64,000 nt of DNA from Planctomycetota bacterium (GTDB lineage Bacteria; Planctomycetota; UBA8742; UBA2392): the NCBI GenBank assembly GCA_020849795.1, contig JADZFR010000044.1, positions 62,001-126,000 of the forward strand, read 5' to 3'. The notes beneath the pieces were generated by a model. It made no database searches. It was not told the DNA's origin and saw nothing but the letters and a program-made list of their open reading frames with translations. The position numbers were made by a program, and so were the translations under genes. Below, piece after piece: positions 1 through 64,000 of this stretch (its first letter is position 1; each line of letters starts with the position of its first letter).

Positions 1-1431
1 CTGCACGCTGGTGCCGGCTTGCACCGCGGCCGGCGCGGTCGCCGGGGCAACATAGTGCAGGCGCAGCGTGGGGTCGCCCATCAGGTTCACATGAACGCCG
101 CCGTTAGACGACGTGTTCAGCGCGGGGCGGTTCTGCGTGTACAGCAGGCTTTCACCAATCGGCTCGCCCAGCGCCATACTGTGAAAGTACCAGTGCGGTC
201 GCCCCGACCAGGCACAGGTCAACCCGCGGCCACTGGCCAGCGGTGCCCGCATGAAGGCATTGACGTAGTCCCAGTCGCCGTGGTAGCTGCCAAACAGGCA
301 CGTAAACGGCACCTGGATGGCGGTTGCGGCGAAGTTGGCGGTGTTTCCGATGCCGCCGGCGCTGGTGTATGTGCCGCCGCCACAACCATAGGCCCATAGG
401 TAGCTGCCGGCGCCCGTGCTGGTAAGAAAGTCAGCCGCGGTAACGTTGGATGCCCCCACCATCGGTGCAAAACTGCGCCAGCCGCTTGCCGCAAATGCCT
501 CGGGATAGCTGGCCGCGGAAAAGTTGTCATCGACCAGGGCCCGGTCCTGCGGTCGCCACTGGGCGGTCCGGAACTCGTGGTCTTTGTTCAGGTAATTGCG
601 CAGCAGTTCTTGTTCACTGGTTGCGAAGGCCGGCATCTCCGACAGGTCGACCCGGCCCACCATCAGCTCTGATGCGCTGGGCACGATGCTCTGATCGTAT
701 CGGCCGTCGCCGGGGATATTGTGGTTTCGCGGGTTGGCGCTGCTGGTGTTGTTCACGCTGCTGTCGGTCCATCCACCGTTGACGTCACCATAGAACGAGT
801 CGGCCGGCCACGCGCCCATGTGGTCGGGATGCGCGTCAGGGTTCATGTTGCCGGAGTGCGGCACCGCAATGTTGCCGAACAGGAAGACCGCCTTCGTGGT
901 TGCAGGCGATGTATTGTACGCGGCCACGATCAACGCCTTGATGCTCACAACCGTGGCACTCGGGCTGACGTCGTGGCGCACCACTTGCCAGCCATCGCCG
1001 ACCAGGTCTTGTTCAAGCCGCGCAAGTTCTGTGGCCAGGGCGGTAATGTGCGTGTCGTCTACGATCAAGATCAGCCGCCCGCGGCTTTCCTTGAACGGCG
1101 CCTCGATGGCCGCAGTGATGAACCCCCAGGACGTATACGCCCCGCCGGTGCGGCCAACCGCGTACTCGTACATCACTCCGACCGAAACGTTTGTATCTGT
1201 CCACGTAAGCACGTTGCCGAGGTTGGCCACTGGCGTACCCCAGTTCGCGGAGGGCCAGGTGCGCTTGTACACAGAGTATGCGGTGCCACTGCCGCCGGTC
1301 GTCCAGTTCAGCGTAATCTGCGCCGGGCTGACCTGCACAGCCGCCGACAGGTCAACCGAGTAATCGTGCGAAGTTTGGGCGAGCAGGCCGCAAGGCAGAA
1401 GCACTGCAAACAGCAGCACGGCGATTCGCAT
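1..1431 (-). CDS. Secreted gingipain-like (C25-type) protein, C-terminal part cut by window edge
   Basis: Open reading frame of 477 codons running off the left edge, so the stop is not in the window. It begins with a clear signal peptide (MRIAVLLFAVLLPCGLLAQ) after a GGGAGA ribosome site. A fibronectin-III-like stretch follows (about residues 28-100), then a Rossmann-like domain with GRLILIVDDTH, ASELMVGRVDLSEMP, YGCGGG, FGSYHGDWD and LMGDPTLRLH. The MVGR and GDPT segments are typical of C25 (gingipain) family caspase-fold proteins. The HGDW histidine and the nearby Cys in CLFG are candidate catalytic residues, but I cannot confirm activity. Probably exported and perhaps carrying a sorting tail beyond the window. 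No operon partner is visible. Confidence 0.7.
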   Translation of the reverse strand, partial: MRIAVLLFAVLLPCGLLAQTSHDYSVDLSAAVQVSPAQITLNWTTGGSGTAYSVYKRTWPSANWGTPVANLGNVLTWTDTNVSVGVMYEYAVGRTGGAYTSWGFITAAIEAPFKESRGRLILIVDDTHITALATELARLEQDLVGDGWQVVRHDVSPSATVVSIKALIVAAYNTSPATTKAVFLFGNIAVPHSGNMNPDAHPDHMGAWPADSFYGDVNGGWTDSSVNNTSSANPRNHNIPGDGRYDQSIVPSASELMVGRVDLSEMPAFATSEQELLRNYLNKDHEFRTAQWRPQDRALVDDNFSAASYPEAFAASGWRSFAPMVGASNVTAADFLTSTGAGSYLWAYGCGGGTYTSAGGIGNTANFAATAIQVPFTCLFGSYHGDWDYVNAFMRAPLASGRGLTCAWSGRPHWYFHSMALGEPIGESLLYTQNRPALNTSSNGGVHVNLMGDPTLRLHYVAPATAPAAVQAGTSVQ

Positions 1432-1544
1432 GTGGGTCTCCCGGGGTCTGCAAATGCTAGCCAACCACCGGCTGTGGTCAAAACACGAAACAACTTCCTT
1501 CGCCGGAAGTGACAACGACAATGCGGTGAATTTCGAAATCGGGA

Positions 1545-2087
1545 TCAGACGGCCGCGCGGGTGCCCGACAACTCAAGGTGCCGGGCGCGTACCTTGCTGA
1601 AAAACTCGTCGTAGCGGCCGGCGGCAAAGTCCGGAAACGTGTAGTCGCGCTTGAGCCACTCGCCGGCCCGATAGCTCATTGTGACCTCAGCATGGATGCC
1701 GCGGCCAATGTAAACTCTGTGCGCCAAGCCCTTTACGCTTGCCAACACGAGCTTGGCTCCATTGATGTAGCCTGGGTCAAGATTCAGCGGCCGATAGTCG
1801 CCAAAGCGCACGGCAGCTTCTTCTTCCAGCCGGTTGGTCTGCACTTTCCAGTCTGCGAGCATTTCGGGGTCGGTGACGTTCTCGAAACTATAGAAACGCC
1901 TTACCAGGTTTGGCCCCATTTCGGGTTCGTAGTGGTCGGTCAGGTCGAATGGAAAGTCTGTACTGACAAGGTCAACATCGCCCAGCAGCCGCTCGATCCA
2001 GAGCATGCAATCGTCCACCACCGCCGGGTCGCGGAAAATTACACCCAGAATCGGCGTAACTGGTGGCGCGGGAACGATTTTGCCCAT
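1545..2087 (-). CDS. DUF4416 family protein
   Basis: 180-residue cytosolic protein of the DUF4416 family, whose function is unknown. Family hallmarks are visible: the N-terminal PVTPILGVIFRDP segment, FDLTDHYEPEMGPNLVRRF, the NLDPGYINGAKLVLASVKG block and HRVYIGRGIHAEVTMSYR near the C-terminus. The length matches the family's usual 170-190 residues. A start 30 codons further upstream is possible, but it would add a non-conserved tail overlapping the upstream hairpin, so the ATG at 2087 is preferred; no strong ribosome site is seen. It stands alone on the minus strand, downstream of a terminator. Confidence 0.85.
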   Translation of the reverse strand: MGKIVPAPPVTPILGVIFRDPAVVDDCMLWIERLLGDVDLVSTDFPFDLTDHYEPEMGPNLVRRFYSFENVTDPEMLADWKVQTNRLEEEAAVRFGDYRPLNLDPGYINGAKLVLASVKGLAHRVYIGRGIHAEVTMSYRAGEWLKRDYTFPDFAAGRYDEFFSKVRARHLELSGTRAAV

Positions 2088-2164
2088 GGAACGTCCGTTT
2101 GGTTCAGCCCCCAAGTCTATCACATGAGGCGGGAGTTTTTGGGCGATTTGCCGCCCAACAAATC

Positions 2165-2188
2165 GGGGACCAGCCATGGCTGGTCCCC
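2165..2188 (-). terminator. Palindromic terminator hairpin
   Basis: Perfect inverted repeat with arms GGGGACCAGCC and GGCTGGTCCCC around AT, just past the stop of the secreted protein at 2208-2774. No T-run follows, so it may act as a strong hairpin or bidirectional stop. Confidence 0.6.
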
Positions 2189-2207
2189 GTGTCCTGACGT
2201 CAGCACT

Positions 2208-2774
2208 TCAACGGCTACGCAACAGCGGCACCAACCCGCGGGTCACAATCAATGCGGCTGCGAGGAACGCCGCGCTGATCAACCAGGGAGTGCCCGGCGC
2301 GGTGGAGCATCCACCGTCGGACGTTGCCCCTGAAGTGCTTTTTTTCTGACTCTGGACGGTGCCATTGACTGTGAACACAAAGGGGTTGTTGACCGGGTCG
2401 TCGCTGGCAATGGCTACGTCAAAGCTGAACGGCCCCGCATCGGGTGTGGTGAGCGAGATCGTAAACGTCGTGTCGTTTCCCGGCGCTATGAAATAGTAAG
2501 GGTTCTGGCCGACACTGACCGAGCAGTTCACGACATTTGAGAAGGTGATCAAGGTTGTGTAGGGCAGAGTCAGGTTCAGGTTGCTTGTACCGGCATTGGT
2601 AATCGTGAAGGGATTCATGGGCAGAGTGAAGCCCTGCCCGGCGTTCTGCTGCACGCTGCCCCCATGCGGCACGGGCGTCCCATTGAACGAGAGCGCAAGC
2701 TGTGGTTGAGCGGCAAGGGTGCCGCCCGCAAGCACTGCAATCAGTAAGGCGGGCAAAAACAACTGGTTGAACAT
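2208..2774 (-). CDS. Secreted choice-of-anchor-type protein with GGC C-terminal anchor
   Basis: 188 residues. The ATG at 2774 follows a strong AAGGAGA site, and the signal peptide (MFNQLFLPALLIAVLAGG) is obvious. The body is a single Ig-like beta-sandwich of the choice-of-anchor D/ASPM-SPD2-Hydin type, with phrases such as GTSNLNLTLPYTTLI, DTTFTISLTTPDAGPF and VAIASDDPVNNPFVFTVNGT. The C-terminus has the tripartite form of surface-sorting signals: Gly/Ser linker, GGC, hydrophobic helix, basic tail (LLRSR). It sits in tandem with a paralogue at 2839-3420. Predicted to be cell-surface attached; function unknown. Confidence 0.8.
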   Translation of the reverse strand: MFNQLFLPALLIAVLAGGTLAAQPQLALSFNGTPVPHGGSVQQNAGQGFTLPMNPFTITNAGTSNLNLTLPYTTLITFSNVVNCSVSVGQNPYYFIAPGNDTTFTISLTTPDAGPFSFDVAIASDDPVNNPFVFTVNGTVQSQKKSTSGATSDGGCSTAPGTPWLISAAFLAAALIVTRGLVPLLRSR

Positions 2775-2838
2775 TGTGTCTCCTTGGGTCGACAGCGTTG
2801 GCCCCGCCTGGACGAGGGAGTGCCACGAAGTGTTCGCG

Positions 2839-3420
2839 CTAGTTGTGATGGCGCTTGAAGAACCCGATGCGGGCCAGAAAAGCCAGTTCCGCCAGCAGCG
2901 CGAGCGCCAGCAGGGAAACCGAGCCGCCGCCGACGCTGACACAGCCGCCTCCGCCACCGCCGCCACCCTTGACGGCCGTGCCCACGCCGCCTGCGGCGCT
3001 GGCAGGCTTCACCGTACCCATGACCGTGAAGTTGAATGGGTTGTCGTCGGGGTCGTTGCTGGAAATCGAAACGTCATACTGGTAAGTGCCCGGCGTGGTT
3101 GAACGTGCCCGCACGCCAAACGTCGTGTAGCTGTTCGGGTTCAGCGTGTCCGCGGGCTGGGTTTCCATCGTCGCGGTACAGTTCTGCTTGGCGCCAAGGC
3201 TGACCGCAGAGTTCGTCGGCATGGTCAGCACGCTGCTGCCGGTGTTGCGGATGAAGAACCCGGCACAAATGTGGGTGGTGCCCTCAGTCAAGTCGATCTG
3301 CACGGTCCCGCCGTTGGTGATCACGACGTCGTTGTAGGTGAGCTTCAGGTTCGACTGCGCGGTCAGCGCGCCGCCAAACAGCAGCATGACGGCAAGAGTC
3401 AGAATCGTTCGGTTCAGCAT
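2839..3420 (-). CDS. Secreted choice-of-anchor-type protein with poly-Gly-Cys anchor (paralogue)
   Basis: 193 residues, start ATG at 3420 after AAGGAGA. Signal peptide MLNRTILTLAVMLLFGGALT. One Ig-like domain carries the same repeat signature as its downstream neighbour (VSISSNDPDDNPFNFTVMGT against VAIASDDPVNNPFVFTVNGT). The C-terminus has eight glycines, a Cys, a hydrophobic helix and a basic end (FFKRHHN). This is the same GGC-helix-basic layout seen at 2208-2774 and 48442-49905, suggesting a shared surface-anchoring route. The two tandem genes look like a duplication. Role unknown, probably envelope or structural. Confidence 0.8.
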   Translation of the reverse strand: MLNRTILTLAVMLLFGGALTAQSNLKLTYNDVVITNGGTVQIDLTEGTTHICAGFFIRNTGSSVLTMPTNSAVSLGAKQNCTATMETQPADTLNPNSYTTFGVRARSTTPGTYQYDVSISSNDPDDNPFNFTVMGTVKPASAAGGVGTAVKGGGGGGGGCVSVGGGSVSLLALALLAELAFLARIGFFKRHHN

Positions 3421-3550
3421 GGCTTCTCCTTGTGCGTTCATGTGTGGCCCCTGGTTTGATGGCTGCGCACAGGATACCCGCTGCTTTCGGTATCTTGAAA
3501 GTTGATCACGAATTGTGCTAAACTAGCTTTCGGATTTCCGAAAGGCCGCC

Positions 3551-5095
3551 ATGACTCGCAGGGCAACCCCATCCAGGCCGCACCCCGTGGCAACCGACCA
3601 CTCCGCCCAGCACACGGAGCGCCTGCGGGTCGTGGCCGACCGCTATAGCCTTTCCGAGATCGCGCGCCGTACCGGCTTTCCGGTTTCATGCATCCACAGC
3701 TACCTCAATGGCACGCGCGTGCCCGCCGAACTGTTCACGCGGCTGGTGCTTGAGTTTGGGGTAAACCCAAGCTGGCTTCACACCGGCGACGGGCCGCCCT
3801 GGTCAGCTGACGTGGCGCCCCACACCGCCTCCATGGCCAACGACGTCCTGCAACTCGTCGAGGCGATGGACGCCGTGGCAAAGGTACGGCTGGGTGCCCT
3901 GTCCGGCGCGCAACCCGTCGTGCGCGAACTGGACGAGGCCTTGAACAGCCACGAGCGCCTGCAGCGCAAGCTGTCGGACCGCACGCGGGAACTCCTGGCG
4001 CAACTGACCGCCGAGGGCGATGACGCCCTGCGCGAACGCCGCATGGATGTTGCGCGCGTGCGTATCGCGACGGCGGCACGGCTGGCCCGGCTGTGCGACG
4101 ACCGCGAACTGAAGGTGCGCATGCTGAACCAGCAGGCGATGCTGGCGCGCTTGTCCGGCAAGCCGCGCGAAGCAGTGGTGGTGTATCGTGAGGCGTTTCT
4201 GCATGCCCTGCCGATGCGGGCGCTGCTGGGCGAAGACTGTCACATGATTGCGTTCAACTTTGCCAATGCCCTGCAGGTTGCGGGCGAACTGAGTGAATCC
4301 GCTGCGGTCGCCGACTCCATGCTGATCCTGGGCGACCAGCGAGAGTCTCCCACACGCGCCAAGCTCAGCTTTCAGCGCGGCTGGATTGACCTGCTCGCGG
4401 GAGAGTTGCACCGCGGATTGAACCGCATGAGCGCGATGTTGCCGCTGGTTGATCCCGGCCTGAAGGTGCGCGTTGAGGCACCCAAGTACATGGTCGCACA
4501 GGTCGTTGCCGGTTTGCTGGACCCGAATACAGCAGAAACATCGGTCCCCAACTCGCCGACACGCAACGCATCACTGATGTCGTTCGCCTTGTGCGCTGAT
4601 GACATCGACCGGCTTGCGCACTATCGCCAGGCATTCTTCGGCGGTGACAGCCGGTTTCTCGAGGACGCCAGCGGCAAACTTGGCGGCAAATCACCGTTCG
4701 GACACATTCTGGACTGCGTGCTGCGCGCCGCGCGCGACAAAGACCGGCAGGCGTCCCATGACTATGAAGCCGGCGTTGACCCCGCCATGTTTCCGGGCGC
4801 CGACGAATACTTTGAATTCACCAAGGCAATCAGCGCCAGCCAGATCGCCCGGCTGGCCGGGGACCGACGCCAGGCGCTGCGCAAGCTGGACGCGGCAGAC
4901 CGATTTCTCAAGGCGCTTCCCGGCGCAGTCACGCCCAGCCCCTTCGAGTTCGCCCGCCACTATCGCAACGCTCTGGAGCTGGCGGGCACGGCGCGGCGCG
5001 ATCACGAATTGACCGTGCGCGCGCGGCACTGGTTTCGCGACTGGGTTGCCAAAGGCTACCTGCTGTTTCGTGACTATGCGGCCTCACAGACATGA
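3551..5095 (+). CDS. HTH-domain protein with long TPR-like helical region
   Basis: 514 residues, cytosolic. Residues about 25-85 look like a Cro/C1-type helix-turn-helix (YSLSEIARRTGFPVSCIHSYLNGTRVP) followed by a segment typical of bacteriophage-repressor-like regulators (GVNPSWLHTGDGPPW). The remainder is alpha-helical, Arg/Ala/Leu rich, and resembles degenerate TPR repeats, for example ARVRIATAARLARLCDDREL and AVVYREAFLHALP. The architecture suggests a transcription factor with a protein- or peptide-sensing TPR half. It is divergent from the secreted-protein pair at 2208-3420 across a 130-bp gap, so it might regulate them, though that is inference. A bidirectional terminator follows. Confidence 0.75.
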   Translation: MTRRATPSRPHPVATDHSAQHTERLRVVADRYSLSEIARRTGFPVSCIHSYLNGTRVPAELFTRLVLEFGVNPSWLHTGDGPPWSADVAPHTASMANDVLQLVEAMDAVAKVRLGALSGAQPVVRELDEALNSHERLQRKLSDRTRELLAQLTAEGDDALRERRMDVARVRIATAARLARLCDDRELKVRMLNQQAMLARLSGKPREAVVVYREAFLHALPMRALLGEDCHMIAFNFANALQVAGELSESAAVADSMLILGDQRESPTRAKLSFQRGWIDLLAGELHRGLNRMSAMLPLVDPGLKVRVEAPKYMVAQVVAGLLDPNTAETSVPNSPTRNASLMSFALCADDIDRLAHYRQAFFGGDSRFLEDASGKLGGKSPFGHILDCVLRAARDKDRQASHDYEAGVDPAMFPGADEYFEFTKAISASQIARLAGDRRQALRKLDAADRFLKALPGAVTPSPFEFARHYRNALELAGTARRDHELTVRARHWFRDWVAKGYLLFRDYAASQT

Positions 5096-5106
5096 ACCAT
5101 GCAAAC

Positions 5107-5128
5107 GGGGCCGGCCATTGCCGGCCCC
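5107..5128. terminator. Bidirectional terminator hairpin
   Basis: Arms GGGGCCGGC and GCCGGCCCC around CATT, between the convergent genes ending at 5095 (plus) and 5149 (minus). Confidence 0.65.
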
Positions 5129-5148
5129 GTGCACGATTCTGCCGCGAA

Positions 5149-6312
5149 TCACTTGCCTTCTTTGCCGTATACGTTGACGGTGGCTTTGCCGTCGCGTCCG
5201 CCCTTGACGCTCTTGTATTTGAACGCCAGCCGCTCAAGAGTGCGGGCCTCACCCGGCAGGTCAATCTTGCGGGAGCGGCTGTTCTCGTTGAAGTCCATGC
5301 GGGTGTCGACACTGTGCTGCTTGCCGTTGCCGAAGGTGACGGTGATGTCGCTCATCTCCAGGTCGCCGTCTTCCACTTCGACCATGAACGATGTGAACTT
5401 GCCCTTGCTTTCGCCGACGATGATCACGTCGGTGTCCTTGGCAAAGTCGACGACGCGTGTGCCCAGGTGCTTCCAGCCCTCGTAGCGGTCCGATGCTCCG
5501 GCGGGCTTGCCCCACAGCTTGACGTGGGCTTTGCCTTCGCGGGTGATCTTGCTTTTGTACATGAACGTGACCTTCTTGATCACGCGCTTGTTGCCCGGCA
5601 GGTCGATCTGGCGCGAGCGTTCTTTCTCATCGAAGTTAAGGCGCGTGTCCGGGCTTTCTTTTTCGCCGTTGGCAAACTCAATGACCACATTCCACATCTC
5701 AAGGTCGCCGTCGGTCACGCTGATCACGATTGCCACAAAGCGGCCTTCGCTGGCGCCGACATCAATTGTGTCCTTGTCCGCACCATAGTCCACTTTGCGT
5801 TCACCCAGGAAGTGCAGTCCGTCTTTGCTGTCGGGGCCCTTGCCTGCGTCGGGCCTGTCTGGCTTGTCGGGCCCGTCACCCTTGGCCGGTTTTCCGAACA
5901 GCATGACCGTGGCTTTGCCTTCCTTGCGTTTGCTCTTGTACTTGAAGGTGACATGCTTGATGACGCGTGCTTCGCCGGGCAGGTCCATCTGGCGCGAGCG
6001 TTCGTCGTCGCTGAAGTTGGCGCGCACTTCCGGCGAATAGGTTTCATCATTGCCGAACGTGAACTTGATGTCCCACATTTCCAGGTTGCCGTCGTCTACA
6101 CCAATCATGACGCTGACAAAGCGCCCATCGCGGGCACCCACGTCGATCTTGTCCTTGTCGGCGCCGAAATCGACGACCTTCTGCCCGAGCTTCTCGTAGT
6201 CAGGGAACTTCTCTTTCCAGTTCGGCTTGTCGCGTCGCTGTGCGTCAGCAGGTACAAATGCAGCCAGCCCCAGCGCCAAAAGCGCAAGGACACACCACAA
6301 TCCGGTTTTCAT
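5149..6312 (-). CDS. Secreted protein with three DUF2541-like repeats
   Basis: 387 residues. The start ATG at 6312 follows GGGAGAGCC and opens a signal peptide (MKTGLWCVLALLALGLAAF). Three tandem repeats of about 105 residues follow. Each runs from L-G-x-x-x-V-D-F/Y-x-x-D-x-D-x-I-x-V-G, through an EMWDI/EMSDI block and an FGNxxxxSxxTR block, to SRxIDLPGxxRxI and a FKYKSK...GKATVxxxGK end. The pattern resembles DUF2541-type beta domains; that family label is from memory and less certain than the repeat structure. The linker between repeats one and two is Gly/Asp/Lys/Pro rich. The divergent neighbour at 6472 encodes a single copy on a lipoprotein. Function unknown. Confidence 0.8.
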   Translation of the reverse strand: MKTGLWCVLALLALGLAAFVPADAQRRDKPNWKEKFPDYEKLGQKVVDFGADKDKIDVGARDGRFVSVMIGVDDGNLEMWDIKFTFGNDETYSPEVRANFSDDERSRQMDLPGEARVIKHVTFKYKSKRKEGKATVMLFGKPAKGDGPDKPDRPDAGKGPDSKDGLHFLGERKVDYGADKDTIDVGASEGRFVAIVISVTDGDLEMWNVVIEFANGEKESPDTRLNFDEKERSRQIDLPGNKRVIKKVTFMYKSKITREGKAHVKLWGKPAGASDRYEGWKHLGTRVVDFAKDTDVIIVGESKGKFTSFMVEVEDGDLEMSDITVTFGNGKQHSVDTRMDFNENSRSRKIDLPGEARTLERLAFKYKSVKGGRDGKATVNVYGKEGK

Positions 6313-6471
6313 ATGGCTCTCCCAATGGCCCCACGTGAGCGTGGGTATGCAACACTCATAGCGGGGGCAAGTTGCGAAGCAATGTTGATGTGACAACTCG
6401 ACGCAACACTGCGCTTGTGCAGCACTTGCGGCAACGCTAAATTCGCCGCCTGTGTTTCCTCCGGAGAGTGT

Positions 6472-6897
6472 ATGACTCGTGCATCGGTAGTGCTGCTGTT
6501 GCTGGTTTCGGCATTCATGCTCAGTTCGTGTGGCCGGGGCAGCCGCCCCGTCAACACGAAGGACGGCGACAACGACCGCGTTGAGCATCTGGGCCAGCGA
6601 CGCGTTGACTTCAAGGGTGACCACGACACGGTCAACTGCAGCTTGCGCGACGGGACATTTCATGCCGTCCGAATTGAGGTAGAGGGTAGTGAACTGGAGA
6701 TGTGGGACATCGACGTGTTCTTCATCAACGGCGGCCACCAGGACGTCGACACCCGCGTACACTTTGCCGAAGGCAGCTGGAGCCGGCGCATCGACCTGCG
6801 CGGGGGCGCACGCGGCATCGACAAGGTCACCTTCAAATACAAAAGCAAGAAGCCTCGCAGCGGCAAAGCCACCGTGTACTTGTACGGCATTCACTAA
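6472..6897 (+). CDS. Lipoprotein with one DUF2541-like domain
   Basis: 141 residues. A start at 6472 is preceded by GGAGAG and gives a lipoprotein signal ending in LSSC (MTRASVVLLLLVSAFMLSSC). The mature part is one copy of the domain repeated three times in the divergent gene at 5149-6312: HLGQRRVDFKGDHDTV, LEMWDIDVFFINGG, SRRIDLRGGARGI, VTFKYKSKKPRSGKAT. It is predicted to be membrane-anchored, possibly partnering the secreted three-repeat protein. The pair is separated by about 160 bp, which must hold both promoters. Function unknown. Confidence 0.8.
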   Translation: MTRASVVLLLLVSAFMLSSCGRGSRPVNTKDGDNDRVEHLGQRRVDFKGDHDTVNCSLRDGTFHAVRIEVEGSELEMWDIDVFFINGGHQDVDTRVHFAEGSWSRRIDLRGGARGIDKVTFKYKSKKPRSGKATVYLYGIH

Positions 6898-6912
6898 ACC
6901 GCGCACACGCGA

Positions 6913-6942
6913 ACCAGACCGGCCCTCGCGAGCCGGTCTGGT
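6913..6942 (+). terminator. Terminator after lipoprotein gene
   Basis: Arms ACCAGACCGGC and GCCGGTCTGGT, followed by CATTTT, 15 bases after the stop at 6897. Confidence 0.7.
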
Positions 6943-7089
6943 CATTTTCACGATGGGCATCGCGGACATTGGCGGTCCACAAACCCCTATTTGAAGCCAC
7001 TTTCGAGGCGTTTCACCCCCGACTTGCCCTTGTTTTAAATCGATCTTCCTGTCCTAATGTCCATTGAGTCGAGCCCAGGGAGAGAGCCC

Positions 7090-7239
7090 ATGTTCTACTT
7101 CATTCTTTGGATGGCACTGTTCATCGGGTATGGGGCGCTGGTGTACGGGCTGGTCCTCGTACAGGACCGCGAGAACAAACCCCGCAAACAAGCGGACCGG
7201 CCCCAGACAGCCCGAGTCACCGCCCACGCGACAGCCTAG
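7090..7239 (+). CDS. Small single-helix membrane protein
   Basis: 49 residues. The ATG at 7090 follows GGGAGAGAGCCC, a start context that recurs in this window. Residues 1-25 (MFYFILWMALFIGYGALVYG) form one transmembrane helix and the rest is a charged, basic cytosolic tail. It resembles the many unnamed small membrane proteins of bacteria. Its stop overlaps the convergent regulator gene by 4 nt. No function can be assigned. Confidence 0.55.
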   Translation: MFYFILWMALFIGYGALVYGLVLVQDRENKPRKQADRPQTARVTAHATA

Positions 7240-7880
7240 CTTGCGCGTTTGCGCGGCTGGATGCGATAGAGACAGCGGCGCTGGCCGCTGAGGATGTGCT
7301 CTTGGCGCTCAACATCTGCGCCAAGCACCTGTCGGAACAGCCCAAGCTCACCGATGCACAGGTCCTGGCAGGTCTCGGCCGCGGCGCAGATCGGGCAATG
7401 ATTCTCAATGAGCAGCCATGAGCCGTCCTGCTCGCGGCTCCACTCTGCCATGTAGCCCTCTTCTTCGCGGATGCTTGCCAATTCAGCCACCTTGGCCTCC
7501 AGCCCCCGCTTGCGACCGATACGTCCTTCATAGCGCTGCACCTGGTCTTCCATGCGGCGCGCAATCAGCCTGGACATTCCCTCTACGCCGAACGCCTGGC
7601 GCGCGGCGGCCAGTATGCCCACGGCAAGCTCGCCGTGGCTGTCGGGAAAGTGCCCCGCAGTCTCGCGCGTCAGGCACCAGACCCGCGCCGGCCGCCCCAC
7701 TTTGCGCCGCTCGTCGGTGAACTGCACGTCGCCCGCCTCTTTCAGCGCGTACAGGTGCTGGCGAACCGCCATCGCGGTCACGCCAAGCCGCTTGGCCACC
7801 TGGACCGCGGTCTGGGGCCCCTTGGTCTTGAGGTAGAACAGGATTTTCTCTCGCGCCTTGGCGGGCAGTTCGGTCGTCAT
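7236..7880 (-). CDS. Winged-helix regulator with C-terminal cysteine cluster (SufR-like)
   Basis: 214 residues. The N-terminal winged helix (GPQTAVQVAKRLGVTAMAVR, then QHLYALKEAGDV) has the DeoR/ArsR-like layout. The C-terminal part has ENHCPICAAAETCQDLC and a later RRCLYRI, the arrangement used by SufR-type regulators to bind an Fe-S cluster. Length also fits that family (about 210-230). It is divergent from the VOC gene at 7976 across an AT-rich 95-bp region that probably holds both promoters, so it may control itself and that gene. No suf genes are present here, so the target remains open. Confidence 0.75.
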   Translation of the reverse strand: MTTELPAKAREKILFYLKTKGPQTAVQVAKRLGVTAMAVRQHLYALKEAGDVQFTDERRKVGRPARVWCLTRETAGHFPDSHGELAVGILAAARQAFGVEGMSRLIARRMEDQVQRYEGRIGRKRGLEAKVAELASIREEEGYMAEWSREQDGSWLLIENHCPICAAAETCQDLCIGELGLFRQVLGADVERQEHILSGQRRCLYRIQPRKRAS

Positions 7881-7975
7881 GGACCTGAATTAAACGCCGA
7901 AAACCTGGATTACGCAAGCAGACGCTTGACTTATTATATACAGATTTTTCTTTATAAACAGATCAGGAGTCTCCC

Positions 7976-8395
7976 ATGCCCGGCGTTAAACACCTCGATC
8001 ACCTGAACCTCAGCGTCCGCAACTTCGCCCAGACCGCCGACTGGTACGGCCGCGTATTCGGCTTTGAGGTTGTCGAAAAGGGCGTCTACCAGGGCCAACC
8101 CTGGGGCGTGCTCAAGGGCGGTGATGCCATGCTGTGCGTGTACGAACACGCCGAACTCAAGCATGAACCAGACGCTGACGCACTGGCCAAAGCCGGTTTT
8201 CACCGCATTGCCCACTTCGGCTTACGCATTACCGATCGAGCAGCCTGGGAAGCGACGGTCGTGCGTGAACGCCTGACGGTGCACTACGGCGGGGCATACG
8301 ACTGGCCCCACAGCACAAGCTGGTACATCGACGACCCCACAGGCTACAGCATCGAAGTCGCTCTCTGGACCGACGACACCCCGTCCTTCGGGTAG
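7976..8395 (+). CDS. VOC (glyoxalase/dioxygenase fold) family protein
   Basis: 139 residues with a CAGGAG ribosome site just upstream. The vicinal-oxygen-chelate fold is clear: GVKHLDHLNLSVRNFAQTAD with the first metal-ligand His, then YGRVFGFEVVEKG, a central FHRIAHFGLRI with the second His, and DPTGYSIEVALW with the Glu ligand. Likely a metal-dependent glyoxalase- or dioxygenase-like enzyme acting on a small organic substrate; the exact reaction cannot be read from sequence. Its position opposite a cysteine-rich, possibly Fe-S-sensing regulator hints at a stress-linked or detoxification role (inference). Confidence 0.8.
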   Translation: MPGVKHLDHLNLSVRNFAQTADWYGRVFGFEVVEKGVYQGQPWGVLKGGDAMLCVYEHAELKHEPDADALAKAGFHRIAHFGLRITDRAAWEATVVRERLTVHYGGAYDWPHSTSWYIDDPTGYSIEVALWTDDTPSFG

Positions 8396-8494
8396 CGAAC
8401 GCAAGGCAGTTTGTGCGCTTGTGGCATTGTCCAATTTCGTTTTACCTACAACGTTCTATTGGTGCGTGTTGCGCGCATTACTATATTCCGCACG

Positions 8495-8773
8495 ATGCCG
8501 AAGGTTGAACTTGCCCGCCACCTTTACGCCTTCTTCCCCTACCTCGAGGGCAAAGAGCTCAACGTGCAGGCCGAGTCCGCAGCCGACGTCGTAAAGGAAA
8601 TGGAAAAACTCGCGCCCGGGTTCGCCTTCTACATCTGCGACGAGCGCGGCAGCCTGCGCACGCACGTGAACATGTTCATCGAGGAAAACATGGTCAGTGA
8701 TCGCAAGAAACTCAGCGACCGCGTAAAGCCCGATTCGAAGGTGTACATACTTCAAGCACTATCCGGGGGTTAG
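8495..8773 (+). CDS. MoaD/ThiS-like ubiquitin-fold protein with C-terminal Gly-Gly
   Basis: 92 residues. The start ATG at 8495 gives MPKVELARHLYAFFPYL, a typical beta-grasp opening, and the chain ends in LSGG, the Gly-Gly tail that E1-like enzymes activate in sulfur carriers. The middle (AESAADVVKEMEKLAPGF) is the helix of the fold. Genuine MoaD and ThiS are usually shorter (66-85 residues), and no molybdopterin genes are nearby. It precedes two tandem BNR-repeat proteins in the same direction with only 71 bp between, suggesting a three-gene operon. I recall similar MoaD-BNR pairs in other genomes; the function is unknown. Confidence 0.75.
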   Translation: MPKVELARHLYAFFPYLEGKELNVQAESAADVVKEMEKLAPGFAFYICDERGSLRTHVNMFIEENMVSDRKKLSDRVKPDSKVYILQALSGG

Positions 8774-8844
8774 CGCATTGGGCTCGGGACTGCCTTTCCC
8801 TATGCCCCACGCACTGAGCCTTGAGCCCGACTTCTGGAGATCAC

Positions 8845-10308
8845 ATGTCTGACCGCATCATTCTCGGCACGCGCAAAGGCGCCATCTTCGTCGACAAGGT
8901 TGGCGGACGCTGGAAGATCAGCAACGTGGCGCACGCTGGTGTGCCGATCAGCTACGCCGCGCGTGACCCCCGCGACGGCACGATCTGGGCGGCACTCGAC
9001 CACGGCCATTGGGGCTGCAAACTCTCGCGCTCGCGCGACGGCGGCAAGACGTGGGAAGAAGCGGGGCAGATCAAGTACCCCGAGGGTGCGAAGTACATTG
9101 ACGGTCACGAGGGCGAGGGTGACGCGAAGAAGCCAAAGCTGAAAGACGCCACGCTGGGCAAAATTTGGTGCCTCGCCTTTGGCGGCGCCGATCAACCGGG
9201 TCGCATGTACGCGGGAACGATTCCCGGCGGCTTGTTCGTCAGCAACGACGGCGGCAAGTCATGGAACCTGAACATGCCGCTATGGAACCACGAAAGTCGC
9301 GGCGGCGACCTGAGCAAGGGCGCGCCCGGCCAGAGCTTCTGGTTCGGCGGCGGCGCGACCGTGGACGGCGACTCGGCCCCCGGCATTCACTCGGTGGTTG
9401 TGGACCCGCGCAACAGCAAGCGCATTCTGGTCGGCGTGAGCTGCGCCGGCGTGCTTGAATCCACCGACGACGGCAAGTCATGGGTCGGCCGCAACAAGGG
9501 TCTAAAAGCGACGTTCCTGCCCAATCCGGAAGCCGAGTGGGGCCACGACCCGCACCATTTGAACCTCTGCGCAGCCAACCCCGACCACGTCTGGCAGCAG
9601 AACCATTGCGGCGTGTTCTACAGCAACGACGGCAGCAAGACCTGGCGCGAAGTCAGCAAGCCCGCCGACGGCGTGCACTTCGGCTTTCCGGTCGCGGTCG
9701 ACGAGAATGACGGCCGCCAGGCGTGGCTTGTGCCCGGCAAGTCTGATGCCGAGCGCACAACGATCGACAACGCTCTCTTCGTTGCGCACACCAGGGATGG
9801 CGGGCAAAGCTGGCAGCACCAGCGCGAAGGCCTGCCCCAGCAGCGCGCGCACGACGTGGTCTACCGTCATGCCTTCGACAAAGCCGGCGACAGCCTCGCC
9901 TTCGGCAGCACAACCGGCAACGTGTACGTAACCGACAACCGGGGCGCAGCCTGGCAAACGCTAAGCAACACGCTGCCACCCGTGTACTCTGTGAGGTTCG
10001 GCAGCACTGAAGTGATCAGCCCCAGGAAGGCCGGTCCAGCAAGCCAAGCGCACACTGGCAGTCCCGCGAAAGCACCGAACAAGAAGAAGACCGCAAAATC
10101 CGGAAACAAGAGCCCGAAGCGCAAGCGACAGGTAACGGCATCAAAAAAGAAAGCCGCGCCGAAGAAAGCTAAGCCCAGCCTGGGCCGGAGGGCCGGGGGC
10201 AGCAAGAAGAAAGCCACCAAGGCGAAGAAGGCAGCAAGAAAGCCGGTGAGGAAAGCAGCAAAGAAGCCGGCACAAAAAGCCCCAAAGAAGGCAAACAAGA
10301 AGCGCTAA
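8845..10308 (+). CDS. BNR/sialidase-fold beta-propeller protein with Lys/Ala-rich tail
   Basis: 487 residues, no signal peptide. Residues 1-390 form a BNR-type propeller: several Asp-box-like motifs (SRDGGKTWEEA, SNDGGKSWNL, TDDGKSWVGRNKG, SNDGSKTWREV, TRDGGQSWQHQ). The last 90 or so residues are almost pure Lys/Ala/Pro/Arg (KKAAPKKAK, KKAARKPVRKAAKKPAQKAP), like a histone H1 tail, and are absent from the paralogue downstream. The propeller lacks a convincing sialidase arginine triad, so glycosidase activity is doubtful. It lies between the MoaD-like gene and its paralogue in a likely operon. Function unknown; the tail suggests nucleic acid or polyanion binding. Confidence 0.8.
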   Translation: MSDRIILGTRKGAIFVDKVGGRWKISNVAHAGVPISYAARDPRDGTIWAALDHGHWGCKLSRSRDGGKTWEEAGQIKYPEGAKYIDGHEGEGDAKKPKLKDATLGKIWCLAFGGADQPGRMYAGTIPGGLFVSNDGGKSWNLNMPLWNHESRGGDLSKGAPGQSFWFGGGATVDGDSAPGIHSVVVDPRNSKRILVGVSCAGVLESTDDGKSWVGRNKGLKATFLPNPEAEWGHDPHHLNLCAANPDHVWQQNHCGVFYSNDGSKTWREVSKPADGVHFGFPVAVDENDGRQAWLVPGKSDAERTTIDNALFVAHTRDGGQSWQHQREGLPQQRAHDVVYRHAFDKAGDSLAFGSTTGNVYVTDNRGAAWQTLSNTLPPVYSVRFGSTEVISPRKAGPASQAHTGSPAKAPNKKKTAKSGNKSPKRKRQVTASKKKAAPKKAKPSLGRRAGGSKKKATKAKKAARKPVRKAAKKPAQKAPKKANKKR

Positions 10309-10354
10309 CCGTTTGACCGCCAAAGCGCCAGTTCAAACGAACAAGGGACCAAGC

Positions 10355-11524
10355 ATGACGGACAAGCTCATCCTCGGCACGCGCAAAGGGACCTTCATCC
10401 TCGAGAACCGCGACCGCCGCTGGCACCAGGTTTCTCACAGCCACAAGGGCACTAACGTTGCCTACGCCGCATATGACCCGCGCACCAACACGTACTGGGC
10501 GGCGCTGGACCACGGGCACTGGGGCAGCAAGCTTTCGCGCAGCACTGATGGCGGCCAAACATGGGCCGATGCCGGGCAGATCAAGTATCCCGAGGGCGCC
10601 AAGTACATCGACGCCCCCTTCACCGAGCCCGGCCCCGACGGCCCCGCCATCCGCGACGCGCGCCTGTTGAAGCTGTGGGTGCTGCAGTTCGGCCACACAA
10701 GCCAGCCCGGCCGCATCTATTGCGGCACGATTCCCGGCGGCTTGTTCGTCAGCAACGACAACGGCGAGACCTGGGAATTGAACCGACCCCTCTGGAACGA
10801 TGACTCGCGCGGCGGCGACCTGTTCACGACAAGCGGCAAGGGCAAAAAGCAGCTCTGGTTCGGCACGCCAGCCAGCGCCAGCGCGGGCGAGTTCGCCGCG
10901 GGCATTCACAGCATCGCAATCAACCCGGCTGACCCGCGCCACTACATGATTGCCGTATCATGCGCCGGCGTAGTCGAAACGCGCGATGATGGGCAGACCT
11001 GGGCGCCGCGCAACAAGGGCTTGACCAACGACTACCTGCCGGACAAAGCTCCCGTGTGGGGCTTTGACGTGCACTTCATGGACTGGTGCAAGAGCGACCC
11101 GCGCCACGTGTGGCACCAGAACCACGGCGGCGTCTACTACAGCGACAACGGCGCCGAAAGCTGGAAGCGCGTCGACAACAAGGACAAGGGCATTCATTTC
11201 GGCTGGCCCATCGCTGTGGACGAACGCCACGGAGCCACCGCCTGGGTCGTGCCGCAGGGCGGCGACCAGAGCCGCATGGCGATCGGCGGCGGGTTGTTCG
11301 TTGGCCGCACGCAAGACGGCGGCAACACGTGGGAACAGTTGCGCGAAGGACTGCCGCAGGAGTGGTGCTTCGACACGATCTACCGCCACGGGCTGCACAA
11401 CAGCGGCGATCGGTTGGCCTTCGGCAGTACCAACGGCAACCTGTACGTCAGCAACAACCGCGGCGATAGCTGGATGACCGTTGGCAACAACTTCCCGCCC
11501 ATCCACAGCGTGCGATTCGCATGA
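10355..11524 (+). CDS. BNR/sialidase-fold beta-propeller protein (tandem paralogue)
   Basis: 389 residues, no signal peptide, start ATG at 10355. It aligns with the gene immediately upstream over its whole length: both open with ILGTRKG, share AALDHGHWG, IKYPEGAKYID, GRMY/GRIY-GTIPGGLFVSN and VSCAGV, and end in SVRFG/SVRFA. It lacks the basic tail. Repeated Asp-box motifs (STDGGQTWADA, SNDNGETWEL, SDNGAESWKRV, TQDGGNTWEQL) support a propeller. The tandem pair looks like a local duplication with later fusion of a basic tail to one copy. The function is unknown; a link to the upstream MoaD-like protein is suggested only by gene order. Confidence 0.8.
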   Translation: MTDKLILGTRKGTFILENRDRRWHQVSHSHKGTNVAYAAYDPRTNTYWAALDHGHWGSKLSRSTDGGQTWADAGQIKYPEGAKYIDAPFTEPGPDGPAIRDARLLKLWVLQFGHTSQPGRIYCGTIPGGLFVSNDNGETWELNRPLWNDDSRGGDLFTTSGKGKKQLWFGTPASASAGEFAAGIHSIAINPADPRHYMIAVSCAGVVETRDDGQTWAPRNKGLTNDYLPDKAPVWGFDVHFMDWCKSDPRHVWHQNHGGVYYSDNGAESWKRVDNKDKGIHFGWPIAVDERHGATAWVVPQGGDQSRMAIGGGLFVGRTQDGGNTWEQLREGLPQEWCFDTIYRHGLHNSGDRLAFGSTNGNLYVSNNRGDSWMTVGNNFPPIHSVRFA

Positions 11525-11530
11525 TGCAGC

Positions 11531-11556
11531 CACTCCCGAGCGCAGGCTCGGGAGTG
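11531..11556 (+). terminator. Terminator after BNR operon
   Basis: Arms CACTCCCGAGC and GCTCGGGAGTG around GCAG, 7 bases beyond the stop at 11524 and before the convergent gene ending at 11597. Confidence 0.65.
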
Positions 11557-11596
11557 ACCACTCTTGACGCGTCACTTCAACGCCGGAGCCTCGAAC

Positions 11597-13927
11597 TTAC
11601 GATCGGGGCTCTCTGCGCTTTCTGGGTTTGGCTGCCAGGTATTGCGGCGGCCAGTATTGCTGCTCGTGGCCGTAGTCGGCGGCTGCGTGCAGTGTGGTGT
11701 ACGGGTCGGCCAAGTGCGGCCTGGCCATGGCCACCAGGTCGGCGCGGCCGCTCAGCAACAGCGTGTTGGCCTGGTCGATTGTCTGCACGTTGCCCACGGT
11801 CATGGTCGCGATGCCGACTTCGTTGCGGATCTGGTCGCTGAACGGCGCCTGGAACATGCGCCCGTACACCGGCTCCTGGTCGCTCACCACCTGGCCAGCC
11901 GACACGTCCAGCAAGTCCAGCCCGTGGTCTTTGAACATGCGGCCGATCTCGACGCGGTCTGCGTCACTCAACCCGTCGGGTCGCCACTCGGTCGCCGAGA
12001 TGCGCACGCTGACCGGCTTGTCCTCTGGCCAGGCCGCGCGCACGGCGTCAAAGACCTCGAGCGGGTAGCGCATGCGCGCTTCCAGGCTGCCGCCATAGCC
12101 GTCGGTGCGCTTGTTGGTGACCGGCGAAATGAAGGTGCTGAGCAGATACCCGTGTGCCATGTGAACTTCGACCATGTCGAAACCGGCTTGCAGGGCGCGC
12201 ACCGCGGCGTCAGCGTGCTGCTCACGCACGGCGTCCATCTCGGCGCGAGTCATCTCGCGCGGCACGGGCCAGCCTTCTGCATAAGCAATCGGCGACGGCG
12301 CCACCAGCGGCCAAGCGCCTTCCTCTGGCTTGAGCGGTGTATCACCGTGCCACGGCAGGCGGCAGCTGCCTTTGCGGCCCGCATGGCCGATCTGCAGGCA
12401 GGTGCGCGCCATGGATGAACCGTGGATGAAACTGTTGATGTCGCGCCATGCCAACACGTGCTCGGGCCCGTAGATGCCCGTGCAACCCTTGGTAATGCGG
12501 CCGGCAGGCGTGGCATACGTTTCTTCGGTAAAGATCAAGCCGGCGCCCCCGATGGCCCGCGACCCAAGGTGCACCAGGTGCCAGCGGTTGGGCATGCCGT
12601 CGTCGTTGCACGAATACTGCGCCATCGGGCTGACCACGATCCGGTTGGCCAGCGTCATGCCACGCAACTGAAACGGCTGAAAAGCAGGCGGCACAGCGGC
12701 TCCCGGCTGACTCGTGCCTGCTGCGCGAACGTCGGCATCCGTGCCGCGCGCGTACTCGGGCACGGGCACCGCCGCATCTCTGTGCGGGTTCTGGTCGGCG
12801 AACCAATTGGTTGCGCGCTGCACAAACTCCGGGTCGCGTAGCTTGAGGTTGTCGAACGTGATGCGTTTGCTGCGCGTGAGCTGGTTGAACGTGAACTGGA
12901 TTGGCGGCTGTGTCCTGAAGTACCGGGCGACGTTTTCGTACCACTCCAGGCTGGTCTGCGCGGTCTTTTGAAGGCGCGCAGACTCATCCCAGCGGCGTGA
13001 CTGATACTCGCGCAGCACACCGTTGACCGGCTTCCCGGGCAGGTCGGCGAATGCTCTTGCCAGCTCGATCGCGTCTTCCATCGCCAGCTTGGTGCCGCTG
13101 CCGATACTGAAGTGCGCGGTGTGCGCGGCATCGCCCAGCAGCACAATGTTTTCGTGCACCCAAGTCGCATTGCGAATCGTGGGGAACGTGCGCCACACGC
13201 TCTTGTTGCCCAGCAACTTGTGTCCGTGCAGGTACTTGCGGAACAGGTTCTCGCAGTAGGCGATGGTCTGGGTTTCGTCGGCTTGGTCCAGCCCGGCGCG
13301 CTTCCATGTCTCTTCACGGCACTCGACAATGAACGTGCTGGTGTTCGCGTCGAACGGATAGGCATGCACGGTGAACAACCCGTGCTCGTTTTCCTCATAG
13401 ATGAAAGTGAACGCGGGCAGTCGAAAGTCCGCGCCCAGCCACGAAAACTTGCACTTGCGCCAATCGATTTCCGGCTTGAAACGCGCTTTCAGGTGGTCGC
13501 GCACCCACGAGTTTACGCCGTCGGCGCCGAGAATCAGGTCGGCGTTGGCGTAGGGCTGAAGCGACTTCACTTCCGTGTCAAAGACCAGCTTGACACCAAG
13601 TTCTTCGCAGCGTTCCTGAAAGATGTTCAGCAGGCGCTTGCGGCTCATGCCCGCAAAACCATGGCCCGTGCTGCGTATGCGCTCGCCGTGGATGTAGGTA
13701 TCAATGTCTGGCCAGTACGCGAACTCTCGGGTGATGCGGTCGAAGGTAGGCTTATCGGCGACTTCAAAGCCACCCAGCGTCTCGTCAGAAAAGACCACGC
13801 CCCAGCCGAACGTGTCATAGGGCCGGTTGCGCTCGACGACGGTGATGTCGTGGGCAGGGTCCTGCTTCTTCATCAGGATCGAGAAGTAGAGCCCCGCAGG
13901 CCCGCCGCCAATGCTCACAATCTTCAT
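11597..13927 (-). CDS. Bifunctional salicylyl-CoA 5-hydroxylase / Old Yellow Enzyme-like oxidoreductase
   Basis: 776 residues. The N-terminal half is an FAD monooxygenase: nucleotide-binding [15 protein letters not shown], a central [12 protein letters not shown] and the flavin-binding [20 protein letters not shown]. From about residue 415 a TIM-barrel of the Old Yellow Enzyme family begins ([55 protein letters not shown]). This fusion is the layout annotated as salicylyl-CoA 5-hydroxylase/oxidoreductase, which hydroxylates aromatic CoA thioesters on the way to gentisyl-CoA. No other aromatic-degradation genes are adjacent, so the true substrate is uncertain. Single-gene unit, ATG at 13927. 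Confidence 0.9.
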
Positions 13928-14056
13928 GGCGGCAATCTAGCGATTCGCCGGCAAACTCAAATGACCAAGGGCGCGCCGGCACATTCGGCACGCCCCCTGT
14001 TTCGCACTGACTAGCTGGCCAGTTGGCTGGCTTGCCAGCAGTAGCCTGGCGAAGGC

Positions 14057-14131
14057 TGGAGCCACCTGTCGGATTTGAACCGACGACCTATGCTTTACGA
14101 AAGCATTGCTCTACCGCTGAGCTAAGGTGGC
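14057..14131 (-). tRNA. tRNA-Thr(CGU)
   Basis: Read on the minus strand: acceptor GCCACCT/AGGTGGC, canonical D-arm GCTC...GAGC, anticodon arm ATGCT-TTCGTAA-AGCAT giving anticodon CGU, T-loop TTCGAAT, encoded CCA. A fully canonical tRNA. It is a useful contrast to the second Thr(CGU) gene inside the array at 22407. Confidence 0.95.
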
Positions 14132-14206
14132 TTGCGCCTGCAACGCCGCGCGCGAATGGTCTAACGAACACCAATCAACGTCAATGGGGTGGGCGCCGCC
14201 CGCGGG

Positions 14207-15982
14207 CTACGCCAGCGGCAACGTCAGGACAAAGCAGCAGCCATCCTGCACGCCGGTATCCAGGGACAAGTCGCCGCCCATCGCCCTGGCCAGCCTGCGG
14301 CTCAATGCCAGTCCCAAACCCACGCCGGGGGCGCTGTTGGCGGCCTGCTGGGCCGATTTGCGGAAGGGCTGAAACAACTTGGCCGCCTCGCTCTTGCTGA
14401 TGCCGGGGCCGTGGTCGCGGACACTGATGCGTGCCCTGTTGCCCACGCTGCATGTAATCTCAATGCGCCGCTCGCCGCCGGTTGCATATTTGCACGCGTT
14501 GTCGACCAGGTTGAACATGATCTGCTCAACCGCACCGGGGTCGGCCAGCACAGCCGCCTGCGGGCAGGCCGCGATATCGAGCTGCATGCCCGCCTGATGT
14601 GCGCGCTGCGACATGCGCTCGGTGCTGCGCTCCAGCAGGCGCGACAGCGCGACTTCCTCAATCCGGTCTTCTTTGCGGCCGCGCTCTAGCTTGGCGTAGG
14701 CGAGCACGTTTTCGACCAGGTGCCCCAGCCGCAGCGCCTCGTTGTGCAGTGTGTTGTAGTACTCGTTGCGCGCCGCTTCGTTCGGTACACGGCCGCTTTG
14801 CAGCATCTCGGTGTACATGCGAAACGTGGTCAGCGGGGTACGCAGCTCATGCGTGACAGCGCTGACGAACTCCTCGCGCCGCGCTGACAGCGCCAACGTG
14901 CGCCGCAGCGTAAACGCCAGCGAAAGCGCGACAAACACCAGGCAGCCCCACGCCACATACAGCGTGACGCGAAGCGGCGAGATGCCGGCCTGTGGCGCCG
15001 CAATCGGCATCTCTCCCGGCAGCACCTCAATCGGCAGCGCTGCCAGCCGCTGCACCGAAGCACTCTCCACGCCCGTTGCGCCCAACGGCGCTGGCCGGAA
15101 CGTCGCGTTGGGCATCAGGTCGCGGCTCGCGCTGTTCAATGTTCCGCGAATCACCTCCCAATCCAGCACGCAGCCTTGCACGTACTCGCTGCCATCAAGG
15201 CTGATGCGCCGCGCGAGCACCAGCGTTTCGCCCATCCACAGCGCAGACATCGGCCCTTCGCGGATATCCACCGGCGGCGGGCCGTCGCCGCCATATCCGA
15301 TCTGCTGCTTGGCGTCGTTTTGTTCTTCCTCTTTGCGTTTGCTGGCGGCCTTCTTGTTCGCTTCAGAGCGCTTCTGGTACTCCGCCTGGTTCTGCGTGTT
15401 GCGTGAGGCCCAGCTGTCATCGGCATAGACCATGTCGGCTGCGATGCTCTGGCGCGGGTCAGCCTTGCGGCTGGGAAGCTGTGCCAGCATGGCTTCGCGC
15501 GTGACACGTTCGCGCACATGCGCCAGCCGGGCTTGCGCTGCGCGGATGTCTTCCGGAGAAAGCAGCTTGCGCAGGGCCAGACGCTGCTTTTCGCCTTCCG
15601 GCGCCTGCGGCGAGGTCAACTCGCCGCTAGGCTCATACTGGAAGTGAACCTGCACCGCGCCACCTTCAAGTCGCAACAGCGGCGAGGGCAGCAGCGGTTC
15701 ATCCGGCTGGACCTCGCCGAACATGCGGGTGTAGGCGCCCTCGGCCGGGTAGAACGCCGAGTAGTGAAAGTAGGGCCGCGCGGCTTCATCGGTGATGATG
15801 GGCGTCAGTTCGCTTTCCAGCTGCCACAGCGCGTTGCGCACGCTTTGCTCGGACAGCGCGCGCTGGTTGGCTTCGGCGTGGCTATGCTCAAGGTCAGCCA
15901 GCAGCAGGCTGGCCCAGACCATCACCCCCGCCGCAACCGCGACGCCGAAGGCAAAGACAGCCCAGACCATGCCGCCCTTCAT
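14207..15982 (-). CDS. Membrane sensor histidine kinase
   Basis: 591 residues. One N-terminal transmembrane helix (about 5-28), a large extracytoplasmic sensor region (about 30-335) holding a charged Lys/Glu-rich loop near 205-225, and a second helix (about 338-360). The kinase core follows: H-box EEFVSAVTHELRTPLTTF with phospho-accepting His about 378, N-box MFNLVDNACKYA, G1 DHGPGISKSEA and G2 VGLGLALSRRLARAMGG. Its ATG overlaps the stop of the upstream response regulator (ATGA), so the two are translationally coupled partners. The stimulus is unknown; the sensor domain is not one I recognise. Confidence 0.9.
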   Translation of the reverse strand: MKGGMVWAVFAFGVAVAAGVMVWASLLLADLEHSHAEANQRALSEQSVRNALWQLESELTPIITDEAARPYFHYSAFYPAEGAYTRMFGEVQPDEPLLPSPLLRLEGGAVQVHFQYEPSGELTSPQAPEGEKQRLALRKLLSPEDIRAAQARLAHVRERVTREAMLAQLPSRKADPRQSIAADMVYADDSWASRNTQNQAEYQKRSEANKKAASKRKEEEQNDAKQQIGYGGDGPPPVDIREGPMSALWMGETLVLARRISLDGSEYVQGCVLDWEVIRGTLNSASRDLMPNATFRPAPLGATGVESASVQRLAALPIEVLPGEMPIAAPQAGISPLRVTLYVAWGCLVFVALSLAFTLRRTLALSARREEFVSAVTHELRTPLTTFRMYTEMLQSGRVPNEAARNEYYNTLHNEALRLGHLVENVLAYAKLERGRKEDRIEEVALSRLLERSTERMSQRAHQAGMQLDIAACPQAAVLADPGAVEQIMFNLVDNACKYATGGERRIEITCSVGNRARISVRDHGPGISKSEAAKLFQPFRKSAQQAANSAPGVGLGLALSRRLARAMGGDLSLDTGVQDGCCFVLTLPLA

Positions 15983-16680
15983 GGCGCCCCCGCCAGCATG
16001 TAGCCCTTGCCGCGAACGGTCAGAAGAATCGTGGGCGCGTCGCCGCTGTCGCGCAGTTTTTCGCGCAGCCGCGCCACGTGCATGTCGATCGTACGCGTGC
16101 TCAGGCCGCGCGGGTCAATGCGCCACACGCGCTGCAGAATCTCGTCGCGGGTGATCACGCGGCCCGGGTTCACGACCAGATAGCGCAGCAACTCACGTTC
16201 GCGCTCAGACAACTCGACGCGGTCGCCGTCGGTGTAGCGAATTTCGCAGCGCGCAAGGTCAGCCACGCCGCCCGCAAACTCAAACGTGTCCACATCCGCG
16301 GGGCGCTCAGGGCTGCGGCGGATTACGGCTTCCACTCGGGCACTGAGCTCCGCGACGCTGAACGGCTTGACGACGTAGTCATCGGCGCCAAGTCGCAGGC
16401 CGGCCACGCGGTCTTTCTCGGCGCCCATGGCGGTCATAATGATCACGGGCAATGTGGGCCGCACACGGCGGATTTCCTTGAGGATCTCCAGCCCCGTGAT
16501 CTTGGGCAGCGCCAGGTCCAGCAGTACCAGATCGCAATCCACCTGCAAAGCGTTGCGCAGGCCGGTCTCGCCGTCGCCGGCTTCGAAAATACTGTAACCA
16601 TCGAAGGTCAGGCAATCGACCACCCCGCGCCGGATGGCTGCGTCGTCTTCAATGACAAGAATCGTGCGTTGGTTGTTCAT
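15979..16680 (-). CDS. OmpR/PhoB-family response regulator
   Basis: 233 residues from ATG at 16680 (an in-frame ATG two codons upstream is an alternative). Receiver domain: TILVIEDDAAIRRG acidic pocket, phospho-acceptor Asp in LVLLDLALPKITGLEIL, the Thr/Lys switch residues in IIMTAMGAEKDRV and DDYVVKPF. The C-terminal winged helix ends with the OmpR-type STRTIDMHVARLREKL recognition region. It overlaps the kinase gene downstream by 4 nt. The predicted job is DNA binding in response to the partner kinase; targets are unknown. Confidence 0.93.
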   Translation of the reverse strand: MNNQRTILVIEDDAAIRRGVVDCLTFDGYSIFEAGDGETGLRNALQVDCDLVLLDLALPKITGLEILKEIRRVRPTLPVIIMTAMGAEKDRVAGLRLGADDYVVKPFSVAELSARVEAVIRRSPERPADVDTFEFAGGVADLARCEIRYTDGDRVELSERERELLRYLVVNPGRVITRDEILQRVWRIDPRGLSTRTIDMHVARLREKLRDSGDAPTILLTVRGKGYMLAGAP

Positions 16681-16692
16681 GGGCATGCATTG

Positions 16693-16718
16693 TAGGGGCG
16701 CAGCGCGCTGCGCCCCTA
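16693..16718 (-). terminator. Palindromic terminator between vWA gene and response regulator
   Basis: Arms TAGGGGCGCAGCG and CGCTGCGCCCCTA meet without a loop, between the stop at 16750 and the response-regulator start at 16680. Confidence 0.55.
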
Positions 16719-16749
16719 CTGAAAATCGACTCGCGTACGGGCTTGCCAC

Positions 16750-18015
16750 TTAGCCCTCGTTCTTGAAACCACGCTTGCCGGCCTGCTCGCGAATCGCCTT
16801 GATCATTGCCGCATCGAGCGACTCTTCGCCGCTCTCGGCCAGTTCAAGCCGCTTTGCGACCACGAACTTGTTGCGGTCGGCCTCGAGCTTGTTGAGCTTT
16901 TCCTTGATCTCGGCGCGCTCTTTGCGCTTTTCGTCGATGTACTTGGCCAGTTCTTCCTTGCTGAGTTTGCGCAGCGCCTCAGGCAGGTCTTCGGCCTTTA
17001 TGTCCTCGAGCTTCACCTTCTTCTCGTCGATCGCGTCGATCAGGTCCCAGGCGGCGTTGCGGTACTGGCTGTTCTTCTTGGCGAGTGCCCGGTTGACGTC
17101 GGCACCCTGGCCCGCATCGTTGGCATTGGAGTCCTGCGCTTCCTGGCGCTTGGCGCCTTCTTCGCCATCCTTGCCGTAGTGGATGTAGGTGTCGTTCAGC
17201 TTCTTGCCCAGCTCGATAATTTCGTTGTCCTGCGGCGCCTCGACGTGTGCGACCTTCGTGTTGTGGTCGATCGACATGTAGCTGCCGTCTGCCAACTGCG
17301 CGCCCTCAAGCCATTTGCCGTCGATGCCTTCCTGGTGGCTGCCGCAGTGGATGGTGTTGACGATGATGCCCTTCGTGATTGCAGCCTTGCACGCGTCTTT
17401 GAATTCCACGGGCCCCTGTGTGAATGGCTCGTTGCCGGCGATGAAGATGGCTTTGTAGTCGGTCTCGTGCTCGCTCCACTTCAAGCCCTCGACCGCGGAC
17501 TTGATCACCTGGCCGCAGTGTTCACTGCCGCCATTGGTCGAGAGCTTGAACAGCTCTTCGCTGATTTTGTCGAGGTCGGTGCTGAAGCCGACAATCTGAC
17601 GCAGGTAGCCCTCGGAATCCTGCAATCCGCTGTTGCCGTACTCGTACAGCGAAACCTCGAACTCGGGCGTGACGCCTTTCTGCGTGACGAAAGCGAACTC
17701 GTTGACAATCTTCCAGATCTGCGTGCGCGCCTGGTCAATCAGCCCGCTCATGCTGCCGCTGGTGTCGAGCAGGATCGCAAGCTGGATTTTCGGCGGTGTG
17801 TCGCCCTTCAGTTGCGGCGTTTCTTTGTCGGCGGGCTTTTCCGTGCCGCCCACCTTTCCGTCCGCCGATGGCTTTTCGTCTTTGCAGCACTCCGCCGACT
17901 TCTTGATTGCCAGATACTCCTCATACGTCATGCAGGCTTGCACGTTGTTGATCATCGCGGCACTGAAGAAGCTTGCGACAGCCGCCGCGCAGATGGTTTT
18001 CATGAACAGGTTCAT
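16750..18015 (-). CDS. Secreted vWA-domain protein
   Basis: 421 residues with a strong GAGGAGAACC site and a signal peptide ending near NNVQA. A Cys-rich segment (SAECCKDE) and a Lys/Asp/Pro linker lead into a von Willebrand A domain: MIDAS motif LLDTSGSMSG at about residue 85, SLYEYGNSG and IAGNEPFTQGP (third MIDAS position). The C-terminal 120 residues are a charged coiled-coil region (KAEDLPEALRKLSKEELAKY). Such proteins bind divalent cations and protein ligands in the envelope. Same strand as, and 53 bp downstream of, the VIT/vWA gene, probably one operon. Confidence 0.85.
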   Translation of the reverse strand: MNLFMKTICAAAVASFFSAAMINNVQACMTYEEYLAIKKSAECCKDEKPSADGKVGGTEKPADKETPQLKGDTPPKIQLAILLDTSGSMSGLIDQARTQIWKIVNEFAFVTQKGVTPEFEVSLYEYGNSGLQDSEGYLRQIVGFSTDLDKISEELFKLSTNGGSEHCGQVIKSAVEGLKWSEHETDYKAIFIAGNEPFTQGPVEFKDACKAAITKGIIVNTIHCGSHQEGIDGKWLEGAQLADGSYMSIDHNTKVAHVEAPQDNEIIELGKKLNDTYIHYGKDGEEGAKRQEAQDSNANDAGQGADVNRALAKKNSQYRNAAWDLIDAIDEKKVKLEDIKAEDLPEALRKLSKEELAKYIDEKRKERAEIKEKLNKLEADRNKFVVAKRLELAESGEESLDAAMIKAIREQAGKRGFKNEG

Positions 18016-18068
18016 CGGGTTCTCCTCTTTCTATTGGATGCTGTGGTGATGGTGGCGGTTCCGGTTGA

Positions 18069-20303
18069 CTAGGGCTGGATCAGGATGACTGTGCCGTCCA
18101 CTTCGATGATGATTTCACCCTCGATGGCGGCTGTGCCTTCGCGGCCAAGCTCGGTGAGACGCTCAATCAGTTTCACGTACTCGTCAGACCCCAGCTTGAT
18201 GGTCTTGTCGGGCCTCAACTCAGTCTTCTCGACGAGGCGGGTGTCGACCCAGCGGGCACCCTTCTTGAAGTACGCGCGGTCATTCATCTGCTGCACGACG
18301 CCGACGCTTACGCGGTTGAGCTTGTCGTCGTAATACTCGTTGCGCTTGTTTTCTTTGCTTGCGCGCTTCATGTCGGCGGCGTTGTTGCTCTGGCTCCAGC
18401 CGCCGTTGCCGCTGCGCTGCTGCTGGCCGCGGCGTTGCAGGTTGCTCCAAGCCTCGTTCTGGACCTCGGACTTGCGGCTCAAGTCCGTGCCCTCCAGCGC
18501 AAGAAACGCGGTGTACTCGGTGAGAATGCCGAACTCGGTGCTCAACCGGACGATTTCATCGACTACCTCATTGAACCTGGGGTCGATCTTGTCGGGGGTG
18601 CTGGTGTCCGCGCCGGCCATGCGAATGCCGTCAATCAGTTGCGCAACGCGACGGCTTGCCCACAGGCGCGGCACGAAGGCGTTCTTCGTGGTGGCGTTGT
18701 CGAGGCTGAACGTGAAGTCGAATGTGCGTTCCTTGCCCAGGTAGTTGCCGCGCAGCGTAAACGTTACCGGCGCGTCGCCCGTGTAGCGGCCGATCAGCAC
18801 AAGCTGGTCACCCTCGAACAGGTCGGGCAGCAGGCCCGGCATGTGCTCAAGCACGCGCACTCCGCCGCTGCTGTCGCGGGGCAGGTCAACGATCGGGTCG
18901 GCCAGCACCGGGCCCTTGAGGCGGCGGGCGATGTCGCCGACCTTGACCTCAACGTTCTCTCCGGGCGCGACAAAGGTCGGCGCGGCGCGGGTCACGTCGC
19001 TCAGTGCTTCCAGCAGCGGGGCGTTCACATCGGTGCCCACGCCCACACTGAAAATGCGGCGTTTGTGCGCGTTGTGCTGCGCGGCCAGTTCGCGGATCGT
19101 CTTTTCCTGTGTGTTGCCGATCGTGGGCAAGCCGTCGGTAATGAACAGCACCATCGGCAGTGTGCCCTCGATCGGTACAGGGCGCAGCGCCTCAACCAGC
19201 GCATCGTGGATGTTGGTGCCGCCGTTGGGCCTGAGCGCGGCAAGAAACTCCGCCGCGGACTTTTCGGTGTCCTTGCTGCGAAGCTGCGGCTTGGCGAACA
19301 GCGTGTCGATCGCGTTGCTGAAGGTGACCACATTGAAGGCCTCGCCGTCGCGCAGACTGGCGACTACCTGCAGTACGCTTTCTTTGGCCTGCTCCCACTT
19401 TTCGCCGCGCATGCTGCCGCTGCGGTCGAGCACAATCGTGACTTCGCGTCGAATCGCATTCTCCGCGTCCGGCGCATTGGCCGGCACTCCCGCCACCATC
19501 AAGAAATAGCCGCCACCCTGCGCGGGGTCGGGGTAGGCGAACAGGCTGGCCGTAACGCCGTCGCCGAGCAGCCAGCTGATATGAAACGCGCCCGGGTCGC
19601 GCTGCGAGGCGTCGGCCACCTTGGCGCTGAGCGCCGATTCGCCGTGGCGCGTGACCTCCAGTGTGTGGCTGGGGGAGTACACGGTGCTGATTGCCCGTGT
19701 GCTGTGCAGGTTCACGCTGATGTTCCAGGGCAGCTCGTAGCTCAGCGCCTCGGTGCGGGGCAGCACGTAATCGACGCGGCTTGCATTGGCGTCGCATACG
19801 TGTTCGTAAGTAAAGCGAATCGCCTGGTTGCCGCCCGGCTCAACCGGAAACACGCTGGTGCGCACCACGTTAAGCCCCGCGAATTGCATCAGTGCAGGGT
19901 CTTTGTAGCGCCGAACGATTTCGTTGTAGATGCGGCGCGCCTCGACAATCGGCAGCAGTGTCGCGCTGGGCTCTGCCCCAATGCCATCAAAGTCGAACTT
20001 GCTGATCACGCAACCAGCGGGCACGGGCAGCAGCATCTCGGCTTCGGCCATGCGCGCGCCGGGGTTGTGCAGCTTGATTTCGTAGGTGGTCGTAGCGGCT
20101 TGGTCGACAATCTTGACGTGCACGGTCACGCCGGTGACCTGCACGCCCTGCTGACCTGCGGCAAAAGTGCGCGATTGCGGGACGATCACGTTGGCCGAAA
20201 GAGCGCGACGCTCAAGGGTATCCGGCTGGCGCTGGGCAAGCAGCGCAGGCGCGAGCAGCGCGCCCAGGGCCAGCAAGGGGAAGAGGTGTTTCAGGCAAGT
20301 CAT
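18069..20303 (-). CDS. Secreted VIT and vWA domain protein
   Basis: 744 residues. Two adjacent ATGs occur (20306 and 20303); the second gives better spacing to GGAGG. Signal peptide MTCLKHLFPLLALGALLAP. A VIT domain (about 30-160, with VKIVDQAATTTYEIKLHNPG and VCDANASRVDYVLP) precedes a vWA domain at about 220-400 with MIDAS IVLDRSGSMRGEKW and VLFITDGLPTIGN. The architecture is that of inter-alpha-trypsin-inhibitor-like proteins, common in Planctomycetota and Myxococcota. The C-terminal third is unassigned and Arg/Gln/Asn-rich near RGQQQRSGNGGWSQ. Likely an envelope adhesion or assembly factor; pairs with the vWA gene downstream. Confidence 0.87.
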   Translation of the reverse strand: MTCLKHLFPLLALGALLAPALLAQRQPDTLERRALSANVIVPQSRTFAAGQQGVQVTGVTVHVKIVDQAATTTYEIKLHNPGARMAEAEMLLPVPAGCVISKFDFDGIGAEPSATLLPIVEARRIYNEIVRRYKDPALMQFAGLNVVRTSVFPVEPGGNQAIRFTYEHVCDANASRVDYVLPRTEALSYELPWNISVNLHSTRAISTVYSPSHTLEVTRHGESALSAKVADASQRDPGAFHISWLLGDGVTASLFAYPDPAQGGGYFLMVAGVPANAPDAENAIRREVTIVLDRSGSMRGEKWEQAKESVLQVVASLRDGEAFNVVTFSNAIDTLFAKPQLRSKDTEKSAAEFLAALRPNGGTNIHDALVEALRPVPIEGTLPMVLFITDGLPTIGNTQEKTIRELAAQHNAHKRRIFSVGVGTDVNAPLLEALSDVTRAAPTFVAPGENVEVKVGDIARRLKGPVLADPIVDLPRDSSGGVRVLEHMPGLLPDLFEGDQLVLIGRYTGDAPVTFTLRGNYLGKERTFDFTFSLDNATTKNAFVPRLWASRRVAQLIDGIRMAGADTSTPDKIDPRFNEVVDEIVRLSTEFGILTEYTAFLALEGTDLSRKSEVQNEAWSNLQRRGQQQRSGNGGWSQSNNAADMKRASKENKRNEYYDDKLNRVSVGVVQQMNDRAYFKKGARWVDTRLVEKTELRPDKTIKLGSDEYVKLIERLTELGREGTAAIEGEIIIEVDGTVILIQP

Positions 20304-20388
20304 CATGGCCTCCAGTCGGCGCACGGTTGCGCCTGCACTAGAGTACGGCCTGAAGGCCCCTGTCTTTGTAACAGGCGGGTAAAAGCCC

Positions 20389-21387
20389 CTATGCCGTGAT
20401 GACCACCTTGCCGAAAGGCCCACTGGCAAGTGCTTTCCAAGCCGCTGTCGCGTCCGAAAACTCGTGCCTGGAATCGATGACGGGCAGTATGCCTGCGCGT
20501 ACAATCACCGTTGCCGCCTCCAGCAGCTCGATGCGACTGCCGACGAAGATGCCGCGCAGGCTGGCGGCTTTGTACACGAGCGGCTGAATGTTCACGTTGT
20601 CGGAGACGCCGGTCAGGCGCCCGACCAGGCTGATGCGGCCAGCCGGAGCCAGCGCATTGAGACTGCGCTGAAACGTCTTTGCGCCTCCGGTTTCGACAAT
20701 CCAGTCTGCGCCGCGGCCCTGGGTCAGGCGCACGACCTCGCGGTCCCAGTCGGGGTGTGTGATGTAGTTGACTCCGGCATCGGCGCCCAGTGCCTTTGCG
20801 CGCGCGAGTTTTTCGTCGCTGCTGCTGGTGACAATCACGCGATTGCCGAACGACTTGGCGATCTGCAACGCGAACAGGCTCACGCCACCCGTGCCCAGCA
20901 CAAGCAGCGTACGGCCGGCAGGCAGGTCCTTGACGGCGTTCCATGCCGTCAGCCCTGCCACGGGCAGCGTGGCCGCGGCCTCGCTTGATAAGCCGTCGGG
21001 CACGTCTGCCACGCCCTGTTCTGACAAACACACATACTCGCTGAGCACGCCGGGCAATCCAAAGCCGAGGTCTGTGCCGTACACGCCGGCATGCAACGGC
21101 CCGGCCAGCCAGCCCTGAAAGAACGTGCTGCACACTCGCTGGCCGGGCTTGTAGAGGCGGGCATTCGCGCCCAGTGCGACGATTTCGCCGGCACCGTCGG
21201 ATAGCGGCACCAGCGGCATGTGTTTGGGTTGGCCGTACTCGCCGCGCAGGATCATCAGGTCGCGGTAGTTCAGCGACCACGCTTGCATCCGCACCAGCAC
21301 TTCGCCTGGGCTCGGCGACGGTGTGGGTACGTCCTCGATCTCGAGTTTGTGTTCTGCGCCGAATTGCGTGATGAGCCAGCGTTTCAT
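20389..21387 (-). CDS. NAD(P)-dependent alcohol dehydrogenase, MDR family
   Basis: 332 residues. Medium-chain dehydrogenase/reductase: N-terminal GroES-like domain (PSPSPGEVLVRMQAWSLNYR), coenzyme-binding Rossmann motif LVLGTGGVSLFALQIAKSFG and the SSDEKLARAKALGADAGVNY block. The active-site region reads LNYRDL rather than the C-G-T/S-D zinc motif, and the structural-zinc cysteines are missing, so it is probably a zinc-independent quinone-oxidoreductase-like member. Substrate unknown. It lies alone on the minus strand just downstream of the tRNA/HNH locus; no shared function is implied. Confidence 0.88.
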   Translation of the reverse strand: MKRWLITQFGAEHKLEIEDVPTPSPSPGEVLVRMQAWSLNYRDLMILRGEYGQPKHMPLVPLSDGAGEIVALGANARLYKPGQRVCSTFFQGWLAGPLHAGVYGTDLGFGLPGVLSEYVCLSEQGVADVPDGLSSEAAATLPVAGLTAWNAVKDLPAGRTLLVLGTGGVSLFALQIAKSFGNRVIVTSSSDEKLARAKALGADAGVNYITHPDWDREVVRLTQGRGADWIVETGGAKTFQRSLNALAPAGRISLVGRLTGVSDNVNIQPLVYKAASLRGIFVGSRIELLEAATVIVRAGILPVIDSRHEFSDATAAWKALASGPFGKVVITA

Positions 21388-21444
21388 GCGGCCAGTCTAC
21401 GGTCGTGCCCGCCCCGGTGAAGGATGCTCTTGCGTTCCGAGTTC

Positions 21445-21514
21445 TGGCAGGCCGTGTAAGAGTCGAACTCACCCGACTGGTTTTGGAAACCGGTCTGGCC
21501 CCGGGCCCCGGCCT
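21445..21514 (-). tRNA. tRNA-Trp(CCA), D-arm truncated
   Basis: Acceptor AGGCCG/CGGCCT with discriminator G73 (the Trp identity base) and encoded CCA; anticodon loop TTCCAAA gives CCA; T-loop TTCGACT is normal. Only 14 nt lie between the acceptor and anticodon stems (about 19 is normal), so the D-arm collapses to a GC-rich mini-hairpin. The anticodon stem has one C-A mismatch. The 5' end is 1 nt from the CCA of tRNA-Gln. Last gene of the array. Could be a decayed or a structurally minimal tRNA. Confidence 0.65.
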
Positions 21515-21515
21515 G

Positions 21516-21590
21516 TGGTTCGCGGGGAACGATTCAAACGTTCATTTCCGGGTCCAGAGCCCGGCGTCCTATCCGTTGGACGACCCGCGA
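21516..21590 (-). tRNA. tRNA-Gln(CUG)
   Basis: Acceptor TCGCGGG/CCCGCGA, A73 and encoded CCA; D-arm GTCC...GGAC with GG in the loop; anticodon arm CCGGG-CTCTGGA-CCCGG gives CUG. T-loop is TTTGAAT, so conserved C56 is replaced by T. It separates the HNH gene from tRNA-Trp. Confidence 0.8.
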
Positions 21591-21616
21591 GTGCAGGGGT
21601 GCCGCACGCGGCACCC

Positions 21617-22225
21617 CTACTTTGCCTCTACCTGCTCCTGCGCGGGGCCGAGGAACGGCGCCCACGCCGGCTGTGACGTTACGCCGCGCAGCAGCAGTGT
21701 CTCGCGCGTCGGCTGCTGCGGCGTTGCCTGCAGGTGCATCTCGGCCTCGCGCGGCGTGCGGTCTGCCTTGCGATGATTGCAGCGCGCGCACGCCAGCACG
21801 CAGTTGCCCCACGTAGTCACACCGCCGCGCGACACCGGCACCACGTGGTCCAGCGTCATGTCGCGCTTGTGCACGACCGCGTCGCAGTACTGGCAGCGGC
21901 CGTTGTCGCGCTCGTAAACGCCGCGGCGCGAGAACGGCACGCCGGCGTTTGGATAGCCGGCGAACTTGGCCAGTGTAATCACCTGCGGAATGCGCACCTG
22001 CATGGCAGCCGTGCGGATGTAATCCGCCTCAATCACATGTGCGTCCGCCGGCACGGCACGCTCGGTCAGCCACTGCTCCCAGGTGAACATCTGGTAGGTC
22101 TGGGGACATACGATGCGCGCGCGGCCGCGCGACACCAGCACCAGTGCGCGGCGCAGTACTAGCGTGGTGAGCGGCTGCCAGACCCGGTTGAGGGTCAGTA
22201 CGCGCTCAAGCTCAATGCGGGTCAT
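21617..22225 (-). CDS. HNH endonuclease embedded in tRNA array
   Basis: 202 residues from the ATG at 22225, which follows an AGAGGAGACGCC site. The N-terminal half matches a widespread stand-alone HNH family (VLTLNRVWQPLTTLVLRRAL, LVSRGRARIV). The nuclease core is complete: CQYCDAVV zinc pair, LDHVVPVSRGG (catalytic His), a central Asn in TWGNCV and CARCNHRK as the second zinc pair. A small-substrate DNA or RNA nick activity is expected; the family's biological target is unknown. It is co-directional with and only 26 bp downstream of tRNA-Met, and 26 bp before tRNA-Gln, so it lies inside the array. A role in array mobility or in RNA cleavage/repair is inference. Confidence 0.88.
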   Translation of the reverse strand: MTRIELERVLTLNRVWQPLTTLVLRRALVLVSRGRARIVCPQTYQMFTWEQWLTERAVPADAHVIEADYIRTAAMQVRIPQVITLAKFAGYPNAGVPFSRRGVYERDNGRCQYCDAVVHKRDMTLDHVVPVSRGGVTTWGNCVLACARCNHRKADRTPREAEMHLQATPQQPTRETLLLRGVTSQPAWAPFLGPAQEQVEAK

Positions 22226-22251
22226 GGCGTCTCCTCTCTGGTACTGGTGGT

Positions 22252-22324
22252 TGGTGGCGGCGGAGGGAGTTGAACCCTCGAGCCCGGGATTATGAATCCC
22301 GGCTGCGCACCGGCGCGCGCCGCG
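22252..22324 (-). tRNA. tRNA-Met(CAU), initiator-like end, miniature D-arm
   Basis: Acceptor CGCGGCG/CGCCGCC leaves C1-C72 unpaired, which recalls the C1-A72 mismatch of initiator tRNAs; A73 and CCA are encoded. Anticodon arm CGGGA-TTCATAA-TCCCG gives CAU; T-loop TTCAACT is normal. The D-arm is only GCGC-CGGT-GCGC (4-nt loop). The anticodon stem lacks the three G-C pairs of true initiators, so the charging and role are uncertain; Ile(k2CAU) is an alternative. Confidence 0.7.
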
Positions 22325-22330
22325 AAAAGT

Positions 22331-22405
22331 TGGTCCGCCCGGTGGGGATTGCACCCACATCTCCGCGGGTAAGAACCGCGTGCTCTGGCGTTGAGCTACA
22401 GGCGA
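22331..22405 (-). tRNA. tRNA-Lys(CUU), odd T-loop
   Basis: Acceptor TCGCCTG/CGGGCGG with wobble pairs, A73, CCA encoded; D-arm GCTC...GAGC but the loop has GC instead of GG; anticodon arm CGCGG-TTCTTAC-CCGCG gives CUU. The T-loop is TGCAATC, with G at position 55, normally invariant U. It lies 1 nt from tRNA-Thr. Confidence 0.75.
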
Positions 22406-22406
22406 A

Positions 22407-22480
22407 TGGAGCCGCCGGCGGGAGTTCAACCCGCGCCGCGCCGCTACGAGGGGCGCATCCTGGCGTTAGACGACAGCGGC
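22407..22480 (-). tRNA. tRNA-Thr(CGU), swapped 19-56 pair
   Basis: Acceptor GCCGCTG/CGGCGGC, T73, CCA encoded; D-stem GTCT/GGAT; loop AACGCCA has C at position 19; T-loop TTGAACT has G at 56, so the tertiary G19-C56 pair is replaced by C19-G56. The anticodon stem CGCCC-CTCGTAG-CGGCG has a C-C mismatch next to the loop; anticodon CGU. Same anticodon as the canonical Thr gene at 14057. Confidence 0.7.
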
Positions 22481-22481
22481 C

Positions 22482-22555
22482 TGGTTCCCGGTGGGTGAAT
22501 CGAACACCCGTCACTTGTTTGTAAGACAAGGGCCCTGCCATTGGACGAACCGGGA
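22482..22555 (-). tRNA. tRNA-Val(UAC)
   Basis: Acceptor TCCCGGT/ACCGGGA, A73, CCA encoded; D-arm GTCC-AATGGCA-GGGC; anticodon arm CTTGT-CTTACAA-ACAAG gives UAC; T-loop TTCGATT. Structurally normal apart from a short D-loop. Confidence 0.9.
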
Positions 22556-22560
22556 GAATC

Positions 22561-22635
22561 TGGTCGCGGAGGTGGGATTCGAACCCACGGTCTCTTGCTC
22601 CCGGGGCAAGCGTCCGGCCTCTGGACTACTCCGCG
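22561..22635 (-). tRNA. tRNA-Pro(CGG) with C33
   Basis: Acceptor CGCGGAG/CTCCGCG, A73, CCA encoded; D-arm GTCC-AGAGGCC-GGAC; anticodon arm CTTGC-CCCGGGA-GCAAG gives CGG with G37 as expected for Pro, but position 33 is C rather than the near-universal U. T-loop TTCGAAT is normal. Confidence 0.82.
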
Positions 22636-22691
22636 AAAGTCCGCGCCGGAAGACGCGGGAGCCCGCAGCTTCCGCAGCGGGGTTTCAGTAA

Positions 22692-22766
22692 TGGTGAGCG
22701 TACGGGGAATCGAACCCCGACCTTCTGATTGAGAATCAGAGATCCTGGCCGTTAGACGATACGCCC
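22692..22766 (-). tRNA. tRNA-Glu(CUC)
   Basis: Acceptor GGGCGTA/TACGCTC, A73, CCA encoded; D-arm GTCT-AACGGCCA-GGAT; anticodon arm TCTGA-TTCTCAA-TCAGA gives CUC; T-loop TTCGATT. Canonical. Confidence 0.93.
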
Positions 22767-22771
22767 GATAT

Positions 22772-22846
22772 TGGCGACCCCACGGGGAGTTGAACCCCGA
22801 TCTCCCGATAGACAATCGGGCATCGTAGCCGTTGGACCATGGGGCC
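22772..22846 (-). tRNA. tRNA-Asp(GUC)
   Basis: Acceptor GGCCCCA/TGGGGTC with G73 (Asp identity), CCA encoded; anticodon arm CCCGA-TTGTCTA-TCGGG gives GUC; T-loop TTCAACT; D-stem has one C-C mismatch. Confidence 0.9.
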
Positions 22847-22877
22847 CCAGCGCAGGCGCCTCGCCCGCGCCACACAT

Positions 22878-22951
22878 TGGTAGAGACACGTGGAGTCGAA
22901 CCACGATCGGTCGATTATCAATCGACTGCTCTGCCCTTGAGCTATGCCTCT
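22878..22951 (-). tRNA. tRNA-Ile(GAU)
   Basis: Acceptor AGAGGCA/TGTCTCT, A73, CCA encoded; D-arm GCTC-AAGGGCA-GAGC; anticodon arm GTCGA-TTGATAA-TCGAC gives GAU; T-loop TTCGACT. Canonical. Confidence 0.93.
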
Positions 22952-22955
22952 GAAT

Positions 22956-23030
22956 TGGCTGGCTCGGCAGGATTCGAACCTGCATCACAAGCTCCGCAAG
23001 CTTGCGTCCTCTCCCTTAGACGACGAGCCA
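22956..23030 (-). tRNA. tRNA-Arg(GCG)
   Basis: Acceptor TGGCTCG/CGAGCCA, G73, CCA encoded; D-arm GTCT-AAGGGAGA-GGAC; anticodon arm CAAGC-TTGCGGA-GCTTG gives GCG; T-loop TTCGAAT. Bacteria normally read CGN codons with an ACG (inosine) tRNA, so GCG is an unusual Arg anticodon. Confidence 0.85.
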
Positions 23031-23035
23031 AAGTT

Positions 23036-23110
23036 TGGTGGACCGGCTGGGAGTTCAACCCAGTCTGCGTGCTTGCAAGGCACGCGTGCTCGCGTTGACA
23101 CTACCGGCCC
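23036..23110 (-). tRNA. tRNA-Ala(UGC), swapped 19-56 pair
   Basis: Acceptor GGGCCGG/CCGGTCC contains G3-U70, the Ala identity pair; A73, CCA encoded; anticodon arm CGTGC-CTTGCAA-GCACG gives UGC. D-loop has GC in place of GG and the T-loop is TTGAACT, giving a compensated C19-G56 pair as in the array's tRNA-Thr. Confidence 0.85.
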
Positions 23111-23173
23111 TGGGTATTGTGTCCGCCTTGGCCGGGGCTTCGGCGGACAGTTGCCGCGCCTTTGCGCAGCAAC

Positions 23174-23248
23174 TGGAGCCCCCGGGCGGAATCGAACCGA
23201 CCGTCCCCTGACTGGCAATCAGGAATTCTGCCACTGAACCACGAGGGC
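23174..23248 (-). tRNA. tRNA-Gly(GCC)
   Basis: Acceptor GCCCTCG/CGGGGGC, T73 (Gly identity), CCA encoded; D-arm GTTC-AGTGGCA-GAAT; anticodon arm CCTGA-TTGCCAG-TCAGG gives GCC; T-loop TTCGATT, with one T-C mismatch in the T-stem. Confidence 0.88.
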
Positions 23249-23277
23249 TTTGCATTTCGACGCAGTTGTCAAAGAAG

Positions 23278-23351
23278 TGGTGTGCCGGCGTGGACTTGAA
23301 CCACGATCTCCGCGGCTTCAACGCGGCGCTCTACCGTTGAGCCACCGGCAC
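23278..23351 (-). tRNA. tRNA-Phe(GAA)
   Basis: Acceptor GTGCCGG/CCGGCAC, A73, CCA encoded; D-arm GCTC-AACGGTA-GAGC; anticodon arm CCGCG-TTGAAGC-CGCGG gives GAA; T-loop TTCAAGT. 1 nt from tRNA-His. Confidence 0.92.
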
Positions 23352-23352
23352 A

Positions 23353-23425
23353 TGGGTGCGGGCGCGGGCTCGAACCGCCCCTTCGCTTTCACAGAGCGAC
23401 ATGCATCCACTACACCAACCCGCAC
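23353..23425 (-). tRNA. tRNA-His(GUG)
   Basis: First tRNA of the array. Acceptor TGCGGGT/GCCCGCA with G-1 opposite C73 (the His identity pair), CCA encoded; anticodon arm TCGCT-CTGTGAA-AGCGA gives GUG; T-loop TTCGAGC. The T-stem has only four clean pairs. Confidence 0.88.
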
Positions 23426-23431
23426 ACAACG

Positions 23432-23461
23432 AAGCGGGGACCCGTCACCGGGTCCCCGCTT
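23432..23461 (-). promoter_or_regulatory. 13-bp leader hairpin before tRNA array
   Basis: Perfect inverted repeat: arms AAGCGGGGACCCG and CGGGTCCCCGCTT around a 4-nt loop, ending 6 nt before tRNA-His. It could be a processing signal, an attenuator or a terminator. No T-run follows on the minus strand. Confidence 0.55.
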
Positions 23462-23478
23462 GTGGCGCACACGCGCCC

Positions 23479-23565
23479 TCAAAGCGTCGGACCCCCTGGG
23501 CCATGACCGCGCAGTGCCCGCTCAAAGCGGGGCGCGAAATCTCGGATGGCTTTTGAATGCGACAC
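23479..23565 (-). CDS. Possible 28-residue leader peptide
   Basis: GTG start at 23565 with AAGGAG six bases upstream; product starts VSHSKAIRDFAPRFERALRG and is basic. It lies between the tandem-palindrome promoter and the hairpin that precedes the tRNA array, a position typical of leader peptides. An ATG two codons upstream is an alternative start but abuts the ribosome site. No homologue recognised; it may not be translated. Confidence 0.3.
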   Translation of the reverse strand: MSHSKAIRDFAPRFERALRGHGPGGPTL

Positions 23566-23584
23566 GATCATCTCCTTGCACGCG

Positions 23585-23633
23585 AGCTTACCCCGCGCAT
23601 CTTGACGTGTCAATACTTTTCTTGACGCGTCAA
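23585..23633 (-). promoter_or_regulatory. Putative promoter with tandem palindromic operators upstream of tRNA array
   Basis: On the minus strand, TTGACGCGTCAA (23633-23622) and TTGACACGTCAA (23613-23602) sit exactly 20 bp apart, two helical turns. The second begins with a perfect -35 hexamer TTGACA, and 17 bp further lies TAAGCT as a possible -10. A dimeric regulator bound to either site would cover the -35 box. The same 12-mer occurs at 43058. Reading is from sequence; promoter activity is inference. Confidence 0.5.
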
Positions 23634-23663
23634 TACTGTAACGCCTGCAGGTTGCCGCCAGTT

Positions 23664-24677
23664 TCACTTTTCTTTCGGCGCCACAGTCACGCGCCATGCG
23701 CCCTGGTGCTCCGCCACATCGATCTCAACATCCACAAAACGGCGGATCGTCGCAATGTTCGTCGTCGTATGCAGCGTGGGCTTCAGCGTCGTGAAGCTGC
23801 CGCCGGCGCCCAGCGCCATGGGCAGCAGCAACTGGTCCGCCAGGTGCTCACCCACGGGCGCCTCTGACTTCAGGTACGCCTTCATTTCGCGCACAGCCTC
23901 TTTGGCTACGGTCTCTGCCGCTTTGCCGCGCTTCCCGAAAGCTGTGACGACCTCGGTGACATGCTCGCCACGTGCAAACACGCACAGCGCGTTTCCGGGG
24001 CCCAAGCCGCGCGGGCGTTCCTGGCGCAGATCGCTGACATTCAATGCGCGCCCGATGATGCCGAGTTCGCGCTCGCCTACATTCTCCGGCAGGTTGGCCA
24101 CATACGCCACAGCCGCCAGGGCCACCACACCGCGCTCGTGCAGCTTCAGCCGCTCGCGCACTTTCCACGGCTGGATCTGCGCGTGAATTTCGCCGCCACC
24201 GGCTGGGAAGAACCCCAGCCGCTCAGCCCGCAACTCGACCTGCATGCTTGCACGCGCAACCACCGGCAAGAACGTGTGCTGCAGAAAGTCCAGCGGCGGC
24301 GCCCAGGCGTTGTGCGTGCCGCCCTCGACGCTGACGTGGCTCTCGCTGTCAGCATGCAGCAGCGGGTACAGCACCGTCTGCAGCACCAGAGATGCACTGC
24401 CAGCCGAGCCGACACTGAAACGGTACTTGCCGGGGTAGATGCCTTGCGGCGCGAACGCCAGGTCGCCACTGCCGATCTCGTCGCCGGTGACGTCGGCGTT
24501 GCTGACCTGCTGCGCCGCGCGCGCACACGCCAAATGCTGCTTACCAAGCCCCGGCTTGTCGCGGCCGGCACGGATGTTGAACAGGCGAAACGGCCGGCCG
24601 GTGACGATCGAAAGCGCGAGCGAGGTGCGAAGCACCTGCCCGCCGCCTTCGCCCTCGCTGCCGTCAATCTCGATCAC
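23664..24677 (-). CDS. rtcA: RNA 3'-terminal phosphate cyclase
   Basis: 337 residues, GTG start 1 nt after the rtcB stop, so translation is coupled. RtcA converts RNA 3'-phosphate ends to 2',3'-cyclic phosphates using ATP through an adenylated His. Family motifs seen: SEGEGGGQVLRTSLALS at the N-terminus, RAGRDKPGLGKQHLACAR, RGLGPGNALCVFA, and VGEHLADQLLLPMALG containing the catalytic His. Length is standard (about 340). It ends just before the promoter of the tRNA array. With RtcB it forms an RNA-repair pair, as in the enterobacterial rtcBA operon; no RtcR regulator is in the window. Confidence 0.95.
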   Translation of the reverse strand: MIEIDGSEGEGGGQVLRTSLALSIVTGRPFRLFNIRAGRDKPGLGKQHLACARAAQQVSNADVTGDEIGSGDLAFAPQGIYPGKYRFSVGSAGSASLVLQTVLYPLLHADSESHVSVEGGTHNAWAPPLDFLQHTFLPVVARASMQVELRAERLGFFPAGGGEIHAQIQPWKVRERLKLHERGVVALAAVAYVANLPENVGERELGIIGRALNVSDLRQERPRGLGPGNALCVFARGEHVTEVVTAFGKRGKAAETVAKEAVREMKAYLKSEAPVGEHLADQLLLPMALGAGGSFTTLKPTLHTTTNIATIRRFVDVEIDVAEHQGAWRVTVAPKEK

Positions 24678-24678
24678 T

Positions 24679-25902
24679 TCAACCCTTCACGCACACGACC
24701 TGCTTCAGCGTGTGCAGAATCTCGACCAGGTCGCTCTGGGCCTCCATCACCGCGTCGATGTCCTTGTATGCAGCCGGCGTCTCGTCGATCACGTCCTTGT
24801 CCTTGCGGCACTCCACGCCCGCCGTGGCCTCCACGTGGTCCTGCACGCTGAAGCGCTTGCGCGCCTCGTTGCGGCTCATGATGCGGCCCGCGCCGTGGCT
24901 GCACGAATGAAAGCTCTCCTCGCAACCCTTGCCGCACACGATGTAGCTGCGGGCACCCATGCTGCCGGGAATGATGCCGAACTCACCCTTGCGGGCGCTG
25001 ACGGCGCCCTTGCGGGTCACGAACACGTGCTCGCCGTAATGCTCCTCGCGCTGGACGTAGTTGTGGTGGCAGTTCACGGCCATCAGCGCGGAGTTAAACT
25101 CGGGCACCAGGCCCGTAATCGCCACGGCGTTGATCACCGCGCGCATCATGCACTCGCGGTTGATGCGCGCGTACTCCTGCGCCCAGTGCACGGCTTCGAC
25201 GTAATCGTCAAAGTGCTCGGTGCCTTCATCGAGATAGGCGAGGTTTTCGTCGGGCAGATTCTTCATGTGCTGGCGCATGTCGTTCTTCGCAAGCTGGATG
25301 AAGTACGTGCCGATGCGGTTGCCCACGCCGCGCGAGCCGCTGTGCAGCATGAACCACACGTGGCCCGCCTCGTCCAGGCAGACCTCGATGAAATGGTTGC
25401 CCGTGCCAAGCGTTCCAAGCTGGCCCGCGGGGTGGGTGTTGCGCGCAAGCTTGGGGTACTTGTCGGTGATTGCCTTGTAGCCCGCCTCCAGGGCCGTGTA
25501 CGCCGCCGCCACTTGTTCGGGCGGGTCGTTCCAGGCACCGCGATCGTTGCGGCCGCCACGATCGGTGCGGCCGTGCGGCACGGCGCGCTCAATCGCGCCG
25601 CGAATCGGCAGCAGGTTGTCGGGCAGGTGCTCGGCCTTCAGGGTCGTCTTCACGGCGCACATGCCGCAGCCGATGTCCACGCCGACGGCGGCCGGGATGA
25701 TCGCCTTGAGCGTTGGTACGACGCTGCCAACGGTCGCGCCCAGACCCCAGTGCACGTCGGGCATGGCGGCCACCCACTTGTGGATGATCGGCAGCCTGGC
25801 CGTGTTGATCAGCTGCTGTTCGGCGTTGGCGTCGAAATGAACACCCTCAATCCACGCCTTGATCGGCTTGGCACCCTTGTGAGTAATCATCTTGTACGGC
25901 AT
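24679..25902 (-). CDS. rtcB: RNA-splicing ligase RtcB
   Basis: 407 residues. RtcB joins 2',3'-cyclic-phosphate or 3'-phosphate ends to 5'-OH ends with GTP and Mn2+, healing cleaved tRNAs. Metal- and guanylate-site motifs are intact: AVGVDIGCGMCAVKT, GTLGTGNHFIEVC, FMLHSGSRGVGNRIG, NYVQREEHYGE, IPGSMGARSYIVCGKG and the guanylylated His in FHSCSHGAGRIMSR. Length matches the short bacterial form (about 400-410). First gene of the rtcB-rtcA-tRNA series, all on the minus strand. Archease was not seen. Confidence 0.96.
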   Translation of the reverse strand: MPYKMITHKGAKPIKAWIEGVHFDANAEQQLINTARLPIIHKWVAAMPDVHWGLGATVGSVVPTLKAIIPAAVGVDIGCGMCAVKTTLKAEHLPDNLLPIRGAIERAVPHGRTDRGGRNDRGAWNDPPEQVAAAYTALEAGYKAITDKYPKLARNTHPAGQLGTLGTGNHFIEVCLDEAGHVWFMLHSGSRGVGNRIGTYFIQLAKNDMRQHMKNLPDENLAYLDEGTEHFDDYVEAVHWAQEYARINRECMMRAVINAVAITGLVPEFNSALMAVNCHHNYVQREEHYGEHVFVTRKGAVSARKGEFGIIPGSMGARSYIVCGKGCEESFHSCSHGAGRIMSRNEARKRFSVQDHVEATAGVECRKDKDVIDETPAAYKDIDAVMEAQSDLVEILHTLKQVVCVKG

Positions 25903-25953
25903 TTGCGTCCTCGGTCAGTACTGTACCGGAACGCAGTCAGGTTGCACGGTGGT

Positions 25954-26895
25954 TCAGGCCGCCAGTTCATTCAGCAGCCGGCGCCACGACTCTTGCTCTC
26001 GCGACGGATCCACGAGCGGGCGCCTCGCGTCGCAACGCGCCTTCAACTCTGCGTAGAATGAGGCATCTGTGGACGCGCGCTGCAACAGGCTCGCCAGGGC
26101 CTTCGTGTCACCCACGTCGAACAGGCCGGGATAGTTCTCGTCCATGATGCCGAGCGCCGCGCCCATGCGGCTGAGCAGCACCGGCGTGCCGCAAGCGATA
26201 GCCTCGGTCAGTACGTTTGCACCGCCTTCCATGATCGACGTCAGTACCATCAGGTGCGACGAGGCCAGGACATTCAGCGTTTCTTCGCGTGTAACTTCGC
26301 CGCGCCACATGTAGCGAGGGTTGGTGCGCATCTCGTGCTCGGCGCGGGCGCGCATCTCGGGGTCCAGCGCGCTGCCCAATTGGACTAGGCGAACGCGCGA
26401 ATCGGCAGGCAACAGGCGCAGCGCTTCGGCTGCACGAAACGGGTCCTTCACCTCTCGCAGGTGCCCGATCACGCACGCCCGGAAGTGATCTGAGGGTCGT
26501 GACGGCGCGTCGGCTGGCGCAACGGCCGACTGGTAAATCACATGGGCGCGCGCGCGGTGCTCGGGCGCCAGTTGTGTAAGCGCGTGCGGTTGCAGCACGA
26601 CAAATCGATCGGCGAGCCGCACCGACAACTGCGCCTCTTCGTCCGTTTGCAGATCGCGGTAGATGTCGGTGCCGGTAAGGGCCAGCACGATGGGCCGGTT
26701 GGGAAACTCGGCCTTGAACCTCAGGATCTCGGGATGGCTGTGCTTTGCGTGCAGCGCGACCAGCACATCGGCGTCGTGGTCGACAAGCGTGTGTCCCAGT
26801 TGCCCGAATATGTCGGCCCAGCGGTCGGCCGTGATGCCGTTGCCGCGGCGCGTGTGGCTGAACGGCGTGTGCAGCTGAATCTTCAAAGCGCGCAT
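25954..26895 (-). CDS. senB: Selenosugar synthase SenB-like glycosyltransferase (TIGR04348 type)
   Basis: 313 residues, GT-B-like glycosyltransferase. The opening IQLHTPFSHTRRGNGITADR and the C-terminal SIMEGGANVLTEAIACGTPV are characteristic of the TIGR04348 group, to which the selenosugar synthase SenB belongs. SenB makes a seleno-sugar from selenophosphate and a UDP-sugar, the first step to selenoneine. Its start overlaps the end of the SenA-like gene by 13 nt, so the two form an operon. The selenophosphate synthetase partner (SenC/SelD) is not in the window. Family assignment is strong; the selenium role rests on the pairing with SenA. Confidence 0.85.
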   Translation of the reverse strand: MRALKIQLHTPFSHTRRGNGITADRWADIFGQLGHTLVDHDADVLVALHAKHSHPEILRFKAEFPNRPIVLALTGTDIYRDLQTDEEAQLSVRLADRFVVLQPHALTQLAPEHRARAHVIYQSAVAPADAPSRPSDHFRACVIGHLREVKDPFRAAEALRLLPADSRVRLVQLGSALDPEMRARAEHEMRTNPRYMWRGEVTREETLNVLASSHLMVLTSIMEGGANVLTEAIACGTPVLLSRMGAALGIMDENYPGLFDVGDTKALASLLQRASTDASFYAELKARCDARRPLVDPSREQESWRRLLNELAA

Positions 26896-28151
26896 GTACG
26901 AAACCCGGCCAGAATGTCGTTGCGATGCGGCGTATAGAAGTTGCGCCAGGTGTTGCGAATCAGGCGCGAGCGCGTGCAGTACGCGCCGCCGCGGAGGGCC
27001 TTAAAGCCTACGAACCAGGGCTCGCTGTACTCGCTGTACATGTCGGCGACGAAGCCGGGGTAGCCTTTGAAATCGGTGTCTGTCCACTCCCACACGTTGC
27101 CCAGCATCTGGCGTACGCCGAAAGCGCTGTCGCCTGCGGCGTGCGCGCCGACATCCACGGTACCCGGCACGCGGGTGTCGAGGTTGGCGTGCTCGGGCCG
27201 CGGGGGCTCGTCGCCCCACGGGTAAAGCCGCTTGCGCGGGCCCAGGCCGCCCTTGCCGTCGGGCTCGCAACTTGCGGCACACTCCCACTCGGCTTCGGTG
27301 GGCAGGCGGCGACCCGCCCAGCGGCAGTAGGCCTGCGCTTCATACCAGCTTACGTGAATCACGGCGCGGTGCGGTTCAAGCGGCACCCATTGGTCGAACT
27401 GCCTGCGTTGCCACGCGCCGCCCTGCTTGCGCCAGTACACCGGGTGAGCGCGCCCGTGCGCCATGCGCCAAGCCCAGCCGTCTTCGCCCCAGTACCGGGG
27501 CTCGTCATAACCGCCATCGTCCACGAATGCCGCAAACTGCGATTGGCTGACAGCGGCCCGAGCAATCTTGAACGGTTGCACGGTCACCGGATGTGCCCAC
27601 TTTTCGTTGTCAAAGACGAACACCGCATCTTTGGCTGCACCAAGCCTGAACGTGCCGCCGGGGATTTCGGCGTCGCCATCGAGTGCCCCGGCATCCGGCG
27701 CCGGCTGGTAGACCAGCCTGGGCAGCGGATATCCCAGCGTCTGACGTGTGTATGTGAAGGCCTCGCCGTGCATGTCTTCGTGGTAGATGGCATAGCGCGT
27801 GAGGTAGAAGTCTTCGGGTGACAAACCGTCGGCGACGCGGTCGTGGATGGTCTTGCAGTACGCCAACGTGTCGTCGAAAGAGGGCAGCGGCAGGCTCCAG
27901 CGCGTCGTGTGGGCAATGCTGATCGAGTCGAACAGCGCATCTTCGTCGGGGCGCGTCGGCGGCAAGCCGCGGCGCTCACGCAGCACCCAGCGCGAATAGA
28001 AATAGCTGGCATGGCCGATTTCCCAGCGCAGGGGGTTCACTACCGGCAAGTACGGGCCGATGAGTTGTGCGGGCGTGAGGTCAGCGACAAGCGCTCGGCA
28101 ACGCTCATGGGCGTCGTACAGCGCGGCAATCAGCGTATCCGCATCGGTCAT
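26883..28151 (-). CDS. senA: Selenoneine synthase SenA-like (EgtB-type) enzyme
   Basis: 422 residues. An N-terminal DinB-like domain carries the three-His iron site: His47 in RWEIGHASYF and His124/His128 in IYHEDMHGEA. The C-terminal formylglycine-generating (SUMF-like) domain includes EIPGGTFRLG, VSWYEAQAYCRWAGRRLPTE, QMLGNVWEWT and the ending RNTWRNFYTPHRNDILAGFR. This is the EgtB fold; pairing with a TIGR04348 glycosyltransferase distinguishes SenA, which joins hercynine and selenosugar to give selenoneine. An ergothioneine EgtB role is the alternative. No hercynine-forming EgtD gene lies nearby. Confidence 0.85.
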   Translation of the reverse strand: MTDADTLIAALYDAHERCRALVADLTPAQLIGPYLPVVNPLRWEIGHASYFYSRWVLRERRGLPPTRPDEDALFDSISIAHTTRWSLPLPSFDDTLAYCKTIHDRVADGLSPEDFYLTRYAIYHEDMHGEAFTYTRQTLGYPLPRLVYQPAPDAGALDGDAEIPGGTFRLGAAKDAVFVFDNEKWAHPVTVQPFKIARAAVSQSQFAAFVDDGGYDEPRYWGEDGWAWRMAHGRAHPVYWRKQGGAWQRRQFDQWVPLEPHRAVIHVSWYEAQAYCRWAGRRLPTEAEWECAASCEPDGKGGLGPRKRLYPWGDEPPRPEHANLDTRVPGTVDVGAHAAGDSAFGVRQMLGNVWEWTDTDFKGYPGFVADMYSEYSEPWFVGFKALRGGAYCTRSRLIRNTWRNFYTPHRNDILAGFRTCAL

Positions 28152-28199
28152 GACGGTACGCTAACCAGTGCTGTGACATCGCGAAAGACGCAGCCACGG

Positions 28200-28898
28200 C
28201 TAGTCGAACAGAGATTCGTAGGGCGAGTAGCCCGCCAGCGGACCAAGGTCCTGGTCATGGCGCATGTGCCGCACGTTGTCGTAGCCGCGAGCCCGGGCGA
28301 GCTTCAGCCAGCGCACGGCGCGCTGCTTTTCAATGTCGGCTGTGCCGCTGCTGCGAATGCGGGAGTACACGGCCGCGCGTTGGGCATGGATGCAGGCCAA
28401 CTGATAGGCACTGATTTTGGTGTGGCGGGTGCTTTCGGCGCGGGTGGCGATTTCCAGCGCGCGCGTGAGGTCACGATCGGCGCCGGCCACGTCGTCACCG
28501 GCGGTGCGGCATGCGGCACGGCCAGTCAAGGCATCGATGGCCGCCTGGGCGTCTTCCTGCTGCTCGGCAAGCAGCAGCGCTTGCGAATAGCGCTCGGTCG
28601 CCTCATCCATCCGCTGCGCGCCGCGCAGAGCGTAGGCATGGTACAGCGTGGCCCACGCGTCATTGACGTCACGGGCAGCCAGGCGCTGGGCAATCTGGAT
28701 TGCCTCATCGTGGCGCCCGGAAATGGCGTATTCGTAGAGTTGTGCGTGAGCGGTGTCGTCCTGCGGTGCCTGCTCGCAGTCCATGTAGCAGTCTGATGAC
28801 CCGAATGGGCAATTCGCACCATCCGCGACGTGGCCCAGCAGCGCAGCCACTGCCAATGAGATGATGCTGAGGCCAAGGTAAACCCGCGAGCGGCGCAT
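28200..28898 (-). CDS. Exported TPR/SEL1-type protein of unknown function
   Basis: 232 residues. N-terminal hydrophobic segment (LGLSIISLAVAALLGHVADG) is a signal peptide or anchor, followed by a Cys-containing linker (ANCPFGSSDCYMDCE). The rest is helical with TPR-like pairs (AQLYEYAISGRHDEAIQIAQ, MDEATERYSQALLLAEQQ, DRDLTRALEIATRAES). Protein-protein interaction in the envelope is likely. It is co-directional with senA downstream and kdsA upstream, but spacing of about 50 bp on each side does not prove an operon. Confidence 0.7.
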   Translation of the reverse strand: MRRSRVYLGLSIISLAVAALLGHVADGANCPFGSSDCYMDCEQAPQDDTAHAQLYEYAISGRHDEAIQIAQRLAARDVNDAWATLYHAYALRGAQRMDEATERYSQALLLAEQQEDAQAAIDALTGRAACRTAGDDVAGADRDLTRALEIATRAESTRHTKISAYQLACIHAQRAAVYSRIRSSGTADIEKQRAVRWLKLARARGYDNVRHMRHDQDLGPLAGYSPYESLFD

Positions 28899-28953
28899 GG
28901 TGTGCTCCTGCGATCAGGCTAGCACGCTTCGCACCGGAAAGGAAACGAATCTG

Positions 28954-29778
<825 letters not shown>

Positions 29779-29874
29779 CAGTCGTTCCGGTTCGAGCAGC
29801 AATTGCCCAATAACCCATTCCCAATCAACAGTGCAAGGGGCGGGCAGCCCCGGGCGCTGTGGCGCGGGCAGGAA

Positions 29875-30480
29875 CTACTTCTCAACCGGATAGTCTCCGA
29901 TGCGCTCAGCCTCGAAGACGACCTGGTTGGTCGCGCCTTTGCGTGACTCGACAGTCTTGCCACCCTTGAACGGGCTTACCGTGCGCACACCCTTGAGCGG
30001 AAACTCCTTGCCCTCTGGGTCGCTGGTCCACTCGGCGACCTTTGTGTCGCCGCCGCGGCGGTCCCACACCTCGACCACAAGCTTGTCGCCCGGTTGCCAC
30101 GTGCATTCAAAGGGACGGTCGGACCACTGCGCGGTCAACTCAACCTGGCCGACGGTGCCGATGCGTTCGCCCCACTGTTCGCTGTCCCAGACCTTGTGTT
30201 CTTTGCCCTCGGCATCGACGCGCTTCACGTAGACCTGCAGGTCAATCTTCTCGCCGTCTTTGAACTCTTGCGGGTCCAGCGCCACTTTCATGACCTTGAC
30301 CTTGTACACGCCGCTCTGGTCAACGCCCTCGGCGCCCTTCTTGAAGAACCCGGCTACCAGTGGGCCGATGACCGGCAGGTCCGGCTTGAAATAGCCGGCG
30401 GCAATGACGCCCACGACCAGAAGCAACAGCACCAGCAGAATGGTGCCACCCTTGCCCTTTTTCTTTTCAGGTTTGCCCAT
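29875..30480 (-). CDS. Single-pass membrane protein of unknown function
   Basis: 201 residues: basic N-terminus (MGKPEKKKGKGG), one transmembrane helix (TILLVLLLLVVGVIAAGYF), then a soluble domain rich in beta-type patterns (VKVMKVALDPQEFKDGEKID, WTSDPEGKEFPLKGV) that resembles a C2-like or Ig-like sandwich. Predicted to be anchored with the domain outside. Divergent from the MocR gene at 30654 across about 170 bp, and 96 bp upstream of kdsA. No family recognised. Confidence 0.7.
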   Translation of the reverse strand: MGKPEKKKGKGGTILLVLLLLVVGVIAAGYFKPDLPVIGPLVAGFFKKGAEGVDQSGVYKVKVMKVALDPQEFKDGEKIDLQVYVKRVDAEGKEHKVWDSEQWGERIGTVGQVELTAQWSDRPFECTWQPGDKLVVEVWDRRGGDTKVAEWTSDPEGKEFPLKGVRTVSPFKGGKTVESRKGATNQVVFEAERIGDYPVEK

Positions 30481-30653
30481 GTGCGCCTCGTTTCGGGTTG
30501 CGAGTCAGCGCTGATTGTAACTTTGATTTCCGGCGATTGCGGGTTCAGTCAGGCTGAACGCCCAAAGAAGTGTGACTGTGCCGACAATCAGAAATTCGGC
30601 AAGAAAGTGGCCCCGCAGTTTGTTCAAATGATACCCCACACACCAGGCCTCTT

Positions 30654-32141
30654 ATGCCGGACCTTCTGGTTGACATCGACAGCGCCCGCGAGGGCACGCC
30701 GCTGTACCAGCGGATTGCCGACAGCATTCGGAGCGATGTGCTGGCGGGCCGACTTCGCCGCGGCGAGCGTGTGCCCAGCACGCGCAGCCTGGCGCGCGAA
30801 CTGAAGGTGAACCGCAACACCGTCGCCCAAGCCTACGATCAACTGATTGCGGAGGGGTTTCTGGCAGGCAAGCACGGCAGCGGCACGTTCGTGGCCGACG
30901 AGTTGCCGCAAGCCAACTTCAGCGTGCGCACCGCGCAGAAGCAGCAACAGCCCCTGCGCCGGGTTGCGCTTGCCAATTCGCCGGTGCCTCCGCCGTTTTA
31001 CCAGCGCGTGCTGGCCCCCGAGAACCCGCAGCCGCCCGCGCCGGGCTATCTGGACCTGCGACTTGGCGCGCCCGACATTGACGCCTTTCCGCTGCGGCAA
31101 TGGCGACGGGTGGTTGGCAACCAGCTGCTGGTGACACGCCGCTACCGCATGAACTATGGCAGCGCTTACGGACTGCAGGAACTTCGCGAGGCGATTGCCG
31201 CGTACCTGGGCCGCGCGCGGGGCATTGACTGCACGCACCGCAACGTGCTGATCACATCCGGCAGCCAGCAGGGCTTGTGGCTGGCGACTTCGCTGCTGGT
31301 CGGCGCGGGCGACCAGGTGTTGATGGAAGACCCGGGCTATCTTGGGGCAGCCAGCATTTTTCGGGCCGTGCGCGCCGATTTGCGGCCGGTACCCGTGGAT
31401 ACGGAAGGCGCACTGCCGGCTGCGGTGGCGCGCATGCTGGACAAGGGCGCACACCCCAAGCTGCTGCACCTGACGCCCAGCCACCAATACCCGACGGGAG
31501 TATCGCTATCGGCGGCCCGGCGCATGGAGATGCTCGAGCTTGCGGCGCGGCACGGGTTCATGATTGTCGAGGACGATTACGACAGCGAGTTCCGGTACGA
31601 GGGCCGCCCCCTGCGAGCGCTGGCAGGCATCGACCAGTCGGGCGTGGTGATCTACGTGGGCAGCTTCAGCAAAGTGATGTACCCGAGCCTGCGGGTCGGG
31701 TTCGTGGTCGCGCCGGACTGGTTGATCGAGGCGATGGTCGGCCTGCGCTGGCACATCGACTTCATGCCGCCCATGCTGGAAAGCGCCGCGCTGGCCCAGT
31801 TCATCGCCGACGGCGACTTTGAACGTCACCTGCGGCGCATGCGGTCGCAGTATGCCGACAAGCGCAAGGCGCTGGTCGATGTATTGAATGACAAGTTGCC
31901 GGGTGTCGCACCCAAGACTCTGCCGCCGGGCGGCATGAAACTGGTGCTGAATGTTCCGCCGAAACTGACGCGCGAGCAAGCCCGCGAGAAGGCCCACCGG
32001 GCCGGCGTGCGTGTGTATGACCAAAGCGCGTGCTACTTCGAGCCGGCCAAGGCGCCGAACGTACTCACGATCGGCTTCACATCGCTGCCGCTGGCCCAGG
32101 TCGTGGAAGCCGGCGAGCGGCTGGCCGCCGCATGGACGTAA
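30654..32141 (+). CDS. MocR-type transcription factor with aminotransferase domain
   Basis: 495 residues. GntR-like winged helix at the N-terminus (GTPLYQRIADSIRSDVLAGR, STRSLARELKVNRNTVAQAY, FLAGKHGSGTFV) fused to a fold-type I aminotransferase domain. PLP Lys is in YVGSFSKVMYPSLRVGF, and the phosphate-binding ITSGSQQGLW and Asp in IVEDDYDSEFRYEG are intact. This is the MocR/PdxR architecture; members commonly control vitamin B6 or amino-acid genes with PLP as effector. No pdx genes are nearby, so the target is unknown. Stand-alone, ending in a terminator shared with rne. Confidence 0.92.
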   Translation: MPDLLVDIDSAREGTPLYQRIADSIRSDVLAGRLRRGERVPSTRSLARELKVNRNTVAQAYDQLIAEGFLAGKHGSGTFVADELPQANFSVRTAQKQQQPLRRVALANSPVPPPFYQRVLAPENPQPPAPGYLDLRLGAPDIDAFPLRQWRRVVGNQLLVTRRYRMNYGSAYGLQELREAIAAYLGRARGIDCTHRNVLITSGSQQGLWLATSLLVGAGDQVLMEDPGYLGAASIFRAVRADLRPVPVDTEGALPAAVARMLDKGAHPKLLHLTPSHQYPTGVSLSAARRMEMLELAARHGFMIVEDDYDSEFRYEGRPLRALAGIDQSGVVIYVGSFSKVMYPSLRVGFVVAPDWLIEAMVGLRWHIDFMPPMLESAALAQFIADGDFERHLRRMRSQYADKRKALVDVLNDKLPGVAPKTLPPGGMKLVLNVPPKLTREQAREKAHRAGVRVYDQSACYFEPAKAPNVLTIGFTSLPLAQVVEAGERLAAAWT

Positions 32142-32167
32142 GCCCCGGGCATGTGTCCCGGGGCTTA
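32139..32167. terminator. Bidirectional terminator
   Basis: Arms TAAGCCCCGGG and CCCGGGGCTTA around CATGTGT, overlapping the stop of the MocR gene and facing the convergent rne end at 32196. Confidence 0.65.
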
Positions 32168-32195
32168 TAGTCACTTGTCACTCGATCGAAGAAGG

Positions 32196-35100
32196 CTATT
32201 CCTCTTCGCGTGAGGCCTTTGGTGCGGCCTTCTTCTTTACAGGCTTCTTTGCCGGCGCCTTCTTCTTTGCCGCCTTCTTGGCGGGCTTCTTCTTGGCTGG
32301 CTTCATTGCCGGCTTCTTTGCTGCCTTCTTGGCGGCCTTCTTCTTTGCTGGCTTCTTCTTTGCCATAACGCCTTCCCCCTGTGCTTCGCTTGAATCGTTG
32401 CCGACGGCCGTTCCGGCGGCTGGTATTTGTTCCTGCGCGGGCGGGTCTTTGCTTTCCGACCCCGTTGCCGTGTTCTGCATCAACTGGCTGATCGCGCCGG
32501 ATTGTACTTTTTCCGCGCGTCCGCGCCCGCCTCTCCTGCCCCTGCGTCCGCGCCTCTCACCCGGCCGGCTTTCGCCTGATTCGCCCGGCTTTGCCGCGGA
32601 TGGCGCAGCCGGTGCGGCCTCGCGGATGACCTCGATCTTCAACTGGTCCGGCAGCTTGTCGCCAAACGTGACGGCTTTGCCTGCATCGGCCTTGATGCGT
32701 TGTTCGCGGGCCATGCGTTCCTGCTCACGTTCGCGCTGTTTTTTGCCGCCGCGGCGGCGTTTACGGCGACGCGAGTCAGCATCTGCCAGCAACTGCGCTG
32801 CCTGCGGGCTGGCCGATCCGCTGGCGGCTTCGGGCACGGCCACGTTGGTACGCGACTTGTAAACGTCGCCCTTCACGAACGTGTTGATTCGCTGGTCCAT
32901 GTCATACAGCACGCGCACGCCTCGGTCACCGACATAGAAAAAGCGTGACTGGCCGAGATCCAGGTCGCGTGAGTACTCGAACACGATGCGCTTGTCGTAG
33001 TTTTCTTCCAGCTCGTCGATGTCGTCTCGGAATTCACTGTGAAGGTGGCTCAGCACGTGGGGGTGCACCTGCACCGCCAGCTCTTTGACGCGCTCTTCGA
33101 CCAGCGCCAGCTTCATGCGCCGAATCAGCGAAAGGCACGAAGTCTCGGCGCTGCGCACCATGCCGAAGCCGCCGCAAGTCGGGCAACCCACAAACGTGTA
33201 CGACTTGATGCTTGGGCGCACGCGCTGGCGAGTCATTTCCATGACGCCGAAAGGTGAAAAACGCGCAACCTTGGTGCGGGCACGGTCTTTGCGCAACTCG
33301 CGCTTCAGCAGGTTTTCGACGTCGCTGCGGTGCTTGGCACTCATCATGTCGATGAAGTCGTTGCACACGATGCCGCCCAAATCCCGAAGTCGCAGCTGGC
33401 GGCAGATTTCGGGGATCGCCTCCATGTTGGTCAGGTAGGCGGTCTTCTCCGCGTCGCCGCCGCCGGTGAACTTGCCGCTGTTCACGTCAATGCTGATCAG
33501 CGCTTCGGTCTGTTCAATGAACAGGTATCCGCCGGACTTGAGCGTGACCTTCTTGTCGAAGATGTGCTCAATCTGGCTTTCCAGGCCGTTGGCAAAAAAC
33601 AACGGGATGTCGTCTTCGTACAGCTTCACGCGGTCGCGAAAGCTGGGCATCAACTGGTCAAAGAACGCCACCACGCGGTCAAACACTTCGCGGTTGTCGA
33701 TGACAATTTCTTCCGTTTCCGCCGTGAAGTAATCGCGCACGGCGCGAATCGCCGGGTCGCTGTCGGTGTACAGCAGGGCCGGGGCTTCGGCTTCGTGGAT
33801 GCGCTCGACGATGACGCTCCACACTTTCAGCAGATAGTTCAGGTCGCGCAGCAGGTCGTCGTAGCTGCGGTCAATGGCCGCGGTGCGGATGATCACGCCC
33901 ATGCCCTCGGGCACGGGCAGTTTGTCGAGCATCTTGCGCAACTCGTTGCGTGCGCCGCCGTCTTCAATCTTCCGACTGACGCCGCCGCGGTCGCTGCTGG
34001 GCGTGAGAACCATGTAGCGGCCGGGCAAACTGATGAACGTGCTGAGCCCCGGGCCTTTGCCGCCCTGGCTGGCCTTGGTCACCTGGACCACGACTTCCTG
34101 GTTGCGCTTAAGGATGTTTTGAATCTTCGGCGGGCCGCGGTGATAGCGATACTGCGGGCCGGGCACGCCGCCACTGCCGCCGTCTGTGGGCTTGCCGTCA
34201 ATGTCGCGGGTACCACCGGCGTCTGAGTTGCCGTTAGGCTGCGGCGGTGCCGACCCGTCGAGCACGCGCCTGGGCAGGTGTCCCCCACGCTGTTTGGGTG
34301 TGCGGCGACGGCGCGATCGCTTGGACTTGGCCTTGGCCTCTGGCGCAGCCTGCGCACCCTGCGCCAGCTCCGGCTTGGGAATTGCGGCGGCGACCACGGG
34401 CTCGGCGCGGTCCGGTGTTGCGGGTGCGGGCGGCGGTGGCGCGGAGGCCTGACCCGGAACGGGTGTAACATGCTCCGTAGCCGCCGGGCGGGGCATGTCG
34501 CCACGGCCGTCCGCTCGGGCCTCACCACGGCCTTCACCACGGCCTCGCCCGCGGCGGCCGCGACGGCGACGGCGACGGCGCTGTTCGCCCTCGCCCGCGA
34601 CAGGTGTCGACGGCGCGGATCCATTGGATGTCGCAGGTTGCGTTGGTGCCACGACCGGTGCGGGCACGGCCGCGAACCTGCCGGAGTCCTCAGCCACCGG
34701 CCGGGATTCGCCTGGCACTTCATGCTCCGGCATGGCCACGTTCAGCGGCGAGTCCGATACGCGATGCCCCGGCTGTCCCGAGTCCAGCGAATCAAGGAAC
34801 TGGGCTTCTTCAGGTGCCTTGCCGTTCGATTCTTGCTGTGTGGAGACAAAGTCGGCGACTTCCTCGACTTCACGCTCACGCGCGCTGTTGAGAATTGCGT
34901 CCTCCGGCACCTGCTCTTTTACCCGCAGCGTGCGGCTGAACAGGTCTTTCACGTTGGGCGAGTTTTCGTAGGCGTAGTTGATGTCGCTGATGTGCAGAAA
35001 CCCGTTTCGCTCAAGGCCCACGTCGACAAAGCTGGCCTGGATGCCGGGTTCAATGTTGTTGATGATGCCTTTGTAGATGTTGCCGACGTGCTTGAGCTGG

Positions 35101-35201
35101 CTTGGGCGGTCAACGAAGTACTCGAAGAGTCTTCCGTTTTCCATTACCGCGATGCGGCATTCGTCGCCTTCGGCGACATTCATGAAAATCTTACGTGTCA
35201 T
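32196..35201 (-). CDS. RNase E/G-type endoribonuclease with giant insertion in S1 domain and Lys/Ala tail
   Basis: 1001 residues. The Rne/Rng catalytic core is complete: S1 start GNIYKGIINNIEPGIQASFVD, the S1 return TFISLPGRYMVLTP, metal-binding Asp in ISIDVNSGKFTGGG and in VCNDFIDMM, and the Zn-link CPTCGGFG. Unusual parts: residues about 80-357 are a low-complexity Arg/Pro/Ala insertion (RRRRRRRGRRGRGRG) inside the S1 fold, and the last 55 residues are Lys/Ala repeats (KKKAAKKAAKKPAMKPAKK). It initiates mRNA decay and rRNA/tRNA processing. Overlaps the DUF2344-type gene upstream by 11 nt, the usual partner order in several phyla. Confidence 0.93.
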   Translation of the reverse strand: MTRKIFMNVAEGDECRIAVMENGRLFEYFVDRPSQLKHVGNIYKGIINNIEPGIQASFVDVGLERNGFLHISDINYAYENSPNVKDLFSRTLRVKEQVPEDAILNSAREREVEEVADFVSTQQESNGKAPEEAQFLDSLDSGQPGHRVSDSPLNVAMPEHEVPGESRPVAEDSGRFAAVPAPVVAPTQPATSNGSAPSTPVAGEGEQRRRRRRRGRRGRGRGEGRGEARADGRGDMPRPAATEHVTPVPGQASAPPPPAPATPDRAEPVVAAAIPKPELAQGAQAAPEAKAKSKRSRRRRTPKQRGGHLPRRVLDGSAPPQPNGNSDAGGTRDIDGKPTDGGSGGVPGPQYRYHRGPPKIQNILKRNQEVVVQVTKASQGGKGPGLSTFISLPGRYMVLTPSSDRGGVSRKIEDGGARNELRKMLDKLPVPEGMGVIIRTAAIDRSYDDLLRDLNYLLKVWSVIVERIHEAEAPALLYTDSDPAIRAVRDYFTAETEEIVIDNREVFDRVVAFFDQLMPSFRDRVKLYEDDIPLFFANGLESQIEHIFDKKVTLKSGGYLFIEQTEALISIDVNSGKFTGGGDAEKTAYLTNMEAIPEICRQLRLRDLGGIVCNDFIDMMSAKHRSDVENLLKRELRKDRARTKVARFSPFGVMEMTRQRVRPSIKSYTFVGCPTCGGFGMVRSAETSCLSLIRRMKLALVEERVKELAVQVHPHVLSHLHSEFRDDIDELEENYDKRIVFEYSRDLDLGQSRFFYVGDRGVRVLYDMDQRINTFVKGDVYKSRTNVAVPEAASGSASPQAAQLLADADSRRRKRRRGGKKQREREQERMAREQRIKADAGKAVTFGDKLPDQLKIEVIREAAPAAPSAAKPGESGESRPGERRGRRGRRGGRGRAEKVQSGAISQLMQNTATGSESKDPPAQEQIPAAGTAVGNDSSEAQGEGVMAKKKPAKKKAAKKAAKKPAMKPAKKKPAKKAAKKKAPAKKPVKKKAAPKASREEE

Positions 35202-35865
35202 GTTCGTCCAGTGCTTCCGCTTCGGTTTGCGCGTCGGCAAGGATCGTGCGGGTCTTGGTGACCAGCAACCGGTTCGGATCAAGGCCAAGAATCTGCAGCA
35301 GGTCGGATGGTTTCATGCCGCCATCCTGCCCGGCCTTGAGGCGCATGTTCAGCACCCGGGCCTCGATGCTTGCCGCAAGTGTGAACTCGCGGGCATCGAA
35401 ATTGCGCGCCGGCTTTTTCTCGCCGCGCGAGCGGGTGAAGTCGTGCCCGGCTTGTGCCAGGAACACCTCCAGCCGCATCTGCAGTTCCTGCGTATCCAGT
35501 TCAGGTGGCAGTTCGCACTCGTAATCCGCCGCGATGACGCGCGGCCTGCCGGATGCCAGTTCGGCGTGCTTCAGCGTCAGCCCCGCGGGCATCTGCCTTG
35601 CAAGCTCGTCTACTACGAATTCTGGCGCCGGTGATTCAAGGTCGTGCTGCAGGTCGATGTCGACAATTTCGTCGAGGCTCTCGACCCCCAGCGGCAACGC
35701 AAGCGCAAACGAGACCTTCGGGTGAGGGTTGAAACCCTGTGTGTAAGCGACATTCAGCCCGGATCTGCGCAGCGCCAGCTCAAAGACCCGCATCAGATCA
35801 TGATGCGAGATGAACCTCAGAGCCCCGCGCTTTTCAAAGCGCATCCGGTAACGGCTGAAAGCCAT
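35191..35865 (-). CDS. TIGR03936/DUF2344 family protein
   Basis: 224 residues, start ATG at 35865 chosen because conservation begins at SRYRMRFEKRGALRFISHHD. Other family blocks: LAYTQGF-type VAYTQGFNPHPKVSFALALP, and VESLDEIVDIDL. In many bacteria this domain is fused to or follows a radical-SAM protein and precedes the RNase E/G gene, which it does here with an 11-nt overlap. Function is unresolved but the linkage suggests RNA modification or decay. An upstream extension of 46 codons is possible but lacks similarity. Confidence 0.88.
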   Translation of the reverse strand: MAFSRYRMRFEKRGALRFISHHDLMRVFELALRRSGLNVAYTQGFNPHPKVSFALALPLGVESLDEIVDIDLQHDLESPAPEFVVDELARQMPAGLTLKHAELASGRPRVIAADYECELPPELDTQELQMRLEVFLAQAGHDFTRSRGEKKPARNFDAREFTLAASIEARVLNMRLKAGQDGGMKPSDLLQILGLDPNRLLVTKTRTILADAQTEAEALDEHDT

Positions 35866-36005
35866 GGTCCCGTCCGCGAGGCGAAGCCCCGCCTGAGCTG
35901 GGATCCTCCGGCCTTTGGCGACAAACCGTCGCCTCCGAGCCAACGTGCTCCCGGGCTCGTGGCCCGGTATCAGTTTCTTGTGGCGGGCAAGCGCCAGCCG
36001 CAAAC

Positions 36006-37103
36006 TTATTCGGGCGTCTTTGCGCGGTCCGAGCGCAATGATGCCGTGAAATCAACTTCGTTCTCAAACGTCGCGGTGAACTTTCCGTCACCGGCGATGG
36101 TTCCCTTCAGCGCATAGCTCCAGTGCACATGCGCGGGCACGCCCTTGGCCAGGTCAAGCAGGAGCGTACCGCCCTGGAAGTCCGGCGCGCTGAACTTGAC
36201 GGTCAAGCCATTCACCTGCGCCGTGTGTTCGCGGGCCACCGGCACAGCCGTAAAGCTGAAGCGCGCGGCTGTCGGCTCGGTGACTGTGCCGTAGAGCTTT
36301 TCGAGCTTGTAGCTGACATCATACTCGGTGGTCGCGCCCGGCACGGCCCCCACGGGCATGCGCCGACGCAGGTTGATCGTCTCGCCGATTTTCAGTTTTG
36401 CGCCCGCCGGGAACTCCGGAAACAAGCCAAGCGTCAGCTGCACCGGGTCCTGAAACCGGCCGGGGTAGTTGCGCTGATCCGCCGCGTTGTAGTCGGCGAA
36501 GTACACTTCATCATACAGGCGCGATTGGTCACTGATGCTGAACCACGCAACCGCCGCCGGGTCGTTCGCCTGTGTCTGCCGGTTAGTGTTGATCGTGCGC
36601 GCGTTGATGCCATCCCACCCCGGAATGTTGTTCACTTCGGTGCGCGACCCGTCCGGCATGACTTCGTGAAAGGTCGGCTTGATCGGGCCCATGTCGGGGC
36701 CGATGTAGCCACTGTAGCGGGCGTCGCCGTTATCAAGCAGAAAGTTCATGCGCGCGTAGCGAACCGCCAGGCGCAGATCAGAACTGCCGTCGAGCACGTC
36801 TTCGTCGAGCTTGTAATCCACAGCCGTCGCCCAATGTTCACTGCGCCGGAAGGCGTCGGATGGCACACCGTCATCGCTTGTGGTGCCGCGGCGTACCGCT
36901 TTGAAATCGACTTCATAGCCGAACACATCACCGGCGATGCCCTTGAACTTGGGCTCAATGGCCACGTCGCCGGCGCTGGCCGTGATGTCTTTGTCCAACT
37001 GAAGGTTGGGCTTGTAAAAGTCGTCCGCAACCGGCTGGGCCAGTGCAATCACCGCCACCACGCCCACGATCAGGAAACCGCCCAGGATGAGAACCCGCTT
37101 CAA
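36006..37103 (-). CDS. Exported protein of unknown function
   Basis: 365 residues from a TTG at 37103, supported by an AGGAG site seven bases upstream. Signal peptide LKRVLILGGFLIVGVVAVIA. The mature region is mostly beta (VDYKLDEDVLDGSSDLRLAV, GETINLRRRMPVGAVPGATT, HVHWSYALKGTIAGDGKFTA) and is interrupted by Asn/Arg-rich loops. No known domain recognised. Predicted periplasmic or outer-envelope. Neighbours RNase HIII and DUF2344 are not obviously related. Confidence 0.75.
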   Translation of the reverse strand: MKRVLILGGFLIVGVVAVIALAQPVADDFYKPNLQLDKDITASAGDVAIEPKFKGIAGDVFGYEVDFKAVRRGTTSDDGVPSDAFRRSEHWATAVDYKLDEDVLDGSSDLRLAVRYARMNFLLDNGDARYSGYIGPDMGPIKPTFHEVMPDGSRTEVNNIPGWDGINARTINTNRQTQANDPAAVAWFSISDQSRLYDEVYFADYNAADQRNYPGRFQDPVQLTLGLFPEFPAGAKLKIGETINLRRRMPVGAVPGATTEYDVSYKLEKLYGTVTEPTAARFSFTAVPVAREHTAQVNGLTVKFSAPDFQGGTLLLDLAKGVPAHVHWSYALKGTIAGDGKFTATFENEVDFTASLRSDRAKTPE

Positions 37104-37209
37104 CTTATGGCTCCTGTCAACAAGGCAGGGATGGTAGCGGACGAAGGGGGTGTGTCAATTGGGGGCTGTGATTCACGCACAAGGTCATTTTGTGCGCCCG
37201 CCAACCCGC

Positions 37210-38112
37210 TCAAAGCTGCGCCGTCGTCTTGAAATGGACCTTCGCAACGTTCACCAGCTGCGCTTTGCCGAACAGCCGCACAAATGCGCGACCGGCTTGA
37301 ATCACCGGCCCGCCGGCGCCCGGCGGAAACTCGGTGCCGAACTCGTGACCGAGGTCTTTCAGGCCCTGCACGAAAGCAGCCCTGGCCAGCACGCTCGCGG
37401 CTGCCACAGCCAGGTCGCTTTCGGCCTTGGTGCGCGTAACCAGCTTCACGCCGGATGGTGCGGCGACCGCTGCGGCCAATACGGCGCCGTCGCGGGCAAA
37501 CTGGTCAATCAGTACAGCACGTGGGGCACCGTGCGCTTTCATGATGGCGTTGACGCACTTGCCGTGCATCTGCGCCAGCAGCACGTTGAGGTTGCCGGAT
37601 TGCTTGTACGCGGGGTTGTACTCGCGCGGCATCAGTGAAAGCACCGCGCCGCGCCCGGTCTTGTCGAGCAGGCCCGCGAGTTTCTGGATCTTGGTGTCCG
37701 TGAGGCTCTTGCTGTCCGTGACGCCAGAGCCAGCCAGCTTCAGTTCAGTTTCCGCGTCCAGATGAAAGGCCGCCACAACCAGCGGCCCGAAGAAGTCACC
37801 CTTGCCTGACTCATCGCCCCCGACGCGTGGCGTGCCCAGCTTGAACGGGTCGCCTGATGTGTTTTCGGCCAAGCCGCCCGAAACCTGAGCCGCCATGCCC
37901 AAGTCTGCCGCGAGGGCCGCGGCATCTTTGCCGCCCGGCACATGGCTGAGGCCCTTCTTGCCTGAGTAGGCGTTCAGCATGGCTTTGCGGCCGCTGCGAT
38001 CGGCAAGGTCGTACTGAACGCCATAAGGAATGGTCTTCTGGGCCATGACAACCCAGCCCGCGGCATTCACACGGTTGATCAGCTCAGCACAGTACGCGGC
38101 AAAGTCGGCCAT
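37210..38112 (-). CDS. rnhC: Ribonuclease HIII
   Basis: 300 residues. An N-terminal TBP-like substrate-binding domain (IPYGVQYDLADRSGRKAML, LNAYSGKKGLSHV) precedes the RNase HII-type catalytic domain: GGDESGKGDFFGPLVVAAF (D, E, G motif), SGVTDSKSLTD, VLIDQFA and the last Asp in RTKAESDLAVAAASVLARA. Removes RNA from RNA-DNA hybrids. The ESGKG signature and the TBP domain identify HIII rather than HII. ATG at 38112 chosen over an upstream start because the N-terminal domain starts at ADFAAYC. Confidence 0.95.
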   Translation of the reverse strand: MADFAAYCAELINRVNAAGWVVMAQKTIPYGVQYDLADRSGRKAMLNAYSGKKGLSHVPGGKDAAALAADLGMAAQVSGGLAENTSGDPFKLGTPRVGGDESGKGDFFGPLVVAAFHLDAETELKLAGSGVTDSKSLTDTKIQKLAGLLDKTGRGAVLSLMPREYNPAYKQSGNLNVLLAQMHGKCVNAIMKAHGAPRAVLIDQFARDGAVLAAAVAAPSGVKLVTRTKAESDLAVAAASVLARAAFVQGLKDLGHEFGTEFPPGAGGPVIQAGRAFVRLFGKAQLVNVAKVHFKTTAQL

Positions 38113-38271
38113 ACGGTGCGCCAACAGAACACGAAACCAACAGCCGGGCCACCACAAAATCGAACGAGATGCGCCAGCCGCAATTGTGAATTGACTCTAC
38201 ACGTTGCCACCGCACGATACGTAGAGTTGCGGGGCAACAGTGCACCCATCAACCAAAAGGGAGAGAGCCGT

Positions 38272-38862
38272 ATGACGAAACGTGGATGGATCTTTGTCGC
38301 AACGCTTGCGTTGCTTGTGGTCGGGGTCAGTGCCGGCATCGCCCAGGATTCCGCCAAGGAAGAAGCGCCGCCTGAGGTCAAGATTGTCGAGTCTGCCGAT
38401 AACCAAATGGGCGCTGAAATCTGGGGCACCTGGGTGCTGAAAGAAGACCTGACCAAGCACACCGCGGGCGAACTGCCCAAGGACATGGCCAAGAGCAAGT
38501 TCATCTTCGAGAAGAGCGAAGACAGCAAGAAGGCCATCCTTGAAAACCTGCCCCGCGTGCTGGCTGCAGCGCGCGCCGCCAATCCTGGCGATTCGGCGGC
38601 AATGGTTGCAGCCTGCAAGACCATTCACCTCGCGGGCAAGCTCACCGTCGACCAGGGTGATGAAAAAGTTGAGTTGCACTTTTTCATGATCACGGTGTCG
38701 GGGAACCAGATGTTTTGCGCGATGGGCAAGCGGGGCGACGACTGGCGTGTTGAAACAGGGCATGTGAGCTTCGTGCGCGACCCCGAAGGCAGCAATGACC
38801 TGTTCTTCCTTGGCGGCGAAGACACGAAAGAGGTCTACACAGCCTGGGAACGGGCCAAGTAA
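38272..38862 (+). CDS. Exported lipocalin-like protein, function unknown
   Basis: 196 residues from ATG at 38272 with a GGGAGAGAGCC leader, the recurrent start context of this genome. Signal peptide TKRGWIFVATLALLVVGVSA. The segment EIWGTWVLKEDLTKHT resembles the Gly-x-Trp opening of lipocalin-like small beta-barrels, followed by VELHFFMITVSGNQMFC and WRVETGHVSFV strands. The central helical region (ILENLPRVLAAARA) is unassigned. Terminator follows. Confidence 0.7.
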   Translation: MTKRGWIFVATLALLVVGVSAGIAQDSAKEEAPPEVKIVESADNQMGAEIWGTWVLKEDLTKHTAGELPKDMAKSKFIFEKSEDSKKAILENLPRVLAAARAANPGDSAAMVAACKTIHLAGKLTVDQGDEKVELHFFMITVSGNQMFCAMGKRGDDWRVETGHVSFVRDPEGSNDLFFLGGEDTKEVYTAWERAK

Positions 38863-38880
38863 CGCACGCGTGCAACATCA

Positions 38881-38905
38881 AGGGACCGGCGGCGTGCCGG
38901 TCCCT
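38881..38905. terminator. Bidirectional terminator
   Basis: Arms AGGGACCGGC and GCCGGTCCCT around GGCGT with TTCATTTT after it, between the convergent stops at 38862 and 38919. Confidence 0.7.
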
Positions 38906-38918
38906 TTCATTTTGCGTT

Positions 38919-39314
38919 TCACTTGCGCCGCGCGCGCCATAGGGCGACCACTTCGTCGGGCACCAGGGGCCTGACCAGTGAAGCCGGGCCTTCCACCACG
39001 CTGCGGTTGACGCTGCGGATGTGTTCGTTCAGGCGCTCCACGGCGTTGCGCACGCCTTGCTCGGCGCCGAGCAGCATGATTTCGTCCAGCTCTTTCTCGA
39101 CGTCGCGGCGCAGTTGCAGTCCGGGCGGCAGAATGCTCACGCCCTCGTCGCGGATCTTCTCGCGCGCCCAGTCATCGAGCGTCCAAGGCCGGTCTAGGTT
39201 AGGGATCGGCTTGCCGACAGGCAGATCGTCAAAATCGCCACGCTCCTGCGCTTCACGGACCAGCCGGTCAATCCAGGTTTCGTACGGCACTCCAAATGGT
39301 TTGCGCTCGGTCAT
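38919..39314 (-). CDS. DUF1992 (DnaJC28-like) protein
   Basis: 131 residues, cytosolic. The signature of the DUF1992 domain found in DNAJC28 homologues is visible: VREAQERGDFDDLPVGKPIP and LDDWAREKIRDEGVSILPPG. Small bacterial members lack the J-domain, as here. Function unknown; possibly a chaperone co-factor. Single gene between a terminator and thiG. Confidence 0.9.
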   Translation of the reverse strand: MTERKPFGVPYETWIDRLVREAQERGDFDDLPVGKPIPNLDRPWTLDDWAREKIRDEGVSILPPGLQLRRDVEKELDEIMLLGAEQGVRNAVERLNEHIRSVNRSVVEGPASLVRPLVPDEVVALWRARRK

Positions 39315-39359
39315 GGTTGCCCCGCAGGTGTTAACACCGCCAGACTGACCTTTATGCCG

Positions 39360-40190
39360 CTACTCGCCCGGGATTCCCTTGGCGCTTTCGATGCGGCCAT
39401 CCATCGGGCTGCTTGCATTGGCGTACAGCTTGCGCGGGATGCGCCCCGCCAGGTGCGCCAGCCTGCCACTTTCGCAAGCGAGCTTCATGGCCACGGCCAT
39501 GCGCAGCGGGTCTTTGGCATGGGCGATGCCGGTGTTCAGAAGCACACCATCGGCGCCCAATTCCATGGCGATGCTCACGTCGCTGGCGGTGCCCACGCCC
39601 GCGTCTACGATGATCGGAATCTTGAACTCAGGCCGCACCGTCTCAAGGATGATGCGAATGTTGTTCGGGTTCAACACGCCCTGCCCACTGCCGATCGGGC
39701 TGCCCGCGGGCATCACGCTTGCCACGCCCATGTCGGCAAGGCGCCGCGCCATCACCGGGTCGTCGCTGGTGTACACCAGCACGGTGAAGCCTTCTTTCAC
39801 CAGTGCGCGGCAGGCCTCCAGCGTGCCAACCGGCTCGGGCAGCAGGGTCTTGGGATCGGCCAGTACTTCCAGCTTCACCAGTTCCGTACCCAGCGCCTCC
39901 CGCGACAAGTGTGCCGTGCGAATCGCGTCTTCGACGCTGAAGCACCCGGCGGTGTTCGGCAGAATTCGATAGCGAGCTTCGTCGATGAAACTGAGCAGGT
40001 TCTCCGAGGGCGCGCCATCCAGCTTCACGCGGCGCACCGCAACCGTGACACACTCGGTGCCGCTGGCCTCAAGGCATTCACGCATCAGTTCAAAGCCCGC
40101 GTACTTGCCTGTCCCAACGAACAACCGGCTGGCAAACGTGTACTTGCCGATGTGCAGGGGCGAATCGAGTTCAGAAGCAGTGGCCGTCAT
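39360..40190 (-). CDS. thiG: Thiazole synthase ThiG
   Basis: 276 residues. Forms the thiazole phosphate moiety of thiamine from DXP, dehydroglycine and ThiS-thiocarboxylate. TIM-barrel motifs: [51 protein letters not shown], the catalytic Lys region and [20 protein letters not shown]. Slight C-terminal extension is normal. Lies 14 bp after thiS in the same direction, so the two are co-transcribed. No THI-box riboswitch is visible upstream. Confidence 0.96.
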
Positions 40191-40204
40191 GCAACTTTCC
40201 AGTT

Positions 40205-40405
40205 CTATCCGCCGCCGACAAAGGTGACGATTTCGAGCCGGTCGCCTTCTTCGAGCACCGTCTCGGCGTAACGGGCCTTGGGCAGCACTTTCAAGTTTCG
40301 CTCGGTGGCAATACGCTCGGTCCGCAATTGCAGCAGAGCGACCAACTCGGCGACCGTGGTGCCGGCCTCAACTTCACGCACAGTGCCGTTCACGCTGACC
40401 TTCAA
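40205..40405 (-). CDS. thiS: Sulfur carrier protein ThiS
   Basis: 66 residues with a TTG start and GGAGG seven bases upstream. Beta-grasp fold ([34 protein letters not shown]) ending in Gly-Gly-Gly, the tail that is adenylated and thiocarboxylated for thiazole synthesis. Its start overlaps the stop of the upstream membrane protein by 4 nt, and thiG follows. Adenylyltransferase ThiF is not in the window. Confidence 0.93.
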
Positions 40406-41007
40406 CGAAGTGCCTCCGCGGTCTGGTTCAAGCCGCCATACAGGTTGGCGTCTTCGCCCTCAATCATGCGAACGCTGCCGTCACCCAGGATCACCGCGGC
40501 GCACACCAGTCCCTTGCTTGCGCGGCGGCTGATTCGGCTTCGCACCCAGCCGGTTTCAACATCGGCGACCATCACCCAGCGTTCGGGGTCGTGGCCCATG
40601 GGCATCAGCGGCTGATAGGCAAGCGGCCGCCCTGACAGCAGGCCCGCCAGCGCGAAGTCCTCAGGCAGCAGCCCGGCAAACTTGAGTTCGTCGAGCGTCG
40701 CGGGCCACCTCACGCCGCCGCCCATCGGGCCCTCGCGGTAAGCCAGCAGCGCATCGGCCAGCGTCTGCAGCCGCGCGATTGCCGCATTGCGGTCCGTCGG
40801 CGGGTTCTGCCACGGGTCAGCCGGGTACTCGTGTGCAAACTCGCGCGTGGGCTGAGTTCCGGGGCCCGGCAAAACAAACACCCACACCAGACCAACGACC
40901 ACCGTCACCAGGCACGCCATAATGAACACAAGCACGAGGTTGCTGCTGCGCCTCGGCTGCTTGGCCTCAAGCGGGACCTCGGAGACCTGTTTGGCTGGCG
41001 GTTGCAT
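40402..41007 (-). CDS. Membrane-anchored protein of unknown function
   Basis: 201 residues. One transmembrane helix near residues 24-48 (LVLVFIMACLVTVVVGLVWV), with the rest outside. The region ADALLAYREGPMGGGVRWPA and VLGDGSVRMIEG resemble pseudopilin/DUF1559-like patterns seen in Planctomycetota, but this is weak. It overlaps thiS by 4 nt, so it is co-transcribed with the thiazole genes though no thiamine role is evident. Confidence 0.65.
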   Translation of the reverse strand: MQPPAKQVSEVPLEAKQPRRSSNLVLVFIMACLVTVVVGLVWVFVLPGPGTQPTREFAHEYPADPWQNPPTDRNAAIARLQTLADALLAYREGPMGGGVRWPATLDELKFAGLLPEDFALAGLLSGRPLAYQPLMPMGHDPERWVMVADVETGWVRSRISRRASKGLVCAAVILGDGSVRMIEGEDANLYGGLNQTAEALR

Positions 41008-41084
41008 GGACTTACCTTAACCAGCACAGGTGTCGCTGCCAGCGGGGGACGGGCACGAACGGTCAGCGAAAGTACAATCCAGCC

Positions 41085-42062
41085 ATGTACCCACTGCGCT
41101 TTCAACGCATTGAAGCCGCCAAGCCCTGGGCCGGCGCGCGCTTGCGCCGGCTTTTCCCCGCGCAGGCAGCCGAAGTGCCGCCGGGCACGGGCGAGTGGAT
41201 TGAATTGTGCGACTTCCCGGGCCAGAGCAGTGTGGTTGCCAATGGCGAATGGCGGGGCCAGACGCTGCACGACCTGGCGCGCGCACGGCGCACGCAGTTG
41301 CTGGGCGAACTCGCGGTTGACGCGCCGGATGACTTTCCGTTGTGCGTGAAGTTCCTCGACACCGCACAGCCGCTGAGCATCCAGGACCACCCGTCCGATG
41401 TGCGCGAAGCTGCCGACAAGCGCCTGATACGGCGCGGCAAGAGTGAGTGCTGGCTGGTGCTGGATGCCGCGCCGGGCGCGGTGATCTACCAAGGTTTGCG
41501 ACAGGGCGTGACCGCCGCACAGTTCGGCAAAGCGCTGGTGGACGGTGACCCGCCGGCGCTGCTGAATGCCCGCGCCGTCAAACCTGGCGACTTTCTTTAC
41601 AACGCGGCGGGCATGGTTCATGCGATCGGCGCCGACCTGGCCCTGCTTGAGATTCAACAGAACTGCCCGACTACGTATCGGCTGTGGGACTTCCCACGCC
41701 CAGGAATCGCCGAAAAGCGCGAGATGCATGTGCAGCCAGGACTGGCGGCTGCTCGGCACGACTTGCCGCTGCCGAAGATTGTGCCGACCCACGGCAGCGA
41801 CGTGCTGCTGGCGCCGGATGGCCCGTTTGGCGTGCGCTCGTTACGGATAAGCAGCGCTGCCCACGAGGCCAAGGCGTGGCCCGGGTTCACGCTGCACACC
41901 TGCCTGAAGGGCGAATGCGAAATCACCGGCCGCGCGCGGGACAACCTGCAACCTACGATCCTGATGCCCGGCGAGACCGTATTGTGGCCCGCCGAATTCA
42001 CCGAGTTCGAACTTTACCCGCGCGGTGATTGCTGGCTGATCGTTTCATGGGCGCGCGAGTAA
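41085..42062 (+). CDS. manA: Mannose-6-phosphate isomerase, class I
   Basis: 325 residues. Zn-dependent interconversion of fructose-6-P and mannose-6-P. Family blocks: WAGARL near the start, KFLDTAQPLSIQDHPSD (zinc-binding Gln and His), GMVHAIGADLALLEIQQN (His ligand) and TTYRLWDFPRPG. The C-terminal cupin (IRISSAAHEAKAWPGF) is present and the length matches type I enzymes. Provides precursors for mannose-containing sugars of LPS or glycoproteins. Divergent from the thiazole genes with about 77 bp between. Confidence 0.94.
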   Translation: MYPLRFQRIEAAKPWAGARLRRLFPAQAAEVPPGTGEWIELCDFPGQSSVVANGEWRGQTLHDLARARRTQLLGELAVDAPDDFPLCVKFLDTAQPLSIQDHPSDVREAADKRLIRRGKSECWLVLDAAPGAVIYQGLRQGVTAAQFGKALVDGDPPALLNARAVKPGDFLYNAAGMVHAIGADLALLEIQQNCPTTYRLWDFPRPGIAEKREMHVQPGLAAARHDLPLPKIVPTHGSDVLLAPDGPFGVRSLRISSAAHEAKAWPGFTLHTCLKGECEITGRARDNLQPTILMPGETVLWPAEFTEFELYPRGDCWLIVSWARE

Positions 42063-42129
42063 CCGCAAATCCCCGGCGCAATGCTGGCGCTTTGGGACCA
42101 ACGCGGTTAAATGAAAGCCGGAGACGAGC

Positions 42130-43005
42130 ATGCTGCTGACACGGGACGAAATGGCCTTTGACTTTCGCGGCGCGAAGTTCGACCGCGTGAAAGACCGTGA
42201 CCTGCTGGCCTGGATTGCAAGCCAGTTTCTTTATGGCGAAGTCACGGGCATTCAGGTCGGCCACTGGATCCTGCACGCGCCCGATGTGGAAAGCGCCAAG
42301 TTTCTCGCCCGCCAGTGCATTGAAGAGTTGCAGCACGTCGATGTGTTCATGGAGTTTTTCAAGTGGCTTGGCGCGCGCCCGGTGAAAGTGCACCCGGTGG
42401 TGCGCATGCTCAGCAGCGAAAGCGCCGACTGGGAAGAACACTGCGCGCTGGAAATGGCCCAGGGCGAAGGCTTCGTGCTGATGATCTTCTACGCGATCAT
42501 CGCCTGCATTGACGACGACAAGCTCGCCAAGCGCCTTGATGCAGCCGCGCGCCAGGAAGAAGGCCACGTCGAGTTCGGCGAGCAGCAGACGATGAAGGCA
42601 CTGGCAAGAAATCCCAAACTGCGCAAGCGCCTGCTGGGCCTGCACCTGCTGAGCCTGTGGGTGATCAAGCGCTTCGAGAAATGGATCGGCAAGCGAGTCG
42701 ACCAGGACCACCCGGTCATGCGCATGATCCCCGAATACCTGAAGACCATCATTGCCACGACTGACATGCGTCTGCAGCGCATGGGCATGACCAGCAAGCC
42801 CCTGGCCGAGTACGGCCGCGTGCAGACATTTGCGCTGATCACCGGCGCGCTGGCGCGCAAAGGCCTGCGCAAGCTGGCGTTCTGGCGCTGGTTCGGCAAG
42901 AAGCGCCTTACCCATACCTACATGCACGACGCCTACCTGGCCGAAGTCATGAAGCTCGCCGAAGTAAAAAACGCCGCGGGCATCCCGGTTATCAAAGCCG
43001 CCTAG
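42130..43005 (+). CDS. Ferritin-like diiron protein
   Basis: 291 residues. Four-helix-bundle carboxylate diiron pattern: a Glu in FLYGEVTGIQVGHW, EELQHVDVF (E-x-x-H), a third Glu in EHCALEMAQGEGF and EEGHVEFGEQQ (E-x-x-H). This is the two E-x-x-H arrangement of ferritin-like oxidases. The C-terminus is basic and ends in IPVIKAA. Substrate unknown; candidates range from fatty-acid or amine oxidation to iron handling. It stands 67 bp after manA on the same strand. Confidence 0.85.
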   Translation: MLLTRDEMAFDFRGAKFDRVKDRDLLAWIASQFLYGEVTGIQVGHWILHAPDVESAKFLARQCIEELQHVDVFMEFFKWLGARPVKVHPVVRMLSSESADWEEHCALEMAQGEGFVLMIFYAIIACIDDDKLAKRLDAAARQEEGHVEFGEQQTMKALARNPKLRKRLLGLHLLSLWVIKRFEKWIGKRVDQDHPVMRMIPEYLKTIIATTDMRLQRMGMTSKPLAEYGRVQTFALITGALARKGLRKLAFWRWFGKKRLTHTYMHDAYLAEVMKLAEVKNAAGIPVIKAA

Positions 43006-43057
43006 TTCGCGTTTGCCAGCAGTCTCGGGAGTCCCGTCGTTTCCCATTCTGTGACTG

Positions 43058-43086
43058 TTGACGCGTCAAGATTCCGGAAACAATTT
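43058..43086 (+). promoter_or_regulatory. Putative promoter with palindrome TTGACGCGTCAA
   Basis: The 12-bp palindrome at 43058-43069 is identical to one copy upstream of the tRNA array, and its first six bases could serve as a -35 box with CAATTT 17 bp downstream as a weak -10. The extended match TTGACGCGTCAAGAT is shared with the array promoter region apart from one base. It precedes the small gene at 43150. Confidence 0.4.
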
Positions 43087-43149
43087 CGGCTGTCCGCGCG
43101 TTCTGTTCGCGATGCGTTTGGACGTTGAAGTCTGTTCCTGGAGAGAGCC

Positions 43150-43383
43150 GTGTTAGCCCCCTTTTCTTCCGTTGAGTCACCATTCGCCGGCGTCGGGTTG
43201 CGCCGCGAAAATTCTGTTTCGCGCAAGGCATATGCCCGCCGCAGCCGCCCCGGCCTGCGCGCCCGATTGGCCGATGCCGTGCTTTACCGCACCCTGAAGC
43301 TCGTTCGCGTCGCCATGCGCAAGCGTCGCGAGCGCCGCCGTGCGCGCTGTGCCACGCCGCTGGCGCGTATGTCCGGCTGTTGA
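43150..43383 (+). CDS. Small very basic protein, possible
   Basis: 77 residues from GTG at 43150 with GGAGAGAGCC just upstream, the genome's recurrent start context. Composition is extreme: about a quarter Arg/Lys (RKRRERRRARCAT). No domain recognised. It could be a nucleic-acid-binding peptide or a spurious frame; the ribosome site and the upstream palindrome promoter support expression. Confidence 0.4.
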   Translation: MLAPFSSVESPFAGVGLRRENSVSRKAYARRSRPGLRARLADAVLYRTLKLVRVAMRKRRERRRARCATPLARMSGC

Positions 43384-43514
43384 GCGTCGCCCCCCGGCTG
43401 TGCAGAGATGCAACACCGGGGACGGCCATTCCGGATTCAAGAATGCGTTGCCGGTAGTTAGTGACTCTGCGCCGCACTGTGCCCTACAATGGCTCGCTCA
43501 ATCCGGAGCGGGCG

Positions 43515-45692
43515 ATGAATGGTTCCAGAGTCAACGTGGTGCTGCTGGCGGTCACGGTTGTGGCTGTCGCGTTTGGTGTTTATGGCTTTCTGTTTGGCGG
43601 CAGCGTGACAACTGCGCCGGTCGCCCAGCCTGACCCCGTGCACGTTGGCCACGACGAGCACACGGCGGCCGCCACATCGCGCACTGAGCGCGACAATCCC
43701 GCCGACAAACCGGCGGTTGAGCCAAAGCCCGACAAACCGAACGCAAAGACACCTGCCGGCCAACCGGCCCAGCCCGGCCGCCAGGACGCGCCGGCCCCTG
43801 ATGCTCCGTCCGAGCCCCATGGCGACGGGGTCATTGAGGGCACCGTGCTGGACCCCATGGGCAAGCCGATGGAAGGAGTGCCGCTGACGGCACTGCGCAT
43901 CCGCCCCCATGGCAGCGGGCGGACCGTGGGGTACTCGGGAGGGCGAAATGCCTCGGCAGCAGACTTGAGGCGTGCCGCCGAAGAGCTGCGAGCGGCCACA
44001 CGCGAAGCCGTCTCGGGCAAAGAAGGCGTTTTCAAGATTGAAGGCGTGTCCCCCGAGGATCAGTACACGGTGAGCGCACTGGACGAAACCTGGGGTACCG
44101 CAGTGCGCAGCGGGGTCGTTGCCGGCCAACGCACTCTGCTGCAGTTCGACCTGGCACCGATCACCTCAGGCACCGTCCACGACGAATCGGGCAACCCGCT
44201 TGTCACCCGCTACAGCTACAGTTGGGGTGCCGAGTTCTACCCGGACCAGGCACTTCAACCGAGCGGCCGGTTTGTCATCCGCTGGACCAATGAGGGCATG
44301 AAGCACGTACGTCTTGTGTGCGACGGGTTCATCCCGTCAGACCCAATGGACAAGAGTTTCCGCGATCGCCGGGACCTGAAAATCGTAATGGTACGCGCAC
44401 CCCTGCTGCATGGCACCGTGACTTCCGATAGCGGCGAGCCAGTGCAGTTGGCCCAAGTGGACATCCTTGCCATCGAAAGTACGGGCGACGTGCTTCCTGA
44501 ACAGCAGGATCAGCGTCAGACCACCGACGTACTGGGTCGCTTTATGTTCAACTCGCTGCGCCCGGGGAAGTACCGGGTGACCGCCAGATTGCGGGGAGAT
44601 GGCAAGACTGCAGTCGCGGAAGTTGACCTGCGCGAAGACTTCAAACTGGCACTTGTGCTTGACCCCGGGCCGATGCTGACGGTACGGGTGCTTGACGCTG
44701 AAAGTCGCCCTGTTGGCGGCACCAGCACCTATTTGCGCGACGAAACCGGGGACTGGATTGAGACCACTTCGTATCGAACCGACGCACCCGGCGAGACCAC
44801 CTTTTGCGGGCTGCCGGACGGGCCGCTTCAGCTCATGGTCTCGGCGCCCGGCTATGCCGTGCAGTGGATTGACGTGGACATGCGGTCAGGCTCGCAGATG
44901 TTAAACGTGACGCTCAAGCGTGGCGGAGAACTCTCGGGTCGTGTGCTGGACGGCGCCTCAACGCCCGTTCCGAGCATTCACGTCAGGTTGCGTCCCGAGG
45001 GCAGCCGGGTGGGTCACAGTGTGATCTCGGCTGATACCGACGACAAGGGACGCTACAGCGCAATCGGTTTGCTTCCGGGCACGTGGATTGTCGAGCTGGC
45101 ACGCGGTTGGGAGGGCGAGACGCTGGTGACCGACACCGTCACCATCACCGAGGGCGAAAACCAGCGCGACTTCACGATCAATGACTCTGGCCGGATTCGC
45201 CTGAACGTCACGCTTGATGGCCAACCGGTTGCCGACTGGATGCGACTCTGGATATATTCCGAGGTCTCGGACGAGCCACAAGAAGCGTGGGCCAGCAGCC
45301 GCGAGCGTGACCGCTTCATCTCACTTGAAGAGGGTACCTATTACATCTGCGCAAACTCAGATTCACACGCATCGCGCATGGTGCAAGTGCGGGTCGGGCA
45401 AGGCGAAACCGAAGTGGCTTTGCAGTTGCAGAGACCAAACGCGCTTCGGCTGGGCTGGCTTGAAACGGGCAGTGGGTACTCCCGTGGCGGGGCCAGGGAA
45501 GGCGACCTGATCCTGACCTGCAACGGCCAGGAAGTCACCGACAGGGCCTCGCTGCAGCGAATCGTCACTGACGCGTCAAACCGGCCGGAAATCACCGAGC
45601 TGTCAGTAGTGATGCAGCGGGGCAGCAAGCAGGTCACGGCAAAGTGGTCCAAGGCACTGCCGCTTCCGTACACGATTCCTGGCGTTCGATAG
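43515..45692 (+). CDS. Membrane-anchored carboxypeptidase-regulatory-like repeat protein with C-terminal PDZ
   Basis: 725 residues. N-terminal hydrophobic segment (VVLLAVTVVAVAFGVYGF), a Pro/Asp-rich linker, then several Ig-like carboxypeptidase-regulatory/CNA-B-type repeats, seen as GTVLDPMGKPMEGVPLTALR, GTVTSDSGEPVQLAQVDILA, GRVLDGASTPVPSIHVRLRP and RIRLNVTLDGQPVADWMRL. The last 80 residues are a PDZ domain (GGAREGDLILTCNGQEVTDR). Exported scaffold or peptide-binding protein. Its neighbour at 45817 shares the same repeat family, suggesting a functional pair. Confidence 0.85.
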   Translation: MNGSRVNVVLLAVTVVAVAFGVYGFLFGGSVTTAPVAQPDPVHVGHDEHTAAATSRTERDNPADKPAVEPKPDKPNAKTPAGQPAQPGRQDAPAPDAPSEPHGDGVIEGTVLDPMGKPMEGVPLTALRIRPHGSGRTVGYSGGRNASAADLRRAAEELRAATREAVSGKEGVFKIEGVSPEDQYTVSALDETWGTAVRSGVVAGQRTLLQFDLAPITSGTVHDESGNPLVTRYSYSWGAEFYPDQALQPSGRFVIRWTNEGMKHVRLVCDGFIPSDPMDKSFRDRRDLKIVMVRAPLLHGTVTSDSGEPVQLAQVDILAIESTGDVLPEQQDQRQTTDVLGRFMFNSLRPGKYRVTARLRGDGKTAVAEVDLREDFKLALVLDPGPMLTVRVLDAESRPVGGTSTYLRDETGDWIETTSYRTDAPGETTFCGLPDGPLQLMVSAPGYAVQWIDVDMRSGSQMLNVTLKRGGELSGRVLDGASTPVPSIHVRLRPEGSRVGHSVISADTDDKGRYSAIGLLPGTWIVELARGWEGETLVTDTVTITEGENQRDFTINDSGRIRLNVTLDGQPVADWMRLWIYSEVSDEPQEAWASSRERDRFISLEEGTYYICANSDSHASRMVQVRVGQGETEVALQLQRPNALRLGWLETGSGYSRGGAREGDLILTCNGQEVTDRASLQRIVTDASNRPEITELSVVMQRGSKQVTAKWSKALPLPYTIPGVR

Positions 45693-45816
45693 GTTCGCCA
45701 AGTGGCTGCGGCACCAGTAGTTCTGGAATCGCCATGGGCGGCCGGGGCGAATCGCAAATTCCGTGGAACTTTGACCCGGGTTCTCGCGTACTTAGGCTGA
45801 TTCCCGGAGGTAAGCG

Positions 45817-47172
45817 ATGCGTTCTTCGCGGTTCACGATCGCCGGCATTCTGGCGCTGCTGATTGGCGGCGCCGTGTTCGCGGGAAGCCTGTACTTCAGC
45901 GAAGCAAGCGAAAGCAATGCCATCCGCGCCTGTGTCGGCCCAGAGGCTCTCGATGCTCCTGCAGGGCCCGGGGTCCCCACGAACGCCGGCGAAGTCACCA
46001 CGATTGTCCTGCCTTCTGCATCGGACACGAAAATCGGCCCGGTGGACGAAACGGCACCGCTCAAGACCGACGAAGAAGCTGACAAAGGCGCCGATGAAGA
46101 TCCGAGTCAGGTGTCGCAGCCAGAGTTGACCGAGAAAGAAAAGGTCGTCGCCGAGCTCACCAAGCTGCTTGAGAAGATTGAGAACGGCGAAATCGAGAGC
46201 ATCAACGCCGAGACGTTTCCGTTCACCGTGACGATCTCAGGCCGCGTGATTGACGACGCCGGCCGCGGCGTGGACGGGGCACAGGTCTCGGCCCGATTCA
46301 GCTACGCGCTTGCAAAGCCGACCGCAGGCGAAGAAAACTCGCGTCGCCGAGTTGCGCGATCTTCGGCCACCGACGCTGGCGTTGTGGCAACCACCGACGC
46401 CGGGGGCCACTACTCCGCGACGATCACGGCCCGACTGGCGGCCGAAGTGGACTTGGTGAACGTCGCCATGAGCGCCACGGCCGAGCGATTTGCGCCCGGC
46501 GCCGCCGTCGTCCTGAAGGACGTCAAACAAGCCGACCAACGTACCGGCGTCGACCTGACCATGTTCAGCGCGGGCATCGCCACGGGCCGCGTGGTGGACC
46601 GTCAGGGCAGCCCGATGAAGGGTGTGACTGTTCGCTGCATCCAGGGCGCGAGCACACGCGGAGAAAAGCAAAGCGAACCTGCGCGGCGTTCAAGCATTGC
46701 CACGCACACTGCCCAGACCGACGCCGACGGTAAGTTCAAGATGACCGGGCTGATCCCGGGCGACTGGATATTTTTCGCCGCGAGCAAGACCCACCAGGAG
46801 CCAGACCAGCCCGAGAAGCTGACCGTGCTCGCGGGCAGCGAACATGTCCTGCCCGATATCGTGATGGCGCCGTTCACCAGCGTGCGAGTGCGCCTGCTGC
46901 ATGAAGACGGCACCGTGGTCACCGAGCGCCCGAGCGTCACGCTGTACTTCAAACATGCCAACAACAGCACCCGGGGGCTGGCCGGACGCGCTGACGCCGA
47001 GGGCTATGTGACCATCACCGGCGTGCCCGCAGACGCCACAGAGTTTTCGCTCAGCCCGCGCGGCTATGAAGCGATCACCGGCAATTACCTGAGATTGATA
47101 GAGGGCCAGTTGAATGAAGCCGGCGAGTTCCGGATACGCCCGTCGCCGGCCAAGGTCAAGCCGTCCCGCTAG
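45817..47172 (+). CDS. Exported carboxypeptidase-regulatory-like protein
   Basis: 451 residues; ribosome site GGAGGTAAG. Signal anchor RSSRFTIAGILALLIGGAVF. A charged region rich in Asp/Glu (KTDEEADKGADEDPSQ) leads to Ig-like repeats: GRVIDDAGRGVDGAQVSARF, GRVVDRQGSPMKGVTVRCIQ, VRVRLLHEDGTVVTERPSV. No PDZ. 125 bp after the PDZ-bearing paralogue and overlapping the convergent 47169 gene by 4 nt. Unknown function, likely envelope. Confidence 0.82.
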   Translation: MRSSRFTIAGILALLIGGAVFAGSLYFSEASESNAIRACVGPEALDAPAGPGVPTNAGEVTTIVLPSASDTKIGPVDETAPLKTDEEADKGADEDPSQVSQPELTEKEKVVAELTKLLEKIENGEIESINAETFPFTVTISGRVIDDAGRGVDGAQVSARFSYALAKPTAGEENSRRRVARSSATDAGVVATTDAGGHYSATITARLAAEVDLVNVAMSATAERFAPGAAVVLKDVKQADQRTGVDLTMFSAGIATGRVVDRQGSPMKGVTVRCIQGASTRGEKQSEPARRSSIATHTAQTDADGKFKMTGLIPGDWIFFAASKTHQEPDQPEKLTVLAGSEHVLPDIVMAPFTSVRVRLLHEDGTVVTERPSVTLYFKHANNSTRGLAGRADAEGYVTITGVPADATEFSLSPRGYEAITGNYLRLIEGQLNEAGEFRIRPSPAKVKPSR

Positions 47173-47453
47173 GCCTGCTGGCGGATCTGCATCAACTCGC
47201 GCTTTACGCGGCGCTCGGCCAGTTCGAGCAACCAGATGAACAGCAACGAACCCAGCGCCACGACGGCGGCCATGGCTGCACTGTCAGCCAGCACACCCAC
47301 GGTCGGGATCATCACGATCGCGCTGAAACAGCACAGGTTGATGAACTGTTTGAAGCCCCGCAAGCGCGCAAGGCAATGGCGCTCGCTGCGCTGCGTGCAG
47401 CGTGCCGCAAGGCGCTGCGCCGCCCGTTTGCCGCTTTCGATGTAGGCCTTCAC
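47169..47453 (-). CDS. Small integral membrane protein
   Basis: 94 residues from GTG at 47453. Basic N-terminus, two transmembrane helices (FINLCCFSAIVMIPTVGVLA and AAMAAVVALGSLLFIWLL), basic C-terminus. Overlaps by 4 nt the start of the upstream gene, and the two have similar plans, so they probably work together. No family recognised. Confidence 0.6.
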   Translation of the reverse strand: MKAYIESGKRAAQRLAARCTQRSERHCLARLRGFKQFINLCCFSAIVMIPTVGVLADSAAMAAVVALGSLLFIWLLELAERRVKRELMQIRQQA

Positions 47454-47872
47454 GCCTCGCCCTCAAGTGCCCGGCGGCGCTGTATTTTCGCGCGCAACAG
47501 CAATCGCTCGCCCGCATTGCGCCGCCGAATCGCGCGCTCAATGCCGCCGAGCGCCAAGTATACCCCGCCGATTGCCAGCGTTGAACCCAATACCCACCAA
47601 CCAGACCACATGAACGCGTCTTCCGCGTTGCCGCGCTGGCGGCTGGCGAAGTACATGCAAAGCGCCGCGACGATCGAGAAAGCAGTCACCAGCCCTGTCG
47701 CCAGCGTCATGTCGCGACGGCTGCGGGCTTTTGCCCGCATGCCCATGTGTTGCTGCCAATCTGCGTCGTGGATTGTCGCATGCATTTGTTCACGCGTCCT
47801 GCGCTGCGCTGCCAACACCGCGGCATGGCGCGCGCTTTCACGGTAGGGCGGGATGGGGTCCTCGCCTTGCAT
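47450..47872 (-). CDS. Integral membrane protein with two helices
   Basis: 140 residues. Basic, His-rich N-terminal region, then two hydrophobic helices (LATGLVTAFSIVAALCMYF; GWWVLGSTLAIGGVYLALGG) and an Arg-rich cytosolic end. Translationally coupled to the downstream gene (4-nt overlap). Similar small pairs occur next to envelope genes but no function can be named. Confidence 0.65.
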   Translation of the reverse strand: MQGEDPIPPYRESARHAAVLAAQRRTREQMHATIHDADWQQHMGMRAKARSRRDMTLATGLVTAFSIVAALCMYFASRQRGNAEDAFMWSGWWVLGSTLAIGGVYLALGGIERAIRRRNAGERLLLRAKIQRRRALEGEA

Positions 47873-47923
47873 ACCAGTATTGTAGCTTGAGACGTTGCGC
47901 CATGGACATCAAGCGCCTGGCGC

Positions 47924-48400
47924 CTACTCGATCACTGCCAGCAGGCGGCCCTGGCCGTCGCGGTAGATCGGCTTGCCTTCTTCGTTGCGCGTGGGGTACT
48001 TCAGCTTGACGGCGGTGCCATAGGTCCACTTGTTCATGCGCTCATCCAGCAACCGCTGCTCTTCCCAGCCGTCTTCGCGCGGGGCCTCACCGACCAGTGC
48101 CACGGTTTCCCGCTTGGCGCCTGCCTCAATCACCAATGTCGCGGAATCGACCCAGCGCAGCACCGTGCCCTCGCCGGGCCCGGCTGGCTGTTCCTTCGGC
48201 GGCTCTTTGGGCTTTACGACCCGGCCCGATTCAGGGTCCGTGGCTTCGCCGCCGTTGGCCTCACGCGGCTGTTCGTTGGCGCGGGGGTCTTCGCCGCGAG
48301 CGATGGCTGCGGCCTCGGCTTCGGTGGGCTCATAGCCGATCACGCCGGCGCAACCGGCAAGAACTGGCGAGCAGATCAGTAAAATGGCAAGGCGACCCAT
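47924..48400 (-). CDS. Lipoprotein with SNase-like segment
   Basis: 158 residues. Lipoprotein signal MGRLAILLICSPVLAGC, then an acidic, low-complexity linker (EDPRANEQPREANGGEATD). The C-terminal 80 residues read VLRWVDSATLVIEAGAKRET with VALVGEAPR and end in YRDGQGRLLAVIE, which resembles the strand order of staphylococcal-nuclease-like domains, but the catalytic Arg pair and Asp/Glu are not clearly present. Probably an inactive or structural SNase-like lipoprotein; that label is tentative. Confidence 0.65.
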   Translation of the reverse strand: MGRLAILLICSPVLAGCAGVIGYEPTEAEAAAIARGEDPRANEQPREANGGEATDPESGRVVKPKEPPKEQPAGPGEGTVLRWVDSATLVIEAGAKRETVALVGEAPREDGWEEQRLLDERMNKWTYGTAVKLKYPTRNEEGKPIYRDGQGRLLAVIE

Positions 48401-48441
48401 GGCCGAATCGTAGCCACAGGCCGCCTTGGAACAAGCAGGAG

Positions 48442-49905
48442 TCAGGTGCGCGTACGCAACACTACCCGCGATGCAGCAACCAGACCAAGCAACGTCAACA
48501 GCAGCAGCCCAACAGCCGAGCCTGGGCCTGAGGCACAGCCGCCGCCATCGGAGGTTCCGGTGCCGCCACCGATTCCAGCGTTGGCCCCGGTGCCAGTCAC
48601 GTGTACGCGGAACGGCTCGCGTTCACTGCCATCCATGTGCGGGATCAGAATCGTCGCGCTGCGCACACCGTTGGCCAGTGGGGAAAAGCGCACGATCAGC
48701 GTAGTGGTCTGCGCCGATGTAACCGTGGTCGAGTAGGTTGCCAGCTCAACCGTGAAATCGGCGTCGCCCTGCACTGTTGGCGTGCCCAGCGTCAAGTCAG
48801 ACCCCGGCACATAGCCAATCCAGGCAAAGTAGCCGACGTCGGCGTTGCAGATCGTTAGCGTCAGCGTGGCCGAGTTGCCGCCGTCTACAGTGCCCAGGTC
48901 GCGGTTGCCGGCGGCAGGGGCATTCTCAGCCAGATGAGTCCCCGTGTAAGCGGGCGGCGTGGGGTTGTTGTCGAAGAACGGCCCGTTGTTGTCGCACACC
49001 CGCAGCTGCCAGGCCTCGATGGTGCCCTCGCCTAGAAACTGAACCTCGAAGGGGCTGGCGTTCACGCCGTCGTCCTGGGTGAACTGCAGGACGCCATTGT
49101 GCATGCCGACGCTGGCGGGATCGAAGGCCACCCGCACTTCGGCGGCAGCGCCGGCTGCTATCGTGGCTGCAAACCCGGACAGCTCGAGTGTGAACTCCGC
49201 GCTTCCGGTCGTCAGCACAGGCGTACCAATGTGGAGGTCCGGCGCGCCATAGGGCGCGTCGTTCTTCAGCCACAGCACAAGCGCCGTCGTCGGGCCGGCA
49301 GCCAGCTTGCGCCGGCCAAACTCGCGTGCATTGGCTGGCGACTGGTTGTGGAACACGCGCGTGCCGGCAGGCGTGCTTTCGTGAACACTCAGGTGTGAAA
49401 CAGCCGCCGCACTGGTGCTGCCCTGCACATTGACGCGAAAGTCAACGTACGTGCCGGGGTACTGGTACGGGTCAGACTCCCATGTGAACGTCACCGTGCC
49501 CGAAAACGAACCGGCAGACTGGGGCGAGAACCGCACCTTGAACTCGGTCTCGTTGCCCGTGGCGACGCCGGTCGTGACGAAACCCGTTGTGTCGATGCTG
49601 AAATTTGCCCCGCCCGCGGTCACCGCCGGTGTGGTCATGTACAGGGTGTCGCCGCCGCCGAACATTGTTGTGACGCTGCGGATCTTGATCGTGAGCCACT
49701 CCGACGTGCTGCCCACCAGCGTCGGTCGAAACACCCGGCCATAGGCGGCGGCATCGTTGTCGTAAAGCGCTGTGACTGTGGCACCGGCCGAGGTCTCGTC
49801 GACCTCCATGACCGGGCCCGGGTAAACGGGTGGCGTTGGACTGGTGTTTGCCATCAGTACCGGCGCAAGCAAAAGCAGCGCCGGCAGCATTGCTGCCTTG
49901 AGCAT
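48442..49905 (-). CDS. Secreted multi-domain choice-of-anchor protein with GGC C-terminal anchor
   Basis: 487 residues; ribosome site GGAGGAGACG and signal peptide MLKAAMLPALLLLAPVLMAN. At least three Ig-like repeats of the choice-of-anchor D type: ETEFKVRFSPQSAGSFSGTV, AAEVRVAFDPASVGMHNGVL, TTTLIVRFSPLANGVRSATI. The C-terminus (GTSDGGGCASGPGSAVGLLL, then a basic end) repeats the GGC-helix-basic plan of 2208-3420. The longest member of the local set. Likely a surface structural protein. Confidence 0.83.
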   Translation of the reverse strand: MLKAAMLPALLLLAPVLMANTSPTPPVYPGPVMEVDETSAGATVTALYDNDAAAYGRVFRPTLVGSTSEWLTIKIRSVTTMFGGGDTLYMTTPAVTAGGANFSIDTTGFVTTGVATGNETEFKVRFSPQSAGSFSGTVTFTWESDPYQYPGTYVDFRVNVQGSTSAAAVSHLSVHESTPAGTRVFHNQSPANAREFGRRKLAAGPTTALVLWLKNDAPYGAPDLHIGTPVLTTGSAEFTLELSGFAATIAAGAAAEVRVAFDPASVGMHNGVLQFTQDDGVNASPFEVQFLGEGTIEAWQLRVCDNNGPFFDNNPTPPAYTGTHLAENAPAAGNRDLGTVDGGNSATLTLTICNADVGYFAWIGYVPGSDLTLGTPTVQGDADFTVELATYSTTVTSAQTTTLIVRFSPLANGVRSATILIPHMDGSEREPFRVHVTGTGANAGIGGGTGTSDGGGCASGPGSAVGLLLLTLLGLVAASRVVLRTRT

Positions 49906-50188
49906 TGTCGTCTCCTCCAGAAAAGTGCCGTTGTCCTCGCGCCGCAGTAAGCAACCGCTGTGCCAAGGCCCGAAAGCGCGGCGCAGGGCGCGAATTCAAT
50001 CCGTGCGGCTACCGTTTCGACACCCGCGGTTGCCCCGGGGGTACGTCAGTCGGCAAACTGACGAATCCGGCGAAACGTCGTCACGCAGCCGGGCCTCATT
50101 CCCGTAAGCCCAGTCCGGTGACTTGTTATGCGCAGCAGGCCGGACTAGCATGACGCCCCCAAAGCAGCCCGTAAGCACGAGGGAGAAC

Positions 50189-50797
50189 ATGCAGCGTCCC
50201 CTGCTCGTTGTCGACATCCAGCGCGGCAACATCAGCGAATACAACCGCTTTATCCCCAACGGTGTCGCCAGCATCGTGAAAGCCGAGCTTTTCAACCCGG
50301 TGATTTTCACGCGCTACGTCAACACGGCCGACAGCCCAGCCAGGTTGTTCATGGAAAGTACCGCCATGAGCGAGATCTCGGACGCGGGCATGGAAATGAA
50401 GATCTCTGAGGTGATGGGCGGCAAGGTCCCGCCCCTGACGCAATACGGCGTGCTGCCGATGGCCGACGGTTACGGCGCCAAGCGCTACCTGCTGACCCAC
50501 AACACCTACACCTGTGTCACGCCCGAATTCGAAGAACTGCTGGCCGAACTGGACCTCGACAACACTGGCATGTACATCACCGGCGCTGACACCGAAGCCC
50601 AGATCCTCAAGACCGCACTCGACCTGTTTGAGCGCAGCATCGAGCCCATCATCCTGGCCGAATTCTGCGGCAGTCACCGCGGCTTGGGCGCACACGAACG
50701 CGGCTTGTCGCTGCTCAAGGAACTGATCGGCGCTGAGCGCGTGATCACCGACTACATGCCCCTGCGCCAGCGATGGGAACGCGCCAAACAGGGCTGA
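50189..50797 (+). CDS. Isochorismatase-fold protein lacking the catalytic Cys
   Basis: 202 residues from ATG at 50189 with GAGGGAG upstream. The fold is that of isochorismatase-like cysteine hydrolases: LLVVDIQRGN keeps the first catalytic Asp, and the C-terminal ITGADTEAQILKTALDLFER aligns with the usual G-x-x-T-x-x-C block, but the nucleophilic Cys position is occupied by Gln. A later CGSHRG Cys is in a different place. So the protein is either inactive or uses another chemistry. A perfect intrinsic terminator follows. Confidence 0.75.
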   Translation: MQRPLLVVDIQRGNISEYNRFIPNGVASIVKAELFNPVIFTRYVNTADSPARLFMESTAMSEISDAGMEMKISEVMGGKVPPLTQYGVLPMADGYGAKRYLLTHNTYTCVTPEFEELLAELDLDNTGMYITGADTEAQILKTALDLFERSIEPIILAEFCGSHRGLGAHERGLSLLKELIGAERVITDYMPLRQRWERAKQG

Positions 50798-50815
50798 TCC
50801 GGGCACGATTCAAAG

Positions 50816-50841
50816 CCGGGCCCTTTGGGGCCCGGTTTTTT
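50816..50841 (+). terminator. Intrinsic terminator
   Basis: Arms CCGGGCCC and GGGCCCGG around TTTG followed by TTTTTT; textbook Rho-independent signal. Confidence 0.93.
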
Positions 50842-50979
50842 CGTTTGTGGAAGGTCGGCGCCTGCCATTGCGAATGTGACAATTTCGTGGCAATTGTAAC
50901 TCCGGATTTGCTTTGCATCTCAACTGGCGTGGATAAACTGGTTCCGGTGCACTTGCTGGGTCACCCGAAGAGGACAACC

Positions 50980-51942
50980 ATGAAACGAAATCTGCTGATG
51001 GGCGCAGCCTTGCTCGGCGCATTTGCGCTGGCTGGCGTGTTTGCGCAACCGCTTGCCGGGCAGTGATGAGGCGGAGGCGGCGGAGGCGGTGCCTCCGGTG
51101 GTGGTAGCGGCCCGAAATCGAGCTCGGGTGGCGCGGCGAAAGCTGCACTGAACAAGGACAAGTACAAAGAAGGCTCAGGCGCCGGCAAGGGCAAGAAAAG
51201 CTGGGGCGGCGAGAGCGGCGACGCGGTCATTCCTCCCGAGGAATTGATCGAGTGGAAGGTCGCCAAGATCGACAAGATCGAAGAGTACCAGAAGAAAAAG
51301 AAGCCGCTGGTCCTGTTCTTCATGGAAGAGGACATGGACGCCGTTGACGGCTCGCGCCAGGTTCATGATGCCGAGCTGGCCAAGATGGCCAAGAGCGGCG
51401 ACGCAGTCTTTCTGTTGATCGAGTACAACGGCGACCGCACACCAAGCCTGAATACAGGCTCGCCGATCCCGACCAGCAAGCTCGCAAGCCCCAACCCGGC
51501 CCGCGACTACAACGTCAGCAAGTACCCGACGCTGCTGGTATGCGATTACCACGGCAACGAGTTCGGGCGCTTTGACAAGGCACCCCAGGCCAAGGACGTC
51601 AAGTCCAAGCTGGATGGCCTCAACGACAGCATCGAGGCCATGGAGCAGAAACTGCGCAAGAACCTGGATGCAGCCAAGGCCAGCCTGGAAAAGAACGACC
51701 TGCGCAACTTCTTCAAGACGATCTTCAAGAACTTTGGTGAAGGCATCATCGGCTTGAAGGCGCAGGAGGAAGGCATCAAGGTCTATCGCGAACTTCTCGA
51801 CAAAACTCGCGACGAGATCGACACGATTCTTGAGGACCGACCCAAGGATGGCGAATCTCGCCTGAAGGCCCTGTCGAAGAACTTCCGCGACACCGAGTTG
51901 CGCAAAGAAATCGACGACGCACTGGCCATCATCAAGGGTTAG
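50980..51942 (+). CDS. Predicted secreted selenoprotein with tandem Sec-Sec and thioredoxin-like domain
   Basis: 320 residues if two consecutive TGA codons (51064-51069) are read as selenocysteine. AGAGGA precedes the ATG at 50980, and residues 1-22 are a signal peptide (MKRNLLMGAALLGAFALAGV). Sec29-Sec30 are followed in the same frame by a Gly run (GGGGGGASGGGSG) and a thioredoxin-like domain (KKKKPLVLFFMEEDMDAVDG, VSKYPTLLVCDYHGNEFG) that has a cis-Pro segment but no CxxC. The frame stays open from 51070 to the TAG at 51942, and a helical C-terminal part (GLNDSIEAMEQKLRKNLDAA) completes it. A shorter start at 51244 would drop the export signal and Gly linker. A frame-disrupting mutation is the alternative. 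Confidence 0.65.
51067..51097 (+). promoter_or_regulatory. Candidate bacterial SECIS hairpin
   Basis: Stem CGGAGGC (51081-51087) / GCCTCCG (51091-51097) with loop GGT. The loop begins 21 nt after the first TGA and 18 nt after the second, and has G in its first two positions, which fits the bacterial SECIS consensus as I know it. The Gly-rich coding makes GC hairpins easy by chance, so it is supportive only. Confidence 0.45.
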
Positions 51943-51958
51943 AAACTTTGCACGATCG

Positions 51959-51986
51959 AGCAGGGGCGGCGTTGGCCGCCCCTGCT
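51959..51986 (+). terminator. Terminator after selenoprotein gene
   Basis: Arms AGCAGGGGCGGC and GCCGCCCCTGCT around GTTG, followed by TT. Confidence 0.75.
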
Positions 51987-52155
51987 TTGCTTTTCGGTCG
52001 TAAATCAAGCCGCAGAAGCAGTTTGTGCATCCGAAATTCACTTGGCAGACCCTACGATTGCCGACTGCACGGGCGGCTGCCAGACTTTTGGCGCAGAAAA
52101 CGACTTGACCGCGGGTTATGTTTCCAGCGTCGCAGTTGAACGAGGGGAGACAGCC

Positions 52156-52926
52156 ATGAAGAACCTTGCGCTTGCCATGATTCTCGGTACGGGTGCGGCG
52201 CTGATGCTCAGCGCCTGCGACCCGCACCACCACCACGATGACGCCGACGACGAGCAGTTCATCATTCCGCCCGGCGGCACTGATCTGGGGTTCTTCGACG
52301 AGTTCGACCACGCCTACGACGAGCAGGCGATCACCACCAGCGACGACACTGACGGCTTCGAGTTCCGCCTTGCGCGCACCACGGTCGTGCTGATCACCAT
52401 GACCGGCACCGGCAGCCTGGACGGCTATCTGGACCTCTACGACGACAACTTCGGGTTCCTCGGCGGCGACGACAACGGCGGCCCGGGCGTTGACCCGGTA
52501 ATCGTGGCCCAGCTATCGGCGGGTAACTACTTCTTCGTGGTCGGCAGCAGCAACGGCAGCCTGGGCGACTATGCCGTGGACATCAGCGTCGAGCCGATCG
52601 GCGGCGCAGACCTGGGAGTGATGGGCATCCCCGACAGCGTCATCGACAACGGCGGCGACATCACCGACCTGTTTGATGTCGACAGCTACATCTTTACCGT
52701 CAACTCCGCCTGCGATTGCGACATCTTCCTGACCCGCACCAGCGGCGACTACGACGGCAACCTGGAGTTGCTGGACGAGTACGGCAACGTACTGGCCTAC
52801 ATTGACCCCATCGGCGACGCGGACCCGGACATCCTGCTGCAGCCCCTTGGCCCGGGCACCTACATCATCCGGGTTGGCGCGGGCTCCGGAAGTGGCGACT
52901 ACACCCTGCAGGTAGACACATACTAA
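52156..52926 (+). CDS. Lipoprotein with two PPC-type beta domains
   Basis: 256 residues from ATG at 52156 behind GGGGAGACAGCC. Lipobox LSAC in MKNLALAMILGTGAALMLSA-C, then a His/Asp-rich patch (DPHHHHDDADDE) that could bind metal. Two tandem bacterial pre-peptidase C-terminal domains are seen: GYLDLYDDNFGFLGGDDNGG with LSAGNYFFVVGSSNGSLGDY, and GNLELLDEYGNVLAYIDPIG with LGPGTYIIRVGAGSGSGDY. Cell-surface binding domain; no catalytic part. Confidence 0.85.
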   Translation: MKNLALAMILGTGAALMLSACDPHHHHDDADDEQFIIPPGGTDLGFFDEFDHAYDEQAITTSDDTDGFEFRLARTTVVLITMTGTGSLDGYLDLYDDNFGFLGGDDNGGPGVDPVIVAQLSAGNYFFVVGSSNGSLGDYAVDISVEPIGGADLGVMGIPDSVIDNGGDITDLFDVDSYIFTVNSACDCDIFLTRTSGDYDGNLELLDEYGNVLAYIDPIGDADPDILLQPLGPGTYIIRVGAGSGSGDYTLQVDTY

Positions 52927-52943
52927 GTGCAGAACCACGCGAT

Positions 52944-52965
52944 CGGGCGGCCTGCGGGCCGCCCG
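52944..52965 (+). terminator. Terminator after PPC lipoprotein
   Basis: Arms CGGGCGGCC and GGCCGCCCG with GTTTCTTTT following. Confidence 0.8.
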
Positions 52966-53063
52966 GTTTCTTTTGGGGACCACCCCGCTTCTTGCCTCTT
53001 TGCCCTTCCAGACCATAGCACCGTTCGTACCATCCACGGTCCCCTGCCAGTCTGGTGCGACAG

Positions 53064-53753
53064 ATGGAACCCAAAGAAGCCTGCGCCAAGGCCTCGCAGC
53101 TTGCCCTGACCGGCAACCTGCAGTCGGCCATCGACATCCTTGACCCGGTGATCGAAGAATTCCGCGAGTTCGGGCCGGCCTACGTCGTGCATGCCCGTGT
53201 CTTCCTGATGGCCGGCGATTGCGCGCAGCCACTCGTAGACCTCGAAGCCGCCGAGTGGGCCAACCGCGAATACGGCACGAACGCCCAGTTGCTTGAGGTG
53301 ATTGAGCACCGGGCGCTCACATATGCAATTCGCAGCATGTACGGCGGCCAGAACGAAGCCGCCAAGTGCCGCAGTTACATCGAAGAACTGATCAAGCAGC
53401 GGGTCGCCCCGGAGAGCTGGTGGTTTCTTTTGGCATCGTGCTATGAACTGGCCTACAAGGACAGCGACGCGCAGGCATGGGTCGAAAAACTCGCCGCCTA
53501 TGAGCCCCTGAAGTCCGCGGCCAGCTTTTTCTTCACCAAGCGCGCCGGGCTGACACAGATGCTGGCCATGCCCAAGAACCCCGAAAGTCACATTCCTGTG
53601 CACTTTGCCCGCCACTATCGGGCCAAGCGCGAGGGCGACAAGAAAGCCGCCGAAAAGTACCGCAAGCGCATGGAAGACCTGATCACGCCCGGCAGCTTCT
53701 GGCAGATCATCAACCTGTATGCCTCCGGCGCGGTTACGGTGACTGCCGTCTAA
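53064..53753 (+). CDS. TPR-like helical protein
   Basis: 229 residues. Repeating helical pairs (ASQLALTGNLQSAIDILDPV, VHARVFLMAGDCAQPLVDLE, WWFLLASCYELAYKDSDAQA) suggest TPR-type repeats. No signal peptide. ATG at 53064 is used; a GTG three codons upstream is possible. It lies just before the insertion site of the IS1-type element, ten bases past its stop. Function unknown. Confidence 0.75.
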   Translation: MEPKEACAKASQLALTGNLQSAIDILDPVIEEFREFGPAYVVHARVFLMAGDCAQPLVDLEAAEWANREYGTNAQLLEVIEHRALTYAIRSMYGGQNEAAKCRSYIEELIKQRVAPESWWFLLASCYELAYKDSDAQAWVEKLAAYEPLKSAASFFFTKRAGLTQMLAMPKNPESHIPVHFARHYRAKREGDKKAAEKYRKRMEDLITPGSFWQIINLYASGAVTVTAV

Positions 53754-53755
53754 GG

Positions 53756-53763
53756 GGCTCGTT
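53756..53763. repeat. Target-site duplication, left copy (GGCTCGTT)
   Basis: Eight bases directly outside the left inverted repeat, identical to 56400-56407. An 8-bp duplication is normal for the IS1 group. Confidence 0.9.
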
Positions 53764-53782
53764 GGTAGTGTCTCAGTTTGAA
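53764..53782. repeat. Left terminal inverted repeat of IS1-type element
   Basis: GGTAGTGTCTCAGTTTGAA, exact complement of 56381-56399. Confidence 0.9.
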
Positions 53783-53789
53783 GTGCGGG

Positions 53790-54377
53790 CTATTCGTCGT
53801 CCGCGCGGTGGGGCAGTTTCGCATCGGCAAACTGCATTGTTTCAGGTCTCGCGTGGCAAAGCTCCATGCCGAACATTGCGCTCAACGTGGGCCGTTGGTC
53901 CGGCAGATTCGTTGTTTTCTCGCGCTCTGGCGCGTACTTGAAGTGATCTTTCGTAATGAACCGCGCCACCGGGATGCTTCTTGCGGTCGCAAGGTGAATG
54001 GCGTCCATATTGTCTATGGGGATTGAAGGCTGCTTGGCGCGGCAATCGCGCCTAATTTGGCGGGCCTGAGTGGCTAGTTCCGGCGTTACTTCCCAAAGCT
54101 GCACTGGGCCGTCGGGGTGCCATAACGCGTCGATCTTCTTCGACTCTTCTTCGGTTAGCGTAGTGGTGTTCGCCATGTACCATGCAACTTCCGCAATGGT
54201 GATGACGGACGTGTGTATGACGCGCTTCTTCTCCTTGGCTTCGTCCCAAAGCGCGGTGGCCTGGTTGGAGTCCGCCGACGATTTGCTCTGAACGTAGTCG
54301 ATGAAAATGCAGGCGTCCCAGTAGTCGCCCGCAGGTGCCGGTTTTGGCCGCGCTCTGACGACTGGGTTACGTGCCAT
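53790..54377 (-). CDS. PIN-domain protein (VapC-like nuclease)
   Basis: 195 residues. PIN fold acidic residues: Asp in YWDACIFIDYVQ, a Glu in TIAEVAWYM, and Asp in NMDAIHLATARSIPVARFIT. The segment TKDHFKYAP is the final PIN strand. Such proteins are Mg2+-dependent RNases, often toxins. Its start overlaps the end of the 54367-55122 gene by 11 nt, the arrangement of toxin-antitoxin pairs, although the partner (251 residues) is far larger than usual antitoxins. Cargo of the IS1-type element. Confidence 0.85.
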   Translation of the reverse strand: MARNPVVRARPKPAPAGDYWDACIFIDYVQSKSSADSNQATALWDEAKEKKRVIHTSVITIAEVAWYMANTTTLTEEESKKIDALWHPDGPVQLWEVTPELATQARQIRRDCRAKQPSIPIDNMDAIHLATARSIPVARFITKDHFKYAPEREKTTNLPDQRPTLSAMFGMELCHARPETMQFADAKLPHRADDE

Positions 54378-55122
54378 TGGGTGCCCGCGTGTGCCCTTCC
54401 AAGTAGCCCCTAAGGCCCTCTAGCGTGCCCGCAGCCAACGGTTCGACCTCATCAATGCGGGTGATGTTCCGAACAAACTTCGGCTTACCCGTCTGCGGAT
54501 CGCGTGTGATCTGGCCGTACACCTCAACCGTCTTGTCGAGAATGCCGTCAAGCCACTCGCGCTGGTCTTCCTCAACGTAGCACAAGACCGGATCATCTGT
54601 GCGTAAGTTGAAAATCCAGAAAATCAGCTCTTTCCGGCTCTGGAGAACTTGAGCCTTTCCGACTACGCGACCCATGATCGGGCGCGTTTCAATGATGCCC
54701 GTTGGCTCCGGTTCTCGCTCTGCTGGCGGCGGCGGAAGTGTGGTCATTGCCCCAGTGCCAGTGTCTACAACGTACATATTCGTGATCGTCCCATTGCGGA
54801 GAGCCCTTAGCGAATCAACCATTCGCTCCGCATCGTTCGACGGGCTGGCCCATGCGCTGCGGTACATCCGGTGAACTTGCGCAAAAATTGGTTCGCGGTA
54901 TCGGTCTAGACCCGCTCCCAGCCGTGCAACCACAGTAAGTGGGCTGGCGTACCCCACAGACGATATGAGCCACTCGGGCTTGTCCTGGTTCTTCACCACA
55001 GACGCGGCGGCGTTGTTGAGAATCGATTTGAGCTTTGTCAGCGCCACCACTAGCAGATCAATGGGAACATCTCGCTCGCGCGAGACCTCGAAAACCGCCG
55101 TTAGTTTCCCTTCGGTGCTCAT
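54367..55122 (-). CDS. Unknown protein paired with PIN-domain gene
   Basis: 251 residues, no signal peptide. Start ATG at 55122 chosen by conservation-like content; ATG at 55134 also possible. N-terminal half is helical (VALTKLKSILNNAAASVVKN), C-terminal half beta-rich (GRVVGKAQVLQSRKELIFWI, CYVEEDQREWLDGILDKTVE, EVYGQITRDPQTGKPKFVRN). No known antitoxin DNA-binding motif is apparent. The 11-nt overlap with the PIN gene shows coupled translation; an antitoxin role is inference. Confidence 0.7.
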   Translation of the reverse strand: MSTEGKLTAVFEVSRERDVPIDLLVVALTKLKSILNNAAASVVKNQDKPEWLISSVGYASPLTVVARLGAGLDRYREPIFAQVHRMYRSAWASPSNDAERMVDSLRALRNGTITNMYVVDTGTGAMTTLPPPPAEREPEPTGIIETRPIMGRVVGKAQVLQSRKELIFWIFNLRTDDPVLCYVEEDQREWLDGILDKTVEVYGQITRDPQTGKPKFVRNITRIDEVEPLAAGTLEGLRGYLEGHTRAPNGT

Positions 55123-55161
55123 GCCTATCAGCATAACAAGGCGCGCGACGAAAAATACAGC

Positions 55162-55995
55162 CTAGTCGAGCATATCCACAAGATCGGCCAGTGAGGCCGG
55201 TTCCGGGGTGATGCCTGCTGCCATCGCAGGCGTAGCGCCGTGAAGGCTCTTGTGAACGCGGCAGAAGTTGTAGTTGAAGAAGTGAAGCGCGACGGCATGG
55301 GCCAGGTTTTCGGCCTTCTTGGAAAACGCATTGGTCAAGCGCGTGAAGCGCCTCATGCTCATACGCATGGTTAGGTTCTGGCGCTCGACAAACGACGTGC
55401 TGACGTGCTTCTTGTCGGGGAAGCCACACACTTGCGTCTTGCGCGTCCCGCAACATTCGCCGGGGCTATAGCGGGCTTCCGGCTTGAGGTTGTGCGGATC
55501 GTCCCCGTACAGCTTCACAAGTTGCGCGTAGTCCACTTCCCCACCGAATGCATCTTCAACCGCTGACAGATAAGCCTTGTGGCCGTCCGTAGTCAGTTGC
55601 ACGCGATGCGCCAGACGTGAAGCCAAGTCCTGCATGAACTCGGTAGCACAACCAGCGTCCCGCGTTCCGATCAACCAGCAGGGAACCAACTTCGTTTCAG
55701 CGTCGATAGCAGTCCACGTCCACACGTCGCCTACGCCTTGTCCTTTGCGTTCGGCGGGGACGTTCTTTTCCTTCATGCCCACGAACGACCAGATTTCGTC
55801 GCACTGGATGCGCTTCAACTTGAGGTTGGTCATGGTGCGCTCGTTGAACTCAAGCGCGGCCTTGCCAGCGTCAACCAGCAGCTTCGTAACGGTGTTAATC
55901 GAAACTCCGGCCATGCGCGTGACGGCCCGCATTGAAACACCCTCAACCAGTGCCGTGAGGATTTGGACGCGCTTCTCTTTGGGTAGCTTGTTCAT
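55162..55995 (-). CDS. IS1-family DDE transposase
   Basis: 277 residues in one frame, start ATG at 55995. N-terminal helix-turn-helix (KRVQILTALVEGVSMRAVTR, SINTVTKLLVDAGKA) and DDE catalytic domain: first Asp in QCDEIWSFVGMKEKNV, second in LTTDGHKAYLSAV, Glu in TSFVERQNLTMRMSMRRFTR, and the ending FFNYNFCRVHKSLHG. The single-frame form fits the non-enterobacterial IS1 group; IS1595-type is a less likely alternative. 40 bp after the unknown cargo gene. Confidence 0.92.
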   Translation of the reverse strand: MNKLPKEKRVQILTALVEGVSMRAVTRMAGVSINTVTKLLVDAGKAALEFNERTMTNLKLKRIQCDEIWSFVGMKEKNVPAERKGQGVGDVWTWTAIDAETKLVPCWLIGTRDAGCATEFMQDLASRLAHRVQLTTDGHKAYLSAVEDAFGGEVDYAQLVKLYGDDPHNLKPEARYSPGECCGTRKTQVCGFPDKKHVSTSFVERQNLTMRMSMRRFTRLTNAFSKKAENLAHAVALHFFNYNFCRVHKSLHGATPAMAAGITPEPASLADLVDMLD

Positions 55996-56089
55996 ACTGA
56001 TAAGTATGCTTGACCGCTCAAGCATAGTCAAGCACAAATGCAGAATAGCCCGCGAGGGGCTAGGCGTAAGGTTTTGCGGGGATGGGCGG

Positions 56090-56344
56090 CTAGTCGGTGG
56101 GCTTCTTCCAGCGAGCGGCGGCGGCCTTTTGGGCTATGGCCTTGCGCTTCGCGGGGCTAAGTGCTTTAGCCCGCGCTTTGCCGCCCTTTTTACCGCCAAG
56201 GCTTCCCAGCAGGCGGGCGGCTAGACTTCGTTGTTCGGCCTCAGTCATGGGGCGCTCTGGTTCGTCGCCCGTCACCTGGTCTAGGATAGACTTGGCAAGC
56301 TGGTTGGCGTCGGCGTTCTTGCGTGTGCTTGTTCGCTTAGGCAT
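56090..56344 (-). CDS. Small Lys/Ala-rich protein, histone-H1-like motif
   Basis: 84 residues. The C-terminal KGGKARAKALSPAKRKAIAQ with KAAAARW is a common motif in mobile or phage-related small proteins that probably bind nucleic acid. The N-terminal part is basic and helical. Located between the transposase and the right inverted repeat; part of the element's cargo or an accessory transposition factor. No experimental role known to me. Confidence 0.65.
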   Translation of the reverse strand: MPKRTSTRKNADANQLAKSILDQVTGDEPERPMTEAEQRSLAARLLGSLGGKKGGKARAKALSPAKRKAIAQKAAAARWKKPTD

Positions 56345-56380
56345 GGCGTCAGTGTACCATGCGCTCTAACGGATTCTGGT

Positions 56381-56399
56381 TTCAAACTGAGACACTACC
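56381..56399. repeat. Right terminal inverted repeat of IS1-type element
   Basis: TTCAAACTGAGACACTACC, exact complement of the left repeat. Confidence 0.9.
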
Positions 56400-56407
56400 G
56401 GCTCGTT
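56400..56407. repeat. Target-site duplication, right copy (GGCTCGTT)
   Basis: Identical to 53756-53763, marking an unaltered transposition site. Confidence 0.9.
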
Positions 56408-56466
56408 CTCTCCCTTGACCTTTCCGGGCCTGTGGGTACCTTTGCCGCCCCGAAGCGGAGTAAGCC

Positions 56467-56721
56467 ATGTCGAGAAAGTGTGAAATCTGCGGTAAGGGAC
56501 CTGTCGCCGGTGGCAGCATCAAGCGCCGCGGTATGGCCAAGAAATACGGCGGCGTTGGTAGCCGCGTCATCGCGCACAACAAGCGCACGTTCCGGCCCAA
56601 CATCCAGAAGGTTCGGGCATGGATCAACGGCGGCGTCCAGCGCCTCAGCGTCTGCACAAGCTGCCTGCAAGCCGGCAAGGTCACCAAGCCGCCCGCTCGC
56701 GAATACGCCAAGGCTGAGTAA
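56467..56721 (+). CDS. rpmB: 50S ribosomal protein L28
   Basis: 84 residues: SRKCEICGKGPVAGGSIKRR, then RTFRPNIQKVRAWINGGVQR and LSVCTSCLQAGKVTK. The two Cys pairs (CEIC and CTSC) form the zinc ribbon of the C+ form. Standard length. CGGAG lies 10 bases upstream. The IS1-type element sits 60 bp before it, so its original promoter may have been displaced; the remaining gap of about 60 bp could still hold one. Confidence 0.97.
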   Translation: MSRKCEICGKGPVAGGSIKRRGMAKKYGGVGSRVIAHNKRTFRPNIQKVRAWINGGVQRLSVCTSCLQAGKVTKPPAREYAKAE

Positions 56722-56739
56722 TAGACAGCGAACGTCGAG

Positions 56740-56759
56740 CCCCGGCGCCAGCGCCGGGG
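56740..56759 (+). terminator. Terminator after rpmB
   Basis: Arms CCCCGGCGC and GCGCCGGGG around CA, followed by ATTTT. Confidence 0.85.
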
Positions 56760-56780
56760 ATTTTGCTTGCACGGCAGAGT

Positions 56781-57497
56781 TCATGCGGTGGGCTGAGAGG
56801 CGTTCACTTCACCGGGCAAAAAGCGAGCGTCGAGTTGCTTCAGAATTTCGTCCCGCAGCTCCGCCGTGGTCTTATCCACCCAGTCCTTGCCCTTCTTGCG
56901 GCGCACCGGCAGCTTGAACACAAAGTCGCCCTTGATCGCGCGGTAGCGCCGGCGAATCTCCTGCAGGAACTTCAGTTTCTCGGTGCTTTGCGGCGCGTCG
57001 CCGTCGCGAAACATGTACTTCTGCCCGGCTTGCCGCACCCAGCGCTGGCCCAGCCCAAGGCTGCGCTTGCGTGTGCGCGCCAGGCCAAAGCGCGGCGCGA
57101 TGTCGAGGATCACAAGCAGGTCGGGCTTGGGGTGCCAGCCGTCGTGGCGCTTCAGGATTTCGCTTTCCGGCACGCCCATGGCGCCCTGGTACACCAGCGT
57201 GCTGTACATGCTGCGGTCCTGGACCACGTCGGTGCCGGCCTTGAGTGCCGGCTTGACGATGGTGTCGATGCTCAGGCGTCGGTCGGTGACGAACATGCCC
57301 ATCCATTCGTGGGGCGTAGTGGCGTACTCGCCCGAGGCAAGCCGCTCGAGGATCAGCTTGCCAGTGGGCAGGTTGCTAGGCTCACGGGTCAGCAGCACGC
57401 GGCGACCGCGCGCCTCAAGCGCCTCGCCTACAGCGCGCGCCAGAGTGCTTTTGCCCGTGCCGTCAATGCCTTCAATGATGATGAAGCGCCCGTGCAT
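56781..57497 (-). CDS. tmk: dTMP kinase
   Basis: 238 residues from ATG at 57497. P-loop IEGIDGTGKSTLARAVGEAL at the start, TREPSNLPTGKL (DNA-precursor-kinase DRX-like site follows), and DVVQDRSMYSTLVYQGA carrying the DR-x-x-x-S motif. The LID region is rich in Arg (ARTRKRSLGLGQRWVRQ). The C-terminal half is longer than typical tmk (about 210) by 25 residues. Converts dTMP to dTDP for DNA synthesis. A start 13 codons upstream is possible. Separated from the RAYT element by 40 bp. Confidence 0.9.
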   Translation of the reverse strand: MHGRFIIIEGIDGTGKSTLARAVGEALEARGRRVLLTREPSNLPTGKLILERLASGEYATTPHEWMGMFVTDRRLSIDTIVKPALKAGTDVVQDRSMYSTLVYQGAMGVPESEILKRHDGWHPKPDLLVILDIAPRFGLARTRKRSLGLGQRWVRQAGQKYMFRDGDAPQSTEKLKFLQEIRRRYRAIKGDFVFKLPVRRKKGKDWVDKTTAELRDEILKQLDARFLPGEVNASQPTA

Positions 57498-57537
57498 TCG
57501 GTTGTCGGTTCCAGCAAAGATACGAAGCACTCCCATA

Positions 57538-58183
57538 GGCCCCTCAGGGGCCGTAAGACCCCAGCCCGGCCCGTAAGGGCCGGGTACTGATTGGCGTGTA
57601 GCGATTAGGCCCGCAAGGGCCGACAGACTCAAACAAGGTCGCGCTCATCCATCATCATTCCGTTCTTGGCAAGGAACTCGCGCAATTCGTCGGCGAAGAA
57701 CTTGTGGGCGTGGTGCGCATCCTGTGCCTGGATGTAGCGGATCGTCTCATCCACCCGGTTTTCACTGACACTGAACGCCGCATATCCCTCTTGCCAAGCG
57801 AACTTTTCCCTAAAGTCGGACTGCTCATTTATCCATCCAGACGAGTTTGACTTCAACTTGTTCACCGCTTCTGAAACGGCGATTGTCGGAGGCAGTTGAA
57901 CAAACAGATGCACATGATCCGCGACGCCGCCGATCTGGATTGGAGTCCCTTTCAGGTTGCGTGTGATGCCGCCAAGGTATTCGTGCATGCGTTGCGACCA
58001 AACGCCGGCAAGCAGGGGGGTGCGCTCTTTTGTCGAGTAAACAATGTGATAAAGAAGCCGAGTGTATGTGTGCCCCATGACGTGCGGCCCGTTTTCTGTC
58101 GGCCCTGACGGGCCTTGGGTTGATGAGAATATGCTACCCGGCCCTTACGGGCCGGGCTACGGTCTTACGGCCCCTGCGGGGCC
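57538..58183. mobile_element. REP/RAYT element with flanking palindromes
   Basis: The RAYT gene at 57629-58078 is bracketed by inverted arrays of palindromes. Left: GGCCCCTCAGGGGCC (57538-57552), CCCGGCCC-GTAA-GGGCCGGG (57565-57584), GGCCCGCAAGGGCC. Right, in mirrored order: GGCCCTGACGGGCC, CCCGGCCC-TTAC-GGGCCGGG (58137-58156), GGCCCCTGCGGGGCC (58169-58183). This is the arrangement of a REPtron-like unit: REP-type hairpins that the RAYT can act on. Confidence 0.8.
57629..58078 (-). CDS. REP-associated tyrosine transposase (Y1/IS200-like)
   Basis: 149 residues. TnpA_REP/Y1 family: IVYSTKERTPLLAG, catalytic His-x-His in VADHVHLFVQLPP, and the conserved EKFAWQEGYAAFSVSENRVD block with the transferring Tyr later in ETIRYIQAQDAHH. 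Short relative to RAYTs (about 165-200), near the size of IS200 TnpA. Cuts and joins single-stranded DNA at palindromes. It is flanked by the REP-like hairpins described above. Confidence 0.93.
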   Translation of the reverse strand: MGHTYTRLLYHIVYSTKERTPLLAGVWSQRMHEYLGGITRNLKGTPIQIGGVADHVHLFVQLPPTIAVSEAVNKLKSNSSGWINEQSDFREKFAWQEGYAAFSVSENRVDETIRYIQAQDAHHAHKFFADELREFLAKNGMMMDERDLV

Positions 58184-58269
58184 TCACATGCAATGACAGC
58201 TGAGGCCTTGAAAGCGCGTGTTCTGCGCAACTCCGCCGCTTGCGGTAAACACGCGTTCAGAACTTACAC

Positions 58270-60054
58270 CTACCATCCGCCGCCGAAGCGTTTCTTGCGC
58301 TTGCGGGGCAGACGCGGGTTGCCTGCTTCGGGCTCGGGCGGCGGGACTGCCGGCTGGGCCTGCGACGCGCTGGATGTGCCGGGCATGCCATAGCCGCGCA
58401 AGTTGGGCGCGCGACCGCTCTTGGAGCCGATCACGCGGCTGTCACGATTGACCTTCAGCGGGCCGCTGGCCGGCGCGTCAAAGAACCCGGGCAGCTTGCC
58501 GGTACGCAACACGTGTTCCATGTCCGACACCAGCTGCATGGCGCTCGCGGGGCGGTCTTCGGGCCGCTTGGCCATCATGGTCTGCAGCAGCGTGGCTGTC
58601 GCGTCGCTGATGTCGGGCCGGAAGTTTTTCGGGTGCGGCGGCGGCTCATGGATGTGCCGGTACATCACGACCTCGGGCGGTCCCTCGAACGGGACCTTGG
58701 CGGTCAGGCAGAAGTACATCGTCACACCCAGGCTGTAGATGTCGCTGCGCGTGTCGATGTCCTGGCGGCCCATCGCCTGCTCGGGCGAAATGTAGTTGGG
58801 CGTGCCGACAGCCATGCCCTTGGTCGCGCCCTCGGGGCCATCGGCGCGGACCTTTGCCAGCCCCAGGTCGAGCAACTTTACCTGCCGGTCGCGCGTGACC
58901 ATGATGTTGTCGGGCTTGATGTCGCGGTGCACAAGCCCCAGCTTCTCGGCATGTTCCAGCGCCTTGGCGACCTGCACGATCAGCTCAAGGGCCTGGCGCT
59001 CGTCCATCGCGCCGCGCTCTTTCACCAGTTGCTGCAGCGTCTTGCCCTCGACGTACTCCATCGCGAAGTAGCACAGGCCTTCCACCTCGCCCGCGTCGAT
59101 GCCGGTAATCACGTTGGGGTGGTTCAGCCGCGCGCTGGCCCGCGACTCTTGCAGAAAGCGGTGCTTGATCGTGGCGTTGGCGGCAAGTTCGGGTTGCAGA
59201 ATCTTGATCGCGACCCAGCGCTCCATGCGCACCTGGCGGGCCTTGTAGACCGTGCCCATGGCGCCCTGCCCCAGCTTCTCGTGCAGCTTGTAACCGTGGA
59301 TCTTGTCCGCGATCTGGTACATCTGCTGGTAGCCCTTGACACGTTCAATGCCGGCCTTGTCCAGGTATCCGCGCTGCATCAGCAATTGGCCAAGCAGCGG
59401 CACGCGCTGCCCCTTCTGCAACAGGGCGCGTTGCACGTTTACGCACTCTTGAATCTGCGCCGCAGTCACAAGGCTCAGGTTGACGGCCGCCTGGCCAAAG
59501 CTCAGGCGCGCGGTGTTGTCACTCGCCGGCGCCGGCTCAGGCTCCACCGGCTCCATGTCCTGGGTTTCTGCGAACGCGGGGTCCGGCGCCGCGCGGTACT
59601 GCACCGACGGCCGAGGCGGCGTCCTCTCAAGCTGGTCGGGGTGCGGAATCTCGGTGGCTTCCCCCACCGGCTGCACCACGGGCGCGCTGTCAAACACGCC
59701 CTCGCGCGGAGAACTCGGTGCCGAACTGACCTGGCGCACAGGGGGCTTGACCGCCGGCCGATTGCTGGCGCTGCTCTGGGCGCTGCGCTGGGGCAACGGC
59801 GGCTGTGGCTGCGGTGCCTTGGCCGGTGGCGGCCCAAAGGAAACGGTAGGGATGGTCGGCAGCTTTTGGGTCTCTTCGCCGGGCGGCTGGGCACCGTTTG
59901 GCTGCGCGCCGGGCATACGGCGCTGCTCCGGGGCCGGCGCAGACTTTCGTGTGCGCTGAGTATCCGGAGTCTTCACCGGGTACACACGTTCTTTTCCGCC
60001 GCCTCCTTCAGAGTCGACAGAACGACGCGTGCTGAAATGCCACGCAAATTGCAT
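58270..60054 (-). CDS. Ser/Thr protein kinase with Pro-rich N-terminal region
   Basis: 594 residues, ATG at 60054 (adjacent GTG also possible). Residues about 1-185 are disordered and Pro/Ala/Gln-rich. A helical module (LSLVTAAQIQECVNVQRALL, LLGQLLMQRGYLDKAGIERV) precedes the PknB-type kinase: GQGAMGTVYKARQVRM (Gly loop), VAIKILQPEL (Lys), catalytic LVHRDIKPDNIMV, LLDLGLAKV and GTPNYISPEQAMG. No transmembrane helix or sensor after the kinase; the C-terminal tail is basic. The helical N-module is common in planctomycete kinases. Probably cytosolic signalling. Confidence 0.92.
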   Translation of the reverse strand: MQFAWHFSTRRSVDSEGGGGKERVYPVKTPDTQRTRKSAPAPEQRRMPGAQPNGAQPPGEETQKLPTIPTVSFGPPPAKAPQPQPPLPQRSAQSSASNRPAVKPPVRQVSSAPSSPREGVFDSAPVVQPVGEATEIPHPDQLERTPPRPSVQYRAAPDPAFAETQDMEPVEPEPAPASDNTARLSFGQAAVNLSLVTAAQIQECVNVQRALLQKGQRVPLLGQLLMQRGYLDKAGIERVKGYQQMYQIADKIHGYKLHEKLGQGAMGTVYKARQVRMERWVAIKILQPELAANATIKHRFLQESRASARLNHPNVITGIDAGEVEGLCYFAMEYVEGKTLQQLVKERGAMDERQALELIVQVAKALEHAEKLGLVHRDIKPDNIMVTRDRQVKLLDLGLAKVRADGPEGATKGMAVGTPNYISPEQAMGRQDIDTRSDIYSLGVTMYFCLTAKVPFEGPPEVVMYRHIHEPPPHPKNFRPDISDATATLLQTMMAKRPEDRPASAMQLVSDMEHVLRTGKLPGFFDAPASGPLKVNRDSRVIGSKSGRAPNLRGYGMPGTSSASQAQPAVPPPEPEAGNPRLPRKRKKRFGGGW

Positions 60055-60136
60055 CACACAGCCCAGTTACTGCCAGCCCGACAGGGGCGCATCCGCGGGG
60101 GACGCGACTTCATGATTATTGCAGCTTAACGCTTCA

Positions 60137-61666
60137 TTAGCGAGGGTCTGGAACAGACCGCTTGTTCACCACCCACAGTGCCCCTCGTGTGCGTTTTTCC
60201 ACACTCTCGAGGCTGGGTACGGATTCCTCCAGGTGCCAGCCAGCGGCGCCCAGACCGCTGCGGCGACCGCGGTAGGCATTCTCATCCAGCCACCACTCCA
60301 GCAGCCTTGCGCTCTCCGCGTCAAATCCGCCCTCGCCCTTGTACGCCAACGCGGCAAAGTCGCGAAACCGTGTGCCGTTGACTTCGCCCTGTGTCAGCTC
60401 TGCCGCAATCGCAGGCTCGCCAGTTTGCAGCGGTAGATCCAGCTGCCAGCCGGCCTTGCCCTGCGCGCTGCGCCACGGCCGCGGCAAGGCCCGTGCGGCG
60501 CCTGCCAGGTCCACCGCCAGCGTCTCGTCAATGTCCTGCCCGGGCAGCAGAAACGCCCGAGCCGAGGCCGGCCGCTGGCGATCTTGCGACTCGGCATACA
60601 CAACCGCCCAGCAATCGAGCAACGGCCGCGGCTGTGGCTGCAACAGCGCGATTGCCCCAATCGACGCGGCGCCGGCGGCAACCGCAGGCATCGCCCACAG
60701 CGCGCCGAACTTGATGCGCCGCGCAACCTGCGGCAGCACGCCGCACAGGGCAAGCAGCGCCCCTGCCAGTCCGAAGAACAGCGGGCCCGGCTGTGGCGCC
60801 TCGGGTGTACCTGCAACCACGTTCAGGGCCGCTGGCGATGGCACGCGCGACTGGGGCTTGCCGGCCGGCGCACGGGCCTCGCCGTACCACATGTGGTCGA
60901 GCAGCGCTCCGCGCAGCACGGCGTAAGGGTTGCCGCTGCGGCGCAGCTCTTCAAAGTCGATGCGGTAAATCGCGCCCGGGCCGTACGCCATGCGCTGCGC
61001 GCCTACGCCGTGGATTTTCAGCAGTTGCGCATCGGCAGGTGCGGGCAGGCCTTCGACCCTTTCGCCCATCCGGAACGAGCCGATGATGATCGCTGCGCCA
61101 CCCAAGCTGCAAAACTCGGCAATCGCGCGCTGCGTGCCCGCCGGCGGGCGTTGCGCCTCGGGGCTGAACAGCACCAGGCCGTCGTAGCCATCAAACATAC
61201 GCCAGTCCGAAAAGAACTCACGGTTCTCGTAGTAATCGCACGCAAGCTGACCGGGCACGCTGGGCAAAATCGGCCGGGCGTACATCGCGTCGGCAGCGAA
61301 CACCGCCACATAGGGCTGCTCGTAATCAGGCTCGATGCGCCGCGGCGGCAGGCGCGGGGTATGCTCGTCACCCGCGACACGAATGACCACATCCGGAGCG
61401 ACGTACACCGGCAGGATCGTCTCGCTGGTTGCACCGGCCACGGCGGCAACTTCCATGACCAGCTTCACGTTGCCGTGAGTCACCTCGACGCGTTCGGTGT
61501 CAGCCGTCGCCCTGAACACCAGTCGATATGGCGCGCACGTGCCGGGGCGACCGTGCGGCTCAGAAAGGAAGCGGCTGCGTTCTTTGTCGATGGCCTGTGC
61601 GTGCACGGGTGCAACCGCCATGACGGCCAGCAGAATCAAGATCAGCGCGGTTGGTGGCGGTCTCAC
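60137..61666 (-). CDS. Exported membrane protein of unknown function
   Basis: 509 residues from GTG at 61666, which overlaps the stop of the upstream gene by 4 nt. Signal peptide (ALILILLAVMAVAPVHAQA). A soluble segment with an alpha/beta feel (MFDGYDGLVLFSPEAQRP, FCSLGGAAIIIGSFRMGERV) and two central transmembrane helices (LFFGLAGALLALCGVLPQV and AMPAVAAGAASIGAIALL). The middle segment resembles DUF4350/GldG-like glutamine-amidotransferase folds but no catalytic Cys is seen. Coupled to the downstream-facing membrane protein gene. Confidence 0.7.
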   Translation of the reverse strand: MRPPPTALILILLAVMAVAPVHAQAIDKERSRFLSEPHGRPGTCAPYRLVFRATADTERVEVTHGNVKLVMEVAAVAGATSETILPVYVAPDVVIRVAGDEHTPRLPPRRIEPDYEQPYVAVFAADAMYARPILPSVPGQLACDYYENREFFSDWRMFDGYDGLVLFSPEAQRPPAGTQRAIAEFCSLGGAAIIIGSFRMGERVEGLPAPADAQLLKIHGVGAQRMAYGPGAIYRIDFEELRRSGNPYAVLRGALLDHMWYGEARAPAGKPQSRVPSPAALNVVAGTPEAPQPGPLFFGLAGALLALCGVLPQVARRIKFGALWAMPAVAAGAASIGAIALLQPQPRPLLDCWAVVYAESQDRQRPASARAFLLPGQDIDETLAVDLAGAARALPRPWRSAQGKAGWQLDLPLQTGEPAIAAELTQGEVNGTRFRDFAALAYKGEGGFDAESARLLEWWLDENAYRGRRSGLGAAGWHLEESVPSLESVEKRTRGALWVVNKRSVPDPR

Positions 61667-62256
61667 AGCGCAACCTCCGCCTGCTTAGGCGCCGGCAGGG
61701 CAAGCGCCGCCGCCCAAGGCAGCAGCGCCATCGGCAGCAGGGGCCACCAGGACAATGTACCCGCGGCCAGCGCCCATGATGGCGACACCGGCCGCAGGTG
61801 CAGCAGGCTGGCTGATGCGTACTCCAGGGCCAGATAGTGCGCCAGCGGCGGCAGCGCAAACATGCACAGCAACGCAACCCGCGCGCGCATGACCCACGAG
61901 CCACCCAGCCTGGCACCCAGCGAGATTGCGCCGCCCGCGAACAGCCACGCGCCAAGCGCTCCCCCCCGCGACTGCCACGGCAGCCCACCCCGAGCCACAA
62001 AGTCCAGCAGCAGCACACTGGCGCTGGCAGCTGTAAAGCACGCCGCCACTGCCAGCAGGTTACGAAAGGCGGCGCCGCGCGTGCGGGCCCCGAGCGGAAG
62101 AAACAGCAGGGTGCAACATGCCAGCTCGGCATGGATCATCGCCAGTTGCAGGGTGCGGTCGTTTCCGACGCCCATGGGCTCGGCGATGCCGGCCAACGAA
62201 CAAAGCCCCGCTGCGGTCAACAGGACTACCACCACGATCAGCGGGCTATGTGTCAC
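61663..62256 (-). CDS. Polytopic membrane protein
   Basis: 197 residues from GTG at 62256, chosen for its GGGAG site 8 bases upstream. About five transmembrane helices (LIVVVVLLTAAGLCSLAGIA, LACCTLLFLPLGARTRG, LLAVAACFTAASASVLLLDF, ARVALLCMFALPPLAHYLAL, WWPLLPMALLPWAAALALPA). No motif identifies it. It may form a complex with the exported protein encoded downstream, with which it shares a 4-nt overlap. Confidence 0.65.
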   Translation of the reverse strand: MTHSPLIVVVVLLTAAGLCSLAGIAEPMGVGNDRTLQLAMIHAELACCTLLFLPLGARTRGAAFRNLLAVAACFTAASASVLLLDFVARGGLPWQSRGGALGAWLFAGGAISLGARLGGSWVMRARVALLCMFALPPLAHYLALEYASASLLHLRPVSPSWALAAGTLSWWPLLPMALLPWAAALALPAPKQAEVAL

Positions 62257-62409
62257 AAGCGGAACTCCCAACTTCCGGCCTGTGGCAGGCGAGGATGGAC
62301 GAATGCACGGTCATGGTTGTTGCCAACACCCTGAACGGGTAACAAACTTCGATGGTTCGTGTAACATCCGGGAAACGACTCGCGCTGGAACATAGCAGGC
62401 AGACCCACA

Positions 62410-63831
62410 ATGACGACACATCCACTCTGGCTTGCCGGCACGCTGGTGACTACCCAACAGTCGTTCCAGCACCGTGGCGCTTATGACCATAAAGACCTGG
62501 GCGCCGTGTCCTTGGCAAGCCGTGGCGAGGCGGCGGCGGCGCTGTCGGCTGCGTGGCACGCGCGCGGTCCTGTGGCGCGCATGTCGTCGGGGGCCCGCGA
62601 AGCGGCGCTGTTGACGATTGCCGAGGGCCTGCAGCGTCGCGACGAAGAGTTCGCGCAAATGATGACCAGCGAAACGGGCAAGCCGATCAGCCTGTGCCGG
62701 GGCGAGGTGGCGCGCACGATCAACACGTTGCGCGTATGCGCTGAAGAAACCAAGCGCTGCGTCGGCGAAGTGATCGCGCTGGATACCGTGCCGGCGGGCG
62801 ACGGCCGCTACGGCATTGTGCGGCGCTTTCCCAAGGGGATTGTGGTTGCCATCACGCCGTTCAACTTTCCACTCAATCTTGTCGCGCACAAGATCGGCCC
62901 GGCGATTGCCGCAGCCTGCCCGTTCATTCTCAAGCCCGCGCCGCAGGCGCCGCTTACAGCATTGATGCTGGGCGAGCTGCTGAAAGCCGCCCGGCTGCCC
63001 GAGGGCGCGTTCAGTATTCTGCCGTGCGACAACGACGTGGCGCAGTTCATCGCGACCGATGAGCGCGTGGCGGTGCTCAGTTTCACGGGCAGCGACACCG
63101 TGGGCTGGAAGCTGCGGGCGCTTGCGCCGCGCGCGAGTGTACTGCTTGAGCTCGGCGGCAACGCTGCCGTGATCGTTGAGCCCGACGCCGACCTGGAAAA
63201 CGCCGCGCAGCGCATTGTGACTGGCGCGTTTGCCCACGCCGGCCAAGTGTGCATCAAGGTGCAGCGCGTGTTCGCGCATGACTCGATTGCGCAGGTCCTG
63301 CTGGCACGCATGGTGGAACTGACCGAGACGCTGGGCATCGGCGACCCCACGCGCGAAGACGTGCTGGTCGGGCCCATGATCAGCGAGCCGGCGGCGCAGC
63401 GCGTCGCCGAATGGGTCAACGAGGCGCGGCAGGTGGGCGCCAATGTGGTCACCGGCGGCGAACGCGACGGCCAGTTCTATCGCCCGACGTGGCTGACCGA
63501 CGTGCCGGAAGACGCCAAGGTCAGCTGCCGCGAGGTGTTCGGCCCGGTGGCCGTGTTCTACCGCTACCACGACTTCGAAGCCGCAATCGCCGCGGTCAAC
63601 AGCAGCCCGTTCGGGTTGCATGCGGGCGTGTTTACCCACTCGTTGCCGCGCACCAGCATGGCCTTTGACCAGCTTGAGGTGGGCGCAGTGATCGTGAATG
63701 ACATTCCGACCTATCGTGTCGACCACATGCCATACGGCGGCATCAAGGCCAGCGGCATGGGGCGCGAAGGCCCCAAGTATGTCATCGAAGAGTACACCGA
63801 ACCAAGGCTGCTGGCTGTAAAGCCGATATGA
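62410..63831 (+). CDS. NAD(P)-dependent aldehyde dehydrogenase
   Basis: 473 residues. Family motifs: substrate-channel ITPFNFPLNLVAHKIGPAI with the oxyanion Asn, SFTGSDTVGWKL coenzyme region, general-base Glu in LLELGGNAAVIVEPD, nucleophilic Cys in HAGQVCIKVQRVFAH and EVFGPVAVFYRY near the C-terminus. Length is standard. It resembles glyceraldehyde-3-phosphate (GapN)- or lactaldehyde-type ALDHs; the substrate is not certain. Precedes an ORF at the window edge on the same strand. Confidence 0.92.
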   Translation: MTTHPLWLAGTLVTTQQSFQHRGAYDHKDLGAVSLASRGEAAAALSAAWHARGPVARMSSGAREAALLTIAEGLQRRDEEFAQMMTSETGKPISLCRGEVARTINTLRVCAEETKRCVGEVIALDTVPAGDGRYGIVRRFPKGIVVAITPFNFPLNLVAHKIGPAIAAACPFILKPAPQAPLTALMLGELLKAARLPEGAFSILPCDNDVAQFIATDERVAVLSFTGSDTVGWKLRALAPRASVLLELGGNAAVIVEPDADLENAAQRIVTGAFAHAGQVCIKVQRVFAHDSIAQVLLARMVELTETLGIGDPTREDVLVGPMISEPAAQRVAEWVNEARQVGANVVTGGERDGQFYRPTWLTDVPEDAKVSCREVFGPVAVFYRYHDFEAAIAAVNSSPFGLHAGVFTHSLPRTSMAFDQLEVGAVIVNDIPTYRVDHMPYGGIKASGMGREGPKYVIEEYTEPRLLAVKPI

Positions 63832-63868
63832 ACGATGCAACGGCGCACCGGCTTGCGCACTGAGACCT

Positions 63869-64000
63869 ATGTCGATCATTTACTATCTGGACTTTCCGTG
63901 CGCCGTCAAAGAGCAGATTCGGCCGGGCCGCATGTTGCGCCTGCTGTACGCACGCGAACGCGCCCACGAAGAAATGAACCGCGCGCGCAAGACCAAACCC
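63869..64000 (+). CDS. Partial gene cut by right window edge
   Basis: ATG at 63869 opens a frame running to the edge (44 codons visible: MSIIYYLDFPCAVKEQI then basic KTKP region). Rich in Arg/Lys after residue 20. Too short to assign; placed 38 bp after the aldehyde dehydrogenase stop, so likely co-transcribed. Confidence 0.5.
   Translation, partial: MSIIYYLDFPCAVKEQIRPGRMLRLLYARERAHEEMNRARKTKP

Follow-up and report, generated by a model that had tools for sequence, protein, structure and literature searches.

Two consecutive in-frame TGA codons interrupt a gene in a 64,000-nucleotide stretch of planctomycete DNA (contig JADZFR010000044.1, positions 62,001 to 126,000; hereafter the window). 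The question raised by this locus is whether they end a short reading frame or whether, as proposed in the original prediction, both are decoded as selenocysteine (Sec, U), joining a signal peptide to a thioredoxin-like domain in a single selenoprotein.

The Gene and Its Product

Read through, the gene occupies positions 50980–51942 of the window on the plus strand. From an ATG at 50980 it meets TGA TGA at 51064–51069 and then remains open to the true stop, a TAG at 51940–51942, which gives 320 residues; both the coordinates and the open frame agree with the original description of a TGA pair lying between a signal peptide and a thioredoxin-like domain. The parts follow one another as signal peptide, TGA TGA, glycine-rich linker, thioredoxin-like domain without CxxC, and TAG. 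A ribosome-binding site, AAGAGG, with five of six matches to AGGAGG, is found 6 nt 5' of the ATG (50968–50973). The signal peptide, MKRNLLMGAALLGAFALAGVFAQPLAG (50980–51060), has the pattern common to most homologues, K/R, a hydrophobic segment and AQPL(A/S); the protein is presumably exported, and cleavage would take place after ..LAG, just before Q-U-U. With TGA translated as Sec, the product reads MKRNLLMGAALLGAFALAGVFAQPLAGQ-UU-GGGGGGGASGGG and continues into a folded domain. The first UGA (51064–51066; proposed Sec29) is identified from the reading frame and from its conservation in two alignments, A2 and A1, and the second (51067–51069; proposed Sec30) from the frame and from homologues, among which the UC relatives have Cys at this place.

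An AlphaFold2 model of the protein, for which 59 relatives were used, has high confidence for residues from about 81 to 320 and is disordered before. The glycine-rich linker (51070–51219), which also holds a SECIS-like hairpin, belongs to the disordered part, with pLDDT below 50 for most of residues 1–79. It is followed by a degenerate thioredoxin-like domain (51220–51618; pLDDT about 85–97) and a C-terminal helical region (51619–51939). The best Foldseek match is DsbH (2ju5; E 2.3e-5), with further matches to YbbN and thioredoxins, and the predicted DsbH/thioredoxin-like fold covers residues 81–213. On the model and these matches the protein is assigned to the thioredoxin fold, while sequence and alignment reveal no CxxC, UxxC or CxxU in residues 81–320, which places it outside the thioredoxin family proper. 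A thioredoxin-like fold lacking its own CxxC is what had been claimed. From DsbH and the thioredoxins (Thioredoxin_7, Thioredox_DsbH), the protein also differs by having its putative redox residues in a disordered tail, by its extra C-terminal helices and by scores below the Pfam cut-offs. It has no match over cut-off in Pfam and none in NCBIfam, and other family members give weak, scattered matches only.

The window copy is located between an isochorismatase-like gene and the gene of a PPC-domain protein, an arrangement kept in several relatives. Nearby, a minus-strand ORF (55162–56037) resembles, by eye only, an IS1-type transposase. The window also contains about a dozen closely packed tRNA genes (21519–23424, minus strand) and a match to the Acido-Lenti-1 RNA (58137–58184, plus strand; 39.8 bits against a gathering score of 37). 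The orthologue of the gene in genome G014 (L037; G014:C1:2210361-2211345) appears frame-shifted, possibly through assembly error or decay.

Selenium Use by the Genome

All four genes of the Sec machinery that were looked for are present in the genome: selA (E 1e-140), selB (333 bits, with SelB-specific domains), the tRNA-Sec gene selC, with anticodon TCA, and selD, which is itself Sec-containing, with an in-frame UGA at GAGUGCKL. A senB-like gene (TIGR04348 by family match; window 25969–26868, minus strand; G000:C44:87969-88868) is not part of the protein considered here and is independent evidence that the genome uses selenium; it is one half of the senAB pair on which the original prediction had relied.

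A Multigene Family with Sec/Cys Alternation

The 16 genomes of the same GTDB family that were covered all have relatives, 3–8 copies per genome, and about 70 of these related genes were read. In 58 of these genes a UGA directly follows the signal peptide, mostly as UU or UC and in some cases as UxxU, single U or CU, and the motif comes at once, as in AQPLAAQ-UU and AQPLSAG-UC. The 68 rows used for the tree comprise 23 UU, 22 UC, 5 with two spaced U, 3 with a single U, 1 CU, 7 with Cys and 7 with neither residue. The last group, without Sec or Cys at the site, suggests that the scaffold has a role without the tail as well. The first UGA position is Sec or Cys in 14 of 14 sequences of the A2 alignment and at least 90% conserved in A1, and both positions of the pair are always U or C in A2. 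In-frame UGAs are conserved between species together with the flanking sequence on both sides, and identical TGA positions were seen in six genera. The TGA pair is not a chance occurrence, as it is found at the same place in the G001 orthologue (75% identical) and in many others. Among the homologues read, none has the region split into two genes with real stops.

Exchange between the two residues has been frequent. The tree requires 14 changes for UU and 13 for UC, at least 11 of each on well supported branches, and one UU protein (L032) and one UC protein (L045) are 93% identical. Sec sites in selenoproteins are expected to undergo such repeated Sec/Cys exchange at a fixed place; stop codons are not. 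In other paralogues (L032:5819-6739, L047:9856-10782, L050:12428-13384), a Cys-rich N-terminal tail (CSGGGCGG...CPSGGCPSG) replaces UU. A further branch of 12 loci (L129 in G000:C54, L130–L139 and L148) has Sec at three constant positions, UxSU...TUGQ, and the genome of the window contains one such triple-Sec gene (L129:2951-3754).

Searching genome contigs with the single window protein gave no match, and searching them with the family alignment gave matches in Planctomycetota genomes, for instance ACE_PLA33, H3_PLA7, FR_29 and HKST-UBA88; the named genomes with relatives are all metagenome-assembled. Outside the GTDB family, G016, of the same order, has AGUGAGGC, G051 has AGUCPGGGG, and several other planctomycete genomes encode a signal peptide followed by TCGGGGGG and a related domain, as Cys versions (TCGGGGG...). 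Loci L142–L146, from other planctomycetes, encode predicted exported proteins starting TCGGGGGGG, with a related C-terminal domain, and are Cys counterparts. The matches outside the family, obtained in the genome search with the A2 alignment, are remote, most with E values of 1.8e-9 to 3.5e-6, and the G051 row forms a very long branch on the tree; their homology is likely, and less secure in view of these two features. Homologues with Cys at the Sec positions, for which the original prediction had proposed to look, are of three kinds: the UC relatives, the CSGG paralogues and the distant TCGGGG homologues.

A SECIS-Like Hairpin Anchored at the Last UGA

In the bacterial SECIS model, the hairpin loop is placed 16–37 nt downstream, with G in its first two positions (PMC13188914). 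The window gene has a 7-bp hairpin, CGGAGGC-GGU-GCCUCCG (51081–51097), that begins 11 nt past the second TGA and whose GGU loop (51088–51090) starts 18 nt after the second UGA and 21 nt after the first, exactly as originally described. It agrees with the model at both spacings, and its folding z-score is −3.1. GGAGGC is present twice, so that the minimum-free-energy structure of the window copy is in a slightly shifted register; covariation across relatives settles the register and strengthens the match to a bacterial SECIS.

Across the family, triloop stems of at least 7 bp peak 18 nt after the end of UU or after a single U (21 genes), with at most 5 genes at any other offset. UxxU genes are among those with an offset of 27 nt, a distance counted from the first U; counted from the last U, it becomes 18 nt. 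With 54 unselected genes aligned on their last UGA, standard pairing was seen in 71% of cells in register, against 41–59% when the columns were slid by 1–3 and 54.6 ± 1.8% after shuffling. In 25 genes chosen for a stem, 97% of cells pair, and 33 double-sided changes were counted, against 10.5 in shuffled and 2–8 in slid alignments; as this set was picked for having the stem, the unselected set is the fairer test. Some of the stems use rather different codons, such as GUUCCUCC-GGU-GGGGGAAC in L043 versus GCGGAGGC-GGU-GCCUCCGG in the window gene. No such hairpin was found in the 7 Cys paralogues, whose mean stem is 3.4 bp versus 6.5 bp. With a synonymous-codon null, 17 of 58 single hairpins reached p<0.05; this test discriminates weakly because Gly, Ala and Ser codons favor such stems, and the case for a SECIS therefore rests on position, covariation and the contrast with the Cys paralogues.

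Among single-Sec relatives, spacings of 18 nt (L036, L038, L052) and of 21 nt (L045, L047, L048, L053) are both used, so that each UGA of the pair stands at a spacing used in the family. In each of the 12 triple-Sec loci, one hairpin can be drawn after U2 and another after U3, the U2 hairpin having only 4–5 bp in some. Taken with the placement in UU genes, this suggests that adjacent UGAs share a hairpin and that distant ones have their own. Paralogues whose linker is short (e.g., L051:9676, L056:9998) have a weak candidate hairpin or one at a different place. The genome of the window was also scanned with a covariance model of the hairpin, a model that misses divergent copies (for instance the one in the paralogue at L032:4588), and convincing scores went to its two model members alone (53 and 50 bits); the next match (23 bits) contained no credible selenoprotein on inspection, and no further UU families were found this way. 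Scanning the family for the pattern TGATGA-N18-GGT returned mostly background matches.

Linkage to the sel Locus

In most genomes, 3–5 paralogues in a row directly precede selA, a glycosyltransferase gene and selC. Among the paralogue-array loci, selA is present in 15 of 16 and tRNA-Sec in 14 of the 15 scanned. On the other side of the array, 13 of 16 sel clusters have an Fe/Mn superoxide dismutase gene; it is divergent, beside the paralogue array and selA-selC, at L032:3777-4358 and at 12 other sel loci. After each of the 12 triple-Sec genes comes the gene of a protein that is predicted to be exported, resembles cytochrome c' and contains two CxxCH motifs (di-haem). The original prediction did not include the linkage of a multigene family to selA-selC, the UU/UC alternation or the triple-Sec subfamily.

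Proposed Mechanism and Alternative Readings

Taken together, the reading frame, the conservation, the covarying hairpin and the machinery make it very likely that Sec is inserted at both UGAs of an exported protein. SelB and tRNA-Sec would decode both codons, with one hairpin directing both; no bacterial precedent for one hairpin serving two adjacent UGAs was found in the open literature. Such decoding would be costly. In E. coli, single recoding was reported to be 30–40% efficient (PMC4513850), and two UGAs would then yield roughly 10–15% if independent. Export and removal of the signal peptide would give a mature protein starting Q-U-U-(G)n, whose flexible N-terminal tail would present two adjacent selenols ahead of a thioredoxin-like scaffold without CxxC. 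The tail may then act as a mobile redox center, Se-Se here and Se-S in the UC relatives, reacting with extracytoplasmic partners or oxidants. We somewhat favor this redox role, on account of the CxxC-less thioredoxin scaffold, the superoxide dismutase and cytochrome neighbors and the interchangeable U/C pair. A vicinal diselenide, as first proposed, may be the missing redox center; against this, a few paralogues carry neither of the two residues at that position. The whole would be a first bacterial Sec-Sec family with one SECIS for two adjacent UGAs (and separate hairpins for spaced ones, as in the triple-Sec branch), in which an exported, mobile, N-terminal vicinal diselenide serves as the redox center of the scaffold; we consider this composite reading somewhat better than even.

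Ranked second, and possible though clearly less probable, is that Sec is real and that the tail is a site for soft metals or metalloids (e.g., mercury, cadmium, silver, arsenic) or a selenium store, and not a redox catalyst. The pair has no strict spacing (UU, UC, UxxU, UxSU, UGGGGGU), the Cys paralogues are Cys-rich (CSGGGCSGGGCGSGG..CPSGGCPSG) and have the look of chelators, and metal-binding double selenoproteins are among the bacterial CU/UxxU families already known (PMC13188914). A redox role agrees better with the thioredoxin fold of the scaffold and with the conserved superoxide dismutase and di-haem cytochrome neighbors, and no metal-resistance genes were recognized among the recurrent neighbors scanned.

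It is improbable that only the second, SECIS-proximal UGA is Sec, the first being misread or bypassed, or that translation restarts downstream, to give a product with one Sec or none. While it is the last UGA that anchors the hairpins, conservation is higher at the first position, which is Sec in UU, UC and UxxU, and the 21-nt spacing is that of the four single-Sec relatives listed above. An in-frame TTG could open an ORF from 51244, but the linker is kept in frame from the signal peptide to the domain, and a downstream start is rejected.

That the TGAs are real stops, as translation table 11 has it by default, leaving a short signal-peptide ORF with another gene behind it, or a pseudogene in decay, is very improbable and is rejected in view of the TGA positions shared across six genera, the Cys found there in relatives, the SECIS covariation and the linkage to selA and selC. 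A lineage-specific code in which TGA stands for an ordinary amino acid, as several genes with in-frame TGAs might suggest, is rejected as next to impossible, since TGA is an ordinary stop in 19 of the 47 long ORFs of the window and dedicated Sec machinery is present. A Sec lipobox (LSAG-U) was also considered as a general explanation of the motif and rejected because Q or T precedes U/C in many members.

Relation to Known Selenoproteins

Mammalian thioredoxin reductase has a C-terminal Gly-Cys-Sec-Gly (GCUG) tail on a flavoenzyme. The protein described here resembles it in the mobile, Gly-flanked vicinal pair of Cys/Sec at a flexible terminus and in the similar mechanics proposed; it is unlike it in that its tail is N-terminal and it is predicted to be exported and has no flavin domain. 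A 2026 review catalogs 119 prokaryotic selenoprotein families and subfamilies, none of them with a UU motif (PMC13188914). Paired Sec/Sec or Cys/Sec is found in the bacterial UxxU/CU selenoproteins (Prx-like UxxU, NF041115 metal-binding UxxU, MbdU, SaoC and SaoL; PMC13188914), but none is listed with UU. As the catalog has no UU and the window protein matches no NCBIfam model, the family is called new, and its Sec-Sec arrangement is the first found for bacteria in the open literature. That tandem Sec-Sec is rare had been stated from the start, and the only precedent found in the open literature is the algal PDI_e, whose GUGUU motif is described by its authors as the first Sec-Sec (PMC7539508). 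PDI_e likewise has consecutive Sec-Sec in a protein of thioredoxin-like fold, and it is eukaryotic, belongs to the PDI family, has three Sec in GUGUU and uses a eukaryotic-type SECIS (PMC7539508), whereas the window protein is bacterial, with an N-terminal tail, a local in-frame bacterial SECIS and the motif QUUG.

Gene finders that treat TGA as a stop would truncate or split all genes of the family. What emerges is a previously unlisted selenoprotein family, with 3–8 copies per genome and genetic linkage to the Sec machinery, that would have expanded as an exported family within one family of Planctomycetota. Two questions become directly testable with its natural series, UU, UC, CU, UxxU, UxSU...U and CSGG, in which hairpins keep pace with the last UGA: whether two consecutive stop codons are recoded by one bacterial SECIS, and what advantage an exported vicinal selenol pair may have over Cys.
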